Shown: positions 1 through 64,000 of the stretch, in pieces
Numbering within the stretch: the first letter of the stretch is position 1
Layout: each line of letters starts with the position of its first letter
Assembly (NCBI GenBank): GCA_029262055.1
Contig: JAJDAD010000059.1
Coordinates: forward strand, 1 to 64,000
Direction of reading: 5' to 3'
From: Candidatus Zhuqueibacterota bacterium
Lineage (GTDB): Bacteria; Zhuqueibacterota; Zhuqueibacteria; Oceanimicrobiales; Oceanimicrobiaceae
DNA length: 64,000 bases
Program-made: the position numbers and the translations under genes
Notes under the pieces: generated by a model
What the model saw: only the letters and a program-made list of their open reading frames with translations
What the model was told of the DNA's origin: nothing
Database searches by the model: none

Positions 1-128
1 AGCAATTTCGAGAGATGGACTTCAGCCTCTTCGAATGTTTTATACTTATAGATCACTTGCGCGCCCGTAGTTTGTCTCTGAGAACAATGTGGTTGTTGGA
101 TTTACAGATCCATGAATCACCAGACTAC

Positions 129-1457
129 CTATTTATAACTACCCAAACGAACGATTTTTTTTCTGCCGTGGTGTACGGATTTTGTGGCATTACGCGTATC
201 GACGATCAGTTTGGCATTTTTTACGATCTTGTCCACATCGTAATCGCTGTGATCCGTGGTAATGATAATGCAGTCTGCATCGCGAACTGTTGCGTCTTTC
301 AGCTCTTGTGATTCGAGAGTAGAACCGTTAACTTGCACCGATGGCACGTAGGGATCATTATAAGAAAGATTCTGTGCACCTCTTTGCAGCAGCAATTCCA
401 TTATTTTTAGCGCCGGCGAGTTGCGGACATCGTCCACATCCTTTTTGAACGAAATGCCTAGGAACAGCAGTTTTGCCGAATTCATGGGCGCGCCGTTCTC
501 ACTCAAAGAACGTATAATCAGGTCCATGACATAGAACGGCATGTTCTCATTTGTGCGTGCAGCCAGCTCGATGAAGTCGCTGTGAAAATCATATTCCTTG
601 GCTTTCCAGGACAAATAATACGGGTCTACCAAAATACAGTGCCCGCCGATTCCGGGTCCGGGAAAGAACGGCATAAAGCCAAAGGGCTTGGTGGCCGCTG
701 CTTGCACAACTTCCCAGACGTCGACGTTGCCCATCCGGTCGCAAAGCTGTGCCAACTCATTTACCAGCGCAATGTTTACACTCCGGAAAATGTTTTCCAA
801 GAGTTTCGCCATCTCGGCGGTGCGCGGCGAGGAAACCGGCACTACTTTTTCGATAATTTGTTCGCACACAAGCACTGCCAGCTGGGTGCATCTTTCAGTA
901 ACTCCACCAACGATCACGGGTGTATTGCCGGTCGTAAAATCCTCTCTGCCGGGATCGATCCGCTCAGGTGAGAACGCCAGATTGAAATCACTCTCGACCT
1001 TGAGCCCGGTCGCTTCCAGGATGGGTTGCACAACCCTCTCTGTTGTCTCCGGGAAGGTCGTACTCTTGAGAATGATCAACTGCCCTTTGCGCAGATGTTC
1101 CGCGATATTCTTGCTGGCCTCTTCGATGTAAGTTATGTCCGGCTCTTTGTTCGGAGTAAAGGGCGTCGGCACACAAATAAAAATGATGTCCAGCTCGCCG
1201 ACCCGGCCATAGCGGGTCGTGCCTTCCAAAACCCCGTTCTTGACCAGCTTTTCCAGGCGTCCGCTGTCGACGTCCTGGATATAATTTGCACCCCGGTTTA
1301 TGCTCTCAACCTTGGCCATGTCGATATCGATGCCAAGGGTGTAGATCCCTTTGTCTGCGAACTCCACCGCCAGCGGAAGTCCGACGTAACCGAGACCGAC
1401 GATGCCGATCTTGGCACTTTTGTCACGGATTTTTTGCTCCAGGCTCATCTGCGTCAT
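129..1457 (-). CDS. Nucleotide-sugar 6-dehydrogenase (UDP-GlcNAc/ManNAc dehydrogenase type)
   Basis: The 442-residue protein should oxidise a UDP-N-acetylhexosamine to its uronic acid in two NAD-dependent steps in the cytoplasm, giving a precursor for surface glycan. The NAD-binding loop GLGYVG is at residues 21-26. The catalytic cysteine lies in GGHC near residue 270, followed by DPYYLSWKAKE, which is typical of the WbpA/WecC branch rather than UDP-glucose dehydrogenase. The reading frame stays open to 1679, but that stretch overlaps the upstream gene. The ATG at 1457 has a purine-rich AGGGGG ahead of it and fits the family start. It lies 13 bases after the stop of the dehydratase gene, so the two form an operon. 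The exact sugar substrate cannot be told from sequence. Confidence 0.9.
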   Translation of the reverse strand: MTQMSLEQKIRDKSAKIGIVGLGYVGLPLAVEFADKGIYTLGIDIDMAKVESINRGANYIQDVDSGRLEKLVKNGVLEGTTRYGRVGELDIIFICVPTPFTPNKEPDITYIEEASKNIAEHLRKGQLIILKSTTFPETTERVVQPILEATGLKVESDFNLAFSPERIDPGREDFTTGNTPVIVGGVTERCTQLAVLVCEQIIEKVVPVSSPRTAEMAKLLENIFRSVNIALVNELAQLCDRMGNVDVWEVVQAAATKPFGFMPFFPGPGIGGHCILVDPYYLSWKAKEYDFHSDFIELAARTNENMPFYVMDLIIRSLSENGAPMNSAKLLFLGISFKKDVDDVRNSPALKIMELLLQRGAQNLSYNDPYVPSVQVNGSTLESQELKDATVRDADCIIITTDHSDYDVDKIVKNAKLIVDTRNATKSVHHGRKKIVRLGSYK

Positions 1458-1470
1458 TTCACAATCCCCC

Positions 1471-2478
1471 CTATAATGATGCACTGCTGTACTGATTCTT
1501 ATAATAATCGAGGTATTCGCCACTCTTGATTTTTTTCCACCAATCCGGATGGTCGATATACCACTGCAAGGTCTTGTCCATGGCCTGCTCAAACGAGTGC
1601 TTGGGCCCCCATCCCATTGCGTGCAGTTTACTGCAATCGAGTGAATAGCGTTGATCGTGACCGGGCCTGTCTTTAACAAACTCTTTCAGAGTAGCGGGCT
1701 TTTCCAGTTTCGCGAGAATATAGTCCGTTATTTCCATGTTTGTTTTCTCATTGCCGCCACCGATATTGTAGACCTCACCGAGTTCCCCATTTCTTAGCAC
1801 AAAGTCGATGCCTTCACAGTGGTCTTCAACGTAAATCCAGTCCCGCACATTCTTGCCATCGCCGTAAATCGGCAGGGCTTTGTCTTCCAGGGCATTGGTC
1901 ACGAATAACGGGATCAACTTTTCAGGATAGTGATAGGGTCCAAAATTGTTGGAGCAGCGCGTGATCTGGACCGGTACGCCATAGGTGACAAAATAGGAAA
2001 AGGCGATCCGATCGGCGCCGGTTTTGGAAGCTGAGTAAGGGCTCGATGGCATAAGCGGGTGGTCTTCTGTAAACGAGCCCTGGTCAATGCTGCCGTAAAC
2101 TTCGTCCGTACTGATCTGGATAAACCGGTCGATATGGTTTTTTCTGGCTGCCTCCAGCAACGCGAACGCGCCAAAAATGTCTGTTTTAATAAAATCGTCC
2201 GGTGCTCCGATCGAACGATCGACATGACTCTCGGCCGCAAAGTTTACAACAATGTCGGCTTCCACAACCAGGTCGTTGACGAGAGCTTCATCACAGATGT
2301 CGCCCTTGACGAAACGGTACCGGTGATCGTTCTCGACGTCTTTGAGATTCTCCAGGTTGCCGGCGTAAGTGAGTTTGTCAAGATTTACGACCACTGCTTC
2401 CGGGTACTTCCGGAGCAGAAATCGAATGTAATTGCTGCCTATGAAACCGGCCCCTCCTGTGACCAGGTATTTACTCAT
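1471..2478 (-). CDS. rfbB: dTDP-glucose 4,6-dehydratase
   Basis: This enzyme converts dTDP-glucose to dTDP-4-keto-6-deoxyglucose, the branch point to rhamnose and other deoxysugars. It is an extended short-chain dehydrogenase of 335 residues, the normal family length. The NAD loop TGGAGFIG is at residues 7-14, the TDE catalytic motif at 124-126, and the Tyr-x3-Lys pair at Tyr148 and Lys152. No rfbA, rfbC or rfbD is next to it, so the product may serve a sugar other than rhamnose or use genes elsewhere. It is transcribed away from the main exopolysaccharide locus, together with the dehydrogenase downstream. Confidence 0.93.
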   Translation of the reverse strand: MSKYLVTGGAGFIGSNYIRFLLRKYPEAVVVNLDKLTYAGNLENLKDVENDHRYRFVKGDICDEALVNDLVVEADIVVNFAAESHVDRSIGAPDDFIKTDIFGAFALLEAARKNHIDRFIQISTDEVYGSIDQGSFTEDHPLMPSSPYSASKTGADRIAFSYFVTYGVPVQITRCSNNFGPYHYPEKLIPLFVTNALEDKALPIYGDGKNVRDWIYVEDHCEGIDFVLRNGELGEVYNIGGGNEKTNMEITDYILAKLEKPATLKEFVKDRPGHDQRYSLDCSKLHAMGWGPKHSFEQAMDKTLQWYIDHPDWWKKIKSGEYLDYYKNQYSSASL

Positions 2479-2664
2479 CCCTGTGCTCCTTCATTAGACT
2501 CGCTCATTGCTTTCAGGTGATTTCTCTTTGAGACAGATGCTGCAAACGAACATTAATTGTAATTAATCTGCGATATAAAAACAAACTAAATTTTGGCAAC
2601 CACAGTCGCTCTGATAACGAAAAAGGAGAAGCCGGACATGAAATATGTTGAAAGAAGCAGGATC

Positions 2665-2691
2665 AAAAAAGCCCGACGATTATCGCCGGGC
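2665..2691 (-). terminator. Intrinsic terminator after tRNA-Asn
   Basis: A near-perfect inverted repeat at 2671-2691 (GCCCG-a-CGAT, then ATCG-c-CGGGC) is followed on the minus strand by six T residues (AAAAAA at 2665-2670 on plus). It sits four bases past the 3' end of the tRNA and would end that transcript. Confidence 0.8.
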
Positions 2692-2695
2692 CAAG

Positions 2696-2768
2696 CTCCT
2701 CGGGTAGGACTCGAACCTACAACCTAGTGGTTAACAGCCACCCGCTCTGCCGATTGAGCTACCGAGGA
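2696..2768 (-). tRNA. tRNA-Asn (anticodon GTT)
   Basis: The minus strand folds into a full cloverleaf of 73 nt. The acceptor stem is TCCTCGG/CCGAGGA, the D stem is GCTC/GAGC, the anticodon loop CTGTTAA carries GTT, and the T arm is GTAGG-TTCGAGT-CCTAC. The discriminator base is G, and CCA is not encoded. tRNA genes are common integration sites, and an 86-bp dispersed repeat lies about 90 bp away. Confidence 0.96.
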
Positions 2769-3652
2769 ATTCAAATAGTCAACCCTGATATGCTACGTAG
2801 GCCAACGGGCGAAAATGTAGAAAATGTTTTGCTAAGAGTCAAGATCATTCTATCTTGAATTATTCATGAATCTACGTATTGGGTGCAAGATCAATCAACC
2901 ACGGTCATTCAAGAAGAATGCATTTTGAACAGGTCCGGTAGGGCCCCGCATCTACGGATTGTACCAAAAAAGATCCCTTCCAGGATGACCAGAAAGGCAG
3001 GCTATGGATAGTGCCGACGAGTTATTTCAACGGACACGCTTTTTGCCGTATTGATGTGAGGAAATGGGAGAGGTCCAGGTCATTTCTGATTTGCCTGTTT
3101 CATTCTGACACACCGCGGTGTGTCGCTGCAGGACAATAGTCAGTAAAGATGTCTGGCGCCAGATACTGTTTCAGAATAGCAACTAATGCAAAAACAATCG
3201 GATAGATTGATCTGTTATTTCTGCATGCTGTACGGCACGCGAATTGCCTGCTGCGGCATGGTCGCTGGCGGGGAGCAAAGTTGAGACATGAAAAAAGATA
3301 GAAAAATCCGAATAATTTCCGCATTGTCGGCGACTGCAAGTAGGTACTTTTTTATATACTATCTTCAGGTCTGGCTACTAGCTTATTCGGTTGCGGCAAT
3401 GAGAGTGAAAGAAGGCGTCTAGCTTCTCCAAGCGTAGCTCCTGATTGAGGTGCGGTGTCATCATACTTATGATTGTGGTTGCTTATCTCTTCCGGTTATT
3501 ATCCTCCGACATTGCTGAACTGCATCTCGCATCTGGCTCAAGAAGCAAGTGATCTTACGGATACCTTGATAGACTCAGTCTGAATCATCACATCAGGGGA
3601 ATGGGGTTTGATAATTTGATTAGGGATAATCTTTGACAAACGGTGGGTAGCG
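2769..3652. other. Intergenic region between tRNA-Asn and the polysaccharide locus
   Basis: This stretch of nearly 900 bases separates the minus-strand genes from the plus-strand locus. It contains the dispersed repeat at 2856-2941. A 79-codon frame at 3100-3339 (minus) has an unnatural composition and no recognisable domain. The promoter of the sugar transferase should be here, but I found no convincing sigma-70 or sigma-54 (GG-N10-GC) element by eye. Confidence 0.5.
2856..2941 (+). repeat. Dispersed 86-bp repeat, copy 1
   Basis: This segment matches 60597-60681 closely over its whole length and in the same orientation. Both copies share an ATTCATGAAT palindromic core near the left end, TATTGGGTGCAA in the middle, and TTTTGAAC, GGTCC and GTAG at the right. 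Neither copy encodes protein. It could be a short non-autonomous mobile element or a regulatory repeat. Confidence 0.8.
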
Positions 3653-4624
3653 ATGCAGTATGACGGACGAGCAACGAGGAACATGTCGGGCGACAATTAC
3701 GCGCCTGGCTGGTTGGATGATGACGGTACTATTAGAATCAGGCACTTTGCTGTTAATGGTACCGGACCGCAACAGCCACGGAAACGGATGCCCGGGCTGA
3801 CCTCCCTTTGGTTCCGAACCTTGATTTCAACAATGTTCCTGGGAATGATGGTTTCCACCATTCTATTCCTGCCCAGGAAGGTCTTTGAGAGCAGGAATTT
3901 CAGGTTCAGAGTCCTGCGATTTTCAAAGAAACTTCTCAAGCGCGCTATCGATATTGTGGGCTCCCTGCTTGGCCTGTGCTTATCGAGTATCGCTCTACTG
4001 TTCCTCCCCATTCTCATCAGACTTGACTCCGAAGGTTCTGCAATATTCAGGCAAGTGCGTGTTGGCCGGAATCGGCGCGAGGGCGATCGCAGAGTTCTCT
4101 CAGTAGCTGTCCCGGTTGAAAGAAGAAAGGGGCCACGACGGCAGGAGGATTTATTGGGCCAGCCTTTCGAGGTCTATAAGTTTAGAAGCATGAAGCAGAA
4201 TGCTGAGCGCAAGACCGGCCCGATCTGGGCAAGCTCTGACGACCCACGCATAACTAACGTGGGCAAATTTATGCGGCCCCATCACCTTGACGAAATTCCA
4301 CAATTCATCAATGTGCTCAAGGGGGAGATGAGCCTCGTCGGCCCGAGGCCGGAGCGACCGGAGTTTGTACAGAGGCTCAAGGTCAAAGTCCCCGAGTATG
4401 CCTACAGGTTCAGGCGCAGACCCGGACTTACCGGTTTGGCTCAAATCAATTGCGGCTACGATACCTCAGTCGCAGATGTTGCCAGGAAACTGAAGTTTGA
4501 CCTGGAATATATCCGCAAAGTAGATCTCACCCGGGATGTGATAATCCTTTGGGATACGCTGAAGCATGTCGCTATCGGCGAAAAGGAATATGTTGAAGGC
4601 CCCCCCAATTCAGTCCGGACTTAA
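3653..4624 (+). CDS. Initiating polyprenyl-phosphate sugar-phosphate transferase
   Basis: This membrane enzyme should load the first sugar phosphate onto undecaprenyl phosphate, starting the repeat unit of the glycan. The 323-residue protein has hydrophobic segments at about 55-73 and 98-122. The cytoplasmic catalytic domain follows, with FRQVRVG, YKFRSM, HLDEIPQ and the conserved MSLVGPRPERP near residues 228-240. A charged Arg-rich insert (about 138-165) precedes YKFRSM. It lacks the N-terminal CoA-binding-like region of the longer EpsB-type enzymes (about 460 residues), so it is a short form. It is the first plus-strand gene of the locus. Confidence 0.9.
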   Translation: MQYDGRATRNMSGDNYAPGWLDDDGTIRIRHFAVNGTGPQQPRKRMPGLTSLWFRTLISTMFLGMMVSTILFLPRKVFESRNFRFRVLRFSKKLLKRAIDIVGSLLGLCLSSIALLFLPILIRLDSEGSAIFRQVRVGRNRREGDRRVLSVAVPVERRKGPRRQEDLLGQPFEVYKFRSMKQNAERKTGPIWASSDDPRITNVGKFMRPHHLDEIPQFINVLKGEMSLVGPRPERPEFVQRLKVKVPEYAYRFRRRPGLTGLAQINCGYDTSVADVARKLKFDLEYIRKVDLTRDVIILWDTLKHVAIGEKEYVEGPPNSVRT

Positions 4625-4652
4625 CGCCTGGTATTCTGGTGGTGCTGCCGCG

Positions 4653-4680
4653 TTGACACAAGGTCCGGATTAGATACTTA
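4653..4680 (+). promoter_or_regulatory. Possible sigma-70 promoter before the PEGA-domain gene
   Basis: A perfect TTGACA at 4653-4658 is followed 16 bases later by TACTTA (4675-4680), in the 113-bp gap ahead of the gene at 4738. The -10 match is weak and the call rests on this alone. Confidence 0.25.
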
Positions 4681-4737
4681 GAATCGGATTGGGCTACGTC
4701 TAAATAAAGCGAACTACAAACTGGATGGGTCAGGTAC

Positions 4738-5514
4738 ATGAGGTGGTTTGGAGTAGCGTGCTGCGGTTTTACATTCATTTTCTTTTGTCTTCTTAGTCCG
4801 CAGAGTCTCAAGGCACAGCGGAACGGCGCAACCAATAGTGTCGAATCCCTACCGCATGGGCTTGTAGTCAATTCAGCGCCCCAAGGGGCTTATGTTGAAT
4901 TGACTGGAGCGTATACCTTCATTGGCCGCACGCCTTTTACCGTTCCGCATGAACTTCACGGGAAATACAGAGTCAAGGCAACAAAGGACGGGTATGAATC
5001 CGTCAGCTCTTCCGTGAATATCGCGCGTTCCGGCGCAAGCAAGATCTCGATCAGGCTCTCCAGGAAAAATCGTGGCAAGTCCGCGATTAGATCTCTCATT
5101 TTGCCCGGGTGGGGGCAGTTCTATGGTCAAAACAAGTTCAAGGGCTGGTTTATGACCCTGAGCCAGGCCACTCTGAGCGGTGCGGCAGTCTACTCAGCCA
5201 TCAAATTCGATGATAAAAGAGATGAGTATGAGAGAGCGTTGATGGATTTCAACCGCGTGCGCTTTGATCTCGATCAGGCACAAGCCAGCCTTGAAGATAT
5301 CCAAAGAAAACTAGGCGACGCCCGGGATGCGAGAGACTTGAGAAACGCCTTTATCTATGTGTCGGCCGGCTTCTGGGTCTATAATTTTCTCGACTCAATT
5401 ATCTTTTTTTCAAAAAACAAAACCCGCGTGAACAAATTGATTCGGCAAACACCGTTGTTTTCCGGTGGGCTTGACGAAGATGGATTTATGATTTCAATGA
5501 ACATAGGGCTATAG
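4738..5514 (+). CDS. Secreted/membrane PEGA-domain protein with DUF5683-like region
   Basis: The 258-residue product has a signal peptide of about 26 residues ending in LKAQ. A PEGA-like beta domain follows (about 42-107, with GAYVELTG, TPFTV, YRVKATKDGYES). The rest resembles DUF5683 proteins: the LPGWGQFYGQNKFKGW motif near 122-137, a hydrophobic segment, a helical charged stretch (155-200) and a second hydrophobic segment near 205-222. PEGA domains are usually surface or periplasmic carbohydrate or peptidoglycan-associated modules. It is three bases from the next gene, so it belongs to an envelope operon with the lipoproteins that follow. Its exact role is unknown. Confidence 0.75.
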   Translation: MRWFGVACCGFTFIFFCLLSPQSLKAQRNGATNSVESLPHGLVVNSAPQGAYVELTGAYTFIGRTPFTVPHELHGKYRVKATKDGYESVSSSVNIARSGASKISIRLSRKNRGKSAIRSLILPGWGQFYGQNKFKGWFMTLSQATLSGAAVYSAIKFDDKRDEYERALMDFNRVRFDLDQAQASLEDIQRKLGDARDARDLRNAFIYVSAGFWVYNFLDSIIFFSKNKTRVNKLIRQTPLFSGGLDEDGFMISMNIGL

Positions 5515-5517
5515 GAA

Positions 5518-7068
5518 ATGTTGCTGAAGTATTCGCGCCTGTTTCTACTTGTATTGATGCTGATGCTCCAGTTGCCGGCCTGCGACGACGATATCAATCC
5601 GATCCAGTTCGATCCCGACGCATTTCCGGCTGCACCCCTGCAGGTAACACTCGCCATCGGTGATGGCATAGTGGTTTTGAGCTGGTCACACGCTAAACCG
5701 CAAGAGGTTGACCTCTACAGAGTATACCGCCGGTCGGCTATTGACACGGCTTTTTCACTGATAGACTCAACCACCGCCGTGAGCTACACGGATAGCAAAG
5801 TGAACAACGAAGTCACCTATGTCTATGGTGTCGCAGCTGTAAAGAACAAGCTCGAAGGGAAAAAAGCGGTATCGGTCCCGGCAGTTCCGACGGTTTTCGG
5901 GCTCAGCATCAATGCCGGTGACGAGTTTACCAACTCGCGCTCTGTTGTCCTGACTTTAATTGCTCCGGTCGGAACAACGTTCATGCGAATCAGCAACGAC
6001 TCCCTGTTCCAGGCTTCCGTCTGGGAGCCTTATGCGGCAGCCAGGAGATGGACACTGAGCGATAACGACGGCGGCAAAACAGTCTTCGCACTGTACCGGG
6101 ATTCCGCCGGCAACGAAACCGTCGCAGCATCGCGAGACAGCATCACGCTGGACACGAAGGCGAGCATTCAGGAGGTTTCCGAGAACACGAATGGCCAGAT
6201 CCGGACGGTCGGCGAAACTATCCAATTCAGCCTTTCGGCGGGCGAGCCAAAGGGATCCGCTACGGTCGACCTCGGCACAGCACGTCGCAATATCAGGCTT
6301 TTTGATGACGGCAGCAATGGTGACGACCTGGCGGATGACGGTGTTTACAAACGCAGTTTTCAAATTCCGGTCGGCCTTGAGGTCGTTGGTGCACGAGTGA
6401 CGGGAAGGTTCTCGGACCGTCTCGGCAATGTAGCTGAGGCGCTTGATGCAGACGGGCTTGTCACCATCCAAACAGCGCCGGTGGCGGTGACATTGCTTGA
6501 CCCGGCAGCGGCCAGCGCGAGCACGCCATCCCTGCAGCTTTCCTGGACCCCGAGCAACGACACAGATTTTTCCAGTTACAGGCTGTACCGCGCTATTTCA
6601 GCCGGTGTTTCACAAAGCTCGACTTTCGTCACCTCGATTTCCGCGCGTGGAACCACGAGCTTTCAGGACAGCGGGCTGGATGAGAATACGCTTTACTTTT
6701 ACATACTTTTTGTATTCGACACAGGTGGCCTGAGCGCCCAAAGCAACGAAGTAAGTGGCCGGACGCTGGTGGATGAACCCCCGAGCGCCGTCACTCTGGC
6801 GCAGCCGGATAAAATAGACAGCACGACGTTTGAGCTGGCGTGGACGCAAAACACAGACAACGATTTTGAGTCGTACCGGGTTTACCGGTCAACCGTGTCA
6901 CTGGTCGATGTTGCAGGCGCGCCGGTGGGAATCATCAATGATGCCGGCACAACGAGATTTGAAGATTCTGAACTGCAACGCGGCGTGCGGTATTTCTATG
7001 TTGTACTGGTTTTTGACCGGGCCGGAAAATCTGCGGCCAGCAATGAAGTGGGGGGCCAACTCCCGTAA
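5518..7068 (+). CDS. Lipoprotein with fibronectin type III repeats
   Basis: The 516-residue protein begins with a hydrophobic signal and an LPAC lipobox, giving Cys22 as the lipidated residue. At least three fibronectin type III modules can be seen (about 37-112, 322-415 and 420-514). They recur with V-LSW/LAWTQN, D(F/L)-SYR(L/V)YR and YFYVV patterns. The middle (about 120-315) has a different beta-rich composition with GDDLADDGVY, similar to regions between Fn3 domains in FCB cell-surface proteins. It is probably an outer-membrane-anchored surface protein. The next start is 24 bases after its stop. Confidence 0.82.
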   Translation: MLLKYSRLFLLVLMLMLQLPACDDDINPIQFDPDAFPAAPLQVTLAIGDGIVVLSWSHAKPQEVDLYRVYRRSAIDTAFSLIDSTTAVSYTDSKVNNEVTYVYGVAAVKNKLEGKKAVSVPAVPTVFGLSINAGDEFTNSRSVVLTLIAPVGTTFMRISNDSLFQASVWEPYAAARRWTLSDNDGGKTVFALYRDSAGNETVAASRDSITLDTKASIQEVSENTNGQIRTVGETIQFSLSAGEPKGSATVDLGTARRNIRLFDDGSNGDDLADDGVYKRSFQIPVGLEVVGARVTGRFSDRLGNVAEALDADGLVTIQTAPVAVTLLDPAAASASTPSLQLSWTPSNDTDFSSYRLYRAISAGVSQSSTFVTSISARGTTSFQDSGLDENTLYFYILFVFDTGGLSAQSNEVSGRTLVDEPPSAVTLAQPDKIDSTTFELAWTQNTDNDFESYRVYRSTVSLVDVAGAPVGIINDAGTTRFEDSELQRGVRYFYVVLVFDRAGKSAASNEVGGQLP

Positions 7069-7092
7069 CACAGTTACTTCAGGAGACGAGCG

Positions 7093-7935
7093 GTGGAGAT
7101 GCTAACCAACCAGTTGTCAAAGTACTATTCCGCATGGCGAAATTGCTTTTTATCGTTGCGGCAGGGAAAGATATTTCTTCTTTTCATGGCCTATGCCAGC
7201 ATCCAGATTGCCTCGGTATTTGTTCTGATGCATTTTGCATTTCCGCCCTTTTCGGGGGTTCTAGTCCCCATTATGGAGAAGTACTTTGGCGAGCTTGCCC
7301 TGCATTACCCCAATAATTTTCTGGTCCTGCCGGTCATGTTTTTCTGGTTTAACGTCATCCTGAGCGGTCTGCTGGGGATATTCTTGGTGGGGACAGCCAC
7401 CGTCTTATTTAAGAACAGTTTCGATAAGAACACGCTGACCGTTGGGCAGTCGGTACGTTCAACGTTACCACGCTACGGCTACCTCTTTCTGATCTGGGTT
7501 GTCGAGACCCTCCTGCTGGTGCTGGTGTTTATCTATGTTCCCAAGTTATTAAACCAGTTCACGTTTTTTGCGCAGCGGGGGAATCTGACAAAACAGTTGG
7601 TGACTTCGTTTGCGGCAATTCTGGCGGGTTCGTTTTTTTTGTATACCACGGCACTGGTGATGCTGCAGAAACAGGGTCCAATCCGCGCAATTGCCCAAAG
7701 CCTGTCACTTTGCTTCCGGTATCCGGTCATAACAATCCTCTTAATTGCGCTGCCCAACCTGGTAAAGATGCCGATGGATTTGCTGGCCGGAAGACCGCAA
7801 TTTCTGATCTCCAAGTTTACACCGGAGATGGTGGGCGTGGCTATCATCTTGAGCATTTTTGTTTCCATGTTTGCTAACTATCTGCTTGTCGGGACAGTGA
7901 CAGGCTATTTCATGTCGGTCAATCAACGCACCTGA
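7093..7935 (+). CDS. Polytopic membrane protein of unknown function
   Basis: The 280-residue protein has about six strongly hydrophobic segments, at roughly 27-50, 75-105, 135-157, 175-195, 213-230 and 250-272. I do not recognise a family, although the layout resembles uncharacterised integral membrane proteins that sit beside export or secretion genes. The start is a GTG at 7093 with AGGAGA six bases upstream; the ATG at 7099 is further from it. It lies within the envelope block between the Fn3 lipoprotein and the TPR lipoprotein. Confidence 0.72.
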   Translation: MEMLTNQLSKYYSAWRNCFLSLRQGKIFLLFMAYASIQIASVFVLMHFAFPPFSGVLVPIMEKYFGELALHYPNNFLVLPVMFFWFNVILSGLLGIFLVGTATVLFKNSFDKNTLTVGQSVRSTLPRYGYLFLIWVVETLLLVLVFIYVPKLLNQFTFFAQRGNLTKQLVTSFAAILAGSFFLYTTALVMLQKQGPIRAIAQSLSLCFRYPVITILLIALPNLVKMPMDLLAGRPQFLISKFTPEMVGVAIILSIFVSMFANYLLVGTVTGYFMSVNQRT

Positions 7936-7954
7936 AACCCGGTTCTACCATCAA

Positions 7955-9436
7955 ATGAGAGCATTTCACAAAGCTTTAGTTGTACACACCGGGGTCATTC
8001 TACTGTTCGCAGCCTGTTCCGGGGACCCGCAGATCCAGAGGCGGTTTGTGGCCGAGCGCATGTTTTTTAGAGCGGGAAAGCTGTACCAGCAGGTCATGGT
8101 TAATCCCCGTATTGCGACCCACTCAGATTATAGTGCGGCCGTAGGAGCATATGAACATGTCTTGTCGGATTACCCAGGGAATACCAATGATGACCATATC
8201 GAAAAAATAAAGAAACAAAGTTTGGTCACGATCGCGGAACTGTGGCTATTGCAGGGTGAGATTCAGGCGGCGATAAGAACATACGATCGTTTCCTCGGTC
8301 TTTATCCCGATGATCCGGGCCTTGGGGCATTTGTGCATTTTGCCAATGCCCGCAGCAACGAACGCATCTTTAACCTCGACAAGGCCATTGCTGAATACGA
8401 AATACTGATCGATGACTTCGGTGAAGTCGAGGACCCGCTGCAGCCCAATCATAACATTCTGACGCTGCCCCTGAAGGTCGCCCGGTTGAAGCGTTCCAGC
8501 GGAGTTCCCTCCGGTCAACCACTATATAATGAAGCGTTGCAGTACTATGATTCGGTTATCGAGCAATGGCCGGGATCTCCTGCCGCGTTCAACGCAGCCT
8601 ATTACAAGGCATCCATTTTTGCCGACCAGCGGCGCTGGCGCAAAGTCATAACCACGCTGACAACACTGGCAAAAGAGTATCCCGATCGCGAAGAAGCGCC
8701 AAACATACTACTGTCTTTAGGCAACATGTATCTCGACGGTCTTGGTCAAACTCGTGAAGCCACGCGTGTGTTCGACGGGTTGCTCAGGAAATTCCCGGAA
8801 GACGAAATCTCGGGCTATGCGCATTTCGGCAATGCAAGGTCCCTGATCAAGAGCGGCCGTGCGGAGAAAGGCCGGGCCGGGCTTAATGAGGTCATCAGCA
8901 GCCATCCCGACAACCCAAACCTGTGCGCATCTGCCCAATTGGCGGTGGCTTCCTCATACGAAGAGGAGGGCAACTGGGAGCGCGCACTGGTAGAGTATCG
9001 CTGGGTGCAGGAGAGCTATCCGCTCACGTTTCAAGGGTTTTACGTGCCGACCTATATTGCCGAGTACTACCGCAAAAAAGGCGAGGCGTCGCTGGCACGA
9101 ACTTCATTTCAGGAGGCGATCGATCACTATACGCATCTGATCAGGAAGTACCCCAAAACCATGTTGGCCGGCACAGCACAGGAGTACATAATATACTGTC
9201 TGTCCGTTCAGGAAAAGTGGGAGCAGGCAGCAGAAGCGGCAATCTCGCTCAGAAATGTCCACCCGGGGTCACGAACCAATATCAGCTCATATCTCTTCCT
9301 CGGGCAAATCTACGAAAGCTCAAACAACGTCGAAAGAGCGATCGAGATTTATGAAAAATTTGCGGATGAATTCCCAAACCATCCCATTATCGGACAAATC
9401 CTGACCAAGGTCGACCTACTGCGCAGGAAAGTATGA
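7955..9436 (+). CDS. TPR-repeat lipoprotein
   Basis: The 493-residue protein has a signal ending in LFAAC, making Cys21 the likely lipid attachment site. The rest is a run of helical TPR-like repeats with the pattern A-x3-Y-(E/D)-x-(L/V)-x4-P. Good examples lie near 55-72, 105-122, 140-155, 255-290, 320-400 and 455-475. Such proteins commonly scaffold outer-membrane complexes, including polysaccharide secretion and attachment systems. Its TGA overlaps the ATG of prsK by four bases, which couples it to the regulatory pair. Confidence 0.82.
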   Translation: MRAFHKALVVHTGVILLFAACSGDPQIQRRFVAERMFFRAGKLYQQVMVNPRIATHSDYSAAVGAYEHVLSDYPGNTNDDHIEKIKKQSLVTIAELWLLQGEIQAAIRTYDRFLGLYPDDPGLGAFVHFANARSNERIFNLDKAIAEYEILIDDFGEVEDPLQPNHNILTLPLKVARLKRSSGVPSGQPLYNEALQYYDSVIEQWPGSPAAFNAAYYKASIFADQRRWRKVITTLTTLAKEYPDREEAPNILLSLGNMYLDGLGQTREATRVFDGLLRKFPEDEISGYAHFGNARSLIKSGRAEKGRAGLNEVISSHPDNPNLCASAQLAVASSYEEEGNWERALVEYRWVQESYPLTFQGFYVPTYIAEYYRKKGEASLARTSFQEAIDHYTHLIRKYPKTMLAGTAQEYIIYCLSVQEKWEQAAEAAISLRNVHPGSRTNISSYLFLGQIYESSNNVERAIEIYEKFADEFPNHPIIGQILTKVDLLRRKV

Positions 9437-11630
9437 AGCTTACATTTGTCACAATTATTCCCCTGTTGACCGCATTTTTCGCTTTTGCCGTTGCGCTGGG
9501 CCTCTTTTTCAGACCGGGGAAAATGTCGAAAGTGCAGCGCTACTTGTTCTTTGCGTCACCGTGGGTTGTGCTCTTGCAGGCCGGGACGTTCTTGTTGCTG
9601 GCAGCCGACCAGCAGAACCTGCGACTTGTCGGCGGCAATGTCGTGCTCTGGTCGCTGAGTATCCTGACCCCGATCTGTACGCACCTCGCGCTGCTATGGG
9701 GGGCCGGACAGAAGAATCTCTTGAAAAAACACAAGGTGGTCCTGGCTTTGCAGTGGCTTCTGTCGCTTTTTTTCTGTGCGGCCGCGCTTTCAGGAAAAGC
9801 TCTCGTAAGCACGGCACAGGAAACTGAAGTAAGCCTGAATCCAGGATTCTCCGGCCATTACTTTATGATTTACCTAATCGTGTCGAGCGTCTTTATCCTC
9901 TCGATTTTCGAAAGGAAACTGCGTTCGACACCCGCTGCGACCGGCTTGCGTTTGCCGACGATTGCCTACATGGCCACATTTGTCTTCTTCATCATAACCG
10001 CAAGCCAGGGACTTCTGATTCATGCCGTCCACCCTAACTCATTGCTACTCATCTCTGTTTCGATCTTTCTGGGTTTCACTTTCCCGCTTGTTCTCAGGTC
10101 GCGGACTGGTCGGACCTTTAATCCCGTACCCGAAAACCGGGAAACGGTCTATTCGTCATTCATGATTCTTTTGGTGGGAGCCTATCTGATCCTGATCGGG
10201 GTTATCGGGAAAGTCATCGCCACTGTTGGAGGTGACCTGCGGACTTTCTTTTCGGTCGTTGGCGGCGCGGCCGCAGTCTTGTTCCTATTGACATTCGTTT
10301 TCTCCTCTTCTGTAAAAACGAGAATCCGGAAGTTTGCAGACCGGGTGATTTACCGTGGAAAATATGACTACCGTGCGATTTGGGCCAGGTTCGGAGAGGA
10401 GACGGCATTCGCGCAAACACTAGACGATTTGTTAGGATCGGTTCTGGACAATGTCACGAATATCCTCGGCGTCGGCAAAGGTGTCATTCTGCTTCGCAGT
10501 CCGGGAGTGCCGGGATTGGTTCTGGCAAAAAAAAAAATATTAGTGGTGGCAAGAAGTTGGCCGCAGCGCTCCCGGAGCAATTTATTGATTGGTTATGGCG
10601 GTTCGGGGAGCCGGTGGCGTTCGGCAATTCTATCGTCCCGGCCGCAGTACCGGCCCTGGCCGAGCCGGCAAAACGTCGACTGCACGCCATGGGTTTGTCG
10701 GTGTGCGCTCCGTTGTCAGGCAAGTCCGGGTTGGTTGGAATAATGATCATAGAGAAGAGAGCTAAATCGTACTCGGAAAACGACCTGCAGATTTTGGGAA
10801 CGCTGGCAAATCACTCAGCGCTTGCAATTCAGGGTTTGCGGTCGCAGGAAAGTTTGCGGGAGGCGAAAGAGCTGGAATCGTTTCACAAACTATCGTCTTT
10901 CGTGGTTCATGACTTCAGGAACATTTTATCCATTATATCAATGCTTGCTGAAAATGCCAAGGTACACATGAATGACCGTGAGTTTCAACAGGACCTGACC
11001 CGGGCACTGGGGGATTCCGCGCAAAAAATACGGCAAACACTATCCAGGATCTCGCTGTCTGCAAATACCTTCGAAATCTCTTTGCAGGAACTGGACCTCG
11101 ACGGGCTGGTGGCCGAGGTGCTTGCCGGCATAACGGCCCCGCCAGGGATTCAGTTGGTCTCGACCCTCAAAGCTGACTGCAAACTGCCGACCGATGGCAA
11201 ACAGTTGCAAAAAGTTGTGGAGAATCTGGTCTTGAATGCCTGCGACGCAATTCCTGAAACGGGCGAGATACAAGTCACGACATTTGTCCGGTCCGGCGAG
11301 CGCCACCGCGATTCCGGTACCAGGCTTCCCGCACAACGATGGGCCGGGGTTTCCGTCTCAGACACGGGATGTGGTATGACAAACGAGTTCATACAAACAA
11401 AGCTGTTTAGACCGTTTCAAACGACCAAGCGCAATGGTCTGGGGATTGGCCTCTACCATTGTAAGGAGATTGTAGCTGCCCTCGGTGGCTCTATCAGCGT
11501 TGCAAGCGGGATTGGCAAGGGCACGACTTTTTGGGTTAGCTTGCCCATGACTGCAGATTCTCCGGTCGCTGACGCTGAATCAAATGGTATCAACAAACTC
11601 AAGGTCTCGACTGGATCCAGTTTATCATGA
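9433..11630 (+). CDS. prsK: PrsK-type membrane histidine kinase, split by a frameshift at an A11 run
   Basis: This is the sensor kinase of the PEP-CTERM/XrtA two-component system. The first frame (9433-10743) gives an N-terminal region with about eight hydrophobic segments and the start of a GAF-like domain. The second frame (to 11630) supplies the rest of the GAF region, the phospho-acceptor motif FVVHDFRNILS, an N box (ENLVLNACDAI), and the ATP lid motifs DTGCGM and GLGIGL. The two join at the A run 10527-10537: one additional A, or a -1 slip, would make a continuous product of about 730 residues, the usual family size. The stop overlaps the prsR start (ATGA). The break could be a sequencing error, a recent mutation, phase variation or programmed slippage. 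The domain identity is secure; the intactness is not. Confidence 0.85.
10527..10537 (+). repeat. Homopolymer of 11 A within prsK
   Basis: Eleven consecutive A residues lie exactly where the prsK reading frame breaks. The run contains the A-AAA-AAA heptamer used in -1 ribosomal slippage and is long enough for polymerase slippage. Confidence 0.95.
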
Positions 11631-13003
11631 AACCCGGCAAGCAGAAGATTCTAATAATTGACGATGAACCCGGAATCAGGGACCAACTCAAGTGGAACCT
11701 CAAGGACGACTACGAGGTGGTCCTCGCGGCAGACGGTGAAGACGGCGTGCGTAAGACCAGGTCGGAGAAGCCCGATATCGTCGCGCTCGATTTGACTCTT
11801 TCCGATGGCGGCGAAGACAATGAGGGGCTGCTTGTTCTCGAAGAGATCCAATTGCTCGACCCGCGCATAAAGATCATTATTGTGACCGGAAACGAGCAAC
11901 ATGACCTCGCTGTGATGGCTGTAAAAATGGGCGCTTACGACTTCTACAGGAAGCCGATCGACTTTGCTGAGTTTCGCGTTATTGTTGAACGCGCCCTGCA
12001 TTTACAGGCCCTCGAGTCGGAAGCCTTCGTCCCCACCGCACAAGACGATGCGAGCGCCCATGAAATGGTGGGAAGCTGTCCGGCTATGATAGATGCGTAT
12101 GACACAATCAAGCGGGCCAGCAGAACAGACGCAACAGTCCTGATCCACAGCGAAAGCGGCACGGGCAAAGAGCTGGTCGCGCGCGCCCTGCATGCGCAGA
12201 GTCCCCGCAGGGAGTGTCCTTTCATCGTAATCAACTGCGGCGCAATCCCGGAAAACCTGCTTGAAAGCGAGTTGTTCGGTCACGAGAAAGGCGCTTTTAC
12301 AGGCGCTCATAAAATGAATAAAGGCAAGTTTGAGCTTGCCAATCGCGGCACGGTTTTTCTCGACGAAATCGGCGAACTGGGTCTGAGCCTGCAGGTAAAG
12401 CTCCTGCGATTCCTGCAGGAAAGAGAAATCGAACGTGTGGGCGGCAGGGAGCCCATCGAACTGGACATCAGAATTGTCGCGGCGACCAACAAGGACCTGG
12501 AAGAGGAAATCGAGAAAGGAACCTTCCGCGCGGACCTGTTTTACCGGTTGAGTGTCATTTCGGTCAACCTGCCTCCGCTGCGCGAGCGTGGTGGCGATAT
12601 CCTGCTTTTGGCAAATTACTTCCTGCAACGATTCACGCAGGAATATGGCAGCAGTGTTAGCGAATTTACGAATGACACCCAAAGGCTCCTGGAGGAATAC
12701 AGTTGGCCCGGCAATGTACGGGAATTGGAAAACAAAATCAGACGGGCCGTCATCATGGCGAAGAAGTCCCTGATCATCCCTGCTGACCTGGGTTTGAAGT
12801 TGCGTTCCAGCAACGGCAAATTGACCCTGCGCGAGAAAGTTGAGGAGTTGGAAGCGAAATGCGTGCGCGAGTCGCTGGTCCGCAGCCAGGGAAATATCAG
12901 ACGGGCCGCCGAATACCTCGGCATTAATCGCACCACATTTTACGATATGTTGCGCAAGTATAGTATCGACCAATCTAAGTATAAGCAGGCCCGGGAAGTC
13001 TGA
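11627..13003 (+). CDS. prsR: PrsR, sigma-54-dependent response regulator of the XrtA locus
   Basis: This NtrC-class activator should drive sigma-54 promoters of exosortase-linked genes when phosphorylated by PrsK. The 458 residues comprise a receiver domain (about 7-125, acidic pocket Asp12/Asp13, phospho-acceptor Asp55, Lys109), an AAA+ domain with Walker A SESGTGKE at 175-182 and the sigma-54-contacting GAFTGA at 222-227, and a Fis-type helix-turn-helix at the C-terminus (GNIRRAAEYLGINRTTFYDM). Length and order match the PEP-CTERM-box regulator family. It overlaps prsK by four bases and is followed six bases later by the export gene. Confidence 0.93.
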   Translation: MKPGKQKILIIDDEPGIRDQLKWNLKDDYEVVLAADGEDGVRKTRSEKPDIVALDLTLSDGGEDNEGLLVLEEIQLLDPRIKIIIVTGNEQHDLAVMAVKMGAYDFYRKPIDFAEFRVIVERALHLQALESEAFVPTAQDDASAHEMVGSCPAMIDAYDTIKRASRTDATVLIHSESGTGKELVARALHAQSPRRECPFIVINCGAIPENLLESELFGHEKGAFTGAHKMNKGKFELANRGTVFLDEIGELGLSLQVKLLRFLQEREIERVGGREPIELDIRIVAATNKDLEEEIEKGTFRADLFYRLSVISVNLPPLRERGGDILLLANYFLQRFTQEYGSSVSEFTNDTQRLLEEYSWPGNVRELENKIRRAVIMAKKSLIIPADLGLKLRSSNGKLTLREKVEELEAKCVRESLVRSQGNIRRAAEYLGINRTTFYDMLRKYSIDQSKYKQAREV

Positions 13004-13009
13004 ACCAAT

Positions 13010-13957
13010 ATGAGAAGCTTACACAGAACAGTTTTCAGGTTAGTCGTGCTGGTCATTTTCGCTTCGTTTTCACCAACGCAAGCACAGCACTACGTCATTC
13101 AAAAGGGCGACCGGCTTGCCATCAACTTTTGGCAGGAACCGGACTTAAGCACTGAGGTCATCGTCGGTCAAGATGGCTCGGTGGATCTTCCGGTAGTCGG
13201 CAGGATGCAGACTGAAGGTCTGACCAGCCTGCAGTTAGGCGAAAAGATCGTGGAAGAGATTTCGCGCTACCGCATCAACATAACCCAGGTATCCGTGATT
13301 GTTCGTGAATATGAGGGCAACAAAGTTTTCGTAACAGGCCATGTCGGGGCACCGGGACCACTTTCGTTCGAAGTGATGCCCAATCTGTGGCGTATCTTGC
13401 AGGAAGCGGGCGGCCTGCAGGAGAGCGCCGACCTCGAACGGATTTCGATTGTGCGTGGCGCTGACTCCGATGGCGAGATCATCAGTGTTGACCTCAGCCG
13501 GTACTTTGAGAATGGTGCGCTCGACCAACTGCCGCCGGTTTATGGTGGCGACACGGTCCATGTACCCGGTAATGTCACTCGCGGCGCGGCGAGCACTTCA
13601 CCATTTTCGGGAACCAGCGAGGTTTATGTCTTTGGGGCAGTTGCTGCGCCCGGCAGATATAGTCTGGAGAAAACCCTGGACGTGCTAGACGCCATCGTCC
13701 TGGCCGGCGGTCCAACCAATGACGCCAAGCTTTCGGAAGTAAGGATCTTGAATGAGCACGAGCAGGTAAACAGTATCCTGAAAATCAACCTGGACCATCT
13801 TCTGGACAAATCCTATCCGGGTGCGCCGCAACTGCATCCCGGCGACACGATATTTGTCCCGCGCAAAACGAGCCCGTTGGCTTTTCTTGCAACCAGAGTT
13901 TTGCTGCCGGTGGTGACTTCGGCCAGTGTGTTCTTGATCGTACAGGCAATTAGGTAA
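13010..13957 (+). CDS. Polysaccharide export protein (Wza-like, XrtA type)
   Basis: This protein should form or feed the outer-membrane channel for the polysaccharide. It has 315 residues with a signal peptide of about 25 residues ending in TQA. The polysaccharide-export domain follows (about 28-105, YVIQKGDRLAINFWQEPDLS), then two SLBB-like domains (about 107-185 and 205-285, with VFVTGHV-PGP and VYVFGAV-PGRYS). A hydrophobic C-terminal segment (about 292-312) is characteristic of the inner-membrane-touching XrtA export proteins. It lies six bases after prsR and ten before the chain-length gene. Confidence 0.9.
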   Translation: MRSLHRTVFRLVVLVIFASFSPTQAQHYVIQKGDRLAINFWQEPDLSTEVIVGQDGSVDLPVVGRMQTEGLTSLQLGEKIVEEISRYRINITQVSVIVREYEGNKVFVTGHVGAPGPLSFEVMPNLWRILQEAGGLQESADLERISIVRGADSDGEIISVDLSRYFENGALDQLPPVYGGDTVHVPGNVTRGAASTSPFSGTSEVYVFGAVAAPGRYSLEKTLDVLDAIVLAGGPTNDAKLSEVRILNEHEQVNSILKINLDHLLDKSYPGAPQLHPGDTIFVPRKTSPLAFLATRVLLPVVTSASVFLIVQAIR

Positions 13958-13967
13958 GAGAGCGACA

Positions 13968-15596
13968 ATGACTGCCAACAACAATTTCTACCAGATGGGC
14001 CGGTATCCGGGCGACAATGGGCGAGCAATTCTGGACTGGCGGATCTACTGGTACCTGGCAAAAAGGCGGAAATGGTTTTTGATCATCCCCGCCATTCTGT
14101 TCGGTTTGGGTGCGTTCTATTACAACTTAACCCTGACTCCAACTTACGACTCTTTTACCACGATTTTGGTCTCCGGTGGAAAGTTGATGACGCGCGAGGT
14201 AAGCAGGGTCGTGCCAGGTGTTACAGCCGCCAGCGACATAACCGCAGCCAAAAACTACGTGCTAAGTGCGCAGTGTATCGCGGAACTGATCAATACCCTG
14301 GGGCTTCTCCCTAAAAAGGGGATCGAGAAACAGGCCGCCGACCTGAGCCTGCGCTTGCCTGACATGACCAGCAAAGAGATTTCCGACATGCTGTTCATCG
14401 AACAGGTGCGCAAAGACGTTTCAGTCGAAACGCGTGGCAGGGACATTATTAAAATCAGCGCCACACATCAAAATCCGCAAAAGGCCTTCCTGCTTGCCAA
14501 AACTTTGGGGCAAGTTTTTATCGACGAATTTCAGAAGCGACAGTTGGGCGGCGTGCGTGGCATTCGCGAGTTCAGCGAAGAGCAGTTGGCTATCTTTGAA
14601 GAAAAGCTGGCAGAATCCGAGGAGGAATTGAAGCGCTTCAAGCAGGGTGTGCTACGGGAGCAGGTTGAGAGCGACACGGCCAAGACTTTTGAGAGCTTGC
14701 GCCGGCTACGGGAGGACGTGGTTTCGATCGACGTTTCCATTACCGACAAGAAGAAACGACTGAGCTTTCTGAGCTCCAAACTATCACCGAATCTCAGGGA
14801 TTGGCGCGCAGTCGAAACCTCACAAATCCCGGGCCTCAAGCAGGGACTGTTTGCCAGAGTTACCAACATGATCGAGGTATTGACCAACTTTCACTGGCGT
14901 TCGCCCCAGATCATGGCCTTGAATGACGATGTGAACCTCTTCCGTAGCAGAATTCGGGATACAGTCGAAGAATCTGTGGCAACAACTTACAGCGAGCAGA
15001 ATGATGCCACCAGAGCACTGCTCGCAGAGCATTACATGACCAACCTCGATTACGAGATTTTGTCCTTTCAAAAGAAGGCGCTACGAGACCTCATCGGGGA
15101 CATTGAGGAAAACCTCACAAGAGGGCCAAGCCACGAAATGATTCTGCACAACCTGCAGCGCGGGGTAGACCTGAATCGCAAACTCTATCTCAGTTTTTTT
15201 CAACAGTCACAGGGAACCCAGATTGAGGAACAAATCCAGCGGCGCGACGCACAGTTCAAATTACAGACAATCGAGGCGGCACAGAAGCCGCTCTACCCGG
15301 TAAACAAAGGACTGAAGACCACTCTCCTGGTCCTATGCTTACCCCTCGTCGGGCTGGCTCTTGGTGGCGGTGTGGTTTACGGCATGGACTATATAGACAG
15401 GTCGGTCAAAGATGTTGATGAAGTTGAGCGCGAGTACGACTTGCCGGTTTGGGGTGTTATTCCGGAAATCGACAACGAGCCGGGCCCTACCTGGCAACGC
15501 ACAATCTGGGTAGGCTTACTGGTCGCGATTGCCACGGCAGTGGCCGCCGCCATCCTCTACCTGGTCAAACGAGGCGAAATAGATTTGATGATCTAG
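13968..15596 (+). CDS. Polysaccharide chain-length determinant (Wzz/GumC-like, XrtA type)
   Basis: This inner-membrane co-polymerase should control chain length and couple synthesis to export. The 542-residue protein has a transmembrane segment at about 36-56, a large periplasmic region with long coiled coils (about 195-260 and 335-420), a second transmembrane segment near 445-465, and an additional hydrophobic C-terminal segment (about 512-532). The Wzz-typical C-terminal stretch YPVNKG is just before the second segment. No kinase domain is fused; the autokinase is the separate gene at 16886. Confidence 0.9.
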   Translation: MTANNNFYQMGRYPGDNGRAILDWRIYWYLAKRRKWFLIIPAILFGLGAFYYNLTLTPTYDSFTTILVSGGKLMTREVSRVVPGVTAASDITAAKNYVLSAQCIAELINTLGLLPKKGIEKQAADLSLRLPDMTSKEISDMLFIEQVRKDVSVETRGRDIIKISATHQNPQKAFLLAKTLGQVFIDEFQKRQLGGVRGIREFSEEQLAIFEEKLAESEEELKRFKQGVLREQVESDTAKTFESLRRLREDVVSIDVSITDKKKRLSFLSSKLSPNLRDWRAVETSQIPGLKQGLFARVTNMIEVLTNFHWRSPQIMALNDDVNLFRSRIRDTVEESVATTYSEQNDATRALLAEHYMTNLDYEILSFQKKALRDLIGDIEENLTRGPSHEMILHNLQRGVDLNRKLYLSFFQQSQGTQIEEQIQRRDAQFKLQTIEAAQKPLYPVNKGLKTTLLVLCLPLVGLALGGGVVYGMDYIDRSVKDVDEVEREYDLPVWGVIPEIDNEPGPTWQRTIWVGLLVAIATAVAAAILYLVKRGEIDLMI

Positions 15597-15781
15597 CCGG
15601 GATAAATCATGAAGCAGCGCATCGCACACAAATTTGATGAGCCCTGTCATTCAGCACTCTTTTTCGAACGGGGCCGGCAGCACTTAACAGGCACGGATCC
15701 AGTCCGAAGGATCTTTCAGGGATGAGGGGAAAGCAATTCATGAATAGTGTAAGATAGGTTAGGTACATTAGAGGTTTTATC

Positions 15782-16876
15782 ATGGAATCCTATGTTTTTG
15801 ACGATGTCATGGATTTTTCCGAGACGTCGTATTTGGTCAAAACCCTAAACAGCGAAGCCCAGAAGCGCATCATTAGCTCGGTCTTTCGCAGTGGATCCTT
15901 GATTTACTCACGTTATGAATCGTATAACGGCACCTTATCCGAGGACCAACTCTTCACCCGTGTCAGAAGCTACCATGAGCACGCCCGCAACAACGTCGAC
16001 GCTCTTTTTAAATTTTCAAGGAGATATGCGAGTACGCGCGAAATCGGGAAACGAATCTTGCTTGTGCGCGCATTTATGAAGAACCAAATGTACTCCGAAG
16101 CCCTGGCGGAAATCAAGACGATTCTCGAGTTCAACGCCAATCTGTCGGTCCTCCACTTCTATGAAGGCAAGATCCACCTGCAGCTTGCGGAGTATGAGGC
16201 GGCTGCACAAAGTCTTCTCCAGGCCATTCGGTTAAAAGAGGATTTTGCGGACTACCATTTTTGCCTGGGCAGAGCCTATCTCAGGCTGGATAAGTGCAAG
16301 GGTGCGATTGCGGAGTTCACCAGGGCGGTCAAGCTAAATGCGTACTACAGCGAAGCTTGCTTCTATTTGGGGCTGGCATATTTGCGTAACGCCATCATCA
16401 AAGAGGATTTTGAGTTGGCGCGTGATGTCGTTGCATGCACATGCGGGTGTTTTCGAAAGTCGGTTCAGCTCTACCCTGATTTTAAGAATCAACAGTTTGT
16501 CGACGGCGAAAACCTGCTGCGCGAAGGCAAGTTAGAAGAGGCTTTCAACAAGTTGAGCGCTGTAGTTTTTGACAGGAGAAATGATCGCGGGCAGACATTC
16601 ATCCTCGATTTCTATATCAAGTACCTGGGTGAAGAGGATTGCCTGAGCGTCCAGGAGATAGAAGAGCACATCGGGAAATTGCAGGCCCTGCTGAAGAAGT
16701 TTAACAACTACGCTGACCTGCACCATGAGTTGGGCATCGCAAACCTGATTCTCGCCAAGAGCATCACCAGAAGAGCGATAGCGGCCTTTCGTGGCGCTGT
16801 CGAAATCAATCCCGGCTATGCCGAGGCTCAGCGCATGCTGCAGCATCTGCTGAGCAACAAGAATGGTCTCATTTAA
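15782..16876 (+). CDS. Cytoplasmic TPR-repeat protein
   Basis: The 364-residue protein has no signal peptide. It contains clear TPR units near 100-133, 135-167, 168-201 (HFCLGRAYLRLDKCKGAIAEF) and 202-235, and one near the C-terminus (about 318-350, ANLILAKSITRRAIAAF). It is probably a protein-interaction scaffold. It sits between the chain-length determinant and its autokinase, nine bases before the latter, so an adaptor role in the export complex is a reasonable inference. A 185-base gap without a gene precedes it. Confidence 0.75.
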   Translation: MESYVFDDVMDFSETSYLVKTLNSEAQKRIISSVFRSGSLIYSRYESYNGTLSEDQLFTRVRSYHEHARNNVDALFKFSRRYASTREIGKRILLVRAFMKNQMYSEALAEIKTILEFNANLSVLHFYEGKIHLQLAEYEAAAQSLLQAIRLKEDFADYHFCLGRAYLRLDKCKGAIAEFTRAVKLNAYYSEACFYLGLAYLRNAIIKEDFELARDVVACTCGCFRKSVQLYPDFKNQQFVDGENLLREGKLEEAFNKLSAVVFDRRNDRGQTFILDFYIKYLGEEDCLSVQEIEEHIGKLQALLKKFNNYADLHHELGIANLILAKSITRRAIAAFRGAVEINPGYAEAQRMLQHLLSNKNGLI

Positions 16877-16885
16877 GGACAGGTA

Positions 16886-17608
16886 ATGTCAGCTTACTAT
16901 CGAGAAGAATCAGCCTTAGCTACTGAAGTCCGCCGGATCATCAGCAAACTGAAGATCGCAAACGAGGAACGTGGAGTAAAAGTGGTTATGGTGACCAGCT
17001 CCGGGCTTGGGGAGGGGAAGAGTACGGTCGCCACTTACCTGGCCATCGCCTATTCGAAATACCGTAACACCAAAACAGTGATCGTAGATTTCGATTTGCG
17101 CCGTCCCAGAGTGCACTCCATATTTGAGTTGGAGAAAAAGAATGGCGTAGCGGAGATTCTCAAGGGCAAAGTACCGGTCAAAGCATGTTTGCGCGACGTG
17201 CAATATCCAAACCTCCAGGTCGTCACTTGCGGGCGCAGGGCAAAGGAGTGTACCTCTGAAGTCCTGAACAGTCCCCGTGTACAGGACTTCTTTTCGGAGC
17301 TGCGATTTTACCACGATCTCATTATCGTGGACGCACCCCCTGTTATCCCGGTTTCAGACCCCCTGATGCTTGGGTCCGAAATCGATGGTTCCTTATTTGT
17401 GATCAAAGCCGGTAAAACACAGAAGCCGGTCATTAAGCGTGCGATCCAGCTCCTACGTGACGCCAGGGTTGACATTCTGGGTCTGATTCTCAACAACGTG
17501 CATCATGCCCTGCCTTATTATTACGATTATGATTTTTACAAATATGAGTACTACGACTACAGGGAAAAAAAGAAGTCCAAAAGCAAGAACAGTGCAGATG
17601 GGACTTAA
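16886..17608 (+). CDS. Tyrosine autokinase of the CpsD/CapB type (XrtA-associated)
   Basis: This P-loop bacterial tyrosine kinase should phosphorylate itself and regulate the chain-length determinant. In 240 residues it shows Walker A GLGEGKST at 40-47, Walker A' VIVDFDLRRP near 65-74, and Walker B LIIVDAPPV near 147-155. The C-terminus has a tail with nine tyrosines packed between about 211 and 226, the usual autophosphorylation cluster, followed by a lysine-rich end. It stands as a separate protein, as in Gram-positive and XrtA systems. A gap of about 250 bases with no recognisable gene follows. Confidence 0.92.
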   Translation: MSAYYREESALATEVRRIISKLKIANEERGVKVVMVTSSGLGEGKSTVATYLAIAYSKYRNTKTVIVDFDLRRPRVHSIFELEKKNGVAEILKGKVPVKACLRDVQYPNLQVVTCGRRAKECTSEVLNSPRVQDFFSELRFYHDLIIVDAPPVIPVSDPLMLGSEIDGSLFVIKAGKTQKPVIKRAIQLLRDARVDILGLILNNVHHALPYYYDYDFYKYEYYDYREKKKSKSKNSADGT

Positions 17609-17860
17609 TTAATTGGGTCATGAAGAACGTGATACTTGACAACCGTTCGATTAGGCGAACGAGACAGATAAACAGCTCTCACAGGATTTTGAAGTGAGCC
17701 GACGGGAACATTCATTTCGCCAAGTAAGACTGTCAGTGGCCATCATCCTCTCAGCCCGCAGGTTAACGTTTCACAATGGTTTTGAAAAAAACAATAGACT
17801 GGTTCGGCAAATATCAGCAATCCATGGGGACGTTAACTCAACACAATAGGTGAAGTTTTG

Positions 17861-18778
17861 GTGCGGACCAAGATACACAACGCTATGACCGTGGACGTTG
17901 AAGACTGGTTTCAAGTCTCGGTGTTGCGGAAAGCAATTGACTACAAGGATTGGGAAAAGCAGGAAATCAGAATCCTTCCGAGCATCTGCCGTATTCTCGA
18001 TCTCTTTGAGCGACATCAGGTCACGGCGACGTTCTTTGTGCTGGGGTGGATCGCGGAACGCTTTCCCGAAATTGTCCGGACAATCCAAAAGTACGGCCAT
18101 GAGATCGGAAGCCATGGCTATGCGCATAGAATAATCTACGAACATTCCCGCGATGAGTTTGTGGCGGATCTGGCCCGGTCTATCGAGGTTCTGCAAAGCA
18201 TTACCGGGGAGAAGGTAGTCTACTATCGCGCTCCGAGTTTTTCCATCACACACAAGACCATGTGGGCGTTGGAAGAGTTGGCCAACCACGGGATCATCTA
18301 CGACTCTAGCATTTTTCCAATCAAGCACGATATCGGCGGCATGCCGGAAATGCCGCGCAGCCCTTTTTATCTCATTCTACAAAATGGGCTGCGTCTGAAC
18401 GAGTTTCCCTTGTCGACGCTCAGGCTGTGGCGGGAGAACATTCCCATCTCAGGTGGCGGCTATTTGCGACTGCTACCCTACTGGTTCATCCGGCGCGGGA
18501 TCAAGAAGAACAATGACGAGGGGATTCCAGTGGTCCTGTATTTTCACCCCTGGGAGCTTGATACGGAACAACCTAAGATCAAGTTGAGCAGGCTTTCGAA
18601 GTTTCGCCATTACACGAACATTGACAGAACGGAAACCCGGGTGCGCGATCTGCTGACCGAGTTTAAGTTTACATCTTTAGGTGAGTTGTGCAAGATGAAT
18701 CCAATCGAACGCCGCTGGCCGGAATTCGCCATTGACACCAACAAGAGGAACCTGAGACGATCTAACAATCAGGGTTGA
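17861..18778 (+). CDS. XrtA-type polysaccharide deacetylase with DUF3473 C-terminus
   Basis: This NodB-family enzyme should remove acetyl groups from N-acetylated sugars of the glycan. The Asp pair sits in MTVDVEDWF near residues 9-17, the metal histidines are in GSHGYAH, and YRAPSFSIT follows. The C-terminal part carries the YFHPWELD motif typical of the DUF3473-containing PEP-CTERM-locus subfamily. No signal peptide is evident. The frame opens at a TTG (17858), but the adjacent GTG (17861) is better spaced from AGGTGA at 17848-17853. Confidence 0.92.
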   Translation: MRTKIHNAMTVDVEDWFQVSVLRKAIDYKDWEKQEIRILPSICRILDLFERHQVTATFFVLGWIAERFPEIVRTIQKYGHEIGSHGYAHRIIYEHSRDEFVADLARSIEVLQSITGEKVVYYRAPSFSITHKTMWALEELANHGIIYDSSIFPIKHDIGGMPEMPRSPFYLILQNGLRLNEFPLSTLRLWRENIPISGGGYLRLLPYWFIRRGIKKNNDEGIPVVLYFHPWELDTEQPKIKLSRLSKFRHYTNIDRTETRVRDLLTEFKFTSLGELCKMNPIERRWPEFAIDTNKRNLRRSNNQG

Positions 18779-19008
18779 GCTTTATTTAGCGGGTGGGTGA
18801 AGGACCCGTCACTTCGTTCGCCGCCCACGGTAACACAAGTTGCCTTATCCAGTCGGGGATGAGGATAGATCTACACAAAAAATCTGTGGCCACGCCCCTA
18901 AATGGGACTGACGTGGCGGAGCTGTATCCGGCCGAACGGAAAATGAGAAGAGGCGACCGCTGGTGCGGGCGGCATTTCAGCGGCCGCGCAAACAGTTGAA
19001 CCCCAAAC
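18779..19008 (+). other. Structured leader ahead of the NusG-like gene
   Basis: The 230-bp gap between deacetylase and NusG-like gene holds an inverted repeat, GCCACG-CCCC (18889-18898) against GGG (18904-18906) and CGTGGC (18912-18917). There is also a looser GC-rich fold near 18791-18830. A 68-codon frame (18793-18999) resembles no protein. The position fits a leader where a specialised NusG could load, but I see no classical ops element. Confidence 0.35.
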
Positions 19009-19548
19009 ATGAGCAGCAAGCGAATGAGCGCCAACACCGAAAATACGACACCTAACTGGTACGCCCTGTATACACGCGCGGGTTTTGAAAAGAAAGTCGC
19101 AGAGCAGCTCCGGGACAAAGGTGTCGAAGCTTTTGTGCCAACCTACACGGTTACGAGGCAGTGGAGTGACCGCAAGAAGAAAATCGAGCAGGTTCTGTTT
19201 AGCTGCTACACACTTGTGCGAACGTCATTCGCCAACCGGGTGCAGGCCATGCAAACCGTGGGCGTCGTAAGGATGGTATCGTTTAACGGAAAGGCCGCCG
19301 CTATTCCCGATGAAGAGATTGACTCCTTGCGCCGCGTCCTCGCCGGCACCAATGATGTTGAGATTATTCCGTATCTGAGAGTCGGTGATGAAGTCGAAGT
19401 TATCCGGGGACCGTTTGAAGGCGTCCGGGGTCGTCTGATACAAAATCGCGGACAGTACCGCCTGGTGGTCGGAATTGCGCAAATAAGGCAGGCGTTGAGT
19501 GTAGAAGTGTTTGCCGGTGATGTCAAAGCGATTGATTCCTCAGCATAA
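19009..19548 (+). CDS. Specialised NusG paralogue (UpxY/RfaH-like antiterminator)
   Basis: The 179-residue protein should bind RNA polymerase and let it read through the long glycan operon. The NGN domain spans about 10-115 (NWYALYTRAGFEKKVAEQL, FVPTY, LFSCYTLVR), and the KOW motif lies near 125-155 (GDEVEVIRGPFEGVRG). In Bacteroidetes and related phyla such paralogues usually lead capsule operons; here it precedes about 33 kb of same-strand glycan genes. Starts at 19009 and 19024 are both possible. It overlaps or abuts the FemAB-like gene depending on that gene's start. Confidence 0.9.
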   Translation: MSSKRMSANTENTTPNWYALYTRAGFEKKVAEQLRDKGVEAFVPTYTVTRQWSDRKKKIEQVLFSCYTLVRTSFANRVQAMQTVGVVRMVSFNGKAAAIPDEEIDSLRRVLAGTNDVEIIPYLRVGDEVEVIRGPFEGVRGRLIQNRGQYRLVVGIAQIRQALSVEVFAGDVKAIDSSA

Positions 19549-20680
19549 GCTGAACCGTCCTTTCTTAATCCTCAGCCAGGAAACATTGAACACAACTTTT
19601 CCAGTCTGCGACATAAGCGTCGTGCAGTCAACGCCGGCTCCAGTTTCGAGAATCACTTTGTGCGACCCCGGTGATGTACGGTGGCACAGAGCCTTGACAC
19701 GGTGTGTCTCAACCAACCTCGGGCATGCAGCCGAATGGGGAAATGCATTTCAAAAATCTTATGGTCACCAGCCGTTGTACTGGGTCGCAGAAGGTCAGGA
19801 TAGCGCAATTGGAATCCTGCCGGCTTTTCTTGTGCGACGCCCCTTTGTCGGCGATGTCGTAACTTCCATGCCGTTCCTGGATACTGGTGGCCCCTGCTAC
19901 ACGCAAAGGGATTTGTCAAACCAACTCGTGGATGCTATGATTGCGACGGCCCGGGACGCCGGTGCGCGGCACGTTGAGCTCCGGTGTAGTCAACCACTCC
20001 AGGCGAAGGCCACGCCTCAGCTCGATAAAGTGCGCCTGGTTCTCGACCTACCGAATGATCCGGACAAACTCTGGCAGCGCCTGGATGCAAAAGTACGAAA
20101 TCAGGTTCGCAAAGCAGAAAAGAGCGGACTGCGAGTCGTCTCCGGGGGCAAAGAGCTGCTAGCGGAATTCTATCATTGTTTTGCAGTCAATATGCGTGAC
20201 CTGGGCTCTCCGGTGCATTCGATGAGGTTTTTCGAGGCAATCCTGGAGTGTTTTGGAAAGAGAGCCAATGTGGTTTTGGTGAAGTTGGGGGACCTTGCGA
20301 TTGGCGGACTCATCAGCATCAGGACGCAGAAAACCATTACGGTGCCCTGGGCCTCTTGCCTTAGGGAGTACTTTCGGTTCTGCCCCAACATGATTCTCTA
20401 TTGGGAAACCTTACGCAGAGCCAGTGAGGAAGACATTTATGAGTTTGATTTCGGTCGCTCGACGCGCGAGGTGGGAACCTACCGCTTTAAGCGGCAATGG
20501 GGTGCAGAGGAGAGGCAGTTGTATTGGTATGATTTTGATATCGCCAATGGCACTTCGAATCCGCCCGAAAAGCAGTCCGGCATTTCGGCCCAGGCCATGG
20601 TCACGTCCATTTGGAAACGGCTGCCCGTGCCGGTGGCTAATTCGATTGGCCCGGCGGTTCGGAAATATGTTACATTGTAG
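19520..20680 (+). CDS. FemAB-like protein, XrtA/PEP-CTERM-associated
   Basis: The protein is a GNAT-fold member of the FemAB family found in exosortase A loci. There it is thought to acylate or aminoacylate a surface component, though the reaction is not established. Recognisable segments are WGNAFQKSYGHQPLYWVA near residue 72, a KVRNQVRKAEKSGL stretch near 192, and EFDFGRSTREVGTYRFKRQWGA near 310. The start is uncertain: ATG 19520 overlaps the preceding gene by 29 bases, and TTG 19586 is the first start after that stop and has CAGGAAA just upstream. The length suits the family with either start. Confidence 0.88.
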   Translation: MSKRLIPQHKLNRPFLILSQETLNTTFPVCDISVVQSTPAPVSRITLCDPGDVRWHRALTRCVSTNLGHAAEWGNAFQKSYGHQPLYWVAEGQDSAIGILPAFLVRRPFVGDVVTSMPFLDTGGPCYTQRDLSNQLVDAMIATARDAGARHVELRCSQPLQAKATPQLDKVRLVLDLPNDPDKLWQRLDAKVRNQVRKAEKSGLRVVSGGKELLAEFYHCFAVNMRDLGSPVHSMRFFEAILECFGKRANVVLVKLGDLAIGGLISIRTQKTITVPWASCLREYFRFCPNMILYWETLRRASEEDIYEFDFGRSTREVGTYRFKRQWGAEERQLYWYDFDIANGTSNPPEKQSGISAQAMVTSIWKRLPVPVANSIGPAVRKYVTL

Positions 20681-20749
20681 GTTTCCCGTGAATTCGTCAA
20701 GAAACAAGCCCTGTTCTTTCTTCCAAATGGACACTGCAATCGAATCTCC

Positions 20750-22633
20750 ATGTGTGGAATAGCCGGAGAATTCAACCTTAAAGACACACCAGTGTCTGAG
20801 GAGCTCATCCGGCGGATGTGCGACCAAATCCACTACCGCGGCCCTGACGATAGCGGTACCTACATAGACGCCAGCATTGGTTTGGGACACAGGCGTCTCA
20901 GCATTATCGACTTGTCAGAGCTTGGACATCAGCCAATGGCGTCAGACGATGGCAGGGTTTGGATTACCTTCAATGGAGAGATCTATAACTTCAGGCAGTT
21001 ACGAAAAGGTCTGCTTGAGAAAGGATACGCATTCAAGAGTGACTGTGATACTGAAGTTATCATTTGCTTGTACCAGGAATACGGTGAAAACTGCGTTGAC
21101 TATCTGCGTGGGATGTTTGCCTTCGCGATCTGGGATGCAGAACGGAAGCAACTTTTTTTGGCACGTGATCGAATCGGTCAGAAGCCTTTGTACTACTATT
21201 CTGATGGCCGTAGATTTATCTTTGCTTCTGAAATCAAGGCCATCCTGGCCGAGGCAAGTGTGCCCAGGGAAATCAATTATGAAGCCCTGGCAGACTATTT
21301 CAAATATCTTTACGTACCGGATCCCAAGAGTATTTACAAAAACATTTGGAAGCTTGAGCCCGGTCATTGCATGATCGTCAGTAAAGATGGTCTCAAGAAA
21401 TCAAAGTACTGGGATGTATCCTTTCAGAATCCTGTCCGATCCAATGAGGACGAGTTGTCCGCTCACTTACGCGAACTACTGAATGAAAGCGTCAAACTGC
21501 GCATGATGAGCGACGTCCCTTTGGGTGCGTTTCTGAGTGGAGGAATAGACTCGAGTGCAATCGTGGCGCTCATGGCTGCTAATCAAAACGGTAAACCGCT
21601 CACCACCTGTTCGATTGGCTTTGACTCCAACGAGTTTGACGAAGTGCATTACGCGCGACAGGTTGCAGATAAGTTCAAGACCGACCATCGCGAATTTACT
21701 GTGAAGCAAAAAGCGCAGCAAGTGCTGCCTGATTTGGCCCATCATTTCGATGAACCGTTCGCAGATTCTTCCGCGGTACCCACCTACTACGTTTCCAAAC
21801 TTGCTCGACAGGCGGTGACGGTGGCGTTGGCCGGCGATGGCGGAGATGAGAGTTTTGCCGGCTATGAAAAGTACCGCCTGGACCACATCGAAAATCGTTG
21901 GCGGCAGCGGCTTCCCGGCAGGCTTCGGAAAGGACTTTTGCCTTATGTGGCCACGCTCTTTGAACATGGTAATCACCCTCTCTTCCGGCGTGGCAAGACA
22001 CTGCTGAACAGCCTAAGCCAAGATTCTGATTATGCCTTCTATTTGACAAACACGGAGATGCCTGATGCGCTCTGGCAAGATTTACTAAATGATGACACGC
22101 GCAAAGCCATCGGAAGTTATGATCCCTTTACAGTCACCGAAGAGCATTATCACGCCGCTGACACGGACGACCACCTTTCCAGGATTTTGTATGTTGATCT
22201 GAAAACGTATTTGCCCGGCGACATCCTGGTCAAAGTGGATCGCATGAGCATGGCCAATTCTCTTGAGGTGCGAGCCCCGATCCTGGATCACAATATCATA
22301 CAATTTGCCGCAGGCATCCCGGCTGATTCGAAATATCAGAACGGTGAGAAAAAACGCATTTTGAAACAGGCGCTCACACCGTTGTTGCCGGACGAAATCC
22401 TGTACCGCCGCAAAATGGGTTTTTCAGCGCCAGTGGGGCAGTGGTTTCGCGGAGAACTGCAAGAGTTTGCCAGGGCACATTTGTTATCCACTGACACCGC
22501 ACTGCATCTTCTTTTCAAGAGGGATGTCATAGAGCAGGTTTGGCAACGACATCAGGCAGGCACCGCAGATCAGTCCGCGATTCTTTGGAGCCTACTGATG
22601 TTTGAATTGTGGTACCGAGAGTTCATGAACTGA
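20750..22633 (+). CDS. Glutamine-dependent asparagine synthase-like amidotransferase 1 (XrtA-associated)
   Basis: The 627-residue enzyme has an intact N-terminal glutaminase with catalytic Cys2 (MCGIAG), and RGPDDSG and HRRLSIIDLS motifs. The C-terminal synthetase domain has the PP loop SGGIDSS at 263-269. It should transfer ammonia from glutamine to a carboxylate, perhaps a uronic acid or amino acid on the glycan. The form matches exosortase A system-associated amidotransferase 1 rather than housekeeping AsnB. It lies 69 bases after the FemAB-like gene, a pairing usual in XrtA loci. Confidence 0.93.
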   Translation: MCGIAGEFNLKDTPVSEELIRRMCDQIHYRGPDDSGTYIDASIGLGHRRLSIIDLSELGHQPMASDDGRVWITFNGEIYNFRQLRKGLLEKGYAFKSDCDTEVIICLYQEYGENCVDYLRGMFAFAIWDAERKQLFLARDRIGQKPLYYYSDGRRFIFASEIKAILAEASVPREINYEALADYFKYLYVPDPKSIYKNIWKLEPGHCMIVSKDGLKKSKYWDVSFQNPVRSNEDELSAHLRELLNESVKLRMMSDVPLGAFLSGGIDSSAIVALMAANQNGKPLTTCSIGFDSNEFDEVHYARQVADKFKTDHREFTVKQKAQQVLPDLAHHFDEPFADSSAVPTYYVSKLARQAVTVALAGDGGDESFAGYEKYRLDHIENRWRQRLPGRLRKGLLPYVATLFEHGNHPLFRRGKTLLNSLSQDSDYAFYLTNTEMPDALWQDLLNDDTRKAIGSYDPFTVTEEHYHAADTDDHLSRILYVDLKTYLPGDILVKVDRMSMANSLEVRAPILDHNIIQFAAGIPADSKYQNGEKKRILKQALTPLLPDEILYRRKMGFSAPVGQWFRGELQEFARAHLLSTDTALHLLFKRDVIEQVWQRHQAGTADQSAILWSLLMFELWYREFMN

Positions 22634-22712
22634 CGCTCGCCTCAGGGCTGTTCCTGCGATGCAAGGCAGTTGCGCTAGCGCCAATTACGTTTTCCATCCA
22701 AAAAACAATCGA

Positions 22713-23651
22713 ATGCCACGCAATAGAATCTCAATCATCATTCCTGCATTTAACGAAGAAAAATATCTGCCCGGTTGCCTGCAAGCATTGGCCGACCTGG
22801 ATTACAATAAAGAACTCATAGAAATCATCGTGGTAGATAACGGCTCAACCGATCGCAGCCGGCAAATCGCGCTGGAGTACGGGGTGACGGTGTATGAAGA
22901 TGCCTCAAAGACGGTCGCGGGATTGCGAAACCTCGGTGCTTCAAAAGCAACGGGCGATATTCTAGCCTTTGTCGATGCGGACTGCATCGTCTCAACTGAT
23001 TGGTTGACGCGTGCTGCTATTTACTTTGACGACTCCACTGTAGCATCCTGGGGAGGCCCGCCGCTTCCGCCGGAGGATTCAAGCTGGGTTGAAAGAACCT
23101 GGTTCTTGTTAAGACGCAATGAAAAGGGAGCGGATGAAGTTAATTGGCTGGGTACCATCGACCTTTTTGTTCGAAAACAACAATTCTTGTCCATAAATGG
23201 CTTTGATGAGTCATTGACCACCTGTGAGGATTCAGACTTATCCTACAAGATGAGCCAGTTTGGCCGCCTCCTTTTGGATCCGGAAATCAAAGTCGTGCAC
23301 ATGCGCGACTCCCGGACTGTGCTAGGATTTCTGAAAAAGGAAGTATGGCGCGGCCAAAGCAGCCTAAATGGAATAAAGAGTCACGGTTTCTTACTAAGAG
23401 AACTTCCAAGTCTTGCGATCCCTTTTTACTTTTGGTTGTTAATCCTAACATTACTAGTTGTAATCATTTTTCCAATGGCTAGTCGTTTTATGCAGGTTTT
23501 GCCGGCCTTGTATATATTGCCAACGCTCGTTGTCATATGCAAGGTTGTGAGAAGAAATAGAGCTGTCACTTTTGCAGAGTTGCTCAGACTATCACTGTTG
23601 ATACAGGTATATTTCTTTTCGAGAACGATTGCTGTTTTCAAGCGAGCATAG
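22713..23651 (+). CDS. Membrane-anchored family 2 glycosyltransferase
   Basis: The 312-residue product has the GT-A fold opening ISIIIPAFNEEKYL, the VVDNGSTD nucleotide-sugar site, and the VDADC metal motif. WGGPPLP and a (C/W)EDSDLSYK motif follow further on. Two or three hydrophobic segments near the C-terminus (about 232-290) anchor it. The frame is open to 22659, but ATG 22713 matches the family N-terminus. It should add one sugar to the lipid-linked repeat. Confidence 0.88.
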   Translation: MPRNRISIIIPAFNEEKYLPGCLQALADLDYNKELIEIIVVDNGSTDRSRQIALEYGVTVYEDASKTVAGLRNLGASKATGDILAFVDADCIVSTDWLTRAAIYFDDSTVASWGGPPLPPEDSSWVERTWFLLRRNEKGADEVNWLGTIDLFVRKQQFLSINGFDESLTTCEDSDLSYKMSQFGRLLLDPEIKVVHMRDSRTVLGFLKKEVWRGQSSLNGIKSHGFLLRELPSLAIPFYFWLLILTLLVVIIFPMASRFMQVLPALYILPTLVVICKVVRRNRAVTFAELLRLSLLIQVYFFSRTIAVFKRA

Positions 23652-23738
23652 CATTATGTCGTCATATCTCTATCTGTTATGCAGTGTCATCATCAATTGA
23701 GAGACGTTACTAATGGAGACTGAATCGGAGTGCAAAGA

Positions 23739-24347
23739 ATGCCGCTCCACAATTGGTTCATAGCAATATCCCTACTCGGGATTATCTTCGTAATCGTGCC
23801 CTCTTTTCCCACGGTTAGAAAAATCCTGGCGGCTCCGCTGATCGTGTCTGACCCGGATGCCAGGGGAGACGCTGCCTACTTGCTGGCCGGTGGTAACGCC
23901 TTCCGCGAACGCCTGGCTGCGGCTGTCGACCTTTACCATATGGGCCGTGTACCCAAAATCATCTTTCTCAACGACCCGCGCCGGAGTTCGTACAACTTCA
24001 CGGCTCAGAGGAACTTCACTCCGACAGAATGGGCCATCGACTTTCTCAAATGGCGGGGACTTCCCGAGGCAAGCATTCATTTACTGAAAGCAAGAGAAGA
24101 TGGCACATTCGGAACGTTGACGGAGGCGAAACTGGTAGCAGAAACATTGCCGGCCGGCCTGAAAAAATTGGTACTCGTGACCTCGCCTGCGCACACACGG
24201 CGAACAAGGCTCGCGTTCCGGAGAACTCTTCCTGCCGGCGTTGAACTCATGCTCTACCCGGCGAATTCGTTTACAAATAGTCTGGAGATGTACCGTCCGT
24301 TGTGGCAGGAGTATTTGAAACTCTTGTTCTACTCTATGATAGCGTGA
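23739..24347 (+). CDS. DUF218 (YdcF/ElyC/SanA-like) membrane protein
   Basis: The 202-residue protein has one N-terminal transmembrane segment (about 7-25) and a DUF218 domain, with YLLAGGNAFRERL, EDGTFGTLTEAKL and VTSPAHTRRTRLAFRR marking the fold. Family members act in envelope and peptidoglycan or glycan-precursor metabolism, but their chemistry is mostly unknown. ATG 23739 has GGAG eight bases upstream and is preferred over GTG 23730. XrtA loci often include such a gene. Confidence 0.8.
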   Translation: MPLHNWFIAISLLGIIFVIVPSFPTVRKILAAPLIVSDPDARGDAAYLLAGGNAFRERLAAAVDLYHMGRVPKIIFLNDPRRSSYNFTAQRNFTPTEWAIDFLKWRGLPEASIHLLKAREDGTFGTLTEAKLVAETLPAGLKKLVLVTSPAHTRRTRLAFRRTLPAGVELMLYPANSFTNSLEMYRPLWQEYLKLLFYSMIA

Positions 24348-24392
24348 CCTCCACGGATACTCTTTCATCACTCAAAGAAAGCATGCATTCCC

Positions 24393-25055
24393 ATGGCATG
24401 GACAGGAAATCGCAATCTACTCAGCAGAGTTCTGAATCCATCTCCGACCAGACAAACAAGATCGCAGATCCCGAAAGCTTTGGAGATGATCCCTGCAAAT
24501 GCCAAGGTAGTCGATTTGGGTGCCGGTGGCAGGAAAATCACGCCAACGACCATTACTGTCGATTTCACCATAATCGGCGAGACCAGTGTAGTTGCGGACA
24601 TACACAGATTGCCATTTATCAGCGAGAGCATTGGTGGCGTGTTTTGCACCGGCACACTTGAGCATGTAGAGTATCCTGAAAAAGCTGTCCAGGAGATAGA
24701 GCGAGTCCTTACAAAAGGCGGTATCGCGTATATAGATGTTCCCTTCATGCAGTGTTTTCATCCGGATCCGGTTGATTATTGGAGGTTTACTATAAAAGGC
24801 TTGGAGTTAATTTGCCAAAGAACCGGCTTGTCCAAAATCGCGAGTGGGGCAAACATAGGAACCGCCTCCGCACTGACTTGGATACTAATGGCCTTCTTTG
24901 AATCGCTATTTGTAAACGATTTCGCAAACAGAGTGTTTAGCAAACTCACAACTATTTTGGTCGCCCCCATAAAGTTCTTGGACAATCTTACGTTGCGAGG
25001 TCACAAAAGTACGATTGGGCCGAGCGCAGTTTACTTTATAGGCATCAAACAGTAG
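24393..25055 (+). CDS. Class I SAM-dependent methyltransferase
   Basis: The 220-residue protein has the SAM-binding motif VVDLGAGG at about 39-46, an acidic VADIHRLPF stretch, FCTGTLEHVEYPEKAVQE, and LTKGGIAYIDVPF, the usual type-11 methyltransferase order. It is probably a sugar or glycan methyltransferase, given its place among glycosyltransferases. A hydrophobic stretch near 160-175 may touch the membrane. The substrate is unknown. Confidence 0.8.
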   Translation: MAWTGNRNLLSRVLNPSPTRQTRSQIPKALEMIPANAKVVDLGAGGRKITPTTITVDFTIIGETSVVADIHRLPFISESIGGVFCTGTLEHVEYPEKAVQEIERVLTKGGIAYIDVPFMQCFHPDPVDYWRFTIKGLELICQRTGLSKIASGANIGTASALTWILMAFFESLFVNDFANRVFSKLTTILVAPIKFLDNLTLRGHKSTIGPSAVYFIGIKQ

Positions 25056-25136
25056 GCATAACTTTGTCGTAGCCAATTGCCAGGTGAGGAGCGTCGACTT
25101 TCAAAATTTCATTCAAGCGATGTAGAAGAATCAACA

Positions 25137-26330
25137 TTGAACATTCTATACTTAGTACACAGAATCCCCTTTCCCCCGAATAAGGGCGACAAAATTCGTT
25201 CTTTCAACATCCTCAAGCACTTGTCGCGAAAGCACAGGATCTATCTGGGTACGGTTTTGGACCATGCATCCGATGCGGCGCATGTTGCAGAGCTGCAGAA
25301 ATACTGTTGCGAGGTCTATTGTGTGCCCCCTGCCAGCAAGCTAGGCCTTCTCAGGAGTCTCGTAACTCAAAAGCCGCTTACAGTGAGCCACTTTTATGAC
25401 AGGTCGCTGCAACACTATGTTGATCGTACCCTGGAGGAGAATGGCATTGATGTGGTTCTGTGCATTTGTTCCGGGATGGCCGAATACGTTTTTCGGACGC
25501 CTGTTGTCAAAGAAAACCGCATGAACGGTCTCAAGCTGGTGATGGATTACATCGACCTCGACTCTGACAAATGGTCCCAGTTTGCAGAGTACGCGAGCTT
25601 CCCCCTGCGCCACGTTTACCGGCTGGAAAACCGGCGTTTGTCTCATTATGAAGGAGAGGTTAATCGTGTCTTTCATCAGTCCATTTTTGTTTCACAACAT
25701 GAACTTGACACAGTGGAGAGTCTCACAAGCAACGTTGTGAATGGGACTGTTGTGTCCAATGGCGTCGATGTAGATTATTTCAAGCCAAAGGAAAGGTTAC
25801 CCGCTAATGAGAATCCGGTGGTGTTGTTTACGGGCGTCATGGACTATTTCGCAAATGTGGATGCGGTAGAGTGGTTCTGCGAAAGGATTCTTGACAAGGT
25901 AAGGGCAGAGGTCCCGGAGACGCAATTCTACATCGTTGGCATGCGCCCCACCAGGAAGGTCCGCAATCTTGCTCAGCTTGCCGGCGTGCACGTGACCGGT
26001 TACGTCGACGATATCAGAGCCTACTACCGCATGGCTGACGTTGCCGTGGCGCCGCTACGTATCGCACAAGGTGTGCAGAATAAAGTACTGGAGGCCATGA
26101 GTACCCGTAATGCGATTGTTGCCACCTCAAAAGCTACCAACGGGATTGTTTGCCGGGACCACCAAGATCTGTTGCTGGCAGATGACGCCGATGCTTTCTC
26201 GCAGCATGTCATCGCTCTGCTGCAAGACGACGAACAGCGTTGGCAGATGGGAGGTAGAGCAGTACAGACCATTCGAGAGCACTACAACTGGGAAAACAAC
26301 CTGGCCAGGCTGGATACCTTATTACAGTGA
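25137..26330 (+). CDS. Glycosyltransferase, PEP-CTERM/XrtA sugar transferase 1 type
   Basis: This is a GT-B glycosyltransferase closely resembling the XrtA-associated family whose members begin LYLVHRIPFPPNKGDKIR. It has an N-terminal acceptor domain, a GVDVDYFKP hinge near 222, and a C-terminal donor domain with VLFTGVMDY and APLRIAQGVQNKVLEAMS. Family similarity starts at the TTG at 25137, giving 397 residues; the frame stays open to TTG 25077. Its TGA overlaps the GTG start of the next gene. Confidence 0.88.
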   Translation: MNILYLVHRIPFPPNKGDKIRSFNILKHLSRKHRIYLGTVLDHASDAAHVAELQKYCCEVYCVPPASKLGLLRSLVTQKPLTVSHFYDRSLQHYVDRTLEENGIDVVLCICSGMAEYVFRTPVVKENRMNGLKLVMDYIDLDSDKWSQFAEYASFPLRHVYRLENRRLSHYEGEVNRVFHQSIFVSQHELDTVESLTSNVVNGTVVSNGVDVDYFKPKERLPANENPVVLFTGVMDYFANVDAVEWFCERILDKVRAEVPETQFYIVGMRPTRKVRNLAQLAGVHVTGYVDDIRAYYRMADVAVAPLRIAQGVQNKVLEAMSTRNAIVATSKATNGIVCRDHQDLLLADDADAFSQHVIALLQDDEQRWQMGGRAVQTIREHYNWENNLARLDTLLQ

Positions 26331-27442
26331 AAAAGAAAGTCGTCCATGTCACCTTTAATATGGGAATCGGTGGCGCGGAGAGGGTAATAGCGAATCTGGT
26401 GGAAAACACCGATGCGGCGCGGTTCGATGTTTCAGTCCTGTGCCTGGAACAGCCCGTGGGTCCGTTCGGCCAGAAATTGCGAAAAAAGGGGTATCGTGTA
26501 GATAGCCTTTACCGCAGGCCAGGATTTGATATCAGATTGCTTGCCCAAGTGCGAGAATATCTGGTACAAGAAAGAGTCGATATCTTGCATTGCCACCAAT
26601 ATACCCCTTATGTCTATGGCGTGCTCGCCGCCGCCTTCCATAGAATTAAGGTCATCTTTACGGAACATGGCCGCTTTCACCCGGATCGCCGCCGCCTTAA
26701 AAGAGTACTGCTGAATCCGCTGCTTAGCAAGTGTACCGACCACCTGACTGCTATCTCTTTGGCAACACGCGCTGCCCTAATTAGATTCGAAAACTTTCCT
26801 GGCCACCGGATCAGCGTGATCTACAACGGCATCGTTCCGGGCACCAACGGACTTCCGGTCAACGGTTCACTGCGCGACGCGTTAGGCATTCCCGTAAAGG
26901 CTCACGTACTCGGCTCAGTCGGCAGGTTAGACCCTATCAAGAACCAGGCGATGATGCTCCGCGTCCTGAAGCAGCTACTGGAGAAATATCCGGATACGTT
27001 TCTGGTACTGGTGGGCGATGGGCCTGAGCGCGAGAATCTGCAGGAGCTGACCCGAAGGCTGAAGCTCACTTCCAGGGTGATTTTTGCCGGCTACCAGGCA
27101 GACCCGCAACTCTACTACGGTATCATGGATATCTTCCTGCTGACCTCACACAGCGAAGGCACCGCCATGACTCTTCTTGAAGCTATGGCGGCAGGGTTGC
27201 CGTGCGTGGTAACTGATGCCGGAGGCAATGCGGAGATTATCGAGAATGACGGTACCGGCCTGGTTGTCCCGCGTGGCTGTGAGGAAGACCTGGCAAACAG
27301 AATCACGAGACTACTCGCCGACAACGCGAACATGAGCAAATTTGGTGAAGCTGCACGGCAGCGATTTGAGAAGGAGTTCACGGCGAAGAAAATGACCCGT
27401 AGCTACGAGACATTGTATGACACAGCAGGGCGGTTGAATTGA
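26327..27442 (+). CDS. Glycosyltransferase family 4, XrtA sugar transferase 2 type
   Basis: The 371-residue GT-B enzyme begins with VVHVTFNMGIGGAERVI, has FTEHGRFHPD in the N-terminal domain, and SVGRLDPIKNQ and the EX7E region HSEGTAMTLLEAMAAGLPCV in the donor domain. It pairs with the preceding gene as in other exosortase A loci. It starts at GTG 26327, overlapping the upstream stop, and its own stop overlaps the TTG of the following gene, so the three are translationally coupled. Confidence 0.9.
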   Translation: MKKKVVHVTFNMGIGGAERVIANLVENTDAARFDVSVLCLEQPVGPFGQKLRKKGYRVDSLYRRPGFDIRLLAQVREYLVQERVDILHCHQYTPYVYGVLAAAFHRIKVIFTEHGRFHPDRRRLKRVLLNPLLSKCTDHLTAISLATRAALIRFENFPGHRISVIYNGIVPGTNGLPVNGSLRDALGIPVKAHVLGSVGRLDPIKNQAMMLRVLKQLLEKYPDTFLVLVGDGPERENLQELTRRLKLTSRVIFAGYQADPQLYYGIMDIFLLTSHSEGTAMTLLEAMAAGLPCVVTDAGGNAEIIENDGTGLVVPRGCEEDLANRITRLLADNANMSKFGEAARQRFEKEFTAKKMTRSYETLYDTAGRLN

Positions 27443-29964
27443 CCTTTCCCGCTCCGATCCTGGTTGAGGAATCAGCGGGCTATGCCCGTCGAGATGAGCC
27501 GGTGACGCTGGGCATGCCCTTGCCGCAGGGCCTGCTGTCGGATACGGACGAATTGTTCCTGCGCCATCCCAAAACAGGTCCGGTCGCATTACAAACCCAG
27601 CCTCTGGCACACTGGCCCGACCACAGCCTGAAATGGCTCCTGCTCGATTTTCAAGTCTCGGTTGGAGCGAGGGGGGCGATAGAACTGCACCTCAGTACTG
27701 GACCGGCCACTTCCGGGGCAGAGTGCGTGCATGAAATCACAGTCTTGCAGGAAAAGGGTGAGTTAATCGTCGATACCGGCAAAGCCCGCTTTACTCTCAA
27801 CCAGGAGACCTTTCAGCCGTTCAACTCTGTCCGCGTCGGCGGCCATGAAATCCTCGACCCTGCAGCCGGCGGCCTGTCTATGACGGATGCAGACGGTTGG
27901 CCATGCCGTGCGCGAATCAATGCAATTGAGTCCGAGACGCAGGGACCGCTCCGCTCCACTCTGAAAGTCGCAGGCAATTTCACCACAAGCAGAGGTAAGG
28001 TGCCGGCAAACTTCTTTTCCCGGATACATTTTTATGCCGGACACAGTCATGTGAAAATCGAGTTCACCATCCGCAATCCACAGGCGGCTAAGCACCGGGG
28101 CGGCTTGTGGGACCTGGGCGATCCGGGCTCAATCTATTTTGACGACTTGTCATTGCATGTCGGGTTCAACACAAGCACCCAAGGTGCTATTGAGTGGAGG
28201 TCAGAACCGTCCGGGGCCGCTGAACACACCTCCGCTCGCGACCTGGTCATTTACCAGGATTCCAGCGGCGGGGACAACTGGCAGAGCAGCAATCATGTCA
28301 ACCGCAACGGCGAGGTCCGGCATTCGTTCAAAGGATACCGGGTCTCTTCAGGGGACAGAATCATCAAAGAAGGCCTGCGTGCCAGCCCAGTCATGACAGT
28401 CGGTGATAGAGAGAAACAGATAACGGCGGCGGTGCAAAACTTCTGGCAAAACTTTCCGAAAGCGCTGGAGGTCCGGGACGGAACACTGACAGTCAGGCTT
28501 TTCCCGCGCCAATATAATGACCTGTTTGAACTGCAAGGCGGCGAACAAAAAACACACACGTTGTATTTGAGTTTTCAGGCTAAGCTAGCTGCAACAGCAG
28601 CAGCATCTAACGGATGTCATTTCCGCGCAAGCGGGAATCCAGGCGGAGTGAGTGAGGGCCTGCTAAACAAACCTGACTTGCAATGGATAGACCATCCCCT
28701 CATCGCGCGTTGCACGCCTGACTGGTACGCGGAAAGTGGAGCTGTTCCCAACCTCGTACCGGAACCAGAGAACGCGGACAGTGAGCTGACCCGGCTTGTT
28801 GCTTGTGCCATCGCAGGCGACAACACTTTTTTTGACCGGCGCGAGATAATCGATGAATACGGCTGGCGCAATTTCGGTGAGCTCTACGCCGACCATGAGG
28901 CGGTCTTCCACCAGGGCCCGCAGCCTCTGGTGTCGCACTACAACAACCAGTATGACGCTATTCTGGGGTTTCTGCGGCAGTTCCTGGGCTCCGGCGACCG
29001 GCGCTGGTTCCGGCTTGCCGACCAGCTTTGCAGCCATGTCAGGGATATCGACATCTATCATACCGGGGCGGATCGCCGGGCTTACAACCATGGCCTGTTC
29101 TGGCACACGAACCACCATCTGGATGCAGCGACCTGCACACACCGCTGTTTTTCAGCAGCACATGTGGATGCTGACAAAAGAAAGCAATACGGTGGGGGTC
29201 CGTCGCCCTCCCATCTTTACACCTCCGGGTTGCTGCTGCACTATTATCTCACCGGCGCGGTCTCGTCATACGAGGCGGTGCAGGAGCTGGCTACCTTTGC
29301 GGAAGCCAACCTCGCTCTGCGGAAATCCTTGCAACAGCGGCTGCGCAATATGGCGAAGCGGGCCAAAGATAGCGTCACCAATCCCCGGCACGCAAACCCG
29401 ACAGGCAAGACCAACCAGGTGTACGGCCTGGAAGGCCCGGGCCGGGCCAGCGGCAACGTTTTGAACACCTTGCTGGATGGATACACCCTAACCGGCCGGC
29501 AGCGCTATCTGCGGCAGGCCGAAGCATTGCTCCGAACCTGCATTCACCCCCGGGATAATATCGCAAAGCGCGACCTGCTCGATGTGGAGAACCGCTGGAT
29601 GTACACCATTTTCCTGCAGGCGCTGGGCAAATATCTTGATCTGAAAACAGAGCTTGACGCGACGGACGCGTCCTTTGAATATGCCCGCCAGAGCCTGCTG
29701 CACTATGCCGACTGGATGGTGGAGAATGAGTATATCTATCTCGACAAGCCGGAAAAACTGGAGTATCCGAATGAGACCTGGGCGGCGCAAGAGTTACGGA
29801 AAGTTCAGGTGCTGCAGACGGCAGCCAAGTACGGGCCAGCCGAAAAGAAGGTCAGACTCCATGAGCGTGCAAAATATTTGTTTCAGCGTGCTGTGAACAT
29901 GCTTGGGGAGTTTGAAACAAGAATACTGACCCGGCCAGTCATACTAGCAATGTCAAGTTCATAA
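27439..29964 (+). CDS. PcRGLX/YetA-like polysaccharide-degrading enzyme (RIFT-barrel N-terminus)
   Basis: The 841-residue protein opens with a RIFT-barrel-like domain (about 5-90, ARRDEPVTLGMPLPQG and HWPDHSLKWLLLDF), as in exo-rhamnogalacturonan lyase-like proteins. A beta-sandwich region follows (to about 385), then a long helical region likely to be an alpha/alpha toroid (about 450-830). No signal peptide is present, which is unusual for such enzymes. The assignment comes from the N-terminal pattern; the substrate is unknown. A palindromic repeat interrupts the coding sequence in frame (residues about 393-402). The last 140 codons are duplicated at 31301-31787. It starts at TTG 27439, coupled to the preceding gene. 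Confidence 0.72.
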   Translation: MTFPAPILVEESAGYARRDEPVTLGMPLPQGLLSDTDELFLRHPKTGPVALQTQPLAHWPDHSLKWLLLDFQVSVGARGAIELHLSTGPATSGAECVHEITVLQEKGELIVDTGKARFTLNQETFQPFNSVRVGGHEILDPAAGGLSMTDADGWPCRARINAIESETQGPLRSTLKVAGNFTTSRGKVPANFFSRIHFYAGHSHVKIEFTIRNPQAAKHRGGLWDLGDPGSIYFDDLSLHVGFNTSTQGAIEWRSEPSGAAEHTSARDLVIYQDSSGGDNWQSSNHVNRNGEVRHSFKGYRVSSGDRIIKEGLRASPVMTVGDREKQITAAVQNFWQNFPKALEVRDGTLTVRLFPRQYNDLFELQGGEQKTHTLYLSFQAKLAATAAASNGCHFRASGNPGGVSEGLLNKPDLQWIDHPLIARCTPDWYAESGAVPNLVPEPENADSELTRLVACAIAGDNTFFDRREIIDEYGWRNFGELYADHEAVFHQGPQPLVSHYNNQYDAILGFLRQFLGSGDRRWFRLADQLCSHVRDIDIYHTGADRRAYNHGLFWHTNHHLDAATCTHRCFSAAHVDADKRKQYGGGPSPSHLYTSGLLLHYYLTGAVSSYEAVQELATFAEANLALRKSLQQRLRNMAKRAKDSVTNPRHANPTGKTNQVYGLEGPGRASGNVLNTLLDGYTLTGRQRYLRQAEALLRTCIHPRDNIAKRDLLDVENRWMYTIFLQALGKYLDLKTELDATDASFEYARQSLLHYADWMVENEYIYLDKPEKLEYPNETWAAQELRKVQVLQTAAKYGPAEKKVRLHERAKYLFQRAVNMLGEFETRILTRPVILAMSSS
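28616..28642 (+). repeat. REP-like palindrome inside a coding region
   Basis: The segment contains TTCCGC-GCAA-GCGGGAA (28621-28637) with GTCAT before it and TCCAGG after it. This is the layout of the widespread extragenic palindromes with a CCCGCgcaaGCGGG core. Here it is translated, giving CHFRASGNPG between two domains, and the frame continues through it. Confidence 0.75.
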
Positions 29965-29971
29965 ACATTTT

Positions 29972-31093
29972 ATGGTAAAATCTTTAGTGATGTCTCTTGT
30001 CAAGCCCCCTTTTTACAAACTAGTAGACTACTTATTGAACACGAATTTCTTCCGTGAGTCAGTTCATAGGGCTACACGGGATCTTTTTAACCAACAAGCT
30101 CCAGACTTAGTCAATGCCTTTGAAATGCCAGCGCCTCCCCAGGACTATCGGCTAGGCATGAATGAGACTGTTACGCTGTCTAGTCAACCTGCAATCTTCA
30201 TCACGGCACGCTTTCGCTCAGGCTCTACATTCCTGTGGCATATTTTTCGACAAATTGATGGCATCACCGCTTTTTATGAACCCCTGAATGAGAATCGTTG
30301 GTTCCTGAGATCCGCCAACGAGCGCAGCATCGACCCAACCCACTTTGCAGTCGAGGATTATTGCCGTGAGTATTGCGGAATGCAAGACCTTGATCGGCTA
30401 TATCAAGAGGCATGGTGCTCAAAGTATCTCTATATGGATGCGAAGTCCTACGATCCGAAATTGTTTCAATTCATCACTGAGTTACTCAACCGAGCACCCA
30501 ACCGACCAGTTTTACAATTCAATCGTATGGACTTCAGGTTGGCTTGGCTTAAAGCGTATTTCCCAAACACGAAAATCATCCACCTTTATCGTCACCCGCG
30601 CGAGCAATGGCTGTCGATTTTGAAATGTGAAGCTATCGATGTGCCTTTGAATTGGAGCCGTTCAATTCAAAAGGAACTTCCATTGCTATACACTTATCAG
30701 TGGGCAAGAGATCTACGTCACGTTTTTCCTTTTCTGGATCCGGAGTCCGCTCAGCATCCCTATGCCCTGCACTATTATCTATGGCGTCTTTCTTATGCAT
30801 TTGGCAGACAATATGCGGATTATTCTGTTGGATATGAGCAGTTAGTCGACACTTTTGACGATGTCTTGCGCTGTCTTTTTGACGGGTTGGATATTTCTGC
30901 CGATGTTGAGTGGTTACACAAGCTAAACCGAGGGCATAGGTCACTTGGGTACCACGACTATGCACCAGAGTCGTGGTATGAGGATATAGAAAATGACTGC
31001 GAGTCGGTCTTGAAATGTTTTTCCCCCCCCACCAGATCATCGCCCTCGGAGATTTTTCAGAATTCAGAACTGCTTCCTAAGGGGGCGCGCTAG
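29972..31093 (+). CDS. PAPS-dependent sulfotransferase
   Basis: The 373-residue protein should transfer sulfate from PAPS to a sugar hydroxyl or an acceptor protein. The 5'-phosphosulfate loop is ARFRSGST at 79-86 and the 3'-phosphate site is YRHPREQW near 206-213, both standard for the family. No signal peptide is evident. Seven bases separate it from the lyase-like gene. A run of eight C (31023-31030) lies close to the C-terminal coding end. It is flanked on both sides by copies of the 3' end of the lyase-like gene, suggesting arrival by recombination. Confidence 0.87.
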   Translation: MVKSLVMSLVKPPFYKLVDYLLNTNFFRESVHRATRDLFNQQAPDLVNAFEMPAPPQDYRLGMNETVTLSSQPAIFITARFRSGSTFLWHIFRQIDGITAFYEPLNENRWFLRSANERSIDPTHFAVEDYCREYCGMQDLDRLYQEAWCSKYLYMDAKSYDPKLFQFITELLNRAPNRPVLQFNRMDFRLAWLKAYFPNTKIIHLYRHPREQWLSILKCEAIDVPLNWSRSIQKELPLLYTYQWARDLRHVFPFLDPESAQHPYALHYYLWRLSYAFGRQYADYSVGYEQLVDTFDDVLRCLFDGLDISADVEWLHKLNRGHRSLGYHDYAPESWYEDIENDCESVLKCFSPPTRSSPSEIFQNSELLPKGAR

Positions 31094-31300
31094 CAGTCTC
31101 GAGAAATCAGTACCTTTATGATGCCATTCGCCAGCAAATCTTGAATCGATGTTGGAACGACTAAGTGAGGGCTGCCCTAGGACAGGGCAAGCAACCACAC
31201 CACTTCACCCGCGATGGGCACCCGAGTGAAGCTAGGCATAGGAGATTGCCGTTTTCCTGGGAGGTAGCGACCCGGCTACCGACACAGGCCGCCTAAGACC
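31094..31300 (+). other. Hairpin-rich spacer after the sulfotransferase gene
   Basis: There is no coding frame here. Three inverted repeats stand in a row: GCCCT/AGGGC (31174-31188), CTTCAC/GTGAAG (31203-31231) and GGTAGC/GCTACC (31263-31280). The region ends abruptly where similarity to the lyase-like gene begins. I could not match it to a known RNA or recombination site. Confidence 0.5.
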
Positions 31301-31787
31301 ACCCCGGGATGATATCGCAAAGCGAGACCTGCTCGATGTGGAGAACCGCTGGATGTACACCATTTTCCTGCAGGCTTTGGGCAGGTACATCGACCTGAAA
31401 TCAGAGCTGCGCCAGCAGGACCCGATGTTTGATTATGCCAAACAGAGCCTGTTGCACTATGCCGGCTGGATGGTGGAGAATGAGTATGTTTATTTGACAA
31501 AACCCGAGAAGCTGGAGTATCCGAATGAGACCTGGGCCGTGCAGGAGTTGCGGAAATGTCAGGTGCTTTGTACCGCAGCCCGATACGCAAAAGGAAGGCA
31601 CAATGTCGGCTTTGTACAGCAGACCCGGCATTTCTTGTCGCGCAGGTTGGTCAGCCTGCGCAAGTTTGAAACCGGTACGCTAACGCGGCCAGTTGTGCTG
31701 GCCTTGTTAACCAGATACCGTAAAGTGAATCACGATGGAAAATCAGAAGAACCCGACGGAATCAGTGCAAAAGCAACAGCTACATGA
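31301..31787 (+). pseudogene. Partial duplicate of the 3' end of the PcRGLX-like gene
   Basis: From 31301 the sequence matches 29546 onward. For the first 75 bases it is almost identical, and then it diverges while keeping frame (VENRWMYTIFLQALG, then WMVENEY and EKLEYPNETWA). It encodes about the last 140 residues of a related protein and has no 5' part. Its end overlaps the start of the methyltransferase gene. It is a remnant of a paralogue or of a replaced allele and is unlikely to work alone. Confidence 0.85.
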
Positions 31788-32475
31788 CATGCTTTGGAAG
31801 ATTCTTCGCAAATTCGTAAAGAACATGCGAAAGAGACTTCATGCAAGAATAGGAATCCTCCTTGCATATCTAAAGACGTTCTTGAATCTTATAAAGAACC
31901 GCAAGAAGAACAACAGAAGTCTGGAAATCGGTCCTGGACAATTTCCACTGTCGGGCTTCGAAACACTAGATATAGAGGCGGACATAAATGTTGACTATAG
32001 ATGGGATGCCTCGAAGAGATTACCTTTCAAAGATAATACATTCGACGTGATTTACGCGAGCCATATCTTGGAGCATGTGCCTTGGTACCAATCCGAAAAG
32101 GTCCTGACTGAGTGGGTTCGTATATTGAAAAGAGGAGGAGTGTTAGAGGTTCTAGTGCCAAACGGTTTACGAATATGTAAAGCGCTGGTTGATTATGAGA
32201 TTCATGGCGAAAACTATATTGATGAAGATGGGTGGTATAGATTCAACGTTGAGAAGGATCCCTGCGTGTGGGCAGCTGGTCGACTTTATACATATGGGGA
32301 TGGCACAGGCATACGCGATCATCCTAACTGGCATTTGGCACTTTTCACACCGAGATATTTGAAGGTGGTCATGACGAACTCCGGGTTGCATGAAGTCAAG
32401 CAAATGGAACCAAACGAAGTCCGGGGGTACGATCATGGGTGGATTAACCTTGGAATGAAGGGGCTAAAGAAATGA
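31735..32475 (+). CDS. SAM-dependent methyltransferase
   Basis: The 246-residue protein has a basic, helical N-terminus (1-60), the SAM motif SLEIGPGQFPL near 63-73, RWDASKRLPF, IYASHILEHVPW and LKRGGVLEVLVPNG, typical of glycan-cluster type-11 methyltransferases. Its base composition is clearly more AT-rich than that of the upstream genes. The stop overlaps the next start (ATGA), so the two were probably acquired together. Confidence 0.82.
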   Translation: MENQKNPTESVQKQQLHDMLWKILRKFVKNMRKRLHARIGILLAYLKTFLNLIKNRKKNNRSLEIGPGQFPLSGFETLDIEADINVDYRWDASKRLPFKDNTFDVIYASHILEHVPWYQSEKVLTEWVRILKRGGVLEVLVPNGLRICKALVDYEIHGENYIDEDGWYRFNVEKDPCVWAAGRLYTYGDGTGIRDHPNWHLALFTPRYLKVVMTNSGLHEVKQMEPNEVRGYDHGWINLGMKGLKK

Positions 32476-33446
32476 ATTTTCGCAATGTGGCTGACCTGAA
32501 TGCATGCATTTTGGACAATATTGGTGTCATTCCCAAAGATATCGACTTAGTGGTTGGAATTCCTCGTAGCGGATTATTGGCAGCGAATCTAATTGCCCTT
32601 CACTTAAATCTCCCACTTGCTGACATAGACGGGTTTCTCCGTGGCCAGATATTCCAAATGAGCTTCAATCGAAAACCAAGTGAACGTATGACAGGCCGTA
32701 GGATAGCAAAAGCGCTAATCGTCGATGATAGTCTATGTTCTGGTCGTGAAATGCAGAGAACGCTTCAGCGTATATCCAGATCTGAATTGACCTGTGAAAT
32801 TGTTACTTTGGTCGTATATGTGGTTCCCGAACAAAGGCAGAACGTAGACATCGCATTTGAAATGTGTCAGCTTCCACGGATTTTTGAATGGAACTTAATG
32901 CACCACGGATCTTTGGTAAATGCTTGTGTTGATATTGATGGCGTTCTTTGTCGAGATCCGACAGACGATGAAAATGATGACGGAGAGCAGTACATTCATT
33001 TTCTAAAATCAGCAGAGCCCTATTTGTTGCCAACATTACCTGTCGGGTATCTAGTGACGTGCCGTCTCGAAAAATATAGGGGGGAGACAGAGGCATGGCT
33101 TCATGAACATCATGTGAAATATCGGGAGCTAATAATGATGGATATGCCAGATAAGGCTGCACGCATCAAGTCTGGTTCTCATGGAAGATTCAAAGCTATA
33201 GTCTATGACAAAACAAACGCCTCCCTTTTCATAGAAAGCAATATTGATCAGGCGTTTGAAATTTCTAATAGAAGCTGCAAGCCTGTGGTTTGTATTGAAT
33301 CTCGTAGTTTGGTCTTGCCTAGCTTGGATAGCATTGGCAAGAAACTACTAAGGAAAGTACTTAGGTCGGGCAAGTATCTGACTACTTCACTCTCTACCAG
33401 GTTAAAACACAAATTGCTCGAAAGGACGGTTGATTATTACCGGTGA
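32472..33446 (+). CDS. Phosphoribosyltransferase-HAD hydrolase fusion
   Basis: The 324-residue protein joins two domains. The N-terminal part (about 1-135) looks like a type I phosphoribosyltransferase, with VVGIPRSGLLAANL and the PRPP loop ALIVDDSLCSGRE. The C-terminal part (about 150-280) has HAD-like motifs: VDIDGVLCRDP (motif I), VTCR as motif II, and FIESNIDQA at the position of the acidic motif IV. This suggests transfer or release at a phosphoribosyl group and then dephosphorylation, perhaps to make an unusual sugar donor, but the activity is unknown. It is coupled to the methyltransferase upstream by an ATGA overlap. Confidence 0.78.
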   Translation: MNFRNVADLNACILDNIGVIPKDIDLVVGIPRSGLLAANLIALHLNLPLADIDGFLRGQIFQMSFNRKPSERMTGRRIAKALIVDDSLCSGREMQRTLQRISRSELTCEIVTLVVYVVPEQRQNVDIAFEMCQLPRIFEWNLMHHGSLVNACVDIDGVLCRDPTDDENDDGEQYIHFLKSAEPYLLPTLPVGYLVTCRLEKYRGETEAWLHEHHVKYRELIMMDMPDKAARIKSGSHGRFKAIVYDKTNASLFIESNIDQAFEISNRSCKPVVCIESRSLVLPSLDSIGKKLLRKVLRSGKYLTTSLSTRLKHKLLERTVDYYR

Positions 33447-33543
33447 TATGGTATCACATTTCACACATTTGAACATGACGGTTAACGCGGTTTGAATCTA
33501 ATGTCATTAATGTCATTATTAGTTTAATCAACTCTACAGACTA

Positions 33544-35028
33544 TTGAGCCTAAAAGAACACACAATAAGAGGTGTTGGCTGGACGACCATCGGTCGGGCT
33601 GCCGGACAGCTTACCTCTTTCGTTGTTTCGATTATCCTTGCCCGGCTGTTGACTCCGGAAGATTTCGGCCTGTTCGGAATGGTTCTCGTCTTTGTAGGCT
33701 TTGCCACCTTGTTCGGGAATCTCGGTTTCGGTGCAGCGCTTGTGCAAATGCAACAGGTGGAAGAACGTCACCTGTCCTCGGTCTTTTGGCTCAACATCAT
33801 CACTGGGTTTGTCCTGGCGGTTTCGGTGCTGGCTGGTTCCTCGCTGGTGGCCGCCTTTTATGGTGAACCAGCGTTGCGTCCGATGATGATGCTCCTGTCG
33901 ATTGGGTTCCTGGTCAGCCCGATCGGTATGGTCCACCGCGCGATTTTGAGCCGCAAGATGGACTTTCGTCTGCCTGCTTTAATTGAGATGGCCGCGGCCT
34001 TCATTTCGGGTGGAATTGCATTGACGTTAGCACTAAATGATTTCGGTGTCATGAGCCTGATATGGCAAAACCTCGTGCTTGTGAGTTTGACCGCTTTCGG
34101 TTTATGGGGAGTCAGCTCTTGGCGCCCCAAGTTTACTCTTGATATTTCAGCCTTGAAGGAGCTATTCGGTTTTAGCGGAAACTTGCTCGGGTTTGACGTG
34201 ATCAATTATTGGCTGCGCAAAGGAGACGACCTGTTGATCGGGAAAGTGCTTGGCTCAGCCTCTTTAGGCATCTATTCCAGGGCCTACAGTCTCATGATGT
34301 TGCCAATCCAGCAGATTGCCTGGGTAATGGGTGGTGTTATGTTTCCGGCACTCTCCCGGGTGAAACACGACCGTGAGAGAGTCAAACGTATTTACCTGGA
34401 AGCCATATCCATGATCGCTCTGGTGGCTTTTCCGTTGATGCTCGGATTGCTGGTTGTTTCCCGTTCTTTTGTTTTGGTATTATTCGGTCCGAAATGGCTT
34501 GAACTCATTCCTGTCCTGCGGATTCTGTGTCTTGTGGGCGTGGTACAATCCATCGGCACAACGGTTGGGTGGATCTATCAATCGCAGGGACGGACAGATT
34601 GGATGTTGCGCTGGGGCATTGCGGCTGGGGCGCTCATCCTGGCGAGCTTCGGTGCCGGAGTCTGGTTGGGATCAGCCAAAGCAGTGGCCGGCTGCTATGC
34701 CTTTACGACCTGTATAGTTCTAATCTATCCAATGTTTGCCATTCCCGGTAAGCTGATCAATCTGACGTTCCTGGAGGTTGTGACCAGCTTGAGCGGGATT
34801 CTGGGATGTGCGTCTTTGATGGCGGCCCTGGTAGCCATAGTTGGGATGATGCTCCCTGCGATATGGCCTGGTTGGGCATGGTTGCTGATTCAGATAGCGG
34901 TCGGTGTTGGCGCATATGTGTCAAGCATTCATTCATTCAAGATTCGGGCCTATGTACAACTACAAGGGATCATAAGAGAGCAGTGGCAGCGCAGAACAGC
35001 ACTGAGACCTGCTTCTATGTCGTCCTAA
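33544..35028 (+). CDS. Polysaccharide flippase of the MOP superfamily (Wzx/teichuronic-acid exporter type)
   Basis: The 494-residue polytopic protein has about 12-14 hydrophobic segments. Its opening, SLKEHTIRGVGWTTIGRAAGQ, and the following LARLLTPEDFGLFGM are diagnostic of the lipopolysaccharide-biosynthesis flippases. It should move the lipid-linked repeat unit across the inner membrane. The start is a TTG at 33544, as in many relatives aligned by eye. The next start is 12 bases after its stop. Confidence 0.92.
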   Translation: MSLKEHTIRGVGWTTIGRAAGQLTSFVVSIILARLLTPEDFGLFGMVLVFVGFATLFGNLGFGAALVQMQQVEERHLSSVFWLNIITGFVLAVSVLAGSSLVAAFYGEPALRPMMMLLSIGFLVSPIGMVHRAILSRKMDFRLPALIEMAAAFISGGIALTLALNDFGVMSLIWQNLVLVSLTAFGLWGVSSWRPKFTLDISALKELFGFSGNLLGFDVINYWLRKGDDLLIGKVLGSASLGIYSRAYSLMMLPIQQIAWVMGGVMFPALSRVKHDRERVKRIYLEAISMIALVAFPLMLGLLVVSRSFVLVLFGPKWLELIPVLRILCLVGVVQSIGTTVGWIYQSQGRTDWMLRWGIAAGALILASFGAGVWLGSAKAVAGCYAFTTCIVLIYPMFAIPGKLINLTFLEVVTSLSGILGCASLMAALVAIVGMMLPAIWPGWAWLLIQIAVGVGAYVSSIHSFKIRAYVQLQGIIREQWQRRTALRPASMSS

Positions 35029-35040
35029 ACCCAAAGGAAG

Positions 35041-35988
35041 ATGCCAGAATCCAGACCCCCAGTTTCAGTTGTCATTCCTTGTTACAATGGTGTTGAATTC
35101 CTACCGGAGGCAATTGACTCGGCCCTTGCGCAATCCTATCCCCCCTTGGAAGTACTTGTTATCGATGATGGTTCTACGGATGATTCCGCTACAATCGCTG
35201 AATCTTACGGTGGTCCGGTGAGGGTTATTCGGCAGCATAACCAAGGGGAGTCAGTGGCCCGTAATCGAGGGATAGATGAAGCCAAGGGGGACTGGATTGC
35301 TTTCCTGGATGCAGATGACGTTTGGGATTCTGAGAAACTTGAATTACAATTGGAGACTATAGGCAATCTGCCGGATACTGTATGCCTTCATACCGGGTTT
35401 TACCTGTTTGGCTCAAGAAACGGAATTGCCGAACGGCCACAAGAGATCCTGTCAAACAAATTGGGGGTTGAAGACTTGCTCCTAAGACCCTTTGTGCATC
35501 CGTCAACTGCTCTTGTCCGCAATGTCCTGCCCGTTAGGTTTCCAGAATGGACGAGTACTGCCGAAGACATGATCTATTTCGCTGAAATCTCTTTGTATGG
35601 GAGTATTAGTTATATTGCTTCTCCGTTAACAGGGTATAGAAGTCATTCAGCACAACAAACCTCAGCCCCAGAACACTCTGTTAGACACATAGCCAGCCGT
35701 CTTGAATGGATAGTCAAATCAGAGGACAAGTTGACAAGTTTTGACTTAATACAAATCAGGAAACAGATTAAGCAACAATTAATTGACTGGCTTCTTCTTG
35801 CGAAGTATCAGCGAGATTGGGAGAAATATTGGCTGTTGAGAGAATACGCTGTGCGATTAGAGTGGAATCCAGACACTATGAAAGTCTTGAATGAAAGAAT
35901 TTATCCAAGGTTTTCGTACAAAATCAAAGATCTCCTGGACGAGATCACCAAGAGACTTTTGAATGTGGTGGCTGTCAAGCTTCGATAA
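35041..35988 (+). CDS. Family 2 glycosyltransferase
   Basis: The 315-residue protein shows VSVVIPCYNGVEFLPEAIDSAL, VIDDGSTDDS, ARNRGIDEA and the metal motif FLDADDVW, the standard GT-A order. No membrane segment is clear, so it is probably peripheral. Its stop is directly followed by the next ATG with no gap, so the two genes are translated together. Confidence 0.9.
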   Translation: MPESRPPVSVVIPCYNGVEFLPEAIDSALAQSYPPLEVLVIDDGSTDDSATIAESYGGPVRVIRQHNQGESVARNRGIDEAKGDWIAFLDADDVWDSEKLELQLETIGNLPDTVCLHTGFYLFGSRNGIAERPQEILSNKLGVEDLLLRPFVHPSTALVRNVLPVRFPEWTSTAEDMIYFAEISLYGSISYIASPLTGYRSHSAQQTSAPEHSVRHIASRLEWIVKSEDKLTSFDLIQIRKQIKQQLIDWLLLAKYQRDWEKYWLLREYAVRLEWNPDTMKVLNERIYPRFSYKIKDLLDEITKRLLNVVAVKLR

Positions 35989-37089
35989 ATGAAAGACTCT
36001 TTTTTCACAAAGGTAAAAGAAATTGCCTTTGATAAGAGATTGCCATTTTTCATACAACATCGTATCGATGTGTCTCGCAATATCTTTGTCTACTATTGTC
36101 ATTTGCTTTATTCGACTTTGACGAAGCGTGCCGTGAATGATAGGCAAAAGCCTATCATAACTTTCAATTGTGGCTTTCATGGAAAATCAGGTGGTGTATT
36201 CGCGATAGCCAATCTTGCCAATATATTAGCAGCAAAATATCGGGTGAAATTCCTAAGTTATCCGACAAGTGACTATAATCCACTTCTTAGTTCCGAAGTC
36301 CAGATTACCAGCAATCGTAGCTGCATAACTGATATTCATATCTGTGACGTTTCATGTGATCATGATTTTCTTTTGTGTTTACGAAAACAAAAAACCCCCT
36401 GCATTGTTTCTTGCCACGGCAAAAAAGAATCGGGACATGGACTATCACCGGACTATGTGTGCAATTCACTGGAAATGGCAGATCAGGTTCATTTTGTTGC
36501 CGATGTACAGCAAGAGTCATTCTTACTTTCAGAGGATAAGTACTTCGTTATTCCCAATCCCAGCGTTCAAATAACTAAAACGAAGTATACTAATAATGCC
36601 GGGGTTGTTGGGAATTTGTTGAACTCTGAAAAAAATGTTCATGGTGCGGTCTCGATTGCCCTAGACTCTAATGTTTCTCAAGTTCATTTGTGGGGCATGC
36701 CGGAAGACGTTTTTTCTAATCCAAGAATTGTCGTGCACGGTTGGGAAAGGAATAAGGGGAAGATCTATGATTCATTTGACGTCTTGGTTTTCCTCAGCAA
36801 GGATGAGAATTGTCCAATGGTGGTTTTAGAAGCATTAAGCGCGGGAATTCCTTGCGTGCTATCATCTATTTCTGCCTTTAAGCAATTCGAAAGGTGTCCA
36901 GGGGTTAGGCTGGTGGATGAAAAAGATATCGAAACAGCTGTCAGTGCTGTGAATGAACTCCTATCGAAGAGAGAAGGTCTAAGGGAATCCATAATTGACT
37001 ATTGGGAAGAGAATTACTCTCCGGGAGCGATTTCAAGAGAATGGATGGGGATTATAGACGGGTTTATGACTACTTCAGTCCTTCGGTAG
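35989..37089 (+). CDS. Family 4-like glycosyltransferase
   Basis: The 366-residue protein has a Gly-rich FHGKSGGVFAIANLANIL segment near 58 and a GT-B C-terminal region with FDVLVFLSKDENCPMVVLEALSAGIPCV near 263-292, which holds the donor-site EX7E-like pattern. The N-terminal domain is divergent. The gene is AT-rich compared with its neighbours, as are 31735-33446, suggesting separate origin. The sugar cannot be predicted. Confidence 0.82.
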   Translation: MKDSFFTKVKEIAFDKRLPFFIQHRIDVSRNIFVYYCHLLYSTLTKRAVNDRQKPIITFNCGFHGKSGGVFAIANLANILAAKYRVKFLSYPTSDYNPLLSSEVQITSNRSCITDIHICDVSCDHDFLLCLRKQKTPCIVSCHGKKESGHGLSPDYVCNSLEMADQVHFVADVQQESFLLSEDKYFVIPNPSVQITKTKYTNNAGVVGNLLNSEKNVHGAVSIALDSNVSQVHLWGMPEDVFSNPRIVVHGWERNKGKIYDSFDVLVFLSKDENCPMVVLEALSAGIPCVLSSISAFKQFERCPGVRLVDEKDIETAVSAVNELLSKREGLRESIIDYWEENYSPGAISREWMGIIDGFMTTSVLR

Positions 37090-37106
37090 ACAACGGAAAC
37101 TGATAA

Positions 37107-38534
37107 GTGGGGCAGGTTCTTCTTTACATAATCGGTTTCGTCACGTTGGGTGTCTCCATTTTCCGACCTTGGGTTGGCGTTTTGGCGTACTACTTCCTTG
37201 CAATACTAGGTCCGCAGCATATTTGGTGGTGGCATTTTGGGGGGACAAGAGTATCTTTTGGGATCGCTCTGTTTGCCATCCTGGGCGTGGCTGTCAACAT
37301 ATTTTCACCAAGATGTGACTTTGACTTCCTCAAGAACAAACAAAACCTACTGGTTTCGTTCTTATGGCTCTTCCTGATAGTTTCGTTTTTGTGGGGTCCG
37401 TTCGTCGACGTCGAAGAACATAGAATCAGCAGCCCCCAGGAGACGCTGTCGGGGGCGAGCAAGATTTTTCTGTTTTACTTTGCCGCTTTACTCGTGGTGA
37501 ACAAGCTAAGGCAGTTAAAGTACCTTGCTGTCATCCTCATCATTGCAACTGTTTACCTTACCTATTGGGCCAATAACCAGTACCTGTCCGGCAGTATGTC
37601 GAACTTCAACTTTGGACGCTTGGGAGGACCGGTGAGCCTGTCCGGGGGTTCTATTTATGGCGATGAGAATCACTTTGCCATGCTGTTTGTGACCGGTATT
37701 CCATTTCTGTATTTTATCGGTCAGGCCGTTGCTTCCAAGTGGCTAAAGTATGGCCTGTGGTCGGTCATCCCGTTGGCCTGGCATGCTATTTTCTTGACGG
37801 CCTCCCGTACCGGCCTGGTTGGGCTGGTTGCGACCATTGCCTTGACACTCCTTTTGCAGAGGCGCAAATGGCTGGCCTTGCCTTTGATTCCGGCGTTTTT
37901 GTTCTTCTATTCCTGGCAGGCAGGCGACATCATGAAGGGGCGCTCTGAAACTATTAGCGGGTACGAAACCGAAAGCTCGGCTCAGTCACGCTTACAGTCG
38001 TGGCGGGCAGGTTGGGGGATGATAGCGGCACACCCGTTGACAGGCGTCGGCATAGCCTCTTACATGCCGGCGTTCCCTTATTACAGCGAAGAAACGCCCC
38101 GCATGTCACACAATGTGCTGATACAATTTGCAGCCGAGGCCGGTGCGTTCGCCGGGCTATGCTACTTGTTGATTCTGGTCATTTTCTTCAGACAATCTTC
38201 TCACATTAAGAAGTGGTGCTCCGCCCAGATACCGGATAAGACGGTAAGTCACGTACAGGCATTAAACAATGCCAGCACGGTATCATTTTTTGGTTTGGCC
38301 GTTTGCTCGGTATTTCTCAGTCTCAATTACTATGAAGTCTTCTTTTTTCTGTTAATCATCAACAATAGTCTATTTGTCTTGTGCCAAAATCCCGACAAAC
38401 TCTACGGCCTGTCAGCGTTCGCGCCCACGGGCGAGCATCACCCGCAAGCCATCGCCCACAATGGCGTGGAAACGAGATATGCGCTCCAAGTGGGTTCCGT
38501 TACAAAGCACCCCCCGGACTACTCCAAGGACTAA
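37107..38534 (+). CDS. O-antigen ligase/polymerase-like protein, exosortase A-associated
   Basis: The 475-residue membrane protein has about 10-12 hydrophobic segments. Its features fit the XrtA-associated O-glycosylation-ligase family: an N-terminal FRPWVGVLAYYFLAILGPQHIWWW, a large loop with RSETISGYETESSAQSR, and HPLTGVG as in Wzy/WaaL proteins. It probably polymerises or ligates the flipped repeat units. It starts at GTG 37107, 17 bases after the previous stop. The C-terminal 50 residues are hydrophilic. Confidence 0.85.
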   Translation: MGQVLLYIIGFVTLGVSIFRPWVGVLAYYFLAILGPQHIWWWHFGGTRVSFGIALFAILGVAVNIFSPRCDFDFLKNKQNLLVSFLWLFLIVSFLWGPFVDVEEHRISSPQETLSGASKIFLFYFAALLVVNKLRQLKYLAVILIIATVYLTYWANNQYLSGSMSNFNFGRLGGPVSLSGGSIYGDENHFAMLFVTGIPFLYFIGQAVASKWLKYGLWSVIPLAWHAIFLTASRTGLVGLVATIALTLLLQRRKWLALPLIPAFLFFYSWQAGDIMKGRSETISGYETESSAQSRLQSWRAGWGMIAAHPLTGVGIASYMPAFPYYSEETPRMSHNVLIQFAAEAGAFAGLCYLLILVIFFRQSSHIKKWCSAQIPDKTVSHVQALNNASTVSFFGLAVCSVFLSLNYYEVFFFLLIINNSLFVLCQNPDKLYGLSAFAPTGEHHPQAIAHNGVETRYALQVGSVTKHPPDYSKD

Positions 38535-38626
38535 TCACCTCTCAAAATTTTGCACCCGAGGCCGACGGGACAAGCTGTAGCAAAAGTTTTTGTGCCGGAT
38601 TCCCGAATAGAACACTTTAGCTTCCA

Positions 38627-39805
38627 TTGCTGACTCATCCCAACACACTGCTAGTCGCCAAATATTTCCCCCCCATCCGCGGTGGATCAACCCGGATATA
38701 TGAGGAGATCTATGGCCGCTACCCGTCTGACTCCGTTTCTGTCCTGACACAAAGGACAGAGAATTGCCAGGACTACGATGAGAGGAGTCCTCTGCGGATT
38801 TCGCGGACCGATTCCTGGGGGGATGCCAGTCTCCATCCGAGATTTGTCAAGACCTATGGCACCATCTTGCGAGCAGCACTGCGACTAACCAGACGTGACC
38901 GGAGTGCCGCCATCCATTGCGATACAGTTTTACCGGCAGGGTTAATCGGCATGCTTGTTTCCCGAGTGCGTAACATCCCGTATGTGATCTACGCACATGG
39001 TGAAGAAATTCAGATCTATCAACACCTGTTTCCTGAAAAACAGGCGATGCGGGCAATCTACAAGCACGCCGATGCGATTATAACCAACGGTGAATTCACG
39101 CGCCGGGAATTGCTCAAACTAGGCGTTGACAAACACAGAATTCGACTCATTTTGCCAGGAGTGGATACCGACATATTTCAGCCGGAGGCGCCGGCCCATC
39201 ATTGGCAGGATACTCTTGACTTGACTGATAAGCGTGTTCTCTTGACGGTAGGCCGCTTGGAAGAAAGGAAGGGGCATGACCAGGTGATTCGCGCACTTCC
39301 ACGTTTGTTGAAAAAAATTCCCAATATGATGTATGTGATAGCCGGGACCGGTGCTGAGGAAGGTCGGCTGAAACAACTCTGTCATTCGTTAGGGGTTGAA
39401 CGGTCGGTGCACTTTCTTGGTTTTGTTGCTGATGACCTGCTGCCATCACTCTACAATTTGGCCGATGTCTTTGTCATGCCGAACCGGCAGGGTTGCTCAG
39501 GAGATATTGAGGGCTTTGGCATGGTCTTCGTCGAGGCAAATGCTTGTGGCAAACCGGTTGTTGCCGGTCGATCGGGCGGTGTCGAAAGCGCAGTTATTCA
39601 TGGTGAAACAGGCTTGCTGGTGGATGGTGAAAATCTTGACGACCTTTGCGGAGCAATCCTGCGACTCGTTAAGGATGAGCGGCTGTCTGGCCAATTGGGC
39701 GCCAACGGTAGAAAGCGAGCGGTGGAGAAATTTGACTGGAAAGTCTACCTGAAACGGATTCAAGAAATCGACCATCAGCATCTCTATGAAAATGAAAGAA
39801 CATAA
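38627..39805 (+). CDS. Family 4 glycosyltransferase
   Basis: The 392-residue GT-B enzyme has AKYFPPIRGGSTR near the start, YAHGEEI, the hinge LPGVDTDIFQP, TVGRLEERKGHDQVI, and the donor motif EGFGMVFVEANACGKPVVAG. It is most like mannosyl- or glucosyl-transferases of the GT4 group. The likely start is TTG 38627. The end overlaps the next gene by 20 bases. Confidence 0.9.
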   Translation: MLTHPNTLLVAKYFPPIRGGSTRIYEEIYGRYPSDSVSVLTQRTENCQDYDERSPLRISRTDSWGDASLHPRFVKTYGTILRAALRLTRRDRSAAIHCDTVLPAGLIGMLVSRVRNIPYVIYAHGEEIQIYQHLFPEKQAMRAIYKHADAIITNGEFTRRELLKLGVDKHRIRLILPGVDTDIFQPEAPAHHWQDTLDLTDKRVLLTVGRLEERKGHDQVIRALPRLLKKIPNMMYVIAGTGAEEGRLKQLCHSLGVERSVHFLGFVADDLLPSLYNLADVFVMPNRQGCSGDIEGFGMVFVEANACGKPVVAGRSGGVESAVIHGETGLLVDGENLDDLCGAILRLVKDERLSGQLGANGRKRAVEKFDWKVYLKRIQEIDHQHLYENERT

Positions 39806-41687
39806 ACGCCTCTCCCTGAGAGTCGGGACGGCGGCTGCCATGATCTTGTTATTCTCTCTACACTGCGGGCAAGTAAGCCGGGCCGAGGTGGACACAAGCA
39901 TGCAAGTGACCGGATTGCTGGCCTTTCACCGCGGGGGCCAGACATTTCTTTTATGGGATGGTATTGAGCAGTATGGCGACCTGCCCGGCAATAGCAACGC
40001 GTTGCCGGGTATATCACAAGCTGTCTATAAGGAGAAATTGGCGATTCTGGACCGGCAGGACAAGAGTGGCCGCAAGATTCGCTACCGCATCTACCGTTCG
40101 GACAAACCGATGAGCCAACCTGCTGCGTTGCAGAGCGCGGAGTTTTTGGCAGAAGTGACACCTCTATCCATTTATTACCCGTATCACCTCGGAATGTATT
40201 GGCAAGCCGACAAGAACAAAGACAAGGTAATTCCGGCGCTGGCAGTGCAGCCGCTGCAGCCGCTCAAAGCCGGGCAAGAGCTGTATGTTCATACGGTAAG
40301 AGAGAGCGGCACATCCTACTATGCGGTCATCACTGTCCTCAATGATGTCGAGAATCATGCTATGTCCGAAGCCAACTGTTCCAGCACGCTGGTTGAGAGA
40401 ACAGGGATCCCGCAACCGATTCTCCAGCGGCAAGGACGGATTGCACCGAAGGAGCACTACCGTTACCATCCGGGTCCGGCGACTATCCAATACTACGTAC
40501 GCTGGGTCGACGAGCCTTATTCAGATCAGCCGCGTTGTTTCGAGTGGGCAGTTGCCGTACCGGATGACTACCACCGAAAACAACCCGGCGCCTTGCAACT
40601 GGCGTTGCACAGTTGGGGCTCCACCTTCGATAGCGGCACCTACTGGTACGAAACCTCCCCGGCGTCGATTCGAGTTGCCACCGTCAACCTTCCCATACAG
40701 GACTGGTGGTACGGCTACCGCAAATCAAGCGATGTTGGTGACGGCAATAGGGATGATGTCGTATTCAACTACACCGAACGTCGTCTACTCAGCTTTCTTG
40801 ATTGGGTCAAACAGCAGTGGAATGTTGATGAGCGCCTCATCTTTGTGGAAGGCCCATCCATGGGGGGCACTGGTGCGATGCAACTCGGTATGAAGCGCGG
40901 CGATCTGTTCTGCTATAGCAATTCCTGGGTCGGCATTGGGAGCTGGCGCAACAGCACTTACTTTCGTAAAGGTGAAAGCAGGAAATGGGGCGCCATCGAT
41001 GAGTTGATGAACTATAACGGTGTTAGGTTTGACGACTGGATGGACCTCGACTGGTGGCTGCGCGAATATCCGCGGCAAGAGACGCCATTCCTGAGCTTCG
41101 GCAATGGCAAGAACGACGGTGGGATTGGCTGGGAACAAGCTGTCCTGACGGTCAAGGCACTGCAAGAAACGAAACGACCGTTTGTCTTTGTCTGGGGCAT
41201 GTCCGGCCATGGGCAGCGCGCCAGGTTCATGCTCGACCCTGTGAAAATGGCTTTGAACAAGAGCGTCCCCGCCTTCAAGAATTGTACCCTGGACAATGCC
41301 GTGGGTACAGCCACCAAGCTTGGTCAACCACAAAAGGTCACGATGCCAAATGGCAACATCCTGGACGATTGGTTCGATGGGGACTCCATCGGGCAAATCA
41401 ATGCCTACTTAGGTTGGAGTGATATCGTAGACCGGGACCGGCATTTTGAAATTAATGTGTACCTAACAGAGGACGCGCCTGAAAACACTTGCCTGGTAGA
41501 CCTGACGCCCAGGCGCACTCAAAAATTCAAAGCCGCGCCTGGCCAGAAATTTAAATGGATAAGCACCAGCAGAAAGAATAATAGAATGCTGCAATCCGGA
41601 GATGCCGTGGCCGACAAATGGGGATTGGTTACAATCGAGCGGCTGCTGGTCACCAAAAGCGGCAACAGGATTACAATCACACCATGA
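39786..41687 (+). CDS. Secreted alpha/beta-hydrolase-fold esterase-like protein
   Basis: The 633-residue protein starts with a positively charged N-terminus and a hydrophobic segment typical of a signal peptide (about 12-33). The second half has an alpha/beta-hydrolase core: LALHSWGS, FVEGPSMGGTGAM with nucleophile Ser358, and GMSGHGQRARF near 472-480, where the histidine may complete the triad. The first 220 residues are beta-rich and unclassified. Given its setting it may remove or transfer acyl groups on the exported glycan. Starts at 39786 and 39792 are both possible. Confidence 0.72.
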   Translation: MKMKEHKRLSLRVGTAAAMILLFSLHCGQVSRAEVDTSMQVTGLLAFHRGGQTFLLWDGIEQYGDLPGNSNALPGISQAVYKEKLAILDRQDKSGRKIRYRIYRSDKPMSQPAALQSAEFLAEVTPLSIYYPYHLGMYWQADKNKDKVIPALAVQPLQPLKAGQELYVHTVRESGTSYYAVITVLNDVENHAMSEANCSSTLVERTGIPQPILQRQGRIAPKEHYRYHPGPATIQYYVRWVDEPYSDQPRCFEWAVAVPDDYHRKQPGALQLALHSWGSTFDSGTYWYETSPASIRVATVNLPIQDWWYGYRKSSDVGDGNRDDVVFNYTERRLLSFLDWVKQQWNVDERLIFVEGPSMGGTGAMQLGMKRGDLFCYSNSWVGIGSWRNSTYFRKGESRKWGAIDELMNYNGVRFDDWMDLDWWLREYPRQETPFLSFGNGKNDGGIGWEQAVLTVKALQETKRPFVFVWGMSGHGQRARFMLDPVKMALNKSVPAFKNCTLDNAVGTATKLGQPQKVTMPNGNILDDWFDGDSIGQINAYLGWSDIVDRDRHFEINVYLTEDAPENTCLVDLTPRRTQKFKAAPGQKFKWISTSRKNNRMLQSGDAVADKWGLVTIERLLVTKSGNRITITP

Positions 41688-41690
41688 GTA

Positions 41691-42476
41691 ATGAGCAGCA
41701 CAGGTAAGAGCAGCAATACAATCATGTTCACAGTTGACGTGGAAGGCGACTGGGGCGACACGGAAACCCGTGGTATACGAGAGGCGCTGCCGAAGCTGCT
41801 TGAACTTTTACGGCAATACCATGCAAGGGCCACTTTTTTTGTAGTTGGCAATTTGGTCACCGAGGTGCGAAATGTACTCCCCACAGATGGCGTTCATGAG
41901 GTCGGCTCGCACGGACTAACCCATGCCCTCCTGACGAAGCTAGCGCCGGCAGGAGTCGGGCACGAGGTACGTGAGTCAAAGCTTCTGCTTGAACGTGCCG
42001 GATATAAGATTGCTGGATTCCGGGCCCCCTACTTGCAAAGGCCGGCGCAGCTCTCTGAGTTAGCTGCGGGTGCAGGCTATACCTACGACGCTTCATTTGG
42101 TGCAGTTTATCCTGGCATGAAAAGCCGCAGAGGAGGCCCACCGGCCTGGTGTACCAAATGGTCCATTTATCAAGTTGCCTCGTCAACACTAAGAGACGGC
42201 CTGACTCCTTTCAGCTTGACTTACTTGCGCCTCTATCATCCCTTCGGCCTCCGGTTAATGTCGCCGAACGCTTGTCTCTTTTATTGTCATTTGCATGAGT
42301 TTCTCGATGAAACCGCTGGCTGGATGCGACTACCGTTTCCTCTGCGGCAGCTTCACCGGAGAAATTCCGGGACAAAATCCTGGGAAATTCTTGAAAATAT
42401 GTTGCGCATGGATGACTACCGGTTCGTATCTTGCCGGGACTATCTGCAGAACCTGCAAAGTAAAGATGCGATTTGA
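41691..42476 (+). CDS. Second polysaccharide deacetylase (NodB family)
   Basis: The 261-residue protein has MFTVDVEGDWGD (catalytic/metal Asp near residues 15 and 19), ATFFVVGN, the metal histidines in GSHGLTHALL, and FRAPYLQ. The C-terminus has FYCHLHEF in place of the HPWE motif of the DUF3473 type, so it is a different subfamily from the deacetylase at 17861. No signal peptide is seen. It follows the hydrolase gene by three bases, suggesting a shared role in glycan modification. Confidence 0.85.
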   Translation: MSSTGKSSNTIMFTVDVEGDWGDTETRGIREALPKLLELLRQYHARATFFVVGNLVTEVRNVLPTDGVHEVGSHGLTHALLTKLAPAGVGHEVRESKLLLERAGYKIAGFRAPYLQRPAQLSELAAGAGYTYDASFGAVYPGMKSRRGGPPAWCTKWSIYQVASSTLRDGLTPFSLTYLRLYHPFGLRLMSPNACLFYCHLHEFLDETAGWMRLPFPLRQLHRRNSGTKSWEILENMLRMDDYRFVSCRDYLQNLQSKDAI

Positions 42477-42684
42477 CCCTGCCTCTTTTGCTCACTACGG
42501 TTCAGCGTTCTTGAGCCCAACATCCAGTGCTGGTGTGCCGCAAGGTTTCGAGTCTAGACCAACCGCATGTTTCCATCCTAACAAGAGCCAGGTGTTGTCA
42601 AAAGCCCTTACAAATGATAACCCAGAATCGTATGATTCTAAAGTAGTTGTCTGGTGGTTGTTTTCCCTCCCCAGTGTATTGATC

Positions 42685-42846
42685 GACCGCAAAGCGGTCA
42701 AACACCCTTCGGCGGGCTCAGGGATTGGCCGCACATCATGTCCTCGTTGAACCCCGTCGGGGTTCGAATTGTGCTGATCTTTTGGCCCAGGGTTGCCCAA
42801 AAACAGCACAACCCTGGGTTTTGGAGTTTGACGCTTTCAGCGTCAT
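42685..42846 (+). repeat. Solo hairpin cassette related to the IS200-like array
   Basis: This lies in the roughly 600-bp gap between deacetylase and oxidoreductase, where no gene is seen. Four hairpins stand in a row: GACCGC/GCGGTC (42685-42699), GAACCCC/GGGGTTC (42749-42765), CCCAGGGTTG/CAACCCTGGG (42786-42818) and GACGC/GCGTC (42830-42844). The last three have the same order and nearly the same sequence as the cassettes at 60862-61118, 61575-61818 and, in degraded form, 61956-62157. The third hairpin, followed by TTTT, could also terminate transcription. Confidence 0.75.
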
Positions 42847-43074
42847 GTGATCGACTCAGCTACCGGTAGTGCCCATGCCCTGCAAACACATGCCCATGCC
42901 TCTACTTATGCTGCCATTGACCGGTGCCTCAGAAGAACTCCCTTTTTCCATAGATCTTTTGACAATACCATAATGACAGAGAGCGCTCTGTCTCCAGAGC
43001 TTTAATTATTCACTAACTCACCTTTATTCATCCGTTGTCTCACTTTTTAAAAGTCCGTGTGGGGGGTATTTGTC

Positions 43075-44520
43075 ATGGAAAGACATGTCATTATTGGCGC
43101 CGGCCCGGCCGGTATCACCGCGGCATCAAGGTTGGCAAAATTAGGCAAAGAAGTTTTAATTCTGGAAAGCGACCCTGAGTACGTTGGCGGTATAGCCCGT
43201 ACGGTCGAGTACAAAGGATATCGTTTCGATATGGGCGGACACCGGTTCTACACAAAGAACGAAAAGATTAATCGGTTATGGCACCAAATGTTGCCACGGG
43301 ATTTCATTCAGGTCCCGCGTCTTTCGCGTATTTATTACAACAGAAAGTTTTTCCCATATCCCATTGCACTTAAGCAAACACTTTTGGGCCTGGGTCTGGG
43401 GCGGTCGTTGTACATTGGTCTGAGTTACCTATACGCGCAGATATTTTCGCGCAAGCAAGAAGTCTCTTTCGAAGACTGGATCGTCAACCGGTTTGGCTAC
43501 CAACTCTATAAGACTTTTTTTAAGACTTACACGGAGAAAGTCTGGGGGATTCCCTGTACAGCCATCAGCAAGGATTTTGCGGCGCAAAGGATTCGCGGAT
43601 TATCTCTTCTGGGTGCGGTAAGAAATGCATTATTCCCACCTGAGCATAACAGTGAAATCAAAACTCTGATCAAATATTTCACCTATCCGAGGCTAGGTCC
43701 GGGCCAATTGTGGGAGTCGGTGCTTGACAGAGTACAGGCAGCCGGTAACAAGATTGAGTGCGACAAGACAGTTGTGAAAATGAACCATAAAGGCGGGGAG
43801 ATGACATCGGTCGAAACACAAGACGGTTGCATATACAAAGGCTCCCATTTTTACTCCACCATGCCCCTGAAAGATTTTGTAAATGCCCTGGTGCCGTCGC
43901 CACCTTCTGATGTGATTTACGCCGGGAATTCTTTGATATACCGGGATTTCCTGATTGTCGCGCTCATGGTCGATCACCCAGACCTGTTTCCGGATAACTG
44001 GATCTATATCCATGATCCCGAGGTGCGTGCGGGCCGCATCCAAAATTACAAGAACTGGAGTAAGGACATGGTGCCGGACCAGGCGAAAACATGTTTAGGC
44101 ATGGAGTATTTTTGCAACCGGGGCGATGACCTCTGGCAAATGAATGATGAGAAGCTGATCAGTATGGCAGCAGCGGAGCTGGAAAAAGTCGGCCTTGCCA
44201 GGGCAGCGGACTGCTTCGACGGTTATGTTTGTCGCATACTCAATGCCTACCCTGTGTATGATGGCGAATATCTCAAAAACCGGCAGACGCTAAAGACCTA
44301 CTTCAATTCATATTTCAAGAATGTATTCCCAGCGGGCCGGGGCGGACTGCATAACTACAACAGTCAAGATCATTCGATGATGACTGCGATGCTTTCCGTT
44401 CAAAATATGCAAGAGGGGACGAGTTTCGACGTGTGGTCAATAAACACTGAGGAGGAGTACGCCGAAGAAGGAGCGCCCCAAAGAGAAATCGAGGAGCGGC
44501 TGGTGCCTCAGGGGGGTTGA
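43075..44520 (+). CDS. FAD-dependent amine-oxidase/UDP-galactopyranose-mutase-like oxidoreductase
   Basis: The 481-residue protein begins VIIGAGPAGITAASRLAKLG, a dinucleotide-binding Rossmann loop, followed by LILESD and GGHRFYTKN. It looks like the NAD(P)/FAD proteins found in glycan clusters that resemble UDP-galactopyranose mutase or protoporphyrinogen oxidase. It may isomerise or desaturate a sugar nucleotide. ATG 43075 has a G-rich GGGGGGT seven bases upstream and is better than GTG 43057. Confidence 0.85.
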   Translation: MERHVIIGAGPAGITAASRLAKLGKEVLILESDPEYVGGIARTVEYKGYRFDMGGHRFYTKNEKINRLWHQMLPRDFIQVPRLSRIYYNRKFFPYPIALKQTLLGLGLGRSLYIGLSYLYAQIFSRKQEVSFEDWIVNRFGYQLYKTFFKTYTEKVWGIPCTAISKDFAAQRIRGLSLLGAVRNALFPPEHNSEIKTLIKYFTYPRLGPGQLWESVLDRVQAAGNKIECDKTVVKMNHKGGEMTSVETQDGCIYKGSHFYSTMPLKDFVNALVPSPPSDVIYAGNSLIYRDFLIVALMVDHPDLFPDNWIYIHDPEVRAGRIQNYKNWSKDMVPDQAKTCLGMEYFCNRGDDLWQMNDEKLISMAAAELEKVGLARAADCFDGYVCRILNAYPVYDGEYLKNRQTLKTYFNSYFKNVFPAGRGGLHNYNSQDHSMMTAMLSVQNMQEGTSFDVWSINTEEEYAEEGAPQREIEERLVPQGG

Positions 44521-44563
44521 TGACAGAGCCCAATATGGAATATTTGAAACAGGGGTTGCAGGC

Positions 44564-45991
44564 ATGCGGAAAGTTAGAATAGAAAAGATTTTACTCCTAA
44601 ACCCTCCTTTTGATGGCCTCTACATCCGGGATCAATTCTGTAGCCATCTTTCGAAAGGAACCTATTACTGGCAGCCGCTCGACTTGCTCTGCCTATCCGG
44701 GTGCCTCCATGCTGACGGTTATGAGATGGCCGTTCTCGACGCGGTTGCCGAAGGCCTGAGTATCGAAAAGGCCCATGCGCGCATCGATGAATTCAGTCCG
44801 GACGCCGTCATCTTTCTCACGGGCTGCGATTCATTCGACGAGGACATTGCGTTCGTCGAGGAGACAAAAAGGCGAGGCGCAAAAGTAGCGATTGGTATCG
44901 GAGATATTTTGCGTGAACAGGGTGAGGAGCTGCTCAGAAAACACCCTGCACTAGACGCCTGTTTGCTGGATTTCGTCACGCATGGAGTGCATTCCTACTT
45001 GCAGGGCAATCTCGACAAAGCCGAAAACATGATGGTCCGGACTGGCACCAAGGTCCGCAGAATCCCGGCCAGGGACAAGCAAAAGCTTTTCAGCGTTCCG
45101 CCGCCAAGATATGATCTGTTTCCACTAAAGCAGTATCGGCTACCGCATAACCGGTATCACCCTTACGCAACGGTCCTGGCATCGAGTAACTGTCCTTACG
45201 GCTGCTCATTCTGTCCATTTGCACGAACAGCTTATCGTGCCCGTGAAGCAGATGATGTATTGAGGAACTTGGAGGTTATTCGAAATATGGGGATACGTCA
45301 GGTGCATTTTGCCGACTGGACCTTTGCGGTACACCGAAAGCAGACTATGACGCTTCTTGAGGGGATGATCGATGCGGGGTTTGACTTTACCTGGGACTGC
45401 CTCTCACGGGTGGACCTCATGGATCATGAATTGATGTCTTTGATGAGACGCGCGGGATGCGAACTGATTGAATTCGGAGTTGAGTCTGGCAGCCAGGCGT
45501 TGCTGGACAGATACGAAAAAGACATTACAATCGAACAGATTCGGCGAGCCTTTCAAAGTGCGAAGGAACTTGACATTTCAACACTCGCCACCTTCGTACT
45601 AGGCCTCCCGGACGAGACCAGAGAAAGTCTGCAAAAAACCCTGGCTCTGGCGCTTGAGATTGAACCGACCTTTTGCTCTTTTAATATGGCCAGTCCTCAG
45701 CCGGCGACCCAACTGCGGCGAGAACTGATCGATGGCGGAGGCCTGAACCCCGATGCGCCCGCCATTCTTGACTCTTCTCGATCCGTTCCGGTTTTTTCAA
45801 CATCATACCTCTCTGCTAAAGAGGTTTATGAATTCCGAAATCACGCAGTTCGACAATTCTATTTGCGTCCATCCTACGTAGTCAATAGGCTTCGCAATAT
45901 CCGCTCAATGGAGGAACTGCAGAACCACATCTTCAATGGTTTCTCCTTAGCGTGGCAGACAGTCGTCAAACCTTTGAAATATGGTAATTAG
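44564..45991 (+). CDS. B12-binding-domain-type radical SAM protein
   Basis: The 475-residue enzyme has an N-terminal region like a cobalamin-binding domain (about 8-150, LLLNPPFDGLYIRDQF). The radical SAM motif CPYGCSFC follows, with Cys210, Cys214 and Cys217 binding the 4Fe-4S cluster. The TIM-barrel signatures VHFADWTF, EFGVESGSQ and FVLGLPDET come after. Such enzymes methylate or rearrange unactivated carbons; here it may build an unusual sugar or lipid. The stop overlaps the next start by one base. Confidence 0.87.
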   Translation: MRKVRIEKILLLNPPFDGLYIRDQFCSHLSKGTYYWQPLDLLCLSGCLHADGYEMAVLDAVAEGLSIEKAHARIDEFSPDAVIFLTGCDSFDEDIAFVEETKRRGAKVAIGIGDILREQGEELLRKHPALDACLLDFVTHGVHSYLQGNLDKAENMMVRTGTKVRRIPARDKQKLFSVPPPRYDLFPLKQYRLPHNRYHPYATVLASSNCPYGCSFCPFARTAYRAREADDVLRNLEVIRNMGIRQVHFADWTFAVHRKQTMTLLEGMIDAGFDFTWDCLSRVDLMDHELMSLMRRAGCELIEFGVESGSQALLDRYEKDITIEQIRRAFQSAKELDISTLATFVLGLPDETRESLQKTLALALEIEPTFCSFNMASPQPATQLRRELIDGGGLNPDAPAILDSSRSVPVFSTSYLSAKEVYEFRNHAVRQFYLRPSYVVNRLRNIRSMEELQNHIFNGFSLAWQTVVKPLKYGN

Positions 45992-47529
45992 TGTTGGCTG
46001 ATTCGTCCCAATCTAGAAGCTTGCGCATAATTTCCGTTACGAACGTCGTTAGACAAAAGGGCGTGGAATTGATGCGTTCGAAGTGGGCAATTGTTCTAAT
46101 TCTCGTAATTGCAGCAGGTCTTCGGTTCTGGAGGCTGGCAGACTGGAGCCTGTGGGAGGACGAAGAGACAACTATCTATTTTTCACAACATTTAAGTAAG
46201 CCCTTTCCGAGCTCCTTTCCGATCTTCTTTATGGCCCTCAAATGGATTTATGATTTCACGGGGATTGCAGTTGACGCAGGACGAGCTTTGCCTGCAATCA
46301 TGGGCATTTTGGCTGTTTGGCTGACCTATATCTGCTTTCGCCGGCTGGTTTCCCGTGAAGCAGCCCTTTTGGCCGCGCTGCTCATCGCGATCAACCTCGG
46401 CCACCTGTTTTGGTCGCAGTCCATCCGGTACTATACAATGGTAGTTGTTTTCCAGCTCATGAGTATCTTCTGGTTTCTCAAGGGTTTTGAAACCGGAAGG
46501 TATCGCTTCTTGGTCCTTTCCAATCTGGCCTTAGGCCTGGCACTGCTCACCCACCATACTGCAGTGCTACTGGTTCCGGTTTTTTTCGGTTTCGTTCTAC
46601 TCATGAAACTCAGAGGAGAGACGGGTGGCGCCTATCATGATAGGGGGTATTTGGTATATGGCATCGGTCTGTTGGTCGTGCTGGGATTGTTCGCCTTTAA
46701 CTTTTTTGAGCAACTTGAACTGCAGGTATCGCTTGGAGATCAAGGAGGGATAATTGCCCGCGCGCCTACAGCTTTACAGTTCCTACTCAGATGTGGAGCC
46801 TATTTTGGACTTCCGGTTATCGGGCTTGCTATTGCCGCGGCGTTTCTGGACCACAAGCTAGCAAGACGAATCGTCATCTTTTTCTTGATGGTTGGCGTCT
46901 TTCCGATTGCTTCGCTCACTCTTATTGCAATAGGGAGTTCGGTGGTCAATACTGTCACTGTGAACTGGTATTACGCCATGATTTCCCTCTTCGCACTGAC
47001 CGTTCTGGCAGCCATTAGTCTGGTAACAATTCATAAAAGCGGTCGAAAAGCCATCTCTGTTTCTCTAAGCATTGCTGCCCTGGCGTACTATACGTTCTTC
47101 CTGACCGGTTATTTTACCGACATGTATGGGGATCGTCCCCGCTGGCAAGACGCAACTGAGTATTTGCAACGGGCTGCGAATATAGAGATAGAGTCTGGGG
47201 ACAATCCCGATATCTTTGCCACTGTGCCGGGGGTTACGGCCTACTACCTTGGCGTTAATCCTGCCGAAACCATGGGGCACCCGCTTGTTGAAAGGCTACC
47301 GGCGCAGCCACGTGCGGAGGCCAAGCGGTTACGTGACCAGTGGTTTGTCGTTAAATCAACTCATCTGTCGCCGGAGTGGAGGGAATGGTTTGCTGACCAC
47401 TGTACCCTAACAGGCGAATTCGAAGCCCATACTGGTCCACGGGATAGGACGTTGTTAGTCTACCACTACAAAAGTTCAGCCACCGCCGCCGCTGCTCAGT
47501 CTTCACCGCAGGCAGTGGGTTTGTGGTAG
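45991..47529 (+). CDS. GT39/ArnT-like membrane glycosyltransferase
   Basis: The 512-residue polytopic protein has about 11 hydrophobic segments and the periplasmic-loop motif WSLWEDEETT near 50-60, where the acidic pair is expected in lipid-phosphate-sugar-dependent transferases. The C-terminal 130 residues are soluble. It should transfer a sugar from a polyprenyl-phosphate donor on the periplasmic side. GTG 45991 abuts the previous stop; ATG 46072 is an alternative directly before the first transmembrane segment. Confidence 0.82.
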   Translation: MLADSSQSRSLRIISVTNVVRQKGVELMRSKWAIVLILVIAAGLRFWRLADWSLWEDEETTIYFSQHLSKPFPSSFPIFFMALKWIYDFTGIAVDAGRALPAIMGILAVWLTYICFRRLVSREAALLAALLIAINLGHLFWSQSIRYYTMVVVFQLMSIFWFLKGFETGRYRFLVLSNLALGLALLTHHTAVLLVPVFFGFVLLMKLRGETGGAYHDRGYLVYGIGLLVVLGLFAFNFFEQLELQVSLGDQGGIIARAPTALQFLLRCGAYFGLPVIGLAIAAAFLDHKLARRIVIFFLMVGVFPIASLTLIAIGSSVVNTVTVNWYYAMISLFALTVLAAISLVTIHKSGRKAISVSLSIAALAYYTFFLTGYFTDMYGDRPRWQDATEYLQRAANIEIESGDNPDIFATVPGVTAYYLGVNPAETMGHPLVERLPAQPRAEAKRLRDQWFVVKSTHLSPEWREWFADHCTLTGEFEAHTGPRDRTLLVYHYKSSATAAAAQSSPQAVGLW

Positions 47530-47618
47530 AAAATACTGGATCAGGCCGTTTGGCTCCCAAGTTCGGTGCGCTCCCATAAAGGAGTTTATAGCAAATCAAC
47601 CGTCTGTGCACGAGGAAT

Positions 47619-48863
47619 TTGAAACACAATCATTTGACAGCAAGATATTATCTTATGTGGCAGAGCGTGCTGCTCTGGTTGTGGTTCGTTAACGTCTGGT
47701 CGCTGCCGCAGAAGGAGTGTGACCGGCGTGCCATAACCACCGGAAGCATTATCTCGGTCACTTCGGTGCACGAATTGGAAGATTCGGTAGGGAGAGCTGG
47801 CCCGGGAACGACTATCTTGCTATCAGACGGTATTTATCCGCTCACCAGACCCTTGTACTTCAACAACGATGGCGTTGTCATTCGCAGCAAGAGTGGCAAC
47901 AGAAGCAAAGTCATCTTAACAGGGAAAGGTATGACTGGCGCGGGACCCACCCATATCATTCAGTTATCTGCTTCGGATGTTGTCATTGCCGACCTCACGA
48001 TCGGCTGGGTAAGAAACCATGGAATTCAAGTTCATGGCGAGACCGGTGCGATGCGACCTGTCTTGCATAACATTCATATCATCGATTGTGGCCAGCAGTT
48101 GATAAAGGTCAGTGCGGGTTCTTCTCCTCTGTCCGAGCGGAGATACTCGGACGGCGGTTTGCTGGCTTGTTCCCGGATGGAGTATACTGAGAATGCGCCC
48201 TCGGGCTATACCAACGGCATCGACATTCTGGCTGGCAAGGATTGGGTGATTCGCGACAACGAGTTTGTTCGAATCAAAGGGCCGCCGGGTCAATTGGGGG
48301 GAGCAGCTATTTTGTGTTGGAAGAATTGCATTAATACGATAGTTGAGAGAAACTTGATCCTGGAATGCGACAAAGGTATTGCGTTCGGCAACCCTGCCGG
48401 TCCGGGAACAAAATACAGCCGAAACAACGAAACGCGTTATGACCATCAGGGAGGCATCGTGCGTAATAATGTCATCGCCAGAATGTCAGATGGCGACACA
48501 GGCATCGAATTCAACCGGGCGCGTGATTTCGGATGTTATCACAATACGGTCTATATCAACAGTTCATCGGTGAACTGGGCAATTGAGTATCGCTTTCCGC
48601 AGAGTAATGGTAAGATCAGCAATAACCTTACCAACCTCCGCATTTTTCAGCGCGATGACGGGCAGGCTAGACTCGGAGGTAATGTAACCAATGCTGAGGA
48701 TGGCTGGTTTGTCAATGTCGCTGCCGGAAATTTACAGTTAACCGGGTCAGCAACTGCTGCGGTTGACAAGGCGTATTATTTGCCGGAAGTAACAGATGAT
48801 TTCAATGGCAACCCCAGGCCGAATGGCAGAGTTTGCGACATTGGCGCCATAGAGAGTAATTGA
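47619..48863 (+). CDS. Secreted right-handed parallel beta-helix protein
   Basis: The 414-residue protein has an N-terminal hydrophobic signal (about 13-30) and then repeating short beta strands rich in Asn, Gly and Ile (for example NGIDILAGKDWVIRDNEF and GGIVRNNVIARMSDGDTGIEF), as in chondroitinase-B-like and pectate-lyase-like helices. It ends with FNGNPRP and CDIGAIE, a frequent end in such proteins. It may be a lyase, epimerase or glycan-binding protein. The start is TTG 47619 or ATG 47655; the first has GAGGA just upstream. Confidence 0.78.
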   Translation: MKHNHLTARYYLMWQSVLLWLWFVNVWSLPQKECDRRAITTGSIISVTSVHELEDSVGRAGPGTTILLSDGIYPLTRPLYFNNDGVVIRSKSGNRSKVILTGKGMTGAGPTHIIQLSASDVVIADLTIGWVRNHGIQVHGETGAMRPVLHNIHIIDCGQQLIKVSAGSSPLSERRYSDGGLLACSRMEYTENAPSGYTNGIDILAGKDWVIRDNEFVRIKGPPGQLGGAAILCWKNCINTIVERNLILECDKGIAFGNPAGPGTKYSRNNETRYDHQGGIVRNNVIARMSDGDTGIEFNRARDFGCYHNTVYINSSSVNWAIEYRFPQSNGKISNNLTNLRIFQRDDGQARLGGNVTNAEDGWFVNVAAGNLQLTGSATAAVDKAYYLPEVTDDFNGNPRPNGRVCDIGAIESN

Positions 48864-48870
48864 TAACTCC

Positions 48871-49455
48871 ATGCGAAGGCTCTTGGACACAATAAGCTTC
48901 ATCTTTGTAGGTCCGCTCTACGTATTCTATTTGATCACAAGTTGCGTTGGAGAAAAGGACAGCGCCTTTTGGTCCTGCTCTCAGTTGTTAAGCCTTTTAC
49001 CCGGGAAAGCAGGAAGCTACATCCGGAAAAACTTCTACCGGTTAACCATGACAAAGTGTGACGCGGATTGTGCAATCATGTTTGGGGTCTTATTTTCACA
49101 GGTAGATACAGAAGTGGGAAAAAGTGTGTACATAGGTCCAAGCAGTAACATCGGTATGTGCAGAATAGAGGATTATTGCACCTTGGGAAGTAGTGTCCAT
49201 GTCATGAGTGGCAGGTGTCAGCACAGCTTTGACGATCTGGACAAGCCAATGAGAGAGCAAGGTGGAACCTATAAAAAGGTGGTGATTGGAGAGGATACTT
49301 GGATTGGCAACGGAGCATTGATTATGGCAAACGTGGGCAGAAAGTGCGTCGTCGGTGCCGGATCAGTGGTGACTACAGATGTCGATGATTTCTCTGTGAT
49401 AGCTGGCAATCCCGCCCGGCTGGTCCGAAAGCGGAAGTTCGTGCAGGCAGTATGA
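48871..49455 (+). CDS. Hexapeptide-repeat acyltransferase
   Basis: The 194-residue protein has a left-handed beta-helix made of hexapeptide repeats (IGPSSNIGMCRIEDYCTLGSS, and GEDTWIGNGALIMANV to GAGSVVTTDV). It ends in IAGNPARLVR, the standard end of serine- or sugar-acetyltransferases. A hydrophobic N-terminal segment (about 8-28) may bind the membrane. It should acetylate a sugar of the glycan. Its TGA overlaps the next ATG. Confidence 0.88.
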   Translation: MRRLLDTISFIFVGPLYVFYLITSCVGEKDSAFWSCSQLLSLLPGKAGSYIRKNFYRLTMTKCDADCAIMFGVLFSQVDTEVGKSVYIGPSSNIGMCRIEDYCTLGSSVHVMSGRCQHSFDDLDKPMREQGGTYKKVVIGEDTWIGNGALIMANVGRKCVVGAGSVVTTDVDDFSVIAGNPARLVRKRKFVQAV

Positions 49456-50588
49456 GCAGAAGAATCAATGTCCTGCAGTTCATTTGCCCTACCGGTCTCT
49501 ACGGTGCGGAGCGCTGGATTCTGGCATTGACAAAGCATATCGATCCTTCCCTCTGTAGCTTCCATCTTGCTGTTACTGATGAATCACCGGGTCAGAATCT
49601 TGATGTGTGTACTGAATTCGCTTCTCTGGACCTCCCAACTCATAAGATCAGTATGTCAGGTCGTTTTGACCCAATGAGTATTTTCGGTCTCTGGCGCGTT
49701 GTCTGCGAAAATAACATCGATATCATTCATACGCATGGCTACAAGTCGGACATCATCGGCCTGATAGCTGCCCGACTAACCAGAATACCCTGCATTACAA
49801 CGCCTCACGGTTTTGAAAACTCGAAAGACAAGAAGTTGCAGGCCTTTATCCGGCTAGGGATTTTCACGTTGAAGTATTTCAATTGTATCGCGCCGCTTTC
49901 TGACGACTTGAGAGATAATCTGAAGCAAGCGGGCGTTCCCGCCGAAAAGATACGACTAATCGGCAATGGTACCGATCTGAATGAAACGGACCACCTACAC
50001 AGTCGTCGGCCGAGTTCTGCTGGCAGTGCCAATGGCAGAGCTAAGAAAATCGTCTACGCTGGCCAGTTGGCGCCCAGGAAGAATCTCACGGACTTGATTA
50101 AGGCCTTCGATTCGCTCCACCAGGAGGATCCCAAGTTAACCCTCTTACTGATCGGCGAAGGTCCACAGCGAACGTACTTGGAGGAATTCGCCAGTAGATT
50201 GTCTTGCGGGCGTGCTATCCACTTTCTGGGCTACCGCAAAGATCGGCTGAAGGTGGTGCAGGCATGCGATCTGTTTTGCATGACGTCCTCTCTTGAAGGC
50301 ATTCCACGGGCCATGATGGAAGCAATGGCACTGGAAGTACCGGTGGTTGCTTACGACATCCCTGGTGTGAACCAACTAGTGCAGCATGAAAAGACCGGTT
50401 TGCTTGCGGCATTTGGTGACACCCGGGCACTAGCGAATCGTTGCGAACGTGTTCTGAGTGAGAGCAAGCTGTCCAAAACATTAGCGGCCAAGGGGAGAGA
50501 GCATATCCATAAGCACTTCTCCGCCAACAGAATGGCACGAGAATATGAAGAAATGTATCAGCAGTTGTTATGTAGCGGGGAAAGCTAA
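49452..50588 (+). CDS. Family 4 glycosyltransferase
   Basis: The 378-residue enzyme shows PTGLYGAERWIL, IIHTHGYKSDIIG, TTPHGFENSK, YAGQLAPRKNLTDLI, and the donor motif TSSLEGIPRAMMEAMALEVPVV, a typical GT4 order. It overlaps the acyltransferase by four bases and the following asparagine-synthase-like gene by one, so the three are coupled. Confidence 0.9.
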   Translation: MSRRINVLQFICPTGLYGAERWILALTKHIDPSLCSFHLAVTDESPGQNLDVCTEFASLDLPTHKISMSGRFDPMSIFGLWRVVCENNIDIIHTHGYKSDIIGLIAARLTRIPCITTPHGFENSKDKKLQAFIRLGIFTLKYFNCIAPLSDDLRDNLKQAGVPAEKIRLIGNGTDLNETDHLHSRRPSSAGSANGRAKKIVYAGQLAPRKNLTDLIKAFDSLHQEDPKLTLLLIGEGPQRTYLEEFASRLSCGRAIHFLGYRKDRLKVVQACDLFCMTSSLEGIPRAMMEAMALEVPVVAYDIPGVNQLVQHEKTGLLAAFGDTRALANRCERVLSESKLSKTLAAKGREHIHKHFSANRMAREYEEMYQQLLCSGES

Positions 50589-52411
50589 TGCCCGGAATCT
50601 ACGGCGCATGTTGCCGGGGCAGTGGCGACGCTTTTGTTGCCGGCATGGGAAAAATGTGCCAGGCCATGCAGCAGTCCGAACGTCACAAGATGTGCCAATC
50701 TGTGGGTGAAGACCAACGATTCGGTTTCGGCAGGGTTTACCTGCCAATTCTAAATGATGTTGCACAACCGATGCACGATCCTGACTGTGATGTCACGATT
50801 GTCTTTCACGGAGAATTGTACAACAATCCCAGGCCCGTATCGGATCCCGAGTACGCACTAAAAAAGTATTGCGAGTGCGGGGATAGTTTTGTCTCCGAGC
50901 TTAGCGGGATCTTCCACTTCGCCATTCATGATGCACGGAACATGCAGGTCAAGTTGTTTTCCGACAAGTTCGGACTGCAACCCCTGTACTACACATTATT
51001 GGAACAAAGTATCTGGTTTGCCGGGGAAGTTAAGGCACTGCTGCAGGCGCCTGGCATGACAAGGACTATTGACGATAAGAGTGTTGCCGATTTTCTTCAC
51101 TACGGTCAAGTGCTAGGTGACAAAACACTGTTTACCGAGGTCAAACTGCTCAAGCCGGGCGCGGTCTTGACATACGATATCCGGGCTGGAAGCTCAGCGG
51201 TTGATGAGTACTGGCGGCTTGAGAGTCTTTTCGGGGAACCGGATGAAAGCGTCAGTATGGATGATGTGACCCTGCAATTGGTCGAGTCCATCAGGAACCG
51301 CTCACGCAACACAGAACAGTTAGGGCTCTCTCTTTCCGGTGGCCTTGATTCCAGGGGCATTTTGGCAGGCATGGGGATAGATGCCGAGGGAATAAATACA
51401 TACACGCTTGGCTTGCCCGGGTGTGCGGACCAAAAGTTGGCCTCCGCCATGTCACGAGCTGCGAAGACCGTCCATGAATTCGTCCCGTTGGATCAGAGTC
51501 ATTTGAAAGATTATAAGAATATGGCGCAACAAATGGTCTGGCTCAGCGACGGTTTTTATCATCCACACGAATCGACCGAAGTCAGAGCGCTTGAATACTT
51601 CATGGGTGCTGATTTCAAGATACTGCTCAGGGGTCATGGCGGGGAAGTGGCAAAAGCTGCCATGGCCTACCCGGTAATGGTTTACCCTGAAGTCAGGTCC
51701 TTCGCCAAGGGCAAAAGCGTCCTCGATTACATTTTCAACAGTGCGAACCTGGTTGGGAGGGGTACTAAGGCCGGAAAGCTGTTTACCCCTGACTTTTATA
51801 ACAGGACCAAAGATAGTGCCCTCGAATCTCTGCAAACGTCGTGCGGCCATGTTGTCAACGATTTGACACCGCCAGACGTGTGCTTATATTATTATGTCAG
51901 AGAGCACATCAGACGTCAGGTAGTACCATCATTAGAGATCTTTAGAACTTGTATCGAAGTCCGAATGCCCTATGTGGATGAGGATTTCATGCGGGTGCTG
52001 TTCAAGCTGCCACTGAATCAGCGTCTGAGAGGAGAGGTCCATCATTGCCTGGTTCGCAAGCACATGCCAGAGCTCATGAAAGTTCCGGATGCTAACACCG
52101 GTGCACCGCTCGACGCCAGCGCATTGCGTTTATTCATAGCCGACAAGATCAACGTCGCCATGAAACGCGTCAGTTTCATGGGGTTCAGGCACTATACCGA
52201 ATTCCAGTCTTGGTACCGCGCCTCCTTCAAAAACCATATGGAAGAGATTTTGTTTAGTAAGGAGTTGGCTGAAAGAGGTGTTTTTGACATGGATGAGCTG
52301 AGACAAATCGTTGACTTGCATCTAGCTGGCAAGAGTGACTTTGCGCACTTGTTAGGCACGACCGTGGGTCTGGAATTGTCTTTGCGGTCTTTTAAGGATA
52401 ACTGTAATTGA
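50588..52411 (+). CDS. Asparagine synthase homologue lacking the glutaminase cysteine
   Basis: The 607-residue protein has both domains of asparagine synthase B. The second residue, the glutaminase nucleophile, is proline (MPGIYG in place of MCGI), and the region that normally binds glutamine is degraded. The synthetase PP loop SGGLDSR is present near 249-255, with LRGHGGEVAKA further on. It probably activates a carboxylate by adenylation, using free ammonia or another amine, or ammonia from a partner such as the complete amidotransferase at 20750. It is the last gene of the coupled run before the exosortase. Confidence 0.85.
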   Translation: MPGIYGACCRGSGDAFVAGMGKMCQAMQQSERHKMCQSVGEDQRFGFGRVYLPILNDVAQPMHDPDCDVTIVFHGELYNNPRPVSDPEYALKKYCECGDSFVSELSGIFHFAIHDARNMQVKLFSDKFGLQPLYYTLLEQSIWFAGEVKALLQAPGMTRTIDDKSVADFLHYGQVLGDKTLFTEVKLLKPGAVLTYDIRAGSSAVDEYWRLESLFGEPDESVSMDDVTLQLVESIRNRSRNTEQLGLSLSGGLDSRGILAGMGIDAEGINTYTLGLPGCADQKLASAMSRAAKTVHEFVPLDQSHLKDYKNMAQQMVWLSDGFYHPHESTEVRALEYFMGADFKILLRGHGGEVAKAAMAYPVMVYPEVRSFAKGKSVLDYIFNSANLVGRGTKAGKLFTPDFYNRTKDSALESLQTSCGHVVNDLTPPDVCLYYYVREHIRRQVVPSLEIFRTCIEVRMPYVDEDFMRVLFKLPLNQRLRGEVHHCLVRKHMPELMKVPDANTGAPLDASALRLFIADKINVAMKRVSFMGFRHYTEFQSWYRASFKNHMEEILFSKELAERGVFDMDELRQIVDLHLAGKSDFAHLLGTTVGLELSLRSFKDNCN

Positions 52412-52726
52412 TTAATACCTGCTCCGCCTCTTTGGTTTCTGGCGATCACCACAAACCAGTGACCGAAAAGATTGCTGTAGGGCTATTCCAGAGTTCCAAC
52501 AATAGCCATATTTAACCGTGAGATTGTGAATCTTGCTCGATGAACATAGAGTGTCTACGTTGATGCTCACATGACACATGCGGAAATTCAAAGTAAATTG
52601 CGATGATTAGACTCGATCTGTTCTTCTAAACCCGGATACTCTGAGGATTCTATCAAGACGCATCAAACCAATTCCCTCCCGAAGCTGAACCTCAGCCACT
52701 ACCTGGCTTCGAGCCTCCTGGGACTT

Positions 52727-53536
52727 TTGCTTGCGCTTCTCTTTCTCCCGGCCATTAGAGAGTTCCTCTACGACTGGTCCCACGACGACAACTACTCGCA
52801 CGGCTTTCTCATTCCCGTCATTTCGGCCTACCTGCTCTGGCTGAAGCGGGAAGAGATTCGCTCCGCCAACAGGGAGTCGAATCTCTTGGGGTTATTCGTG
52901 TTGATCGCCGGCCTTGTGCTCAACATCCTGGGCACGGCTGCGGCTGAGTGGTACACAGTCCGGTTTTCGCTCATTCCGGTCTTGCTCGGCGCTGTGCTTT
53001 ATCTTTGGGGTTGGCAGGTCGTGCGGCATGTCTGGTTCCCCATCGTTTTCATTATCTTTGCCATTCCCTTGCCGTATACGTTGTTTCGAACGTTGACTTT
53101 CCCGCTGCAGTTGTTTTCGACAGAAATGACGCATGCGATTGTCACCTCTGCCGGTGTGCCGGCCTTGCGACAAGGGAATCTGTTGCACCTGCCGGGCTAC
53201 TCACTGGAGGTGATCGAGGCGTGTAGCGGTCTGCGGTCGATGATCGTGCTATCCGCTCTGGCGGCGTTGTTTGCCTACATAAGCCCGGGCGGCGCATTCC
53301 GAAAACTGTTCCTGTTCGCACTCGCGGTCCCGATCGCAATCGCAGCCAACATCATCAGGTTGCTGGTGACCTCGCTCGGGGCCCTGTTCATTTCCCACGA
53401 GTTTGCGGAGGGGTTTCTGCACGACTTTTCCGGCGTGCTGGTATTTATGGTCGGGCTCACATCCTTTCTGCTGGTGCATTGGCTTCTGGAAAAAGTCAGG
53501 CCTACGAACCGGCTACTCCGGGCGACACCAGGATGA
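52727..53536 (+). CDS. Exosortase (XrtA-like transpeptidase)
   Basis: This polytopic membrane cysteine protease/transpeptidase removes the PEP-CTERM anchor of secreted proteins. The catalytic triad is clear: Cys166 in VIEACSGLRS, Arg211 in ANIIRLLVT and His232 in FLHDFSG. NYSHGFLIP near residues 22-30 is a family hallmark. About eight hydrophobic segments are present. TTG 52727 is the only standard start, yet the frame runs open to 52607 and the first helix clearly begins upstream (ASSLLGLLLALLFLP), so the true start may be a rare codon such as ATC 52652 after GAGG, or the sequence has an error. The preceding 240-bp gap has nothing else. It overlaps epsI by four bases. Confidence 0.93.
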   Translation: MLALLFLPAIREFLYDWSHDDNYSHGFLIPVISAYLLWLKREEIRSANRESNLLGLFVLIAGLVLNILGTAAAEWYTVRFSLIPVLLGAVLYLWGWQVVRHVWFPIVFIIFAIPLPYTLFRTLTFPLQLFSTEMTHAIVTSAGVPALRQGNLLHLPGYSLEVIEACSGLRSMIVLSALAALFAYISPGGAFRKLFLFALAVPIAIAANIIRLLVTSLGALFISHEFAEGFLHDFSGVLVFMVGLTSFLLVHWLLEKVRPTNRLLRATPG

Positions 53537-54195
53537 GCATTAGGCGCAGACAATACTGGGTCACGTTCGTTCTGATCCTGGGTACGGCCATCTACAGCTA
53601 CTTTCTCCGTTATCAGCGGATAGAAAGCCCCCGGTCGGTCAGCCTCGCAGCCTTGCCTGACCAGGTCGGTGATTGGGCCGGGCAGGACTTCTTTTTCGAT
53701 GACAATGTTCTGAACGAGTTGAAAGCAGATCAGACATTCTTCCGGCGCTACGCCAACAGCAGCGGGGAGGAAGTCTGGCTATTTGTCGGTTATTGGGCCA
53801 GCCAAAAGTACGGCGCGCAACCGCACTCTCCGCTGCATTGTCTTCCCGGCAGCGGCTGGAACGTACTTTCGAATGAAGTCCGGTCCGTGAGTACTGCCGC
53901 CAACGGTCACAGACCGGCGAATTCCAACAGGGTCAATTTTGCCACGATATCAAACGGTAAGCAAACCGAAAGCATGCTCTATTGGTACCAAACCCGGTCA
54001 GGATATCTGGCCCGGGAACTTGACGTAAAACTCGATCTGGCCCGCAATGCACTTATCAGAAAACCCACGGACGCGGCGTTTGTCCGGCTGACAGCGCCGG
54101 GCTCGTCCTCTGCAACATTTCCCACCTCTTTCGCCGGCCTGCAGGATTTTGGGTCCGCGATTTCGCCCCATCTTGCCACAGCCCTTCCGTTCTAA
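53533..54195 (+). CDS. EpsI-family exosortase-associated protein (DUF3485)
   Basis: The 220-residue protein has an N-terminal transmembrane segment (about 8-25) and a periplasmic EpsI domain. The signature HSPLHCLPGSGW is near residues 114-125 and YWYQT is near 155. EpsI is required with exosortase for polysaccharide production or for processing in several bacteria, but its chemistry is unknown. In many exosortases this domain is fused; here it is a separate gene whose ATG overlaps the exosortase TGA. It is the last gene of the locus. Confidence 0.92.
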   Translation: MSIRRRQYWVTFVLILGTAIYSYFLRYQRIESPRSVSLAALPDQVGDWAGQDFFFDDNVLNELKADQTFFRRYANSSGEEVWLFVGYWASQKYGAQPHSPLHCLPGSGWNVLSNEVRSVSTAANGHRPANSNRVNFATISNGKQTESMLYWYQTRSGYLARELDVKLDLARNALIRKPTDAAFVRLTAPGSSSATFPTSFAGLQDFGSAISPHLATALPF

Positions 54196-54219
54196 ACTCG
54201 CCCTTTCACCTTTCCGGTT

Positions 54220-54969
54220 TCACCAAAGCAGTTTAATTGCAAACCCCAAAATAGCGAACATGACGATCCAGCGCAGGAACGCGTGTCCCTTTTCCACTAC
54301 CACTCGGCTTGCAAACCAGGCGCCCGTAGCATTCCCGGCAGCCAGCATGATTCCCCTGGCAAAATCGACCTGGCCATTCCAAATAAAAATGGCCAGGGCG
54401 AAGGGCGTATAGACCAGCACGATCAGAACCTTCAAGGCGTTGGTCTTGACCAAATCGTAGCCGGTAAGGGTCAAAGCTGTGATCAGCAGAAAGCCGATGC
54501 CACCTTGAATGAATCCGCCGTATATGCCGATTACAAAAAAACTGACAATCACCGCCAACAACTTCCAGCCGTTCGCCCGGGTTTCTTCCTGCGGCAATTG
54601 CCGGGGCTTTCTTCCAAAAAACATGAAACCGGCAACCCCGACCATCACGACAGCGAGTACACGCTTAAACAGCAGCTCGTCTATTTCGATAGCAAGCTGG
54701 GCCCCCACCAGCGCGCCTGCTATGGCAGGCAAGGTCGTGGCCAATATCAGCCCGCGCGGAATAACATCAAAGTGATGGAAGCGCGCCGTTGCAAAGATAT
54801 TCTGTGCCAAAATGGCGATGCGGTTCGTGCCGTTGGCAACCCCGGCCGGCAGTCCCAGGAAAATCAGGAAGGGCAATGTCAACAGCGAACCGCCGCCGGC
54901 AGTGACGTTGAGAAAGCCCGCGAGGGCACCGACGATAACCAGAGCAAGTAACTCGAGCGACTCAGCCAT
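54220..54969 (-). CDS. TauE/SafE-family sulfite/anion exporter
   Basis: The 249-residue membrane protein has about eight hydrophobic segments and the glycine-rich GALAGFLNVTAGGGSLLTLP opening of the family, with GGFIQGGIGF in the second half. It should transport sulfite, sulfoacetate or a related anion out of the cell. It faces epsI convergently across only 24 bases and follows the PspC gene by 45. Confidence 0.9.
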   Translation of the reverse strand: MAESLELLALVIVGALAGFLNVTAGGGSLLTLPFLIFLGLPAGVANGTNRIAILAQNIFATARFHHFDVIPRGLILATTLPAIAGALVGAQLAIEIDELLFKRVLAVVMVGVAGFMFFGRKPRQLPQEETRANGWKLLAVIVSFFVIGIYGGFIQGGIGFLLITALTLTGYDLVKTNALKVLIVLVYTPFALAIFIWNGQVDFARGIMLAAGNATGAWFASRVVVEKGHAFLRWIVMFAILGFAIKLLW

Positions 54970-55014
54970 GCGCGCTGACTTTTATGGGAGGCGCCTTGCA
55001 TTCCGTGTCCCGCA

Positions 55015-55209
55015 TCAGCGCCCTGCTTTCGGAATAATGACCCAGCAAATCACGTACGGAATGATCCCCGGCAAGCCGCCGGGCAGCAACAGAACGACCC
55101 ACAGCAACCTGATCCAAAAACTCGAGATACCGAGCCATTCCGAAACTCCTCCCGCCACCCCGGCGATATACTTGTTTTTTGTACTTCTTCTCAGCTTTCC
55201 TGAGGCCAT
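55015..55209 (-). CDS. PspC-domain protein
   Basis: The 64-residue protein carries the PspC signature KYIAGVAGGVSEWLGI and one hydrophobic segment (WIRLLWVVLLLPGG to YVICWVIIP). Related proteins act in envelope-stress responses. GGAGGGGG is just before the ATG. It begins eight bases after the DUF2914 gene stop, so the two share an operon. Confidence 0.9.
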   Translation of the reverse strand: MASGKLRRSTKNKYIAGVAGGVSEWLGISSFWIRLLWVVLLLPGGLPGIIPYVICWVIIPKAGR

Positions 55210-55217
55210 TCCCCCTC

Positions 55218-56351
55218 CTATTTGTAAATTGTGTCGAGCGTTATGTTGTCTTCGGCAGGCGCAATCTTAAAGCCAATCCTGCCCAGCAATGCGCCTTCCG
55301 CCGTTTCAATATCTACGCGCCATTTGCCGGGAGTTACATTTAATTTGCGCGTCAGTCCCCGGTAACCGCTGTCACGGTACCCGATGATTTGAAACGCCAG
55401 TCTGTCGGTGGTCTGCCAACGTTTGTTGGCCGGCACGTACTTCTGCCAGTGGTGCGAAATCTTCTGTGTCAGCCTGGTCGGCGCAAAAACAGCCGTGAAG
55501 CAGGAGACCGTGTCCCCTTCAGAATAGTGGAATACGCTGTCAGACCGCTTCAGAAACTCGTACCACTCGCCTTTTTCGTAGCGCAGCTTGAAAGTGTTAT
55601 CAGCCGCCAGGCGTTGGGCCTGATGGTAGATGCCGCCAAATTTCAGAGACAACGGCACCGGCGGAATCAAATTCAGGAAGTAGAAGATATTGATCAGCCC
55701 GAACAGCGAAACGACAATCCCTACCGCAAGCGCCAGGTTCCGGGATGACGCAAGAATCCCCTGGTGGTAAAAGACCCAAACGAGCCCCCCGGTCAGGGCC
55801 AGGCTCAGGAATCCGCCGGACAGAAAAGTGAAAATGTTGAGAGCCTTTGCGAGGATGGGAACAAAGAAGATGAAGAACGAAAAACTGGCCAGAAAATAGA
55901 GGCCAAGCAGGAGGAAAGGGTTGGACAGCCTGTTTTCAAGAAACTCGTTTGCTACCAGCAGCAAAACCAGAAGACCGAGAAACAAAGACGTCTTGGTCAG
56001 CGACGTGCTTTGAAAATAGAAAATAACATACGCGCTAAACAATCCTCCCAGAAAAAACTGCAGCGCCAGCGGCAGCCACTTTCTGTGCTTCAAAATGTGC
56101 TGACTCCGAATCCTGCCGTGCTCGACCAGGACTGTCAATGCCACCAGGACCCCCAAAGACAACAGATAAGTCAACAGGAGAATGTTGTCGAACAACTGGT
56201 CGATGCGACGCAGGGTAAAACTGTCCCAGGTGAATCCCCCGAAGAAAAAGACAAAGGGGTTGTACCTTTCGAAGCGATCGTATGCAGCTTTGACGAACTG
56301 GATCTTTTGCAGAACATCCATTGGGGCCCTTTCGGCTTCAGCGTGGTGCAA
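55218..56351 (-). CDS. Membrane protein with C-terminal DUF2914
   Basis: The 377-residue protein has about seven hydrophobic segments (between about 45 and 235) followed by a soluble DUF2914 domain (about 270-370), seen in VSCFTAVFAP, ISHHWQKY, RLAFQIIGYRDSGYRG and GKWRVDIETAEG. The function is unknown. ATG at 56321 is a second possible start. It heads a minus-strand operon with the PspC and TauE genes and is divergent from the symporter. Confidence 0.85.
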   Translation of the reverse strand: MHHAEAERAPMDVLQKIQFVKAAYDRFERYNPFVFFFGGFTWDSFTLRRIDQLFDNILLLTYLLSLGVLVALTVLVEHGRIRSQHILKHRKWLPLALQFFLGGLFSAYVIFYFQSTSLTKTSLFLGLLVLLLVANEFLENRLSNPFLLLGLYFLASFSFFIFFVPILAKALNIFTFLSGGFLSLALTGGLVWVFYHQGILASSRNLALAVGIVVSLFGLINIFYFLNLIPPVPLSLKFGGIYHQAQRLAADNTFKLRYEKGEWYEFLKRSDSVFHYSEGDTVSCFTAVFAPTRLTQKISHHWQKYVPANKRWQTTDRLAFQIIGYRDSGYRGLTRKLNVTPGKWRVDIETAEGALLGRIGFKIAPAEDNITLDTIYK

Positions 56352-56435
56352 TAAAAATGTGTGCCCTCATTGCGCAAATGTAGAAAAGCGCTCGATCTAA
56401 GTCAAGGGTAGGAGGTAGGGGCGCGCAACAAGCCC

Positions 56436-56462
56436 TTGACATAAGTTAAAATTTTGTTAACT
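56436..56462 (+). promoter_or_regulatory. Possible sigma-70 promoter of the symporter gene
   Basis: TTGACA at 56436-56441 is followed 15 bases later by TTAACT (56457-56462), in an AT-rich stretch about 70 bases ahead of the ATG. The short spacing makes this a tentative call. Confidence 0.35.
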
Positions 56463-56531
56463 TCATTCCAAACTTTCCCTACCCGACACATTCCCAATTC
56501 ACTTCGTTTTCACAAAAGAGAGGATTAGCAA

Positions 56532-57989
56532 ATGGGTGACGGATTCTTTGACAGGTTTCTGTACTGGGCGACTACCATCGATAACACACTCTTCGGCAAA
56601 GAGATGATCGCTCTGCTACTCGGCACTGGCATCTTCCTGACCGTCAAAACCAGAGGCTTGCAATTCAGGCATTTTACGACTTCGATAAAATTGCTCTTTG
56701 CAAAGGAATCCCGTTCGGAAAAGGGCAAGGGTGACATCTCCCCCTTCGCGGCCTTGATGACGGCGCTGGCGGCAACGGTCGGCAACGGCAACATCGCCGG
56801 AGTTGCTACCGCCATCGCCATCGGTGGGCCGGGCGCACCGGTTTACATGTGGATCGCGGCAATTTTCGGCATGGCCACCAAGTACGCCGAAGGATTTTTG
56901 GGAGTAAAATTTCGGGAAGTGGCCCCGAACGGGACCATGGCCGGCGGGCCCATGTACTATGTGAAAAACGGATTGAAAAATAAGTCACTGGGCAGATTTC
57001 TGGGGGCGACTTTTGCGGTTTGCGGCGCCATTGCCTGCCTGATCGGCACCGGCAATATGGCCCAGTCCAATTCCATGACCGCATCCCTGGCGAATACCAT
57101 GAACCAGGTTTTTCATGACGGCAGCGTCTCGCAGCAGGCGCCGATGCTGTACTACCTGGTGATCGGGGCGGTTATTGCGGTTTTGGTCGGCATGGTTATC
57201 ATCGGCGGAATAAAGAAAATCGGGCATGTGTCGGAAAAGCTAGTGCCTGCAATGATTGCCTTCTACGTGTTCTTTGCGCTCTGGATCATTATTGCGAATT
57301 TCGATCAGATACCGGCAGCCTTTACCGTTATCTTTGAGTCTGCCTTCGGCCTGCGCCCGCTGGTGGGCGCATCAGTCGGAATCGCAATCCAGAGCGGGGT
57401 TAGCCGCGGCCTGCTTTCGAATGAGGCGGGACTGGGCTCCGCCGCAATTGCCCAGGGCGCTTCCAGCTCGGAGGAGCCGACCAACAACGGCCTGATCGCC
57501 ATGACCGGTGTCTTTATCGATTCCATTTTTGTGAATACCATGACCACCCTGACCATCGTGTTGACCGGCGCTTATGTGCACACGCAGGCCTGGCAGGGAT
57601 TGGACGCGAGCGACAACATCACCAGCATCCTGGTGACGCAGACGGCCTTCGATTCGGTCATTCCGTTCGGAATCGGGGGGGCGGTAATCGCCATCGCTTC
57701 CTTTATTTTCGGTTATACCACCCTTCTCGGTTGGTCTTACTACGGCGAAAAATGCGTGGAGTATCTCGGCGGTGACAAAGTCATCATGCCGTTTCGATAT
57801 GTCTTTATCATTTTCCTGTTTTTCGGTGCGGTCCTGACCCCTCTGGCCGGGCAAAGCCTGAAATACCTGAACATCGTTTGGAGTTTGGGAAACATCGGCA
57901 ACGCTTTGATGGCAATCCCGAACCTGATCGGAATGCTCTTTCTCGCCGGCCTGGTTGCGAAAACCACGCAGGAGCGCCTCGGGAGGTAG
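56532..57989 (+). CDS. Sodium:alanine symporter (AGCS family)
   Basis: This 485-residue transporter should import alanine or glycine with sodium. It has about 10-11 hydrophobic segments and family signatures TALAATVGNGNIAGVATAI, GGPMYYVKNGL and SNEAGLGSAAIAQGASS. It has its own upstream region and a terminator, so it is a single-gene unit. Confidence 0.93.
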   Translation: MGDGFFDRFLYWATTIDNTLFGKEMIALLLGTGIFLTVKTRGLQFRHFTTSIKLLFAKESRSEKGKGDISPFAALMTALAATVGNGNIAGVATAIAIGGPGAPVYMWIAAIFGMATKYAEGFLGVKFREVAPNGTMAGGPMYYVKNGLKNKSLGRFLGATFAVCGAIACLIGTGNMAQSNSMTASLANTMNQVFHDGSVSQQAPMLYYLVIGAVIAVLVGMVIIGGIKKIGHVSEKLVPAMIAFYVFFALWIIIANFDQIPAAFTVIFESAFGLRPLVGASVGIAIQSGVSRGLLSNEAGLGSAAIAQGASSSEEPTNNGLIAMTGVFIDSIFVNTMTTLTIVLTGAYVHTQAWQGLDASDNITSILVTQTAFDSVIPFGIGGAVIAIASFIFGYTTLLGWSYYGEKCVEYLGGDKVIMPFRYVFIIFLFFGAVLTPLAGQSLKYLNIVWSLGNIGNALMAIPNLIGMLFLAGLVAKTTQERLGR

Positions 57990-58027
57990 TAAGCACAGAG
58001 CGGTTTTTCCGTCACCTGATTGCAAAG

Positions 58028-58053
58028 GCCCGGCCCATCGTGTGCCGGGCTTT
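58028..58053 (+). terminator. Intrinsic terminator after the symporter gene
   Basis: GCCCGGC (58028-58034) pairs with GCCGGGC (58044-58050) across a nine-base loop, followed by TTT. It lies about 40 bases after the symporter stop. Confidence 0.75.
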
Positions 58054-58170
58054 ACTATATCGGAATGTACCAGGGAGACCGCCGGCCAAAAACCAGGTTG
58101 TAATTTTCAGGTCCAGTTAATACATTGTCGTTCTTAAACGGCGCCAACCACTTTAACCAAGTTATTATAA

Positions 58171-59373
58171 ATGGTAGATCCGAAAAAATTCTATCGTGAC
58201 TTCGACCAGCTACTGCAGAAAATAAGTAGCACCACGACCAAAGAAGGGTTTGTCTGCTCAATTCTTGAAGAAATCTACAAGTGTTTTGCCGACACGTTGC
58301 ATATCGCCAGTATGAGGCTCTATGAAGACCGTGGCGACGAGTTTGTTTTGGTTAACAAATTCAAAAACCGGACGCGGAAATTCACCCGCCGGATTTCGAC
58401 CGACTCGGATGCTGTCAAGCAGGTGCTGAAGCATGGCAGCTTCATCTATGACCGTGAAAACCTCACCATCGATCCGGACACCGAAGGGCAGGAAGAGTAT
58501 GCAGTACCGGCGGCCATGCTGATTCGCAGCCCGGAGGGCCGCTGGATTGCTGTGTTTGAATTATACGCAGGCTGGGAGCGGGAAGAGGTTATCTTCTCCC
58601 TAAATGCTATCAGAAGTGCATTGAATTACCGCCTTTTTTCAGAGGCCATCCATACTGAACTGGAGCAAGCGGCACAAATTCAGCGCAGTCTTTTGCCGCA
58701 AAATGCCCCACCAATCCCGGGCTATGAAGTTGCAGCCCGGTCGAGCCCAACCGAAATTGTTGGTGGCGATTTCTACGATTTCTTCGAAAGCGATGATCAG
58801 GAAATATTTGGCTTGGCCATCGGCGACGCCAGCGGTCACGGACTGCCGGCAGCCTTGCTGGTCCGCGATTGCGTGATCGGGCTGCGAATGGGGATCGCGC
58901 GTCAGTTCAAAATGGTGCACAGCCTGAAAAAACTGAATTCGGTTATCTACCGTAGTACCTATTCCTCGCGTTTCGTCTCTCTCTTTTATGGAGAAATTGA
59001 GCGCGACGGCCATTTGATCTTTGTCAATGCCGGACACCCGGCCCCTTTTGTGGTTGACGGAGACGAGGTGCAAACCCTCAACGCAACCGGCCTCATCCTG
59101 GGCGCGCTACCCGAGATTACGCTGCACCGGTCTTTTGCGCACATGAAACCCGGCTCGATCCTGGTTTTGTTCAGCGACGGCATCTATGAGCGGGAAGACG
59201 CACAGGAGGAGGCGTACGGTATCGAGCGACTGCATAGACTGGTGCAAGCACATCAGGAAAAATCTCCCGAGGAGATACTACAGCTTATTTTTGATACACT
59301 CGACAGTTATGGCAACCACACTGTCTGGGAAGATGATTCCTCGGTGGTAATCGTTAAGCGACTGGAGGATTGA
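58171..59373 (+). CDS. GAF-type sensor with SpoIIE/RsbU PP2C phosphatase domain
   Basis: The 400-residue protein should dephosphorylate an anti-sigma-factor antagonist or related protein. The N-terminal 155 residues form a GAF-like domain. A short helical linker with EQAAQIQRSLLP follows, then a PP2C-type domain with SSPTEIVGGDFYDFF, AIGDASGHGLPAALL, FVNAGHPAPF and LVLFSDGIYE, which include the metal-binding aspartates. No partner gene is adjacent, so its pathway is unknown. Confidence 0.92.
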   Translation: MVDPKKFYRDFDQLLQKISSTTTKEGFVCSILEEIYKCFADTLHIASMRLYEDRGDEFVLVNKFKNRTRKFTRRISTDSDAVKQVLKHGSFIYDRENLTIDPDTEGQEEYAVPAAMLIRSPEGRWIAVFELYAGWEREEVIFSLNAIRSALNYRLFSEAIHTELEQAAQIQRSLLPQNAPPIPGYEVAARSSPTEIVGGDFYDFFESDDQEIFGLAIGDASGHGLPAALLVRDCVIGLRMGIARQFKMVHSLKKLNSVIYRSTYSSRFVSLFYGEIERDGHLIFVNAGHPAPFVVDGDEVQTLNATGLILGALPEITLHRSFAHMKPGSILVLFSDGIYEREDAQEEAYGIERLHRLVQAHQEKSPEEILQLIFDTLDSYGNHTVWEDDSSVVIVKRLED

Positions 59374-59397
59374 GTTCACTCAACAATGGGGGAAGCG

Positions 59398-60522
59398 ATG
59401 AACGTTAATTTTTTGCGCGGAGTTCCAGCGGATGAAGCGCTCGTGCCGGTGGCGCAGGAGTTGGCCAAAGCCTATCCAGCCGTTCTCTCCGAACAGTCCG
59501 GCAAGTTGATCCAGTACCAGAGTCCCGGCGTTTCCGATTTTCTCGGGTTTCATGCGCTTAAGCAGACACTCGGTAAGAGATTCGGGGCGCCAGGCGATCC
59601 ACTCAAGCAGGTCGTGTGCACCAACGGCGGCATGGAGACCATCTCATTCCTGTTTAAATCGTTTCCCAGAGGCAGCAAGATCGCAACCGATGCCCTGACT
59701 TACGACCGCGTGCTGATGGACATCGAACGGCTGGGCCAGGAAGCAGTCGGCATCCCCATGAGCGACGCGGGCGCCGACCTGGACGCACTCGAAAAAGCCG
59801 TGGCAAGCGGTACCGTGGAAGTGTTTTATCAGATCGGCTATCACCACAATCCTCTCGGTTTAACCGTCACGCGCGAAAACCTCATGGCCGCCGCCGAAAT
59901 ATGCGCCCGGCACAATGTCCTGCATCTCGTGGACATCGCGTACTATGAGCTGCGTTACGATGGTCGGAAGAATCTGCCGATGGATCTCGGCAAGTATCCC
60001 GACACTTCCTGCATCGCCGGCTCTTTCACCAAGACGCTTTCTCCTGGCGCCAAGTGTGGCTTTGGCATTTTCCCGGAAGAAGTCGTGCAGCGCCTGACGC
60101 CGGTGATCAGCAACTCCAGGCTCAATCCGAACTACCCGACGCAAGCGGCGATCAACCATCTGATACAGTCAGGCTTCTACGACCGGCATTTGGAAAACCT
60201 GATTGCGCTCTACCAGCCCAGAATGGCTGCGGCCAACGCGGCGTTGGCCGCGCATTTACCGGATTCAACCGCACCTGCTCTGACCGGCGGTTTCTTTATG
60301 GGGATCTGGCTCAAAGGAATAGAGGACCAGGAAGCGTTTACCAATGCGGTTGCGGCCAAAGGCGTAAAGATAGCGGCGGGCCATGTTTTTGCGCCGGGCA
60401 TGGCGGAAAAATATGGCAAAGAGCGGGATGGCGTTTTTTACCGGCTCACATTCCCTGCGCTAACGGCTGAAGAGAACGAGGCCGGAATCAAGGGCATCTC
60501 AGATGTCTACCGGCAGTGCTAG
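59398..60522 (+). CDS. PLP-dependent aminotransferase (class I/II)
   Basis: The enzyme is a fold-type I aminotransferase of about 374 residues. The PLP lysine is Lys212 in SFTKTLSPGAKCGF. QIGYHHNPLG and DIAYYELRY mark the PLP-phosphate and ring-binding regions. The sequence style is like the 2-aminoadipate/LysN and MocR-like group. ATG 59398 has GGGGG five bases upstream; ATG 59386 has no close ribosome-binding site. Confidence 0.88.
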   Translation: MNVNFLRGVPADEALVPVAQELAKAYPAVLSEQSGKLIQYQSPGVSDFLGFHALKQTLGKRFGAPGDPLKQVVCTNGGMETISFLFKSFPRGSKIATDALTYDRVLMDIERLGQEAVGIPMSDAGADLDALEKAVASGTVEVFYQIGYHHNPLGLTVTRENLMAAAEICARHNVLHLVDIAYYELRYDGRKNLPMDLGKYPDTSCIAGSFTKTLSPGAKCGFGIFPEEVVQRLTPVISNSRLNPNYPTQAAINHLIQSGFYDRHLENLIALYQPRMAAANAALAAHLPDSTAPALTGGFFMGIWLKGIEDQEAFTNAVAAKGVKIAAGHVFAPGMAEKYGKERDGVFYRLTFPALTAEENEAGIKGISDVYRQC

Positions 60523-60596
60523 TTCCTGCTTGATTGAATTCTCCCGTGATTGCTGAGAAACTCCTGAAGCGTGCCGGCTGTGCGCAACTGCTAGCC

Positions 60597-60681
60597 TGAA
60601 TGATTCATGAATCTGGATATTGGGTGCAAATCAAACAACCTCCCTCATTCAGGAGGAATCCTTTTTGAACGGGTCCAGTAG
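60597..60681 (+). repeat. Dispersed repeat, copy 2
   Basis: This 85-bp segment matches 2856-2941 in the same orientation. It includes the 12-bp perfect palindrome GATTCATGAATC at its left end. It lies just before the IS200-like array, about 57.7 kb from copy 1. Confidence 0.8.
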
Positions 60682-61118
60682 CATTCGACAAAAGACGGAT
60701 TGGGTAGGAGAAAATAGTTGTGCTTCATGAATGGGAATGAGCTTCTCGACGACTTTTAGCCAACATGAGCTGTTTCTCTACAGACAAATGAACTTTGTAC
60801 TGTAGCCACAATATAGATCAACCCCTCAAAACTTCGCCTCGTGCCTTGTGTGTACTTTGACTAACGCTTGCGGCATGGGTGCTGCCCTTTTTGTCGAACC
60901 CCTTTGGGGTTCCCGCCTGTTATTATACGTGACCGAGGGTTGTGCTGCGCACTACCCTCGGCTCTGGAGTTTGACGCCTTCGGCGTGCCTTGCTGCCCAG
61001 TTTCTTACGCCGAAGGCGTTGCACATCAAAGCCCGGGGTGCCTGCCTCTGGGCGCCCCGGGTATCAAAGGACCTCTCCTCAGGAACCCCAGACGGGTTTC
61101 CACAAAACCACTTCACCG

Positions 61119-61574
61119 TTACCCCCAAACATACCGCTCATCAATTTCCACGCCATATCTCTTGCACAGGCGTCGAAACTCATCCTGAAAAGACTCCCGA
61201 CGATGATGCGTTTCCTGGTTGGCGATATATTGCTGGACATCTTCCACATGCGACGGACTGACTGAAAACGCGGCATAACCATCCTGCCAATGGAAAGACG
61301 CCAACTCCGTACTCTCTGTCTTCAGCCAGGCTGAAGACGAACGTTTGAGTTCACGCATAAAATCTGAAATCGCAAGAATCTTTGAGTGTCGTGTTAGAAG
61401 ATGGACGTGATCTTCGACACCGCCAATTTTGAGCGCAGTGCAACCGAGGTTCTTGCAAATACCGGACATGTAGCCGTGCACTTTTTCTTGCAAGTTTCTA
61501 TCCGTCAGATAGGGGTGTCTGTGTTTGGTAGAGAAAACGATGTGTAAGTAGACCTGGACTAATGATTGCGGCAT
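61119..61574 (-). CDS. tnpA: IS200-like Y1 transposase (TnpA, HUH type)
   Basis: The 151-residue protein has the single-domain Y1 transposase layout: VQVYLHIVFSTKHRHPYL near the start, the HUH motif DHVHLL near 56-61, and the catalytic tyrosine in VQQYIANQETHH near 115-126. It should cut and paste single-stranded DNA using hairpins at the element ends. The coding frame is complete. Its N-terminal and C-terminal coding ends abut hairpin cassettes. Confidence 0.92.
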   Translation of the reverse strand: MPQSLVQVYLHIVFSTKHRHPYLTDRNLQEKVHGYMSGICKNLGCTALKIGGVEDHVHLLTRHSKILAISDFMRELKRSSSAWLKTESTELASFHWQDGYAAFSVSPSHVEDVQQYIANQETHHRRESFQDEFRRLCKRYGVEIDERYVWG

Positions 61575-61818
61575 GGGTGCTGCCCTTTTTGTCGAACCCC
61601 TTCGGGGTTCCCGGTTGTTATTATACGTGACCGAGGGTTGTGCTGCGCACTACCCTCGGCTCTGGTGTTTGACGCCTTCGGCGTGCCCTTGCTGCTCAGT
61701 TTCATACGCCGAAGGCGTTGCACATCAAAGCCCGGGGTGCCTGCCTACGGGCACCCCGGGTATCAAAGGAATCTATCAACCGAACCCCAAGCGGGGTTCC
61801 ACAAAACCACCCAGCGGC

Positions 61819-61955
61819 AACCTCCAAACACAACGCTTATCGATTTCGACGCCATGTTTCTGTCACAAGCGAAGGTTTGTGCATGTGCCGGAGTTGTGGC
61901 CGTCCTTGGTAGAGAAAACGGTGTGTAAATAGATCTGGACTAATGGTTGCGACAT
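61819..61955 (-). pseudogene. Internally deleted tnpA remnant
   Basis: The first 17 codons (MSQPLVQIYLHTVFSTK) match the intact transposase start. The sequence then jumps to a stretch like its residues 38-45 (GTCTNL) and on to the last dozen codons. Catalytic residues are lost. Confidence 0.8.
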
Positions 61956-62157
61956 GGGCGCTGCCTCTTTGTCGAACCCCTCTGGGTTCTTGGTTGTGAT
62001 TGTAACTGACTGACAGGAGTGCTCTACCCTCGGTTCTGGTTTTTTACGCCGAAGGCGTTGCACATCAAGGCCCGGGGTGCCTGCCTGCGGGCACTCCGGG
62101 CATCAAAGGAATCTATCAACCGAACCCCAAACGGGGTTCCACAAAACCACCCAGCGG

Positions 62158-62289
62158 CTACCCCCAAACATAACGCTCATCAATTTCCATGTCATATCTC
62201 TTGCTCAGGCGTCGAAACTCATCCTGAAAAGACTCCTTACGATGATGTGTTTCCTGGTTGGCGATATATTGCCGGACATCTTCCGCATT
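62158..62289 (-). pseudogene. 5'-deleted tnpA remnant
   Basis: This stretch is nearly identical to the C-terminal third of the intact gene (61119-61250) and ends abruptly in cassette sequence (TTGTCGAACC). The start and HUH motif are missing. Confidence 0.82.
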
Positions 62290-62375
62290 CTTGTCGAACC
62301 CGTTCGAGTTTCTCGGTTGTGATTATACCTACCTAACTTATCGTGATACAAGCGGTGCTTTGTTCCTGCTAATTC

Positions 62376-63191
62376 CTACTTTGAAAGCAACATCCGCACT
62401 GTTTTTGTGAAGCCGGCTTTACCCTGTCCTGAGCCGGCAGTCATTCTCAAAAAGTAAACGCCATTGCCTGCCCTGAAGCCATCATCGTCCAGACCGTCCC
62501 AGACGAGGAGATGGTCACCAGCCGGGAAACGGCCCTGACTCAAATTCCGCACCTCCTGACCGAGAGGATTGTAAATGGACAGCCGGACTTCAGCGCCGGT
62601 TCTGAGGGTAAACCGTATATTCGTCGCCGGGTTAAAAGGATTGGGATAGTTTGGCTGCAAGTCGAACTCCTGCGGTACAGGCTCAGGTTTTTCCTCTACC
62701 GCGCTGAGTTGACCCTGCCCGGACATTGGGGTTTCGGTGGGGTTGTTGGTTGTATCATTGGTGAAGATCAGAAGCGTATCAGTAAAAAACTCTGAGGATT
62801 GACCGCCTAGACAAATAGGGCACAAGTCCGGTGCAGAGAAAATAAGAAATGCCGAATCGCTTGGGGCCAGCACTAGTTTGTTCCGCTCAAACTGGCCAAT
62901 GCGATCAAAATGCGAAGGAAGCTCCCAATAGAATGTAGTGTCTTTCGTAGTAACACCGATCCCGTAGCCGAAGAAATTAGTGGAAGCTTTCACACTATCC
63001 ACCATCAAGTCTTCGTCACCGCTGTTGATGACCAGCAAGGTATCATGACTGTCAACCGTCTCAAAAAACAAGGCCTCTGGCTCCAGGTGGAGGCGCGGGC
63101 CCAGGTCTTGCCCGTTGACGGTCTGCGAAACCAGGGCAATTGCCAGTAACGCCAGGAGCTTCGTCAAAAACACGTTGCCGTTACGCATCAT
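62376..63191 (-). CDS. Secreted protein with FlgD-like/T9SS-type C-terminal sorting domain
   Basis: The 271-residue protein has a signal peptide (about 1-27, ending in VNGQ) and a beta-rich region (about 30-165) with HDTLLVINSGDEDLMVDSV, as in choice-of-anchor/ASPM-like domains. The C-terminal domain (about 178-270) begins NYPNPFNPATNIRFTL and has VRLSIYNPLGQEVRNL and GVYFLRM. This end is typical of secreted proteins of Calditrichota, KSB1, Zixibacteria and Ignavibacteria, and resembles type IX secretion sorting domains. Met at 63191 or 63188 may be the start. Confidence 0.88.
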   Translation of the reverse strand: MMRNGNVFLTKLLALLAIALVSQTVNGQDLGPRLHLEPEALFFETVDSHDTLLVINSGDEDLMVDSVKASTNFFGYGIGVTTKDTTFYWELPSHFDRIGQFERNKLVLAPSDSAFLIFSAPDLCPICLGGQSSEFFTDTLLIFTNDTTNNPTETPMSGQGQLSAVEEKPEPVPQEFDLQPNYPNPFNPATNIRFTLRTGAEVRLSIYNPLGQEVRNLSQGRFPAGDHLLVWDGLDDDGFRAGNGVYFLRMTAGSGQGKAGFTKTVRMLLSK

Positions 63192-63357
63192 TTTCCTTTC
63201 CTTCTTTTGGCGGTCGCAGCTTCAATCTCGCGAATCTGCTTCGCAAAGATGCGACGCCCGAATCACATACGGCAGTTTTCGTTCGGGTAAAGTCCACCGC
63301 TACGACTGCGTACGGCATTCATCCCTGGTTATCAGCCGGTTCTGCCGCGAAAGGACG

Positions 63358-63777
63358 CTACCCCTTCGCCTCTTCAGCGTCTCTTCTTCTGCCGACCACG
63401 GCCGGGATGATTTTTTCTGCCGACCGCCCGACAACGTATCCACCGAGTCCTATCTGCAACAGGGTCCATGCCTGCTCATTGAGCCGCCATTTTAGAATGC
63501 CAAAGCTGTCCAGTATGATCAGAGCCAAAAACGTCAGCATCGTGATCGGCCGCCAGTTCCTTTGCAGCCAGGAATGTCCGGTCGCTTCGGCCCGGATGAC
63601 GGAGGATTGTGCCTCCATCAGTTTGGTTTCGTACTCGAGCACCTTGCCTTGAATATCATTTTGCATGCGGACCAGCTCATTTTTCAGGGATAGTTTTTCC
63701 TCTGCGCTGGTGTGCAGGTTATCCACGAGTTTAGCCGCCGGCTTGAAGATACCACCGATCAAATTAAAGATCCCCAT
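63358..63777 (-). CDS. Holin-like protein of the 3TM holin family
   Basis: The 139-residue protein has an N-terminal amphipathic and coiled region (about 20-65) and two or three hydrophobic segments (about 75-95 and 102-120), with SWLQRNWRPITML and LLQIGLGGYVVGRSAEK, which match phage and gene-transfer-agent holins. AGGAGGGC is ahead of the ATG. The 166-bp gap before the sorting-domain gene shows nothing. Confidence 0.8.
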   Translation of the reverse strand: MGIFNLIGGIFKPAAKLVDNLHTSAEEKLSLKNELVRMQNDIQGKVLEYETKLMEAQSSVIRAEATGHSWLQRNWRPITMLTFLALIILDSFGILKWRLNEQAWTLLQIGLGGYVVGRSAEKIIPAVVGRRRDAEEAKG

Positions 63778-63839
63778 GTTGCCCTCCTTGTTTTTAGTGC
63801 ACTACCTTTGTTGCATTTCCCTTTTGTAGAATCCAAATT

Positions 63840-63912
63840 TGGAGTGCAGCAAATGTTTTACTGCATCTGAATCGAGTATGGAGTGCGGTAAATGTTTTGC
63901 CGTACCTGAGTC
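63840..63912. repeat. Two tandem 33-bp hairpin repeats
   Basis: 63841-63873 and 63880-63912 are variants of one sequence that begins GGAGTGC and contains AAATGTTTT. Each can form a small hairpin (GCAG/CTGC and GCGG/CCGT arms). They lie between the holin gene and the partial gene at the edge. Confidence 0.7.
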
Positions 63913-63927
63913 CAGGTGGTTGTTGCC

Positions 63928-64000
63928 TCAGGCCGCCAGCCTTTGAAAGACCTCAAACTGCTGCTTAATTTTGCCGCCATAGTCTTCCGCCTTGCCCGTA
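63928..64000 (-). CDS. C-terminal fragment of a gene running off the window
   Basis: The minus strand is open from the window edge to a TGA at 63928-63930, giving 23 or so residues ending KQQFEVFQRLAA. It is too short to assign. Its place ahead of a holin-like gene in the same direction allows, but does not show, a phage or gene-transfer-agent protein. Confidence 0.35.
   Translation of the reverse strand, partial: TGKAEDYGGKIKQQFEVFQRLAA

What the first reader, a model, noticed from the sequence alone, without database searches (positions are those of the whole stretch)
9433..11630. prsK sensor kinase split by a -1 frameshift at an 11-A tract
The N-terminal membrane half and the catalytic half of one PrsK-type kinase lie in different frames. 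They meet exactly at A11 (10527-10537). A twelfth A, or a -1 slip on A-AAA-AAA, restores a full-length kinase, while its partner prsR is intact and coupled. This could be phase variation or programmed slippage switching a surface-glycan regulator on and off, or an error.
Basis: partly seen in the sequence, partly recalled or inferred. Interest (0 to 1): 0.75.

Follow-up and report, generated by a model that had tools for sequence, protein, structure and literature searches.

The report
Slippery A-tract splits prsK kinase gene
A bacterial sensor-kinase gene is broken by one base at a run of eleven A's, and because relatives keep the same break at the same spot, the cell probably mends it while reading the gene, by slipping on the A's, rather than having lost the gene.

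Summary
In detail: A11 lies at 10527-10537, the membrane half of a PrsK kinase is in one frame, the catalytic half in the -1 frame, and prsR follows with an ATGA overlap. It is not a lone error. Of 8 family genomes held, 3 have prsK and all 3 are split there: G000 by A11, G001 and G007 (another genus) by A10, always -1. Both halves stay open at about 44% identity although synonymous sites look saturated. Intact prsK genes of three genomes of other families lack the tract. A second gene, a TPR protein near ExbB/ExbD-like genes, has the same design: 19 of 48 orthologues compared are split at one codon, all -1, all at 10-11 A, including 6 of 6 found outside the class. Among 74 runs of 10 or more A's in ten genomes, 12 strong frame-break pairs were found, all in these two genes. 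Full-length PrsK is most likely made by slippage at the tract, more probably by RNA polymerase than by the ribosome. DNA phase variation (precedent: Campylobacter flgR/flgS), two separate proteins, a pseudogene or an error fit less well. No reads, RNA or protein data were available.

The parts
9433..10743 (+). prsK, 0-frame ORF: membrane half plus first part of the GAF domain up to the tract (368 aa), then a 68-aa tail in the wrong frame
   Evidence: N half TIGR02916 85 bits
10527..10537 (+). A11 slippery tract; codons GCA AAA AAA AAA ATA in frame 0, AAT ATT AGT in frame -1
   Evidence: same site A10 in L006 and L007
10536..11630 (+). prsK, -1 frame: rest of GAF, phospho-acceptor region, HATPase_c
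   Evidence: TIGR02916 204.5 bits
11627..13003 (+). prsR, sigma-54-type response regulator; its ATG overlaps the prsK stop
   Evidence: TIGR02915 565.2 bits, cut-off 502.6
7955..9436 (+). TPR-repeat (lipoprotein-like) gene upstream, stop overlaps prsK ATG; a similar gene stands in the same place in G001 (L126)
13010..13957 (+). polysaccharide export protein downstream
   Evidence: TIGR03027 121.3 bits (below cut-off 180); Pfam Poly_export and SLBB

Best explanation
prsK is one working gene whose full-length kinase (732 aa) is encoded across two frames and made by slippage at the A tract. Most likely RNA polymerase slips on the A run and adds an A in a fraction of transcripts (12 instead of 11, or equivalents modulo 3), joining the halves in frame. 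Unslipped transcripts give the membrane half without a kinase domain. Shown: a frame break at the same place in three species of two genera, the same register, runs of 10-11 A, and open, similar halves. Inferred: that slippage happens, that it is at transcription, its efficiency, and that the ratio of full-length to truncated product, with coupled translation of prsR, matters for exopolysaccharide and surface regulation.
For: Orthologues in another genus have the same -1 split at A10, with the genes upstream in the same order. Codons in G007: AGT AAA AAA AAA ACT TAA; in G001 and G007 a -1-frame TAA overlaps the first two A's of the tract and a 0-frame TAA comes one codon after the AAA codons, so the switch must occur at the run. 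Halves of G000 and G001 stay open at 43.5% and 44.6% aa identity with third-position identity of 33-35%; kinase-region residues are shared with intact orthologues. Joined G001 PrsK scores 333.2 bits, over the 300 cut-off. TPR gene: 19 of 48 orthologues compared are split, all -1, all with runs of 10 or 11; fewest changes on the tree 6. Census: 74 runs of 10 or more A's in 10 genomes; 12 frame-break pairs with at least 100 aa on each side, 3 prsK and 9 TPR, all -1. For transcription rather than translation: a ribosomal A-AAA-AAA site needs only 7 A, yet all 22 splits have at least 10; in 13 of 13 class TPR splits the Leu codon before KKK is TTA or CTA, which lengthens the run (0-28% of the other Leu codons of the same genes, 18% in 29 unsplit orthologues); no shared downstream stem at 16 of the 22 sites tested. 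Bacterial polymerase slips efficiently on 9 A or T and adds A's (PMC5009743, passages).
Against: No RNA, reads or protein were available. Only 3 prsK cases, 2 of them from one genus. dN/dS of prsK between G001 and G007 is fairly high (0.052/0.108 over 215 codons of the N half, G007 being cut by a contig end, and 0.048/0.121 for the C half), and dS is far lower than in the TPR gene (0.46-0.55), so recent exchange or weaker constraint is possible. 25 of 48 TPR orthologues are in frame without a long run, so slippage is not needed for that protein's function. 14 of the 74 long A runs lie in frame inside long ORFs, so long runs are not confined to frame breaks. All ten census genomes were taken because a split was already known in them.
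Confidence: 0.62

Rival explanations
1. Ribosomal -1 frameshifting (or ribosome sliding) on A-AAA-AAA within the run makes full-length PrsK from an unedited transcript.
For: The -1 direction and the A-AAA-AAA heptamer fit in all three prsK genes; ribosomes slide on A stretches coding for lysine (PMC4363877, title and start of abstract in the listing).
Against: Runs are always at least 10 A, more than a heptamer needs; downstream 60 bases show no consistent stem (z from -2.1 to +2.1 at 16 sites); no upstream Shine-Dalgarno-like sequence is shared (by reading; G000 has GGGAG at 10502-10506, 20 bases before the tract, G001 and G007 have none there).
Confidence: 0.19
2. DNA-level phase variation: replication slippage changes the run between 11 and 12 A, switching the kinase off and on in subpopulations.
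For: The run is long enough; TPR orthologues in frame with A11-A12 (G004, G054, G033, G048) show that run length changes between genera. Precedent: the RpoN-type two-component genes flgR and flgS of Campylobacter jejuni are phase-variable, flgR through A and T homopolymers (PMC3930126, passages).
Against: All 3 prsK and all 19 TPR splits are in the same off register; no +1 state was seen among orthologues. The TPR gene has a match in 62 of 63 class genomes and is a poor candidate for being off in so many assemblies.
Confidence: 0.11
3. The halves work as two separate proteins, the second started internally.
For: Both halves are conserved. Start codons occur in all three prsK C halves at +153 (ATG, TTG, TTG), +177 (TTG) and +207 (ATG) after the tract; in three f8 genomes the TPR C half happens to begin with ATG at the tract.
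Against: Those shared starts lie 51-69 codons into the C half, past the conserved FIDWLWR segment, and would leave a broken GAF domain. Before +153 no start codon is at the same place in all three, and there is no ATG.
Confidence: 0.05
4. Decaying pseudogene or assembly error.
For: The frame is broken in DNA, and the sequence is a draft assembly.
Against: Different species assembled apart agree on the break; neither half has a further stop despite synonymous saturation between G000 and G001.
Confidence: 0.03

Closest known systems
dnaX of Thermus thermophilus and the two-ORF dnaX with 10 A's (PMC5009743, PMC3711429, passages)
   Same: A/T run of about 9-10 used to make long and short products; in the reversed form the 0-frame stop follows the shift site and the long product needs the shift
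   Different: DNA polymerase subunit; slippage reported from experiment in Thermus, inferred here
Shigella mxiE and spa13 (PMC5009743, passages, named only)
   Same: an extended regulator or secretion product made by transcriptional slippage, with effects on the next gene
   Different: type III secretion genes, not sensor kinases
Frameshifted genes of Buchnera and Blochmannia, and 'pseudo-pseudogenes' (PMC5009743, PMC1088944, passages)
   Same: long A runs where slippage restores the frame, in 12-50% of endosymbiont transcripts
   Different: shrunken AT-rich endosymbiont genomes; here the split is shared across genera, for the TPR gene across families, at loci of 40-57% G+C (13 class TPR splits)
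Phase-variable flgR/flgS two-component genes of Campylobacter jejuni (PMC3930126, passages)
   Same: RpoN-type two-component genes interrupted at A/T homopolymers
   Different: changes are in DNA, by adding or removing a nucleotide; only one register is seen here
PrsK (TIGR02916)
   Same: domain order and prsR neighbour, near exopolysaccharide genes
   Different: encoded in two frames

Membership tests
PrsK (TIGR02916) | score over curated cut-off 300 | tested here: inconclusive
   joined window protein 299.8; joined G001 333.2; G007 not scored joined
PrsK (TIGR02916) | tandem with PrsR (TIGR02915) | tested here: met
   window 565.2 bits over 502.6; G007 552.3; in G001 the contig ends before prsR
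PrsK (TIGR02916) | genome has an exosortase | tested here: met
   PF09721 at window 52724-53485 in G000; not found in G001 or G007
Programmed transcriptional realignment gene | run of at least 9 A/T at the frame junction | tested here: met
   A11, A10, A10
Programmed transcriptional realignment gene | run and overlapping-frame organisation conserved in homologues (criterion in PMC1088944, passages) | tested here: met
   3 of 3 prsK orthologues in the family, run 10-11 rather than one fixed length; not in orthologues of other families
Programmed transcriptional realignment gene | heterogeneous transcripts observed | not testable with these tools
   no RNA data
-1 ribosomal frameshift cassette of E. 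coli dnaX type | upstream Shine-Dalgarno and downstream stem-loop (features recalled) | tested here: not met
   no consistent stem; no shared Shine-Dalgarno-like sequence in the 25 bases upstream, by reading
Phase-variable contingency locus | run length varies within a species, giving on and off states | not testable with these tools
   no reads or strains of one species
Phase-variable contingency locus | off states in both wrong registers among relatives | tested here: not met
   only -1 in prsK; TPR gene 0 or -1, never +1, in 48 compared

The most novel reading that the evidence does not exclude
Bacteria of this phylum use A10-A11 transcriptional slippage as a standing decoding device: an old site in a TPR gene of an ExbB/ExbD-type complex and a later one in a sensor kinase, where the slippage rate sets the ratio of full-length kinase to kinase-less membrane protein and, through coupled translation, the level of the response regulator.
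Probability: 0.3. Interest if true: 0.8.

Novelty: new member of a known kind. Interest (0 to 1): 0.62.

Why it matters
Gene finders would call prsK and the TPR gene broken. If slippage decodes them, a two-component sensor is expressed by slippage, for which I saw no report in the (partly capped) listings, and a broken frame has been kept in one gene across several families of a phylum. It gives a directly testable set of natural sites.

Tried and rejected
Internal start for the C half: shared start codons only at +153, +177 and +207; kept as a weak rival. Downstream RNA structure: no consistent stem in 60 bases at 16 of 22 sites, against plain mononucleotide shuffles; the six sites outside the class were not folded. 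Other split genes in G000: the 31 runs of exactly 9 A were viewed and none looked like a split gene (by eye on ORF lengths). Looser census (at least 60 aa each side): 15 pairs on the A strand instead of 12; the extra three are a transposase-like gene in G027 (L244, -1) and two short pairs in G064 (L256 -1, L257 +1) that overlap other ORFs and that I take for chance; read on the T strand there are 5 pairs at 3 runs, all in G017; at one (L239) a long ORF is in frame on the other strand, the other two were not followed. Runs in G052 and G066 were listed but not examined, and some census stretches are cut by contig ends, so pairs there could be missed. G063 prsK is in one frame with no run of 9 or more, but seems to lack part of GAF and the ATPase domain. 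G050's TPR gene has a further frame break upstream near a 5-A run, taken as an indel or assembly fault. In one search the prsR row compared a sequence with itself and is void. A control set of PrsK genes from another phylum was planned and not obtained. Structure prediction was not run.

Full report
Observation. The run of 11 A at 10527-10537 and the two frames are as described. The 0-frame ORF (9433-10743) reads GCA AAA AAA AAA ATA through the tract and ends 68 codons later; the catalytic half is open in the -1 frame from AAT at 10536. prsR begins on the prsK stop (ATGA, 11627-11630), and prsK begins on the stop of the TPR gene before it (9433-9436). The N half matches TIGR02916 (PrsK) at 85 bits, the C half at 204.5, the joined 732-aa protein at 299.8 against a cut-off of 300. 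The junction, residue 368/369, is inside the GAF domain, matched whole only in the joined protein (residues 327-467). A run of 11 A is expected 0.18 times in the window, and 9 of 100 shuffles had one; the genome has two.

Relatives. The window's genome (G000) is a draft of 114 contigs; its family holds 8 genomes. Three have a PrsK orthologue: G000, G001 and G007; in the other five the best matches are ordinary kinases at E 5e-19 to 2e-23 (one of the five, G006, is only 70% complete). All three are split. In G007 (L006) the sequence is AGT AAA AAA AAA ACT TAA, in G001 (L007) AGT AAA AAA AAA ATT TAA. In both, a -1-frame TAA overlaps the start of the tract and a 0-frame TAA stands one codon after the AAA codons, so the switch must take place at the run. 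The genes upstream in G001 have the order of the window (similarity by eye). Of the 60 genomes searched first, three had a match over the TIGR02916 cut-off, G037, G043 and G031 (383-405 bits), with open frames of 723-738 aa; they have no long A run at the site, nor do the more distant G054 and G021, though G021 has nine A's in frame a little further on. Outside the class, G069 and G063 (217 and 184 bits with the alignment of C halves) have no run of 9 or more in the stretches fetched. The broken form thus looks derived within this family and shared by two genera.

Constraint. G000 and G001 PrsK share 43.5% (N) and 44.6% (C) of residues, with third-position identity of only 33-35%, and neither half has gained a further stop. 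Kinase-region residues are shared with the intact orthologues. Between G001 and G007, dN/dS is 0.052/0.108 for 215 codons of the N half and 0.048/0.121 for the C half. This is purifying but not strong, and dS is several times lower than in the TPR gene of the same two genomes (0.46-0.55); a recent exchange of the locus is possible.

A second gene with the same design. Among the runs of 10 or more A's in G001 and G007, one other sat at a clear frame break: a TPR-protein gene, LKKK, one more residue and stop in frame 0, KKKN... in frame -1. A match at E <= 1e-8 is found in 62 of 63 genomes of the class (that of G061 is weak and that of G011 is cut by a contig end). I compared 42 of the 62 base by base, those with the best scores: 13 are split, all -1, in families f1, f6, f8 and f11; 4 have a run of 11-12 A and are in frame (G004, G054, G033, G048); 25 are in frame with 8 A's or fewer. 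Of the 20 not compared, 18 have an open frame of at least 444 aa, that is, both halves in one frame; the other two are G061 and G011. Outside the class, 6 of the 19 phylum genomes searched have the gene at E <= 1e-20, and all 6 are split, -1, at the same codon with 10-11 A. In total 19 of 48 compared are split, none +1; the fewest changes between split and in-frame on a protein tree is 6. These rows are related, so 19 is not 19 independent events. In G000 and G017 the gene stands near a second TPR gene and MotA/ExbB-like and TonB-like genes, in G000 also ExbD-like ones (names by eye, not tested).

Census. In ten genomes (G000, G001, G007, G017, G021, G027, G030, G064, G067, G069), 74 runs of at least 10 A were examined. 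All ten were taken because a split in prsK or the TPR gene was already known there, so those pairs are expected; the point is what else turns up. With at least 100 aa on each side, 12 runs sit where two frames on the A strand meet: 3 prsK and 9 TPR, all -1; 14 runs lie in frame inside longer ORFs. With 60 aa the count is 15, adding a transposase-like gene and two doubtful pairs, one of them +1. So strong A-run frame breaks are not general noise in these genomes.

Mechanism. All 22 splits have runs of 10 or 11 A. Ribosomal slippage on A-AAA-AAA would be served by seven. In the 13 class TPR splits the Leu codon before the lysines is always TTA or CTA; in the same genes these are 0-28% of the other Leu codons (0 of 50 in G017), and 288 of 1558 (18%) in the 29 unsplit orthologues. 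This makes the run at least 10 rather than 9. Outside the class the run reaches 10 mostly through a following A instead. No consistent downstream stem is seen at the 16 sites folded, and no upstream Shine-Dalgarno-like sequence is shared. Bacterial RNA polymerase is reported to slip with high efficiency on 9 A or T and, in T. thermophilus dnaX, to add A's (PMC5009743, passages), which would restore exactly the -1 breaks seen. A 2005 survey takes a run conserved in homologues as a likely sign of purposeful slippage (PMC1088944, passages). I therefore prefer transcriptional slippage, with ribosomal slippage as the main rival. The steps from slippage to kinase level and to prsR or exopolysaccharide expression are inference. 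[quoted passage not shown]

Phase variation. Run length does change between genera in the TPR gene, and flgR/flgS of Campylobacter jejuni are a precedent for phase-variable RpoN-type two-component genes (PMC3930126, passages), so replication slippage is not excluded. But a switching locus should be found in both off registers, and only one is seen.

Internal start. Start codons at +153, +177 and +207 after the tract occur in all three prsK genes, but they lie past the conserved FIDWLWR segment and inside GAF, so separate translation of the C half would make a broken domain.

Print. In main texts, the terms histidine kinase and two-component do not occur in the GeneTack paper (PMC3711429) or in the held 300,000 characters of the 2016 review (PMC5009743), nor 'kinase' in the 2005 survey (PMC1088944); their supplementary gene lists were not seen and may hold such cases. 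The listings (several capped) showed no paper that I recognised as reporting a histidine kinase expressed by slippage. Subscription papers are mostly not held.

Verdict.

Noticed in passing
L117:1360-2756 (G001), L128 (G007), L248-L253 and others: TPR-protein gene near ExbB/ExbD-like genes, split -1 at A10-A11 in 19 of 48 orthologues compared, including all 6 found outside the class.
   Followed up: yes
window 52724-53485: Exosortase gene (PF09721, 228.6 bits) in G000 only among the 8 family genomes; none was found in G001 or G007, which keep prsK.
   Followed up: no
L006/L007 against L117/L128: dS between G001 and G007 is about 0.11 in prsK but about 0.5 in the TPR gene: possible recent exchange of the prsK locus.
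   Followed up: no
L244 (G027) around the 10-A run: Transposase-like gene (by eye) with a -1 frame break at A10, C part 69 aa.
   Followed up: partly
L254:1-1260 (G063): prsK homologue in one frame, open at the contig end, that seems to lack part of the GAF and ATPase domains, next to an intact prsR-like gene.
   Followed up: no
L113 near position 2001: T11 at the end of a reverse-transcriptase-like ORF (by eye), about 143 bases from a contig end in G000.
   Followed up: no
L005 (G021), GAF region of its prsK homologue: Nine A's in frame a little downstream of the position of the window's tract.
   Followed up: no

Follow-up and report, generated by a model that had tools for sequence, protein, structure and literature searches.

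A phosphoribosyltransferase-HAD phosphatase fusion in an XrtA exopolysaccharide locus is a candidate glycan ribosyltransferase

The window is the whole stretch of DNA analyzed here, 64,000 nucleotides of contig JAJDAD010000059.1 from Candidatus Zhuqueibacterota bacterium. It encodes a 324 amino acid protein (32472–33446, + strand, ATG start) in which a phosphoribosyltransferase (PRT) is fused to a HAD phosphatase, designated PRT-HAD. The gene lies in an XrtA/PEP-CTERM exopolysaccharide (EPS) locus. Models for the XrtA polysaccharide deacetylase, the TIGR03087 glycosyltransferase and the exosortase subfamily all score above their cut-offs in this locus, and the FemAB and amidotransferase models score slightly under theirs. 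Upstream is a SAM-dependent methyltransferase (MTase) of the Methyltransf_11 family (31735–32475, + strand) whose stop codon overlaps the PRT-HAD start by 4 bp (ATGA). The next gene downstream encodes a Wzx/MATE-type flippase (Polysacc_synt_3, E 4e-88; 33544–35028, + strand), and a GT2 glycosyltransferase (35041–35988, + strand) belongs to the same gene cluster. The initial annotation had placed the fusion in a glycan cluster, and the XrtA locus, the flippase and the GT2 downstream bear this out. The locus also contains a GT-C type gene (PMT_2, E 9e-10; 45991–47529). A Sulfotransferase_3 family gene within the EPS operon (E 1.5e-10; 29972–31093) suggests that the glycan is sulfated. A literature search found no paper on PRT-HAD in exosortase loci.

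Just upstream of the MTase is a 149 amino acid open reading frame (31338–31787) with 64% identity to part of an 841 amino acid PcRGLX-like protein (27439–29964). The sulfotransferase gene separates the two. The short reading frame looks like the remnant of a partial duplication of the PcRGLX-like gene.

Residues 5–141 (32484–32894, + strand) match Pfam PF00156 (Pribosyltran) above the gathering score (E 1.8e-9), and 14/14 of the first homologues match this model too. The domain contains a PPi loop, GIPRSG (29–34), and a PRPP loop of the DDxxxSG type, VDDSLCSG (84–91), and with PF00156 these are all the hallmarks of the type I PRT superfamily. Foldseek matched the PRT half of the full-length structure model (pLDDT 86.5) to XGPRT and HGXPRT. 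Conservation was examined in 55 non-redundant PRT-HAD homologues, some of them partial, in which R32 (51/51), D86 (54) and G91 (54) are nearly invariant. In XGPRT structures, which represent 6-oxopurine PRTs, the purine is contacted by a lysine and a tryptophan. PRT-HAD does not keep these contacts, the lysine and hood aromatic that mark a 6-oxopurine PRT: residue 118 is lysine in 4/55 homologues and residue 135 is proline in 51/55. Since the purine-contact positions are not conserved, a purine acceptor is unlikely. Conservation and alignment with Sulfolobus HGXPRT (4z1o) delimit a family signature, PRIFEWNLMHH (residues 135–145; 32874–32906, + strand), in the acceptor or hood region, where XGPRT-like enzymes hold their purine-stacking tryptophan. 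W140 (54/55), N141 (51/55) and E139 (47/55) are strongly conserved, and the EWN.MHH motif is the best candidate for acceptor recognition.

The second half of the protein, about residues 146–288 (32907–33335, + strand), is a capless HAD phosphatase domain, assigned by its motifs, AF2 modeling, a PDB profile match and Foldseek. It matches no Pfam or NCBIfam model above threshold in the window protein, nor any Pfam model in the first 14 homologues. All four HAD motifs are present (D154xD156GVLC at 154–160, VT196xR198, K241 and E255-S), along with an ENDDG flap and the segment T196xR198xEKYR. The Rossmann core, DxD, T/S, lysine and acidic motif IV of the HAD phosphatase superfamily are thus all found. 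Among the 55 homologues, some partial, D154 (51), D156 (51), K241 (55) and E255 (54) are nearly invariant. The AF2 model of the isolated domain (residues 146–288) has a pLDDT of 95.5, and Foldseek matches it best to the HAD phosphatase portion of bacterial Pnkp1 (probability 1.00, E 3.7e-3). Pnkp1 was also the single significant PDB match to a profile of the homologues' HAD half (4XRP, E 3e-5). Substrates of the Pnkp1 family are (deoxy)ribose phosphates. PRT-HAD shares with Pnkp1, a component of a bacterial RNA repair complex, the HAD core, the motif spacing and an R..YR..T region after motif II, but it is without the kinase and the RNA repair partners, and its flap (ENDDG) and gene neighbors are different. 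According to a moment calculation and the model, the protein ends in a basic, partly amphipathic tail (about residues 285–324; 33324–33443, + strand), which is missing from most phage members. Contact with the membrane or with a partner is a possible role for this tail.

The PRT-HAD fusion with both active sites is real and not a product of chance. PRPP-loop and HAD motifs had been reported in one 324-residue protein, and PF00156, the HAD motifs and conservation in 55 homologues agree that both sites are intact. Structure prediction, which had been recommended as a check, gave neither a domain without its fold nor one without its active site.

Coupling of the MTase to PRT-HAD, also claimed at the outset, is real and conserved, as the ATGA overlap and recurrent adjacency demonstrate. 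The window MTase family adjoins PRT-HAD in L006, L015 and L081 and in phage contigs L019, L021 and L022. The MTase of L008 was at first counted in this family and was dropped on alignment. An MTase match in L025 was left out of the counts as its ORF is frame-broken. When viral contigs were scanned with the window MTase, 20 close relatives were found. PRT-HAD lies within 4 kb of the MTase in 16/18 viral contigs with usable flanks, compared with 0/60 for weaker MTase matches of the same scan, which served as the control. Two of these 16 contigs look like duplicates of one another, and four were known already from the PRT-HAD scans. In the window's own genome and two others, the MTase is single and adjacent to PRT-HAD. 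Identity matrices of the MTase/PRT-HAD pairs are correlated (r 0.57, permutation p 0.006), with the unrelated L008 MTase included in the calculation.

Homologues with the same fusion, sought as the initial annotation had advised, were found in several bacterial phyla, haloarchaea and phage contigs. Clustering with glycosyltransferases (GTs) held for the bacteria and was not detected for most haloarchaea. A GT or flippase occurs within about 8 kb in 17/27 bacterial PRT-HAD loci versus 3/19 control windows, most of them taken from the genomes that hold these loci (Fisher p 0.002). Flippase homologues adjoin PRT-HAD or lie at most one gene away in L026/L027, L028, L031 and L081. In L006, PRT-HAD and the MTase are situated within a Wzm/Wzt operon, which encodes an ABC transporter. 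Some viral genes extend the fusion. The 806 amino acid protein of L023 joins a GT-A-like N-terminal region, MTase, PRT and HAD; its GT-A-like part was assigned by reading the sequence, and Pfam names the MTase and PRT only. L110 encodes a PRT-HAD-GT4 protein, and L113 (278–1912) and L116 (2672–4279) encode NTP_transf_3-PRT-HAD proteins with a MobA/IspD-like nucleotidyltransferase. No GT was detected nearby in 15/17 haloarchaeal loci, and no conserved neighbor was found there. Because the haloarchaeal copies are mostly solitary, the link to glycans rests on bacteria and phages, and these copies are the main gap in the glycan argument. GTs were present in 13/20 viral MTase loci and in 26/60 control MTase loci, which is no clear enrichment.

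Genomes with two full or nearly full copies of PRT-HAD offer another view of how the domains are related. In 5/5 such genomes one copy is broken in a single domain (paralogues L080, L079/L098, L010/L097, L092 and L095), and another copy is always present in the genome. In G279, G859 and G090 the HAD of one copy has lost or altered motifs while its PRT is intact, and an intact copy lies beside it. Conversely, PRT loops are lost and the HAD is intact in G846 and G849, where the partner copy lies elsewhere in the genome. Only 2 of about 40 single-copy genomes have a changed HAD motif I (L012 and L074). The difference in single-domain breakage between two-copy and single-copy genomes is significant (Fisher p about 2e-5, or 1e-4 when the two Halomarina genomes are counted once). 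Decay of one copy becomes possible because selection is relaxed after duplication; the argument for function comes from the other domain, which stays intact. This pattern of sequence decay fits PRT and HAD acting in turn in a single pathway, in which either activity can be provided in trans. Because these paralogues have a single working domain each, they allow a direct test of the two-step model.

Transfer of ribose-5-phosphate from PRPP to a glycan, followed by dephosphorylation by a HAD enzyme, is established for Hib Bcs3, C. jejuni Cj1432 and the enzymes of K. pneumoniae O antigens (PMC11127046, PMC11231755, PMC10299916, PMC12096443). The initial annotation knew of no defined function for such a fusion; the two-step logic is already defined for the two-domain gPRT-PRP ribofuranosyltransferases (Kelly 2022, as described in PMC11127046, PMC10299916 and PMC12096443). 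PRT-HAD resembles the gPRT-PRP enzymes of K. pneumoniae O4/O7 OPS and the T. composti orthologue (PMC11231755, PMC11127046) in uniting PRT-like and HAD domains in one polypeptide, in its location in polysaccharide loci and in the proposed order of transfer then dephosphorylation through an acceptor-bound phosphosugar intermediate. It is unlike them in that its first domain is a canonical type I PRT (DD..SG) and its second a capless Pnkp-like HAD. Hib Bcs3 (CriT/CrpP) and Cj1432 (PMC10299916, PMC12096443) share with PRT-HAD the PRPP donor logic and 5'-phosphate removal by a HAD domain, and their fusion with another transferase recalls L023 and L110. CrpP, however, precedes CriT in those proteins whereas the PRT precedes the HAD in the window protein. 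CriT is surrounded by three helical bundles and divides the function of the DD pair between D680 and E818, on two loops, whereas the window PRT has a vicinal DD and no bundles. CrpP carries an alpha-helical cap and retains just one aspartate of DxD, the first, whereas the window HAD is capless and has both. The anatomy of the CriT/CrpP type, with its D680/E818 split, bundles and capped one-aspartate HAD, is thus not found in the window protein. Profile searches against the full set of PDB chains, run to E values of 10, did not list the solved gPRT-PRP enzymes, Bcs3 and T. composti, and these were also absent among the 50 Foldseek matches listed for the full-length and HAD models. By analogy, PRT-HAD most likely works like gPRT-PRP enzymes; membership in that group is not claimed.

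We propose that PRT-HAD is a PRPP-dependent two-step O-ribosyltransferase acting on glycans, and we assign this reading a probability of roughly 0.6. The PRT domain would bind Mg-PRPP through the DD/SG and PRSG loops and transfer 5-phospho-ribofuranose to a hydroxyl group at the cytoplasmic face, on an intermediate that is either a glycan or a lipid-linked oligosaccharide. Transfer would probably be inverting and yield the beta anomer. The HAD domain would then remove the 5'-phosphate, with Asp154 as nucleophile and Asp156 as acid/base assisted by T196/R198, K241 and E255, to leave ribofuranose. The likely target of the adjacent MTase is either the added pentose or its acceptor, and the neighboring Wzx flippase would export the finished unit as part of the XrtA-associated exopolysaccharide. 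We infer the PRPP donor, the glycan hydroxyl acceptor, the anomer, the product and the methylation site of this pathway; both folds, their intact active sites, the operon and fusion context, the selective decay of single domains and the MTase linkage are observations. The order suggested by the initial annotation, attachment of a phosphoribosyl group and then removal of a phosphate, is supported as the likely logic.

Glycan O-ribosylation is favored by the canonical, nearly invariant PRPP/PPi loops, by the purine contacts that are not kept and by a full set of HAD catalytic residues that is closest to that of Pnkp1. The GT and flippase neighbors, the fusions, the L006 operon, the MTase linkage and the single-domain decay point the same way, as does the published precedent for two-step logic (PMC11127046, PMC10299916, PMC12096443). 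The reading is weakened by L012 and L074, two single-copy cases in which HAD motif I is changed, by the PRT fold, which usually makes N-glycosidic bonds, by haloarchaeal loci mostly without a GT and the unclear viral GT enrichment, and by the dissimilarity of the sequence to solved gPRT-PRP enzymes. Ribosylation by this logic occurs outside polysaccharides as well: in butirosin synthesis, BtrL and BtrP carry out PRPP-dependent O-ribosylation of neamine and then dephosphorylation, as separate proteins of an antibiotic pathway. The literature search turned up no paper on BtrL/BtrP.

The initial annotation had likened the pair to decaprenyl-phosphoryl-ribose/arabinose synthesis, and a lipid-donor route is a rival reading. 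The PRT would place ribosyl-5-phosphate on polyprenyl phosphate, the HAD would dephosphorylate it, the Wzx/MATE flippase would export it and a GT-C enzyme would then attach the pentose on the outside. Both the three-component system of C. youngae O1 and DPR/DPA synthesis in mycobacteria work in this way (PMC11127046). Use of PRPP followed by dephosphorylation, in a cluster with a flippase and GT-C, is common to the window and to polyprenyl phosphoribose synthases (C. youngae ORF15 with PRP; Rv3806c/Rv3807c). The flippase is the next gene in the window and recurs beside PRT-HAD in L026/L027, L028, L031 and L081, L007 has a weak PMT_2 match directly upstream, and the basic tail could touch the membrane. 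The comparison fits less well when the enzymes are considered, since the known synthases are integral membrane proteins of the UbiA type whereas PRT-HAD has a soluble, Rossmann-like type I PRT of the purine-salvage kind, and neither Pfam nor the fold reveals a UbiA-fold membrane transferase. Moreover, most phage members have no such tail, and their neighbors are soluble GT2, CmcI-type and Nucleotid_trans genes, among which neither a flippase nor a GT-C gene was detected; L006 relies on an ABC transporter; and a Wzx flippase is expected in any such EPS cluster. A lipid donor is therefore a distinctly unlikely product.

We also wondered whether the product might be a nucleoside-like small molecule, the PRT coupling PRPP to a heterocyclic or amine base, the HAD dephosphorylating the nucleotide and the MTase tailoring the nucleoside. 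The closest PRT folds are purine salvage enzymes, the haloarchaeal copies are mostly stand-alone, and PRTase and HAD modules have been proposed to make nucleoside derivatives in Ter systems, phage ones included (PMC7824862). PRT-HAD shares its fold and PRPP loops with XGPRT/HGXPRT (1A95, 1VDM, 4Z1O) but differs in the purine contacts, the fused HAD and the glycan context, which includes GTs, flippases, a sugar-type nucleotidyltransferase and O-antigen ABC transporters as fusion or operon partners. The Ter-type PRTase_2 (PF15609) matches weakly and in single members only, and no Ter gene was seen in the listed loci. PADLOC, which was consulted for a defense role, gave no match for PRT-HAD. The glycan fusions and the lack of purine contacts argue against the unusual nucleotide-like product raised by the initial annotation, and we consider it unlikely. 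Least likely is a regulatory or phosphate-metabolism role, in which the PRT would sense PRPP or a nucleotide and the HAD would be a nucleotidase, tuning EPS synthesis to nucleotide supply. PRT folds act as regulators elsewhere, as in PyrR and GfcR, and PRT-HAD has weak NCBIfam similarity to PRK02277 and GfcR. The absence of a DNA- or RNA-binding domain, the near-invariant catalytic loops in both domains and the phage fusions to GT, MTase and nucleotidyltransferase domains make such a role very improbable.

The family may even form a separately evolved class of PRPP-dependent glycan ribosyltransferases that combines a PRT of the purine-salvage type with a capless HAD resembling that of Pnkp. 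With a dedicated MTase it would make methylated ribofuranosyl glycans, spread among bacteria, haloarchaea and phages with the deepest diversity in phages. We give this broader proposal an even chance. Such a distinct enzyme class would enlarge the small set of pentofuranose routes into bacterial glycans and would extend PRPP-based glycosylation to haloarchaea and phages, with a conserved MTase-PRT-HAD unit traveling in phage genomes. The motif series PRSG ... DD..SG ... EWNxMHH ... DxDGVLC ... ENDDG ... LEKYR would then mark genomes with ribose-containing glycans; proteins bearing it are now annotated merely as "phosphoribosyltransferase family protein".

The same fusion occurs in Verrucomicrobiota, Pseudomonadota, Cyanobacteria, Planctomycetota, Gemmatimonadota, Spirochaetota, Bacteroidota and Halobacteria. 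It is rare. In the window's phylum 1/82 genomes has it and that is the window's own copy, which leaves no close relatives there for a local comparison. It was found in 5/385 genomes of the class of Sphingobium and in 25/242 Halobacteria genomes (about 10%). It was also found in 41 plasmid records, mainly from Rhizobium, Sinorhizobium and Paracoccus, and in many viral contigs; the seven that were inspected contain genes for a terminase, primase, polymerase, recombinase or tail protein. A tblastn search of the INPHARED phage collection found no PRT-HAD. In a maximum likelihood tree of 73 sequences the window protein lies beside a Verrucomicrobia homologue (97/85) and the haloarchaea form one group (82/91). 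Phage sequences are the most divergent and are scattered in this tree, which suggests a phage origin of PRT-HAD under midpoint rooting. In L012 (7397–10640), from a Gemmatimonadota MAG, two radical-SAM reading frames flank a PRT-HAD whose HAD is degraded. On two Rhizobium plasmids (L029/L030, 7819–17422) a 432 amino acid PRT-HAD lies between caspase-family and glycosyltransferase genes, just ahead of a VgrG (T6SS) gene cluster.
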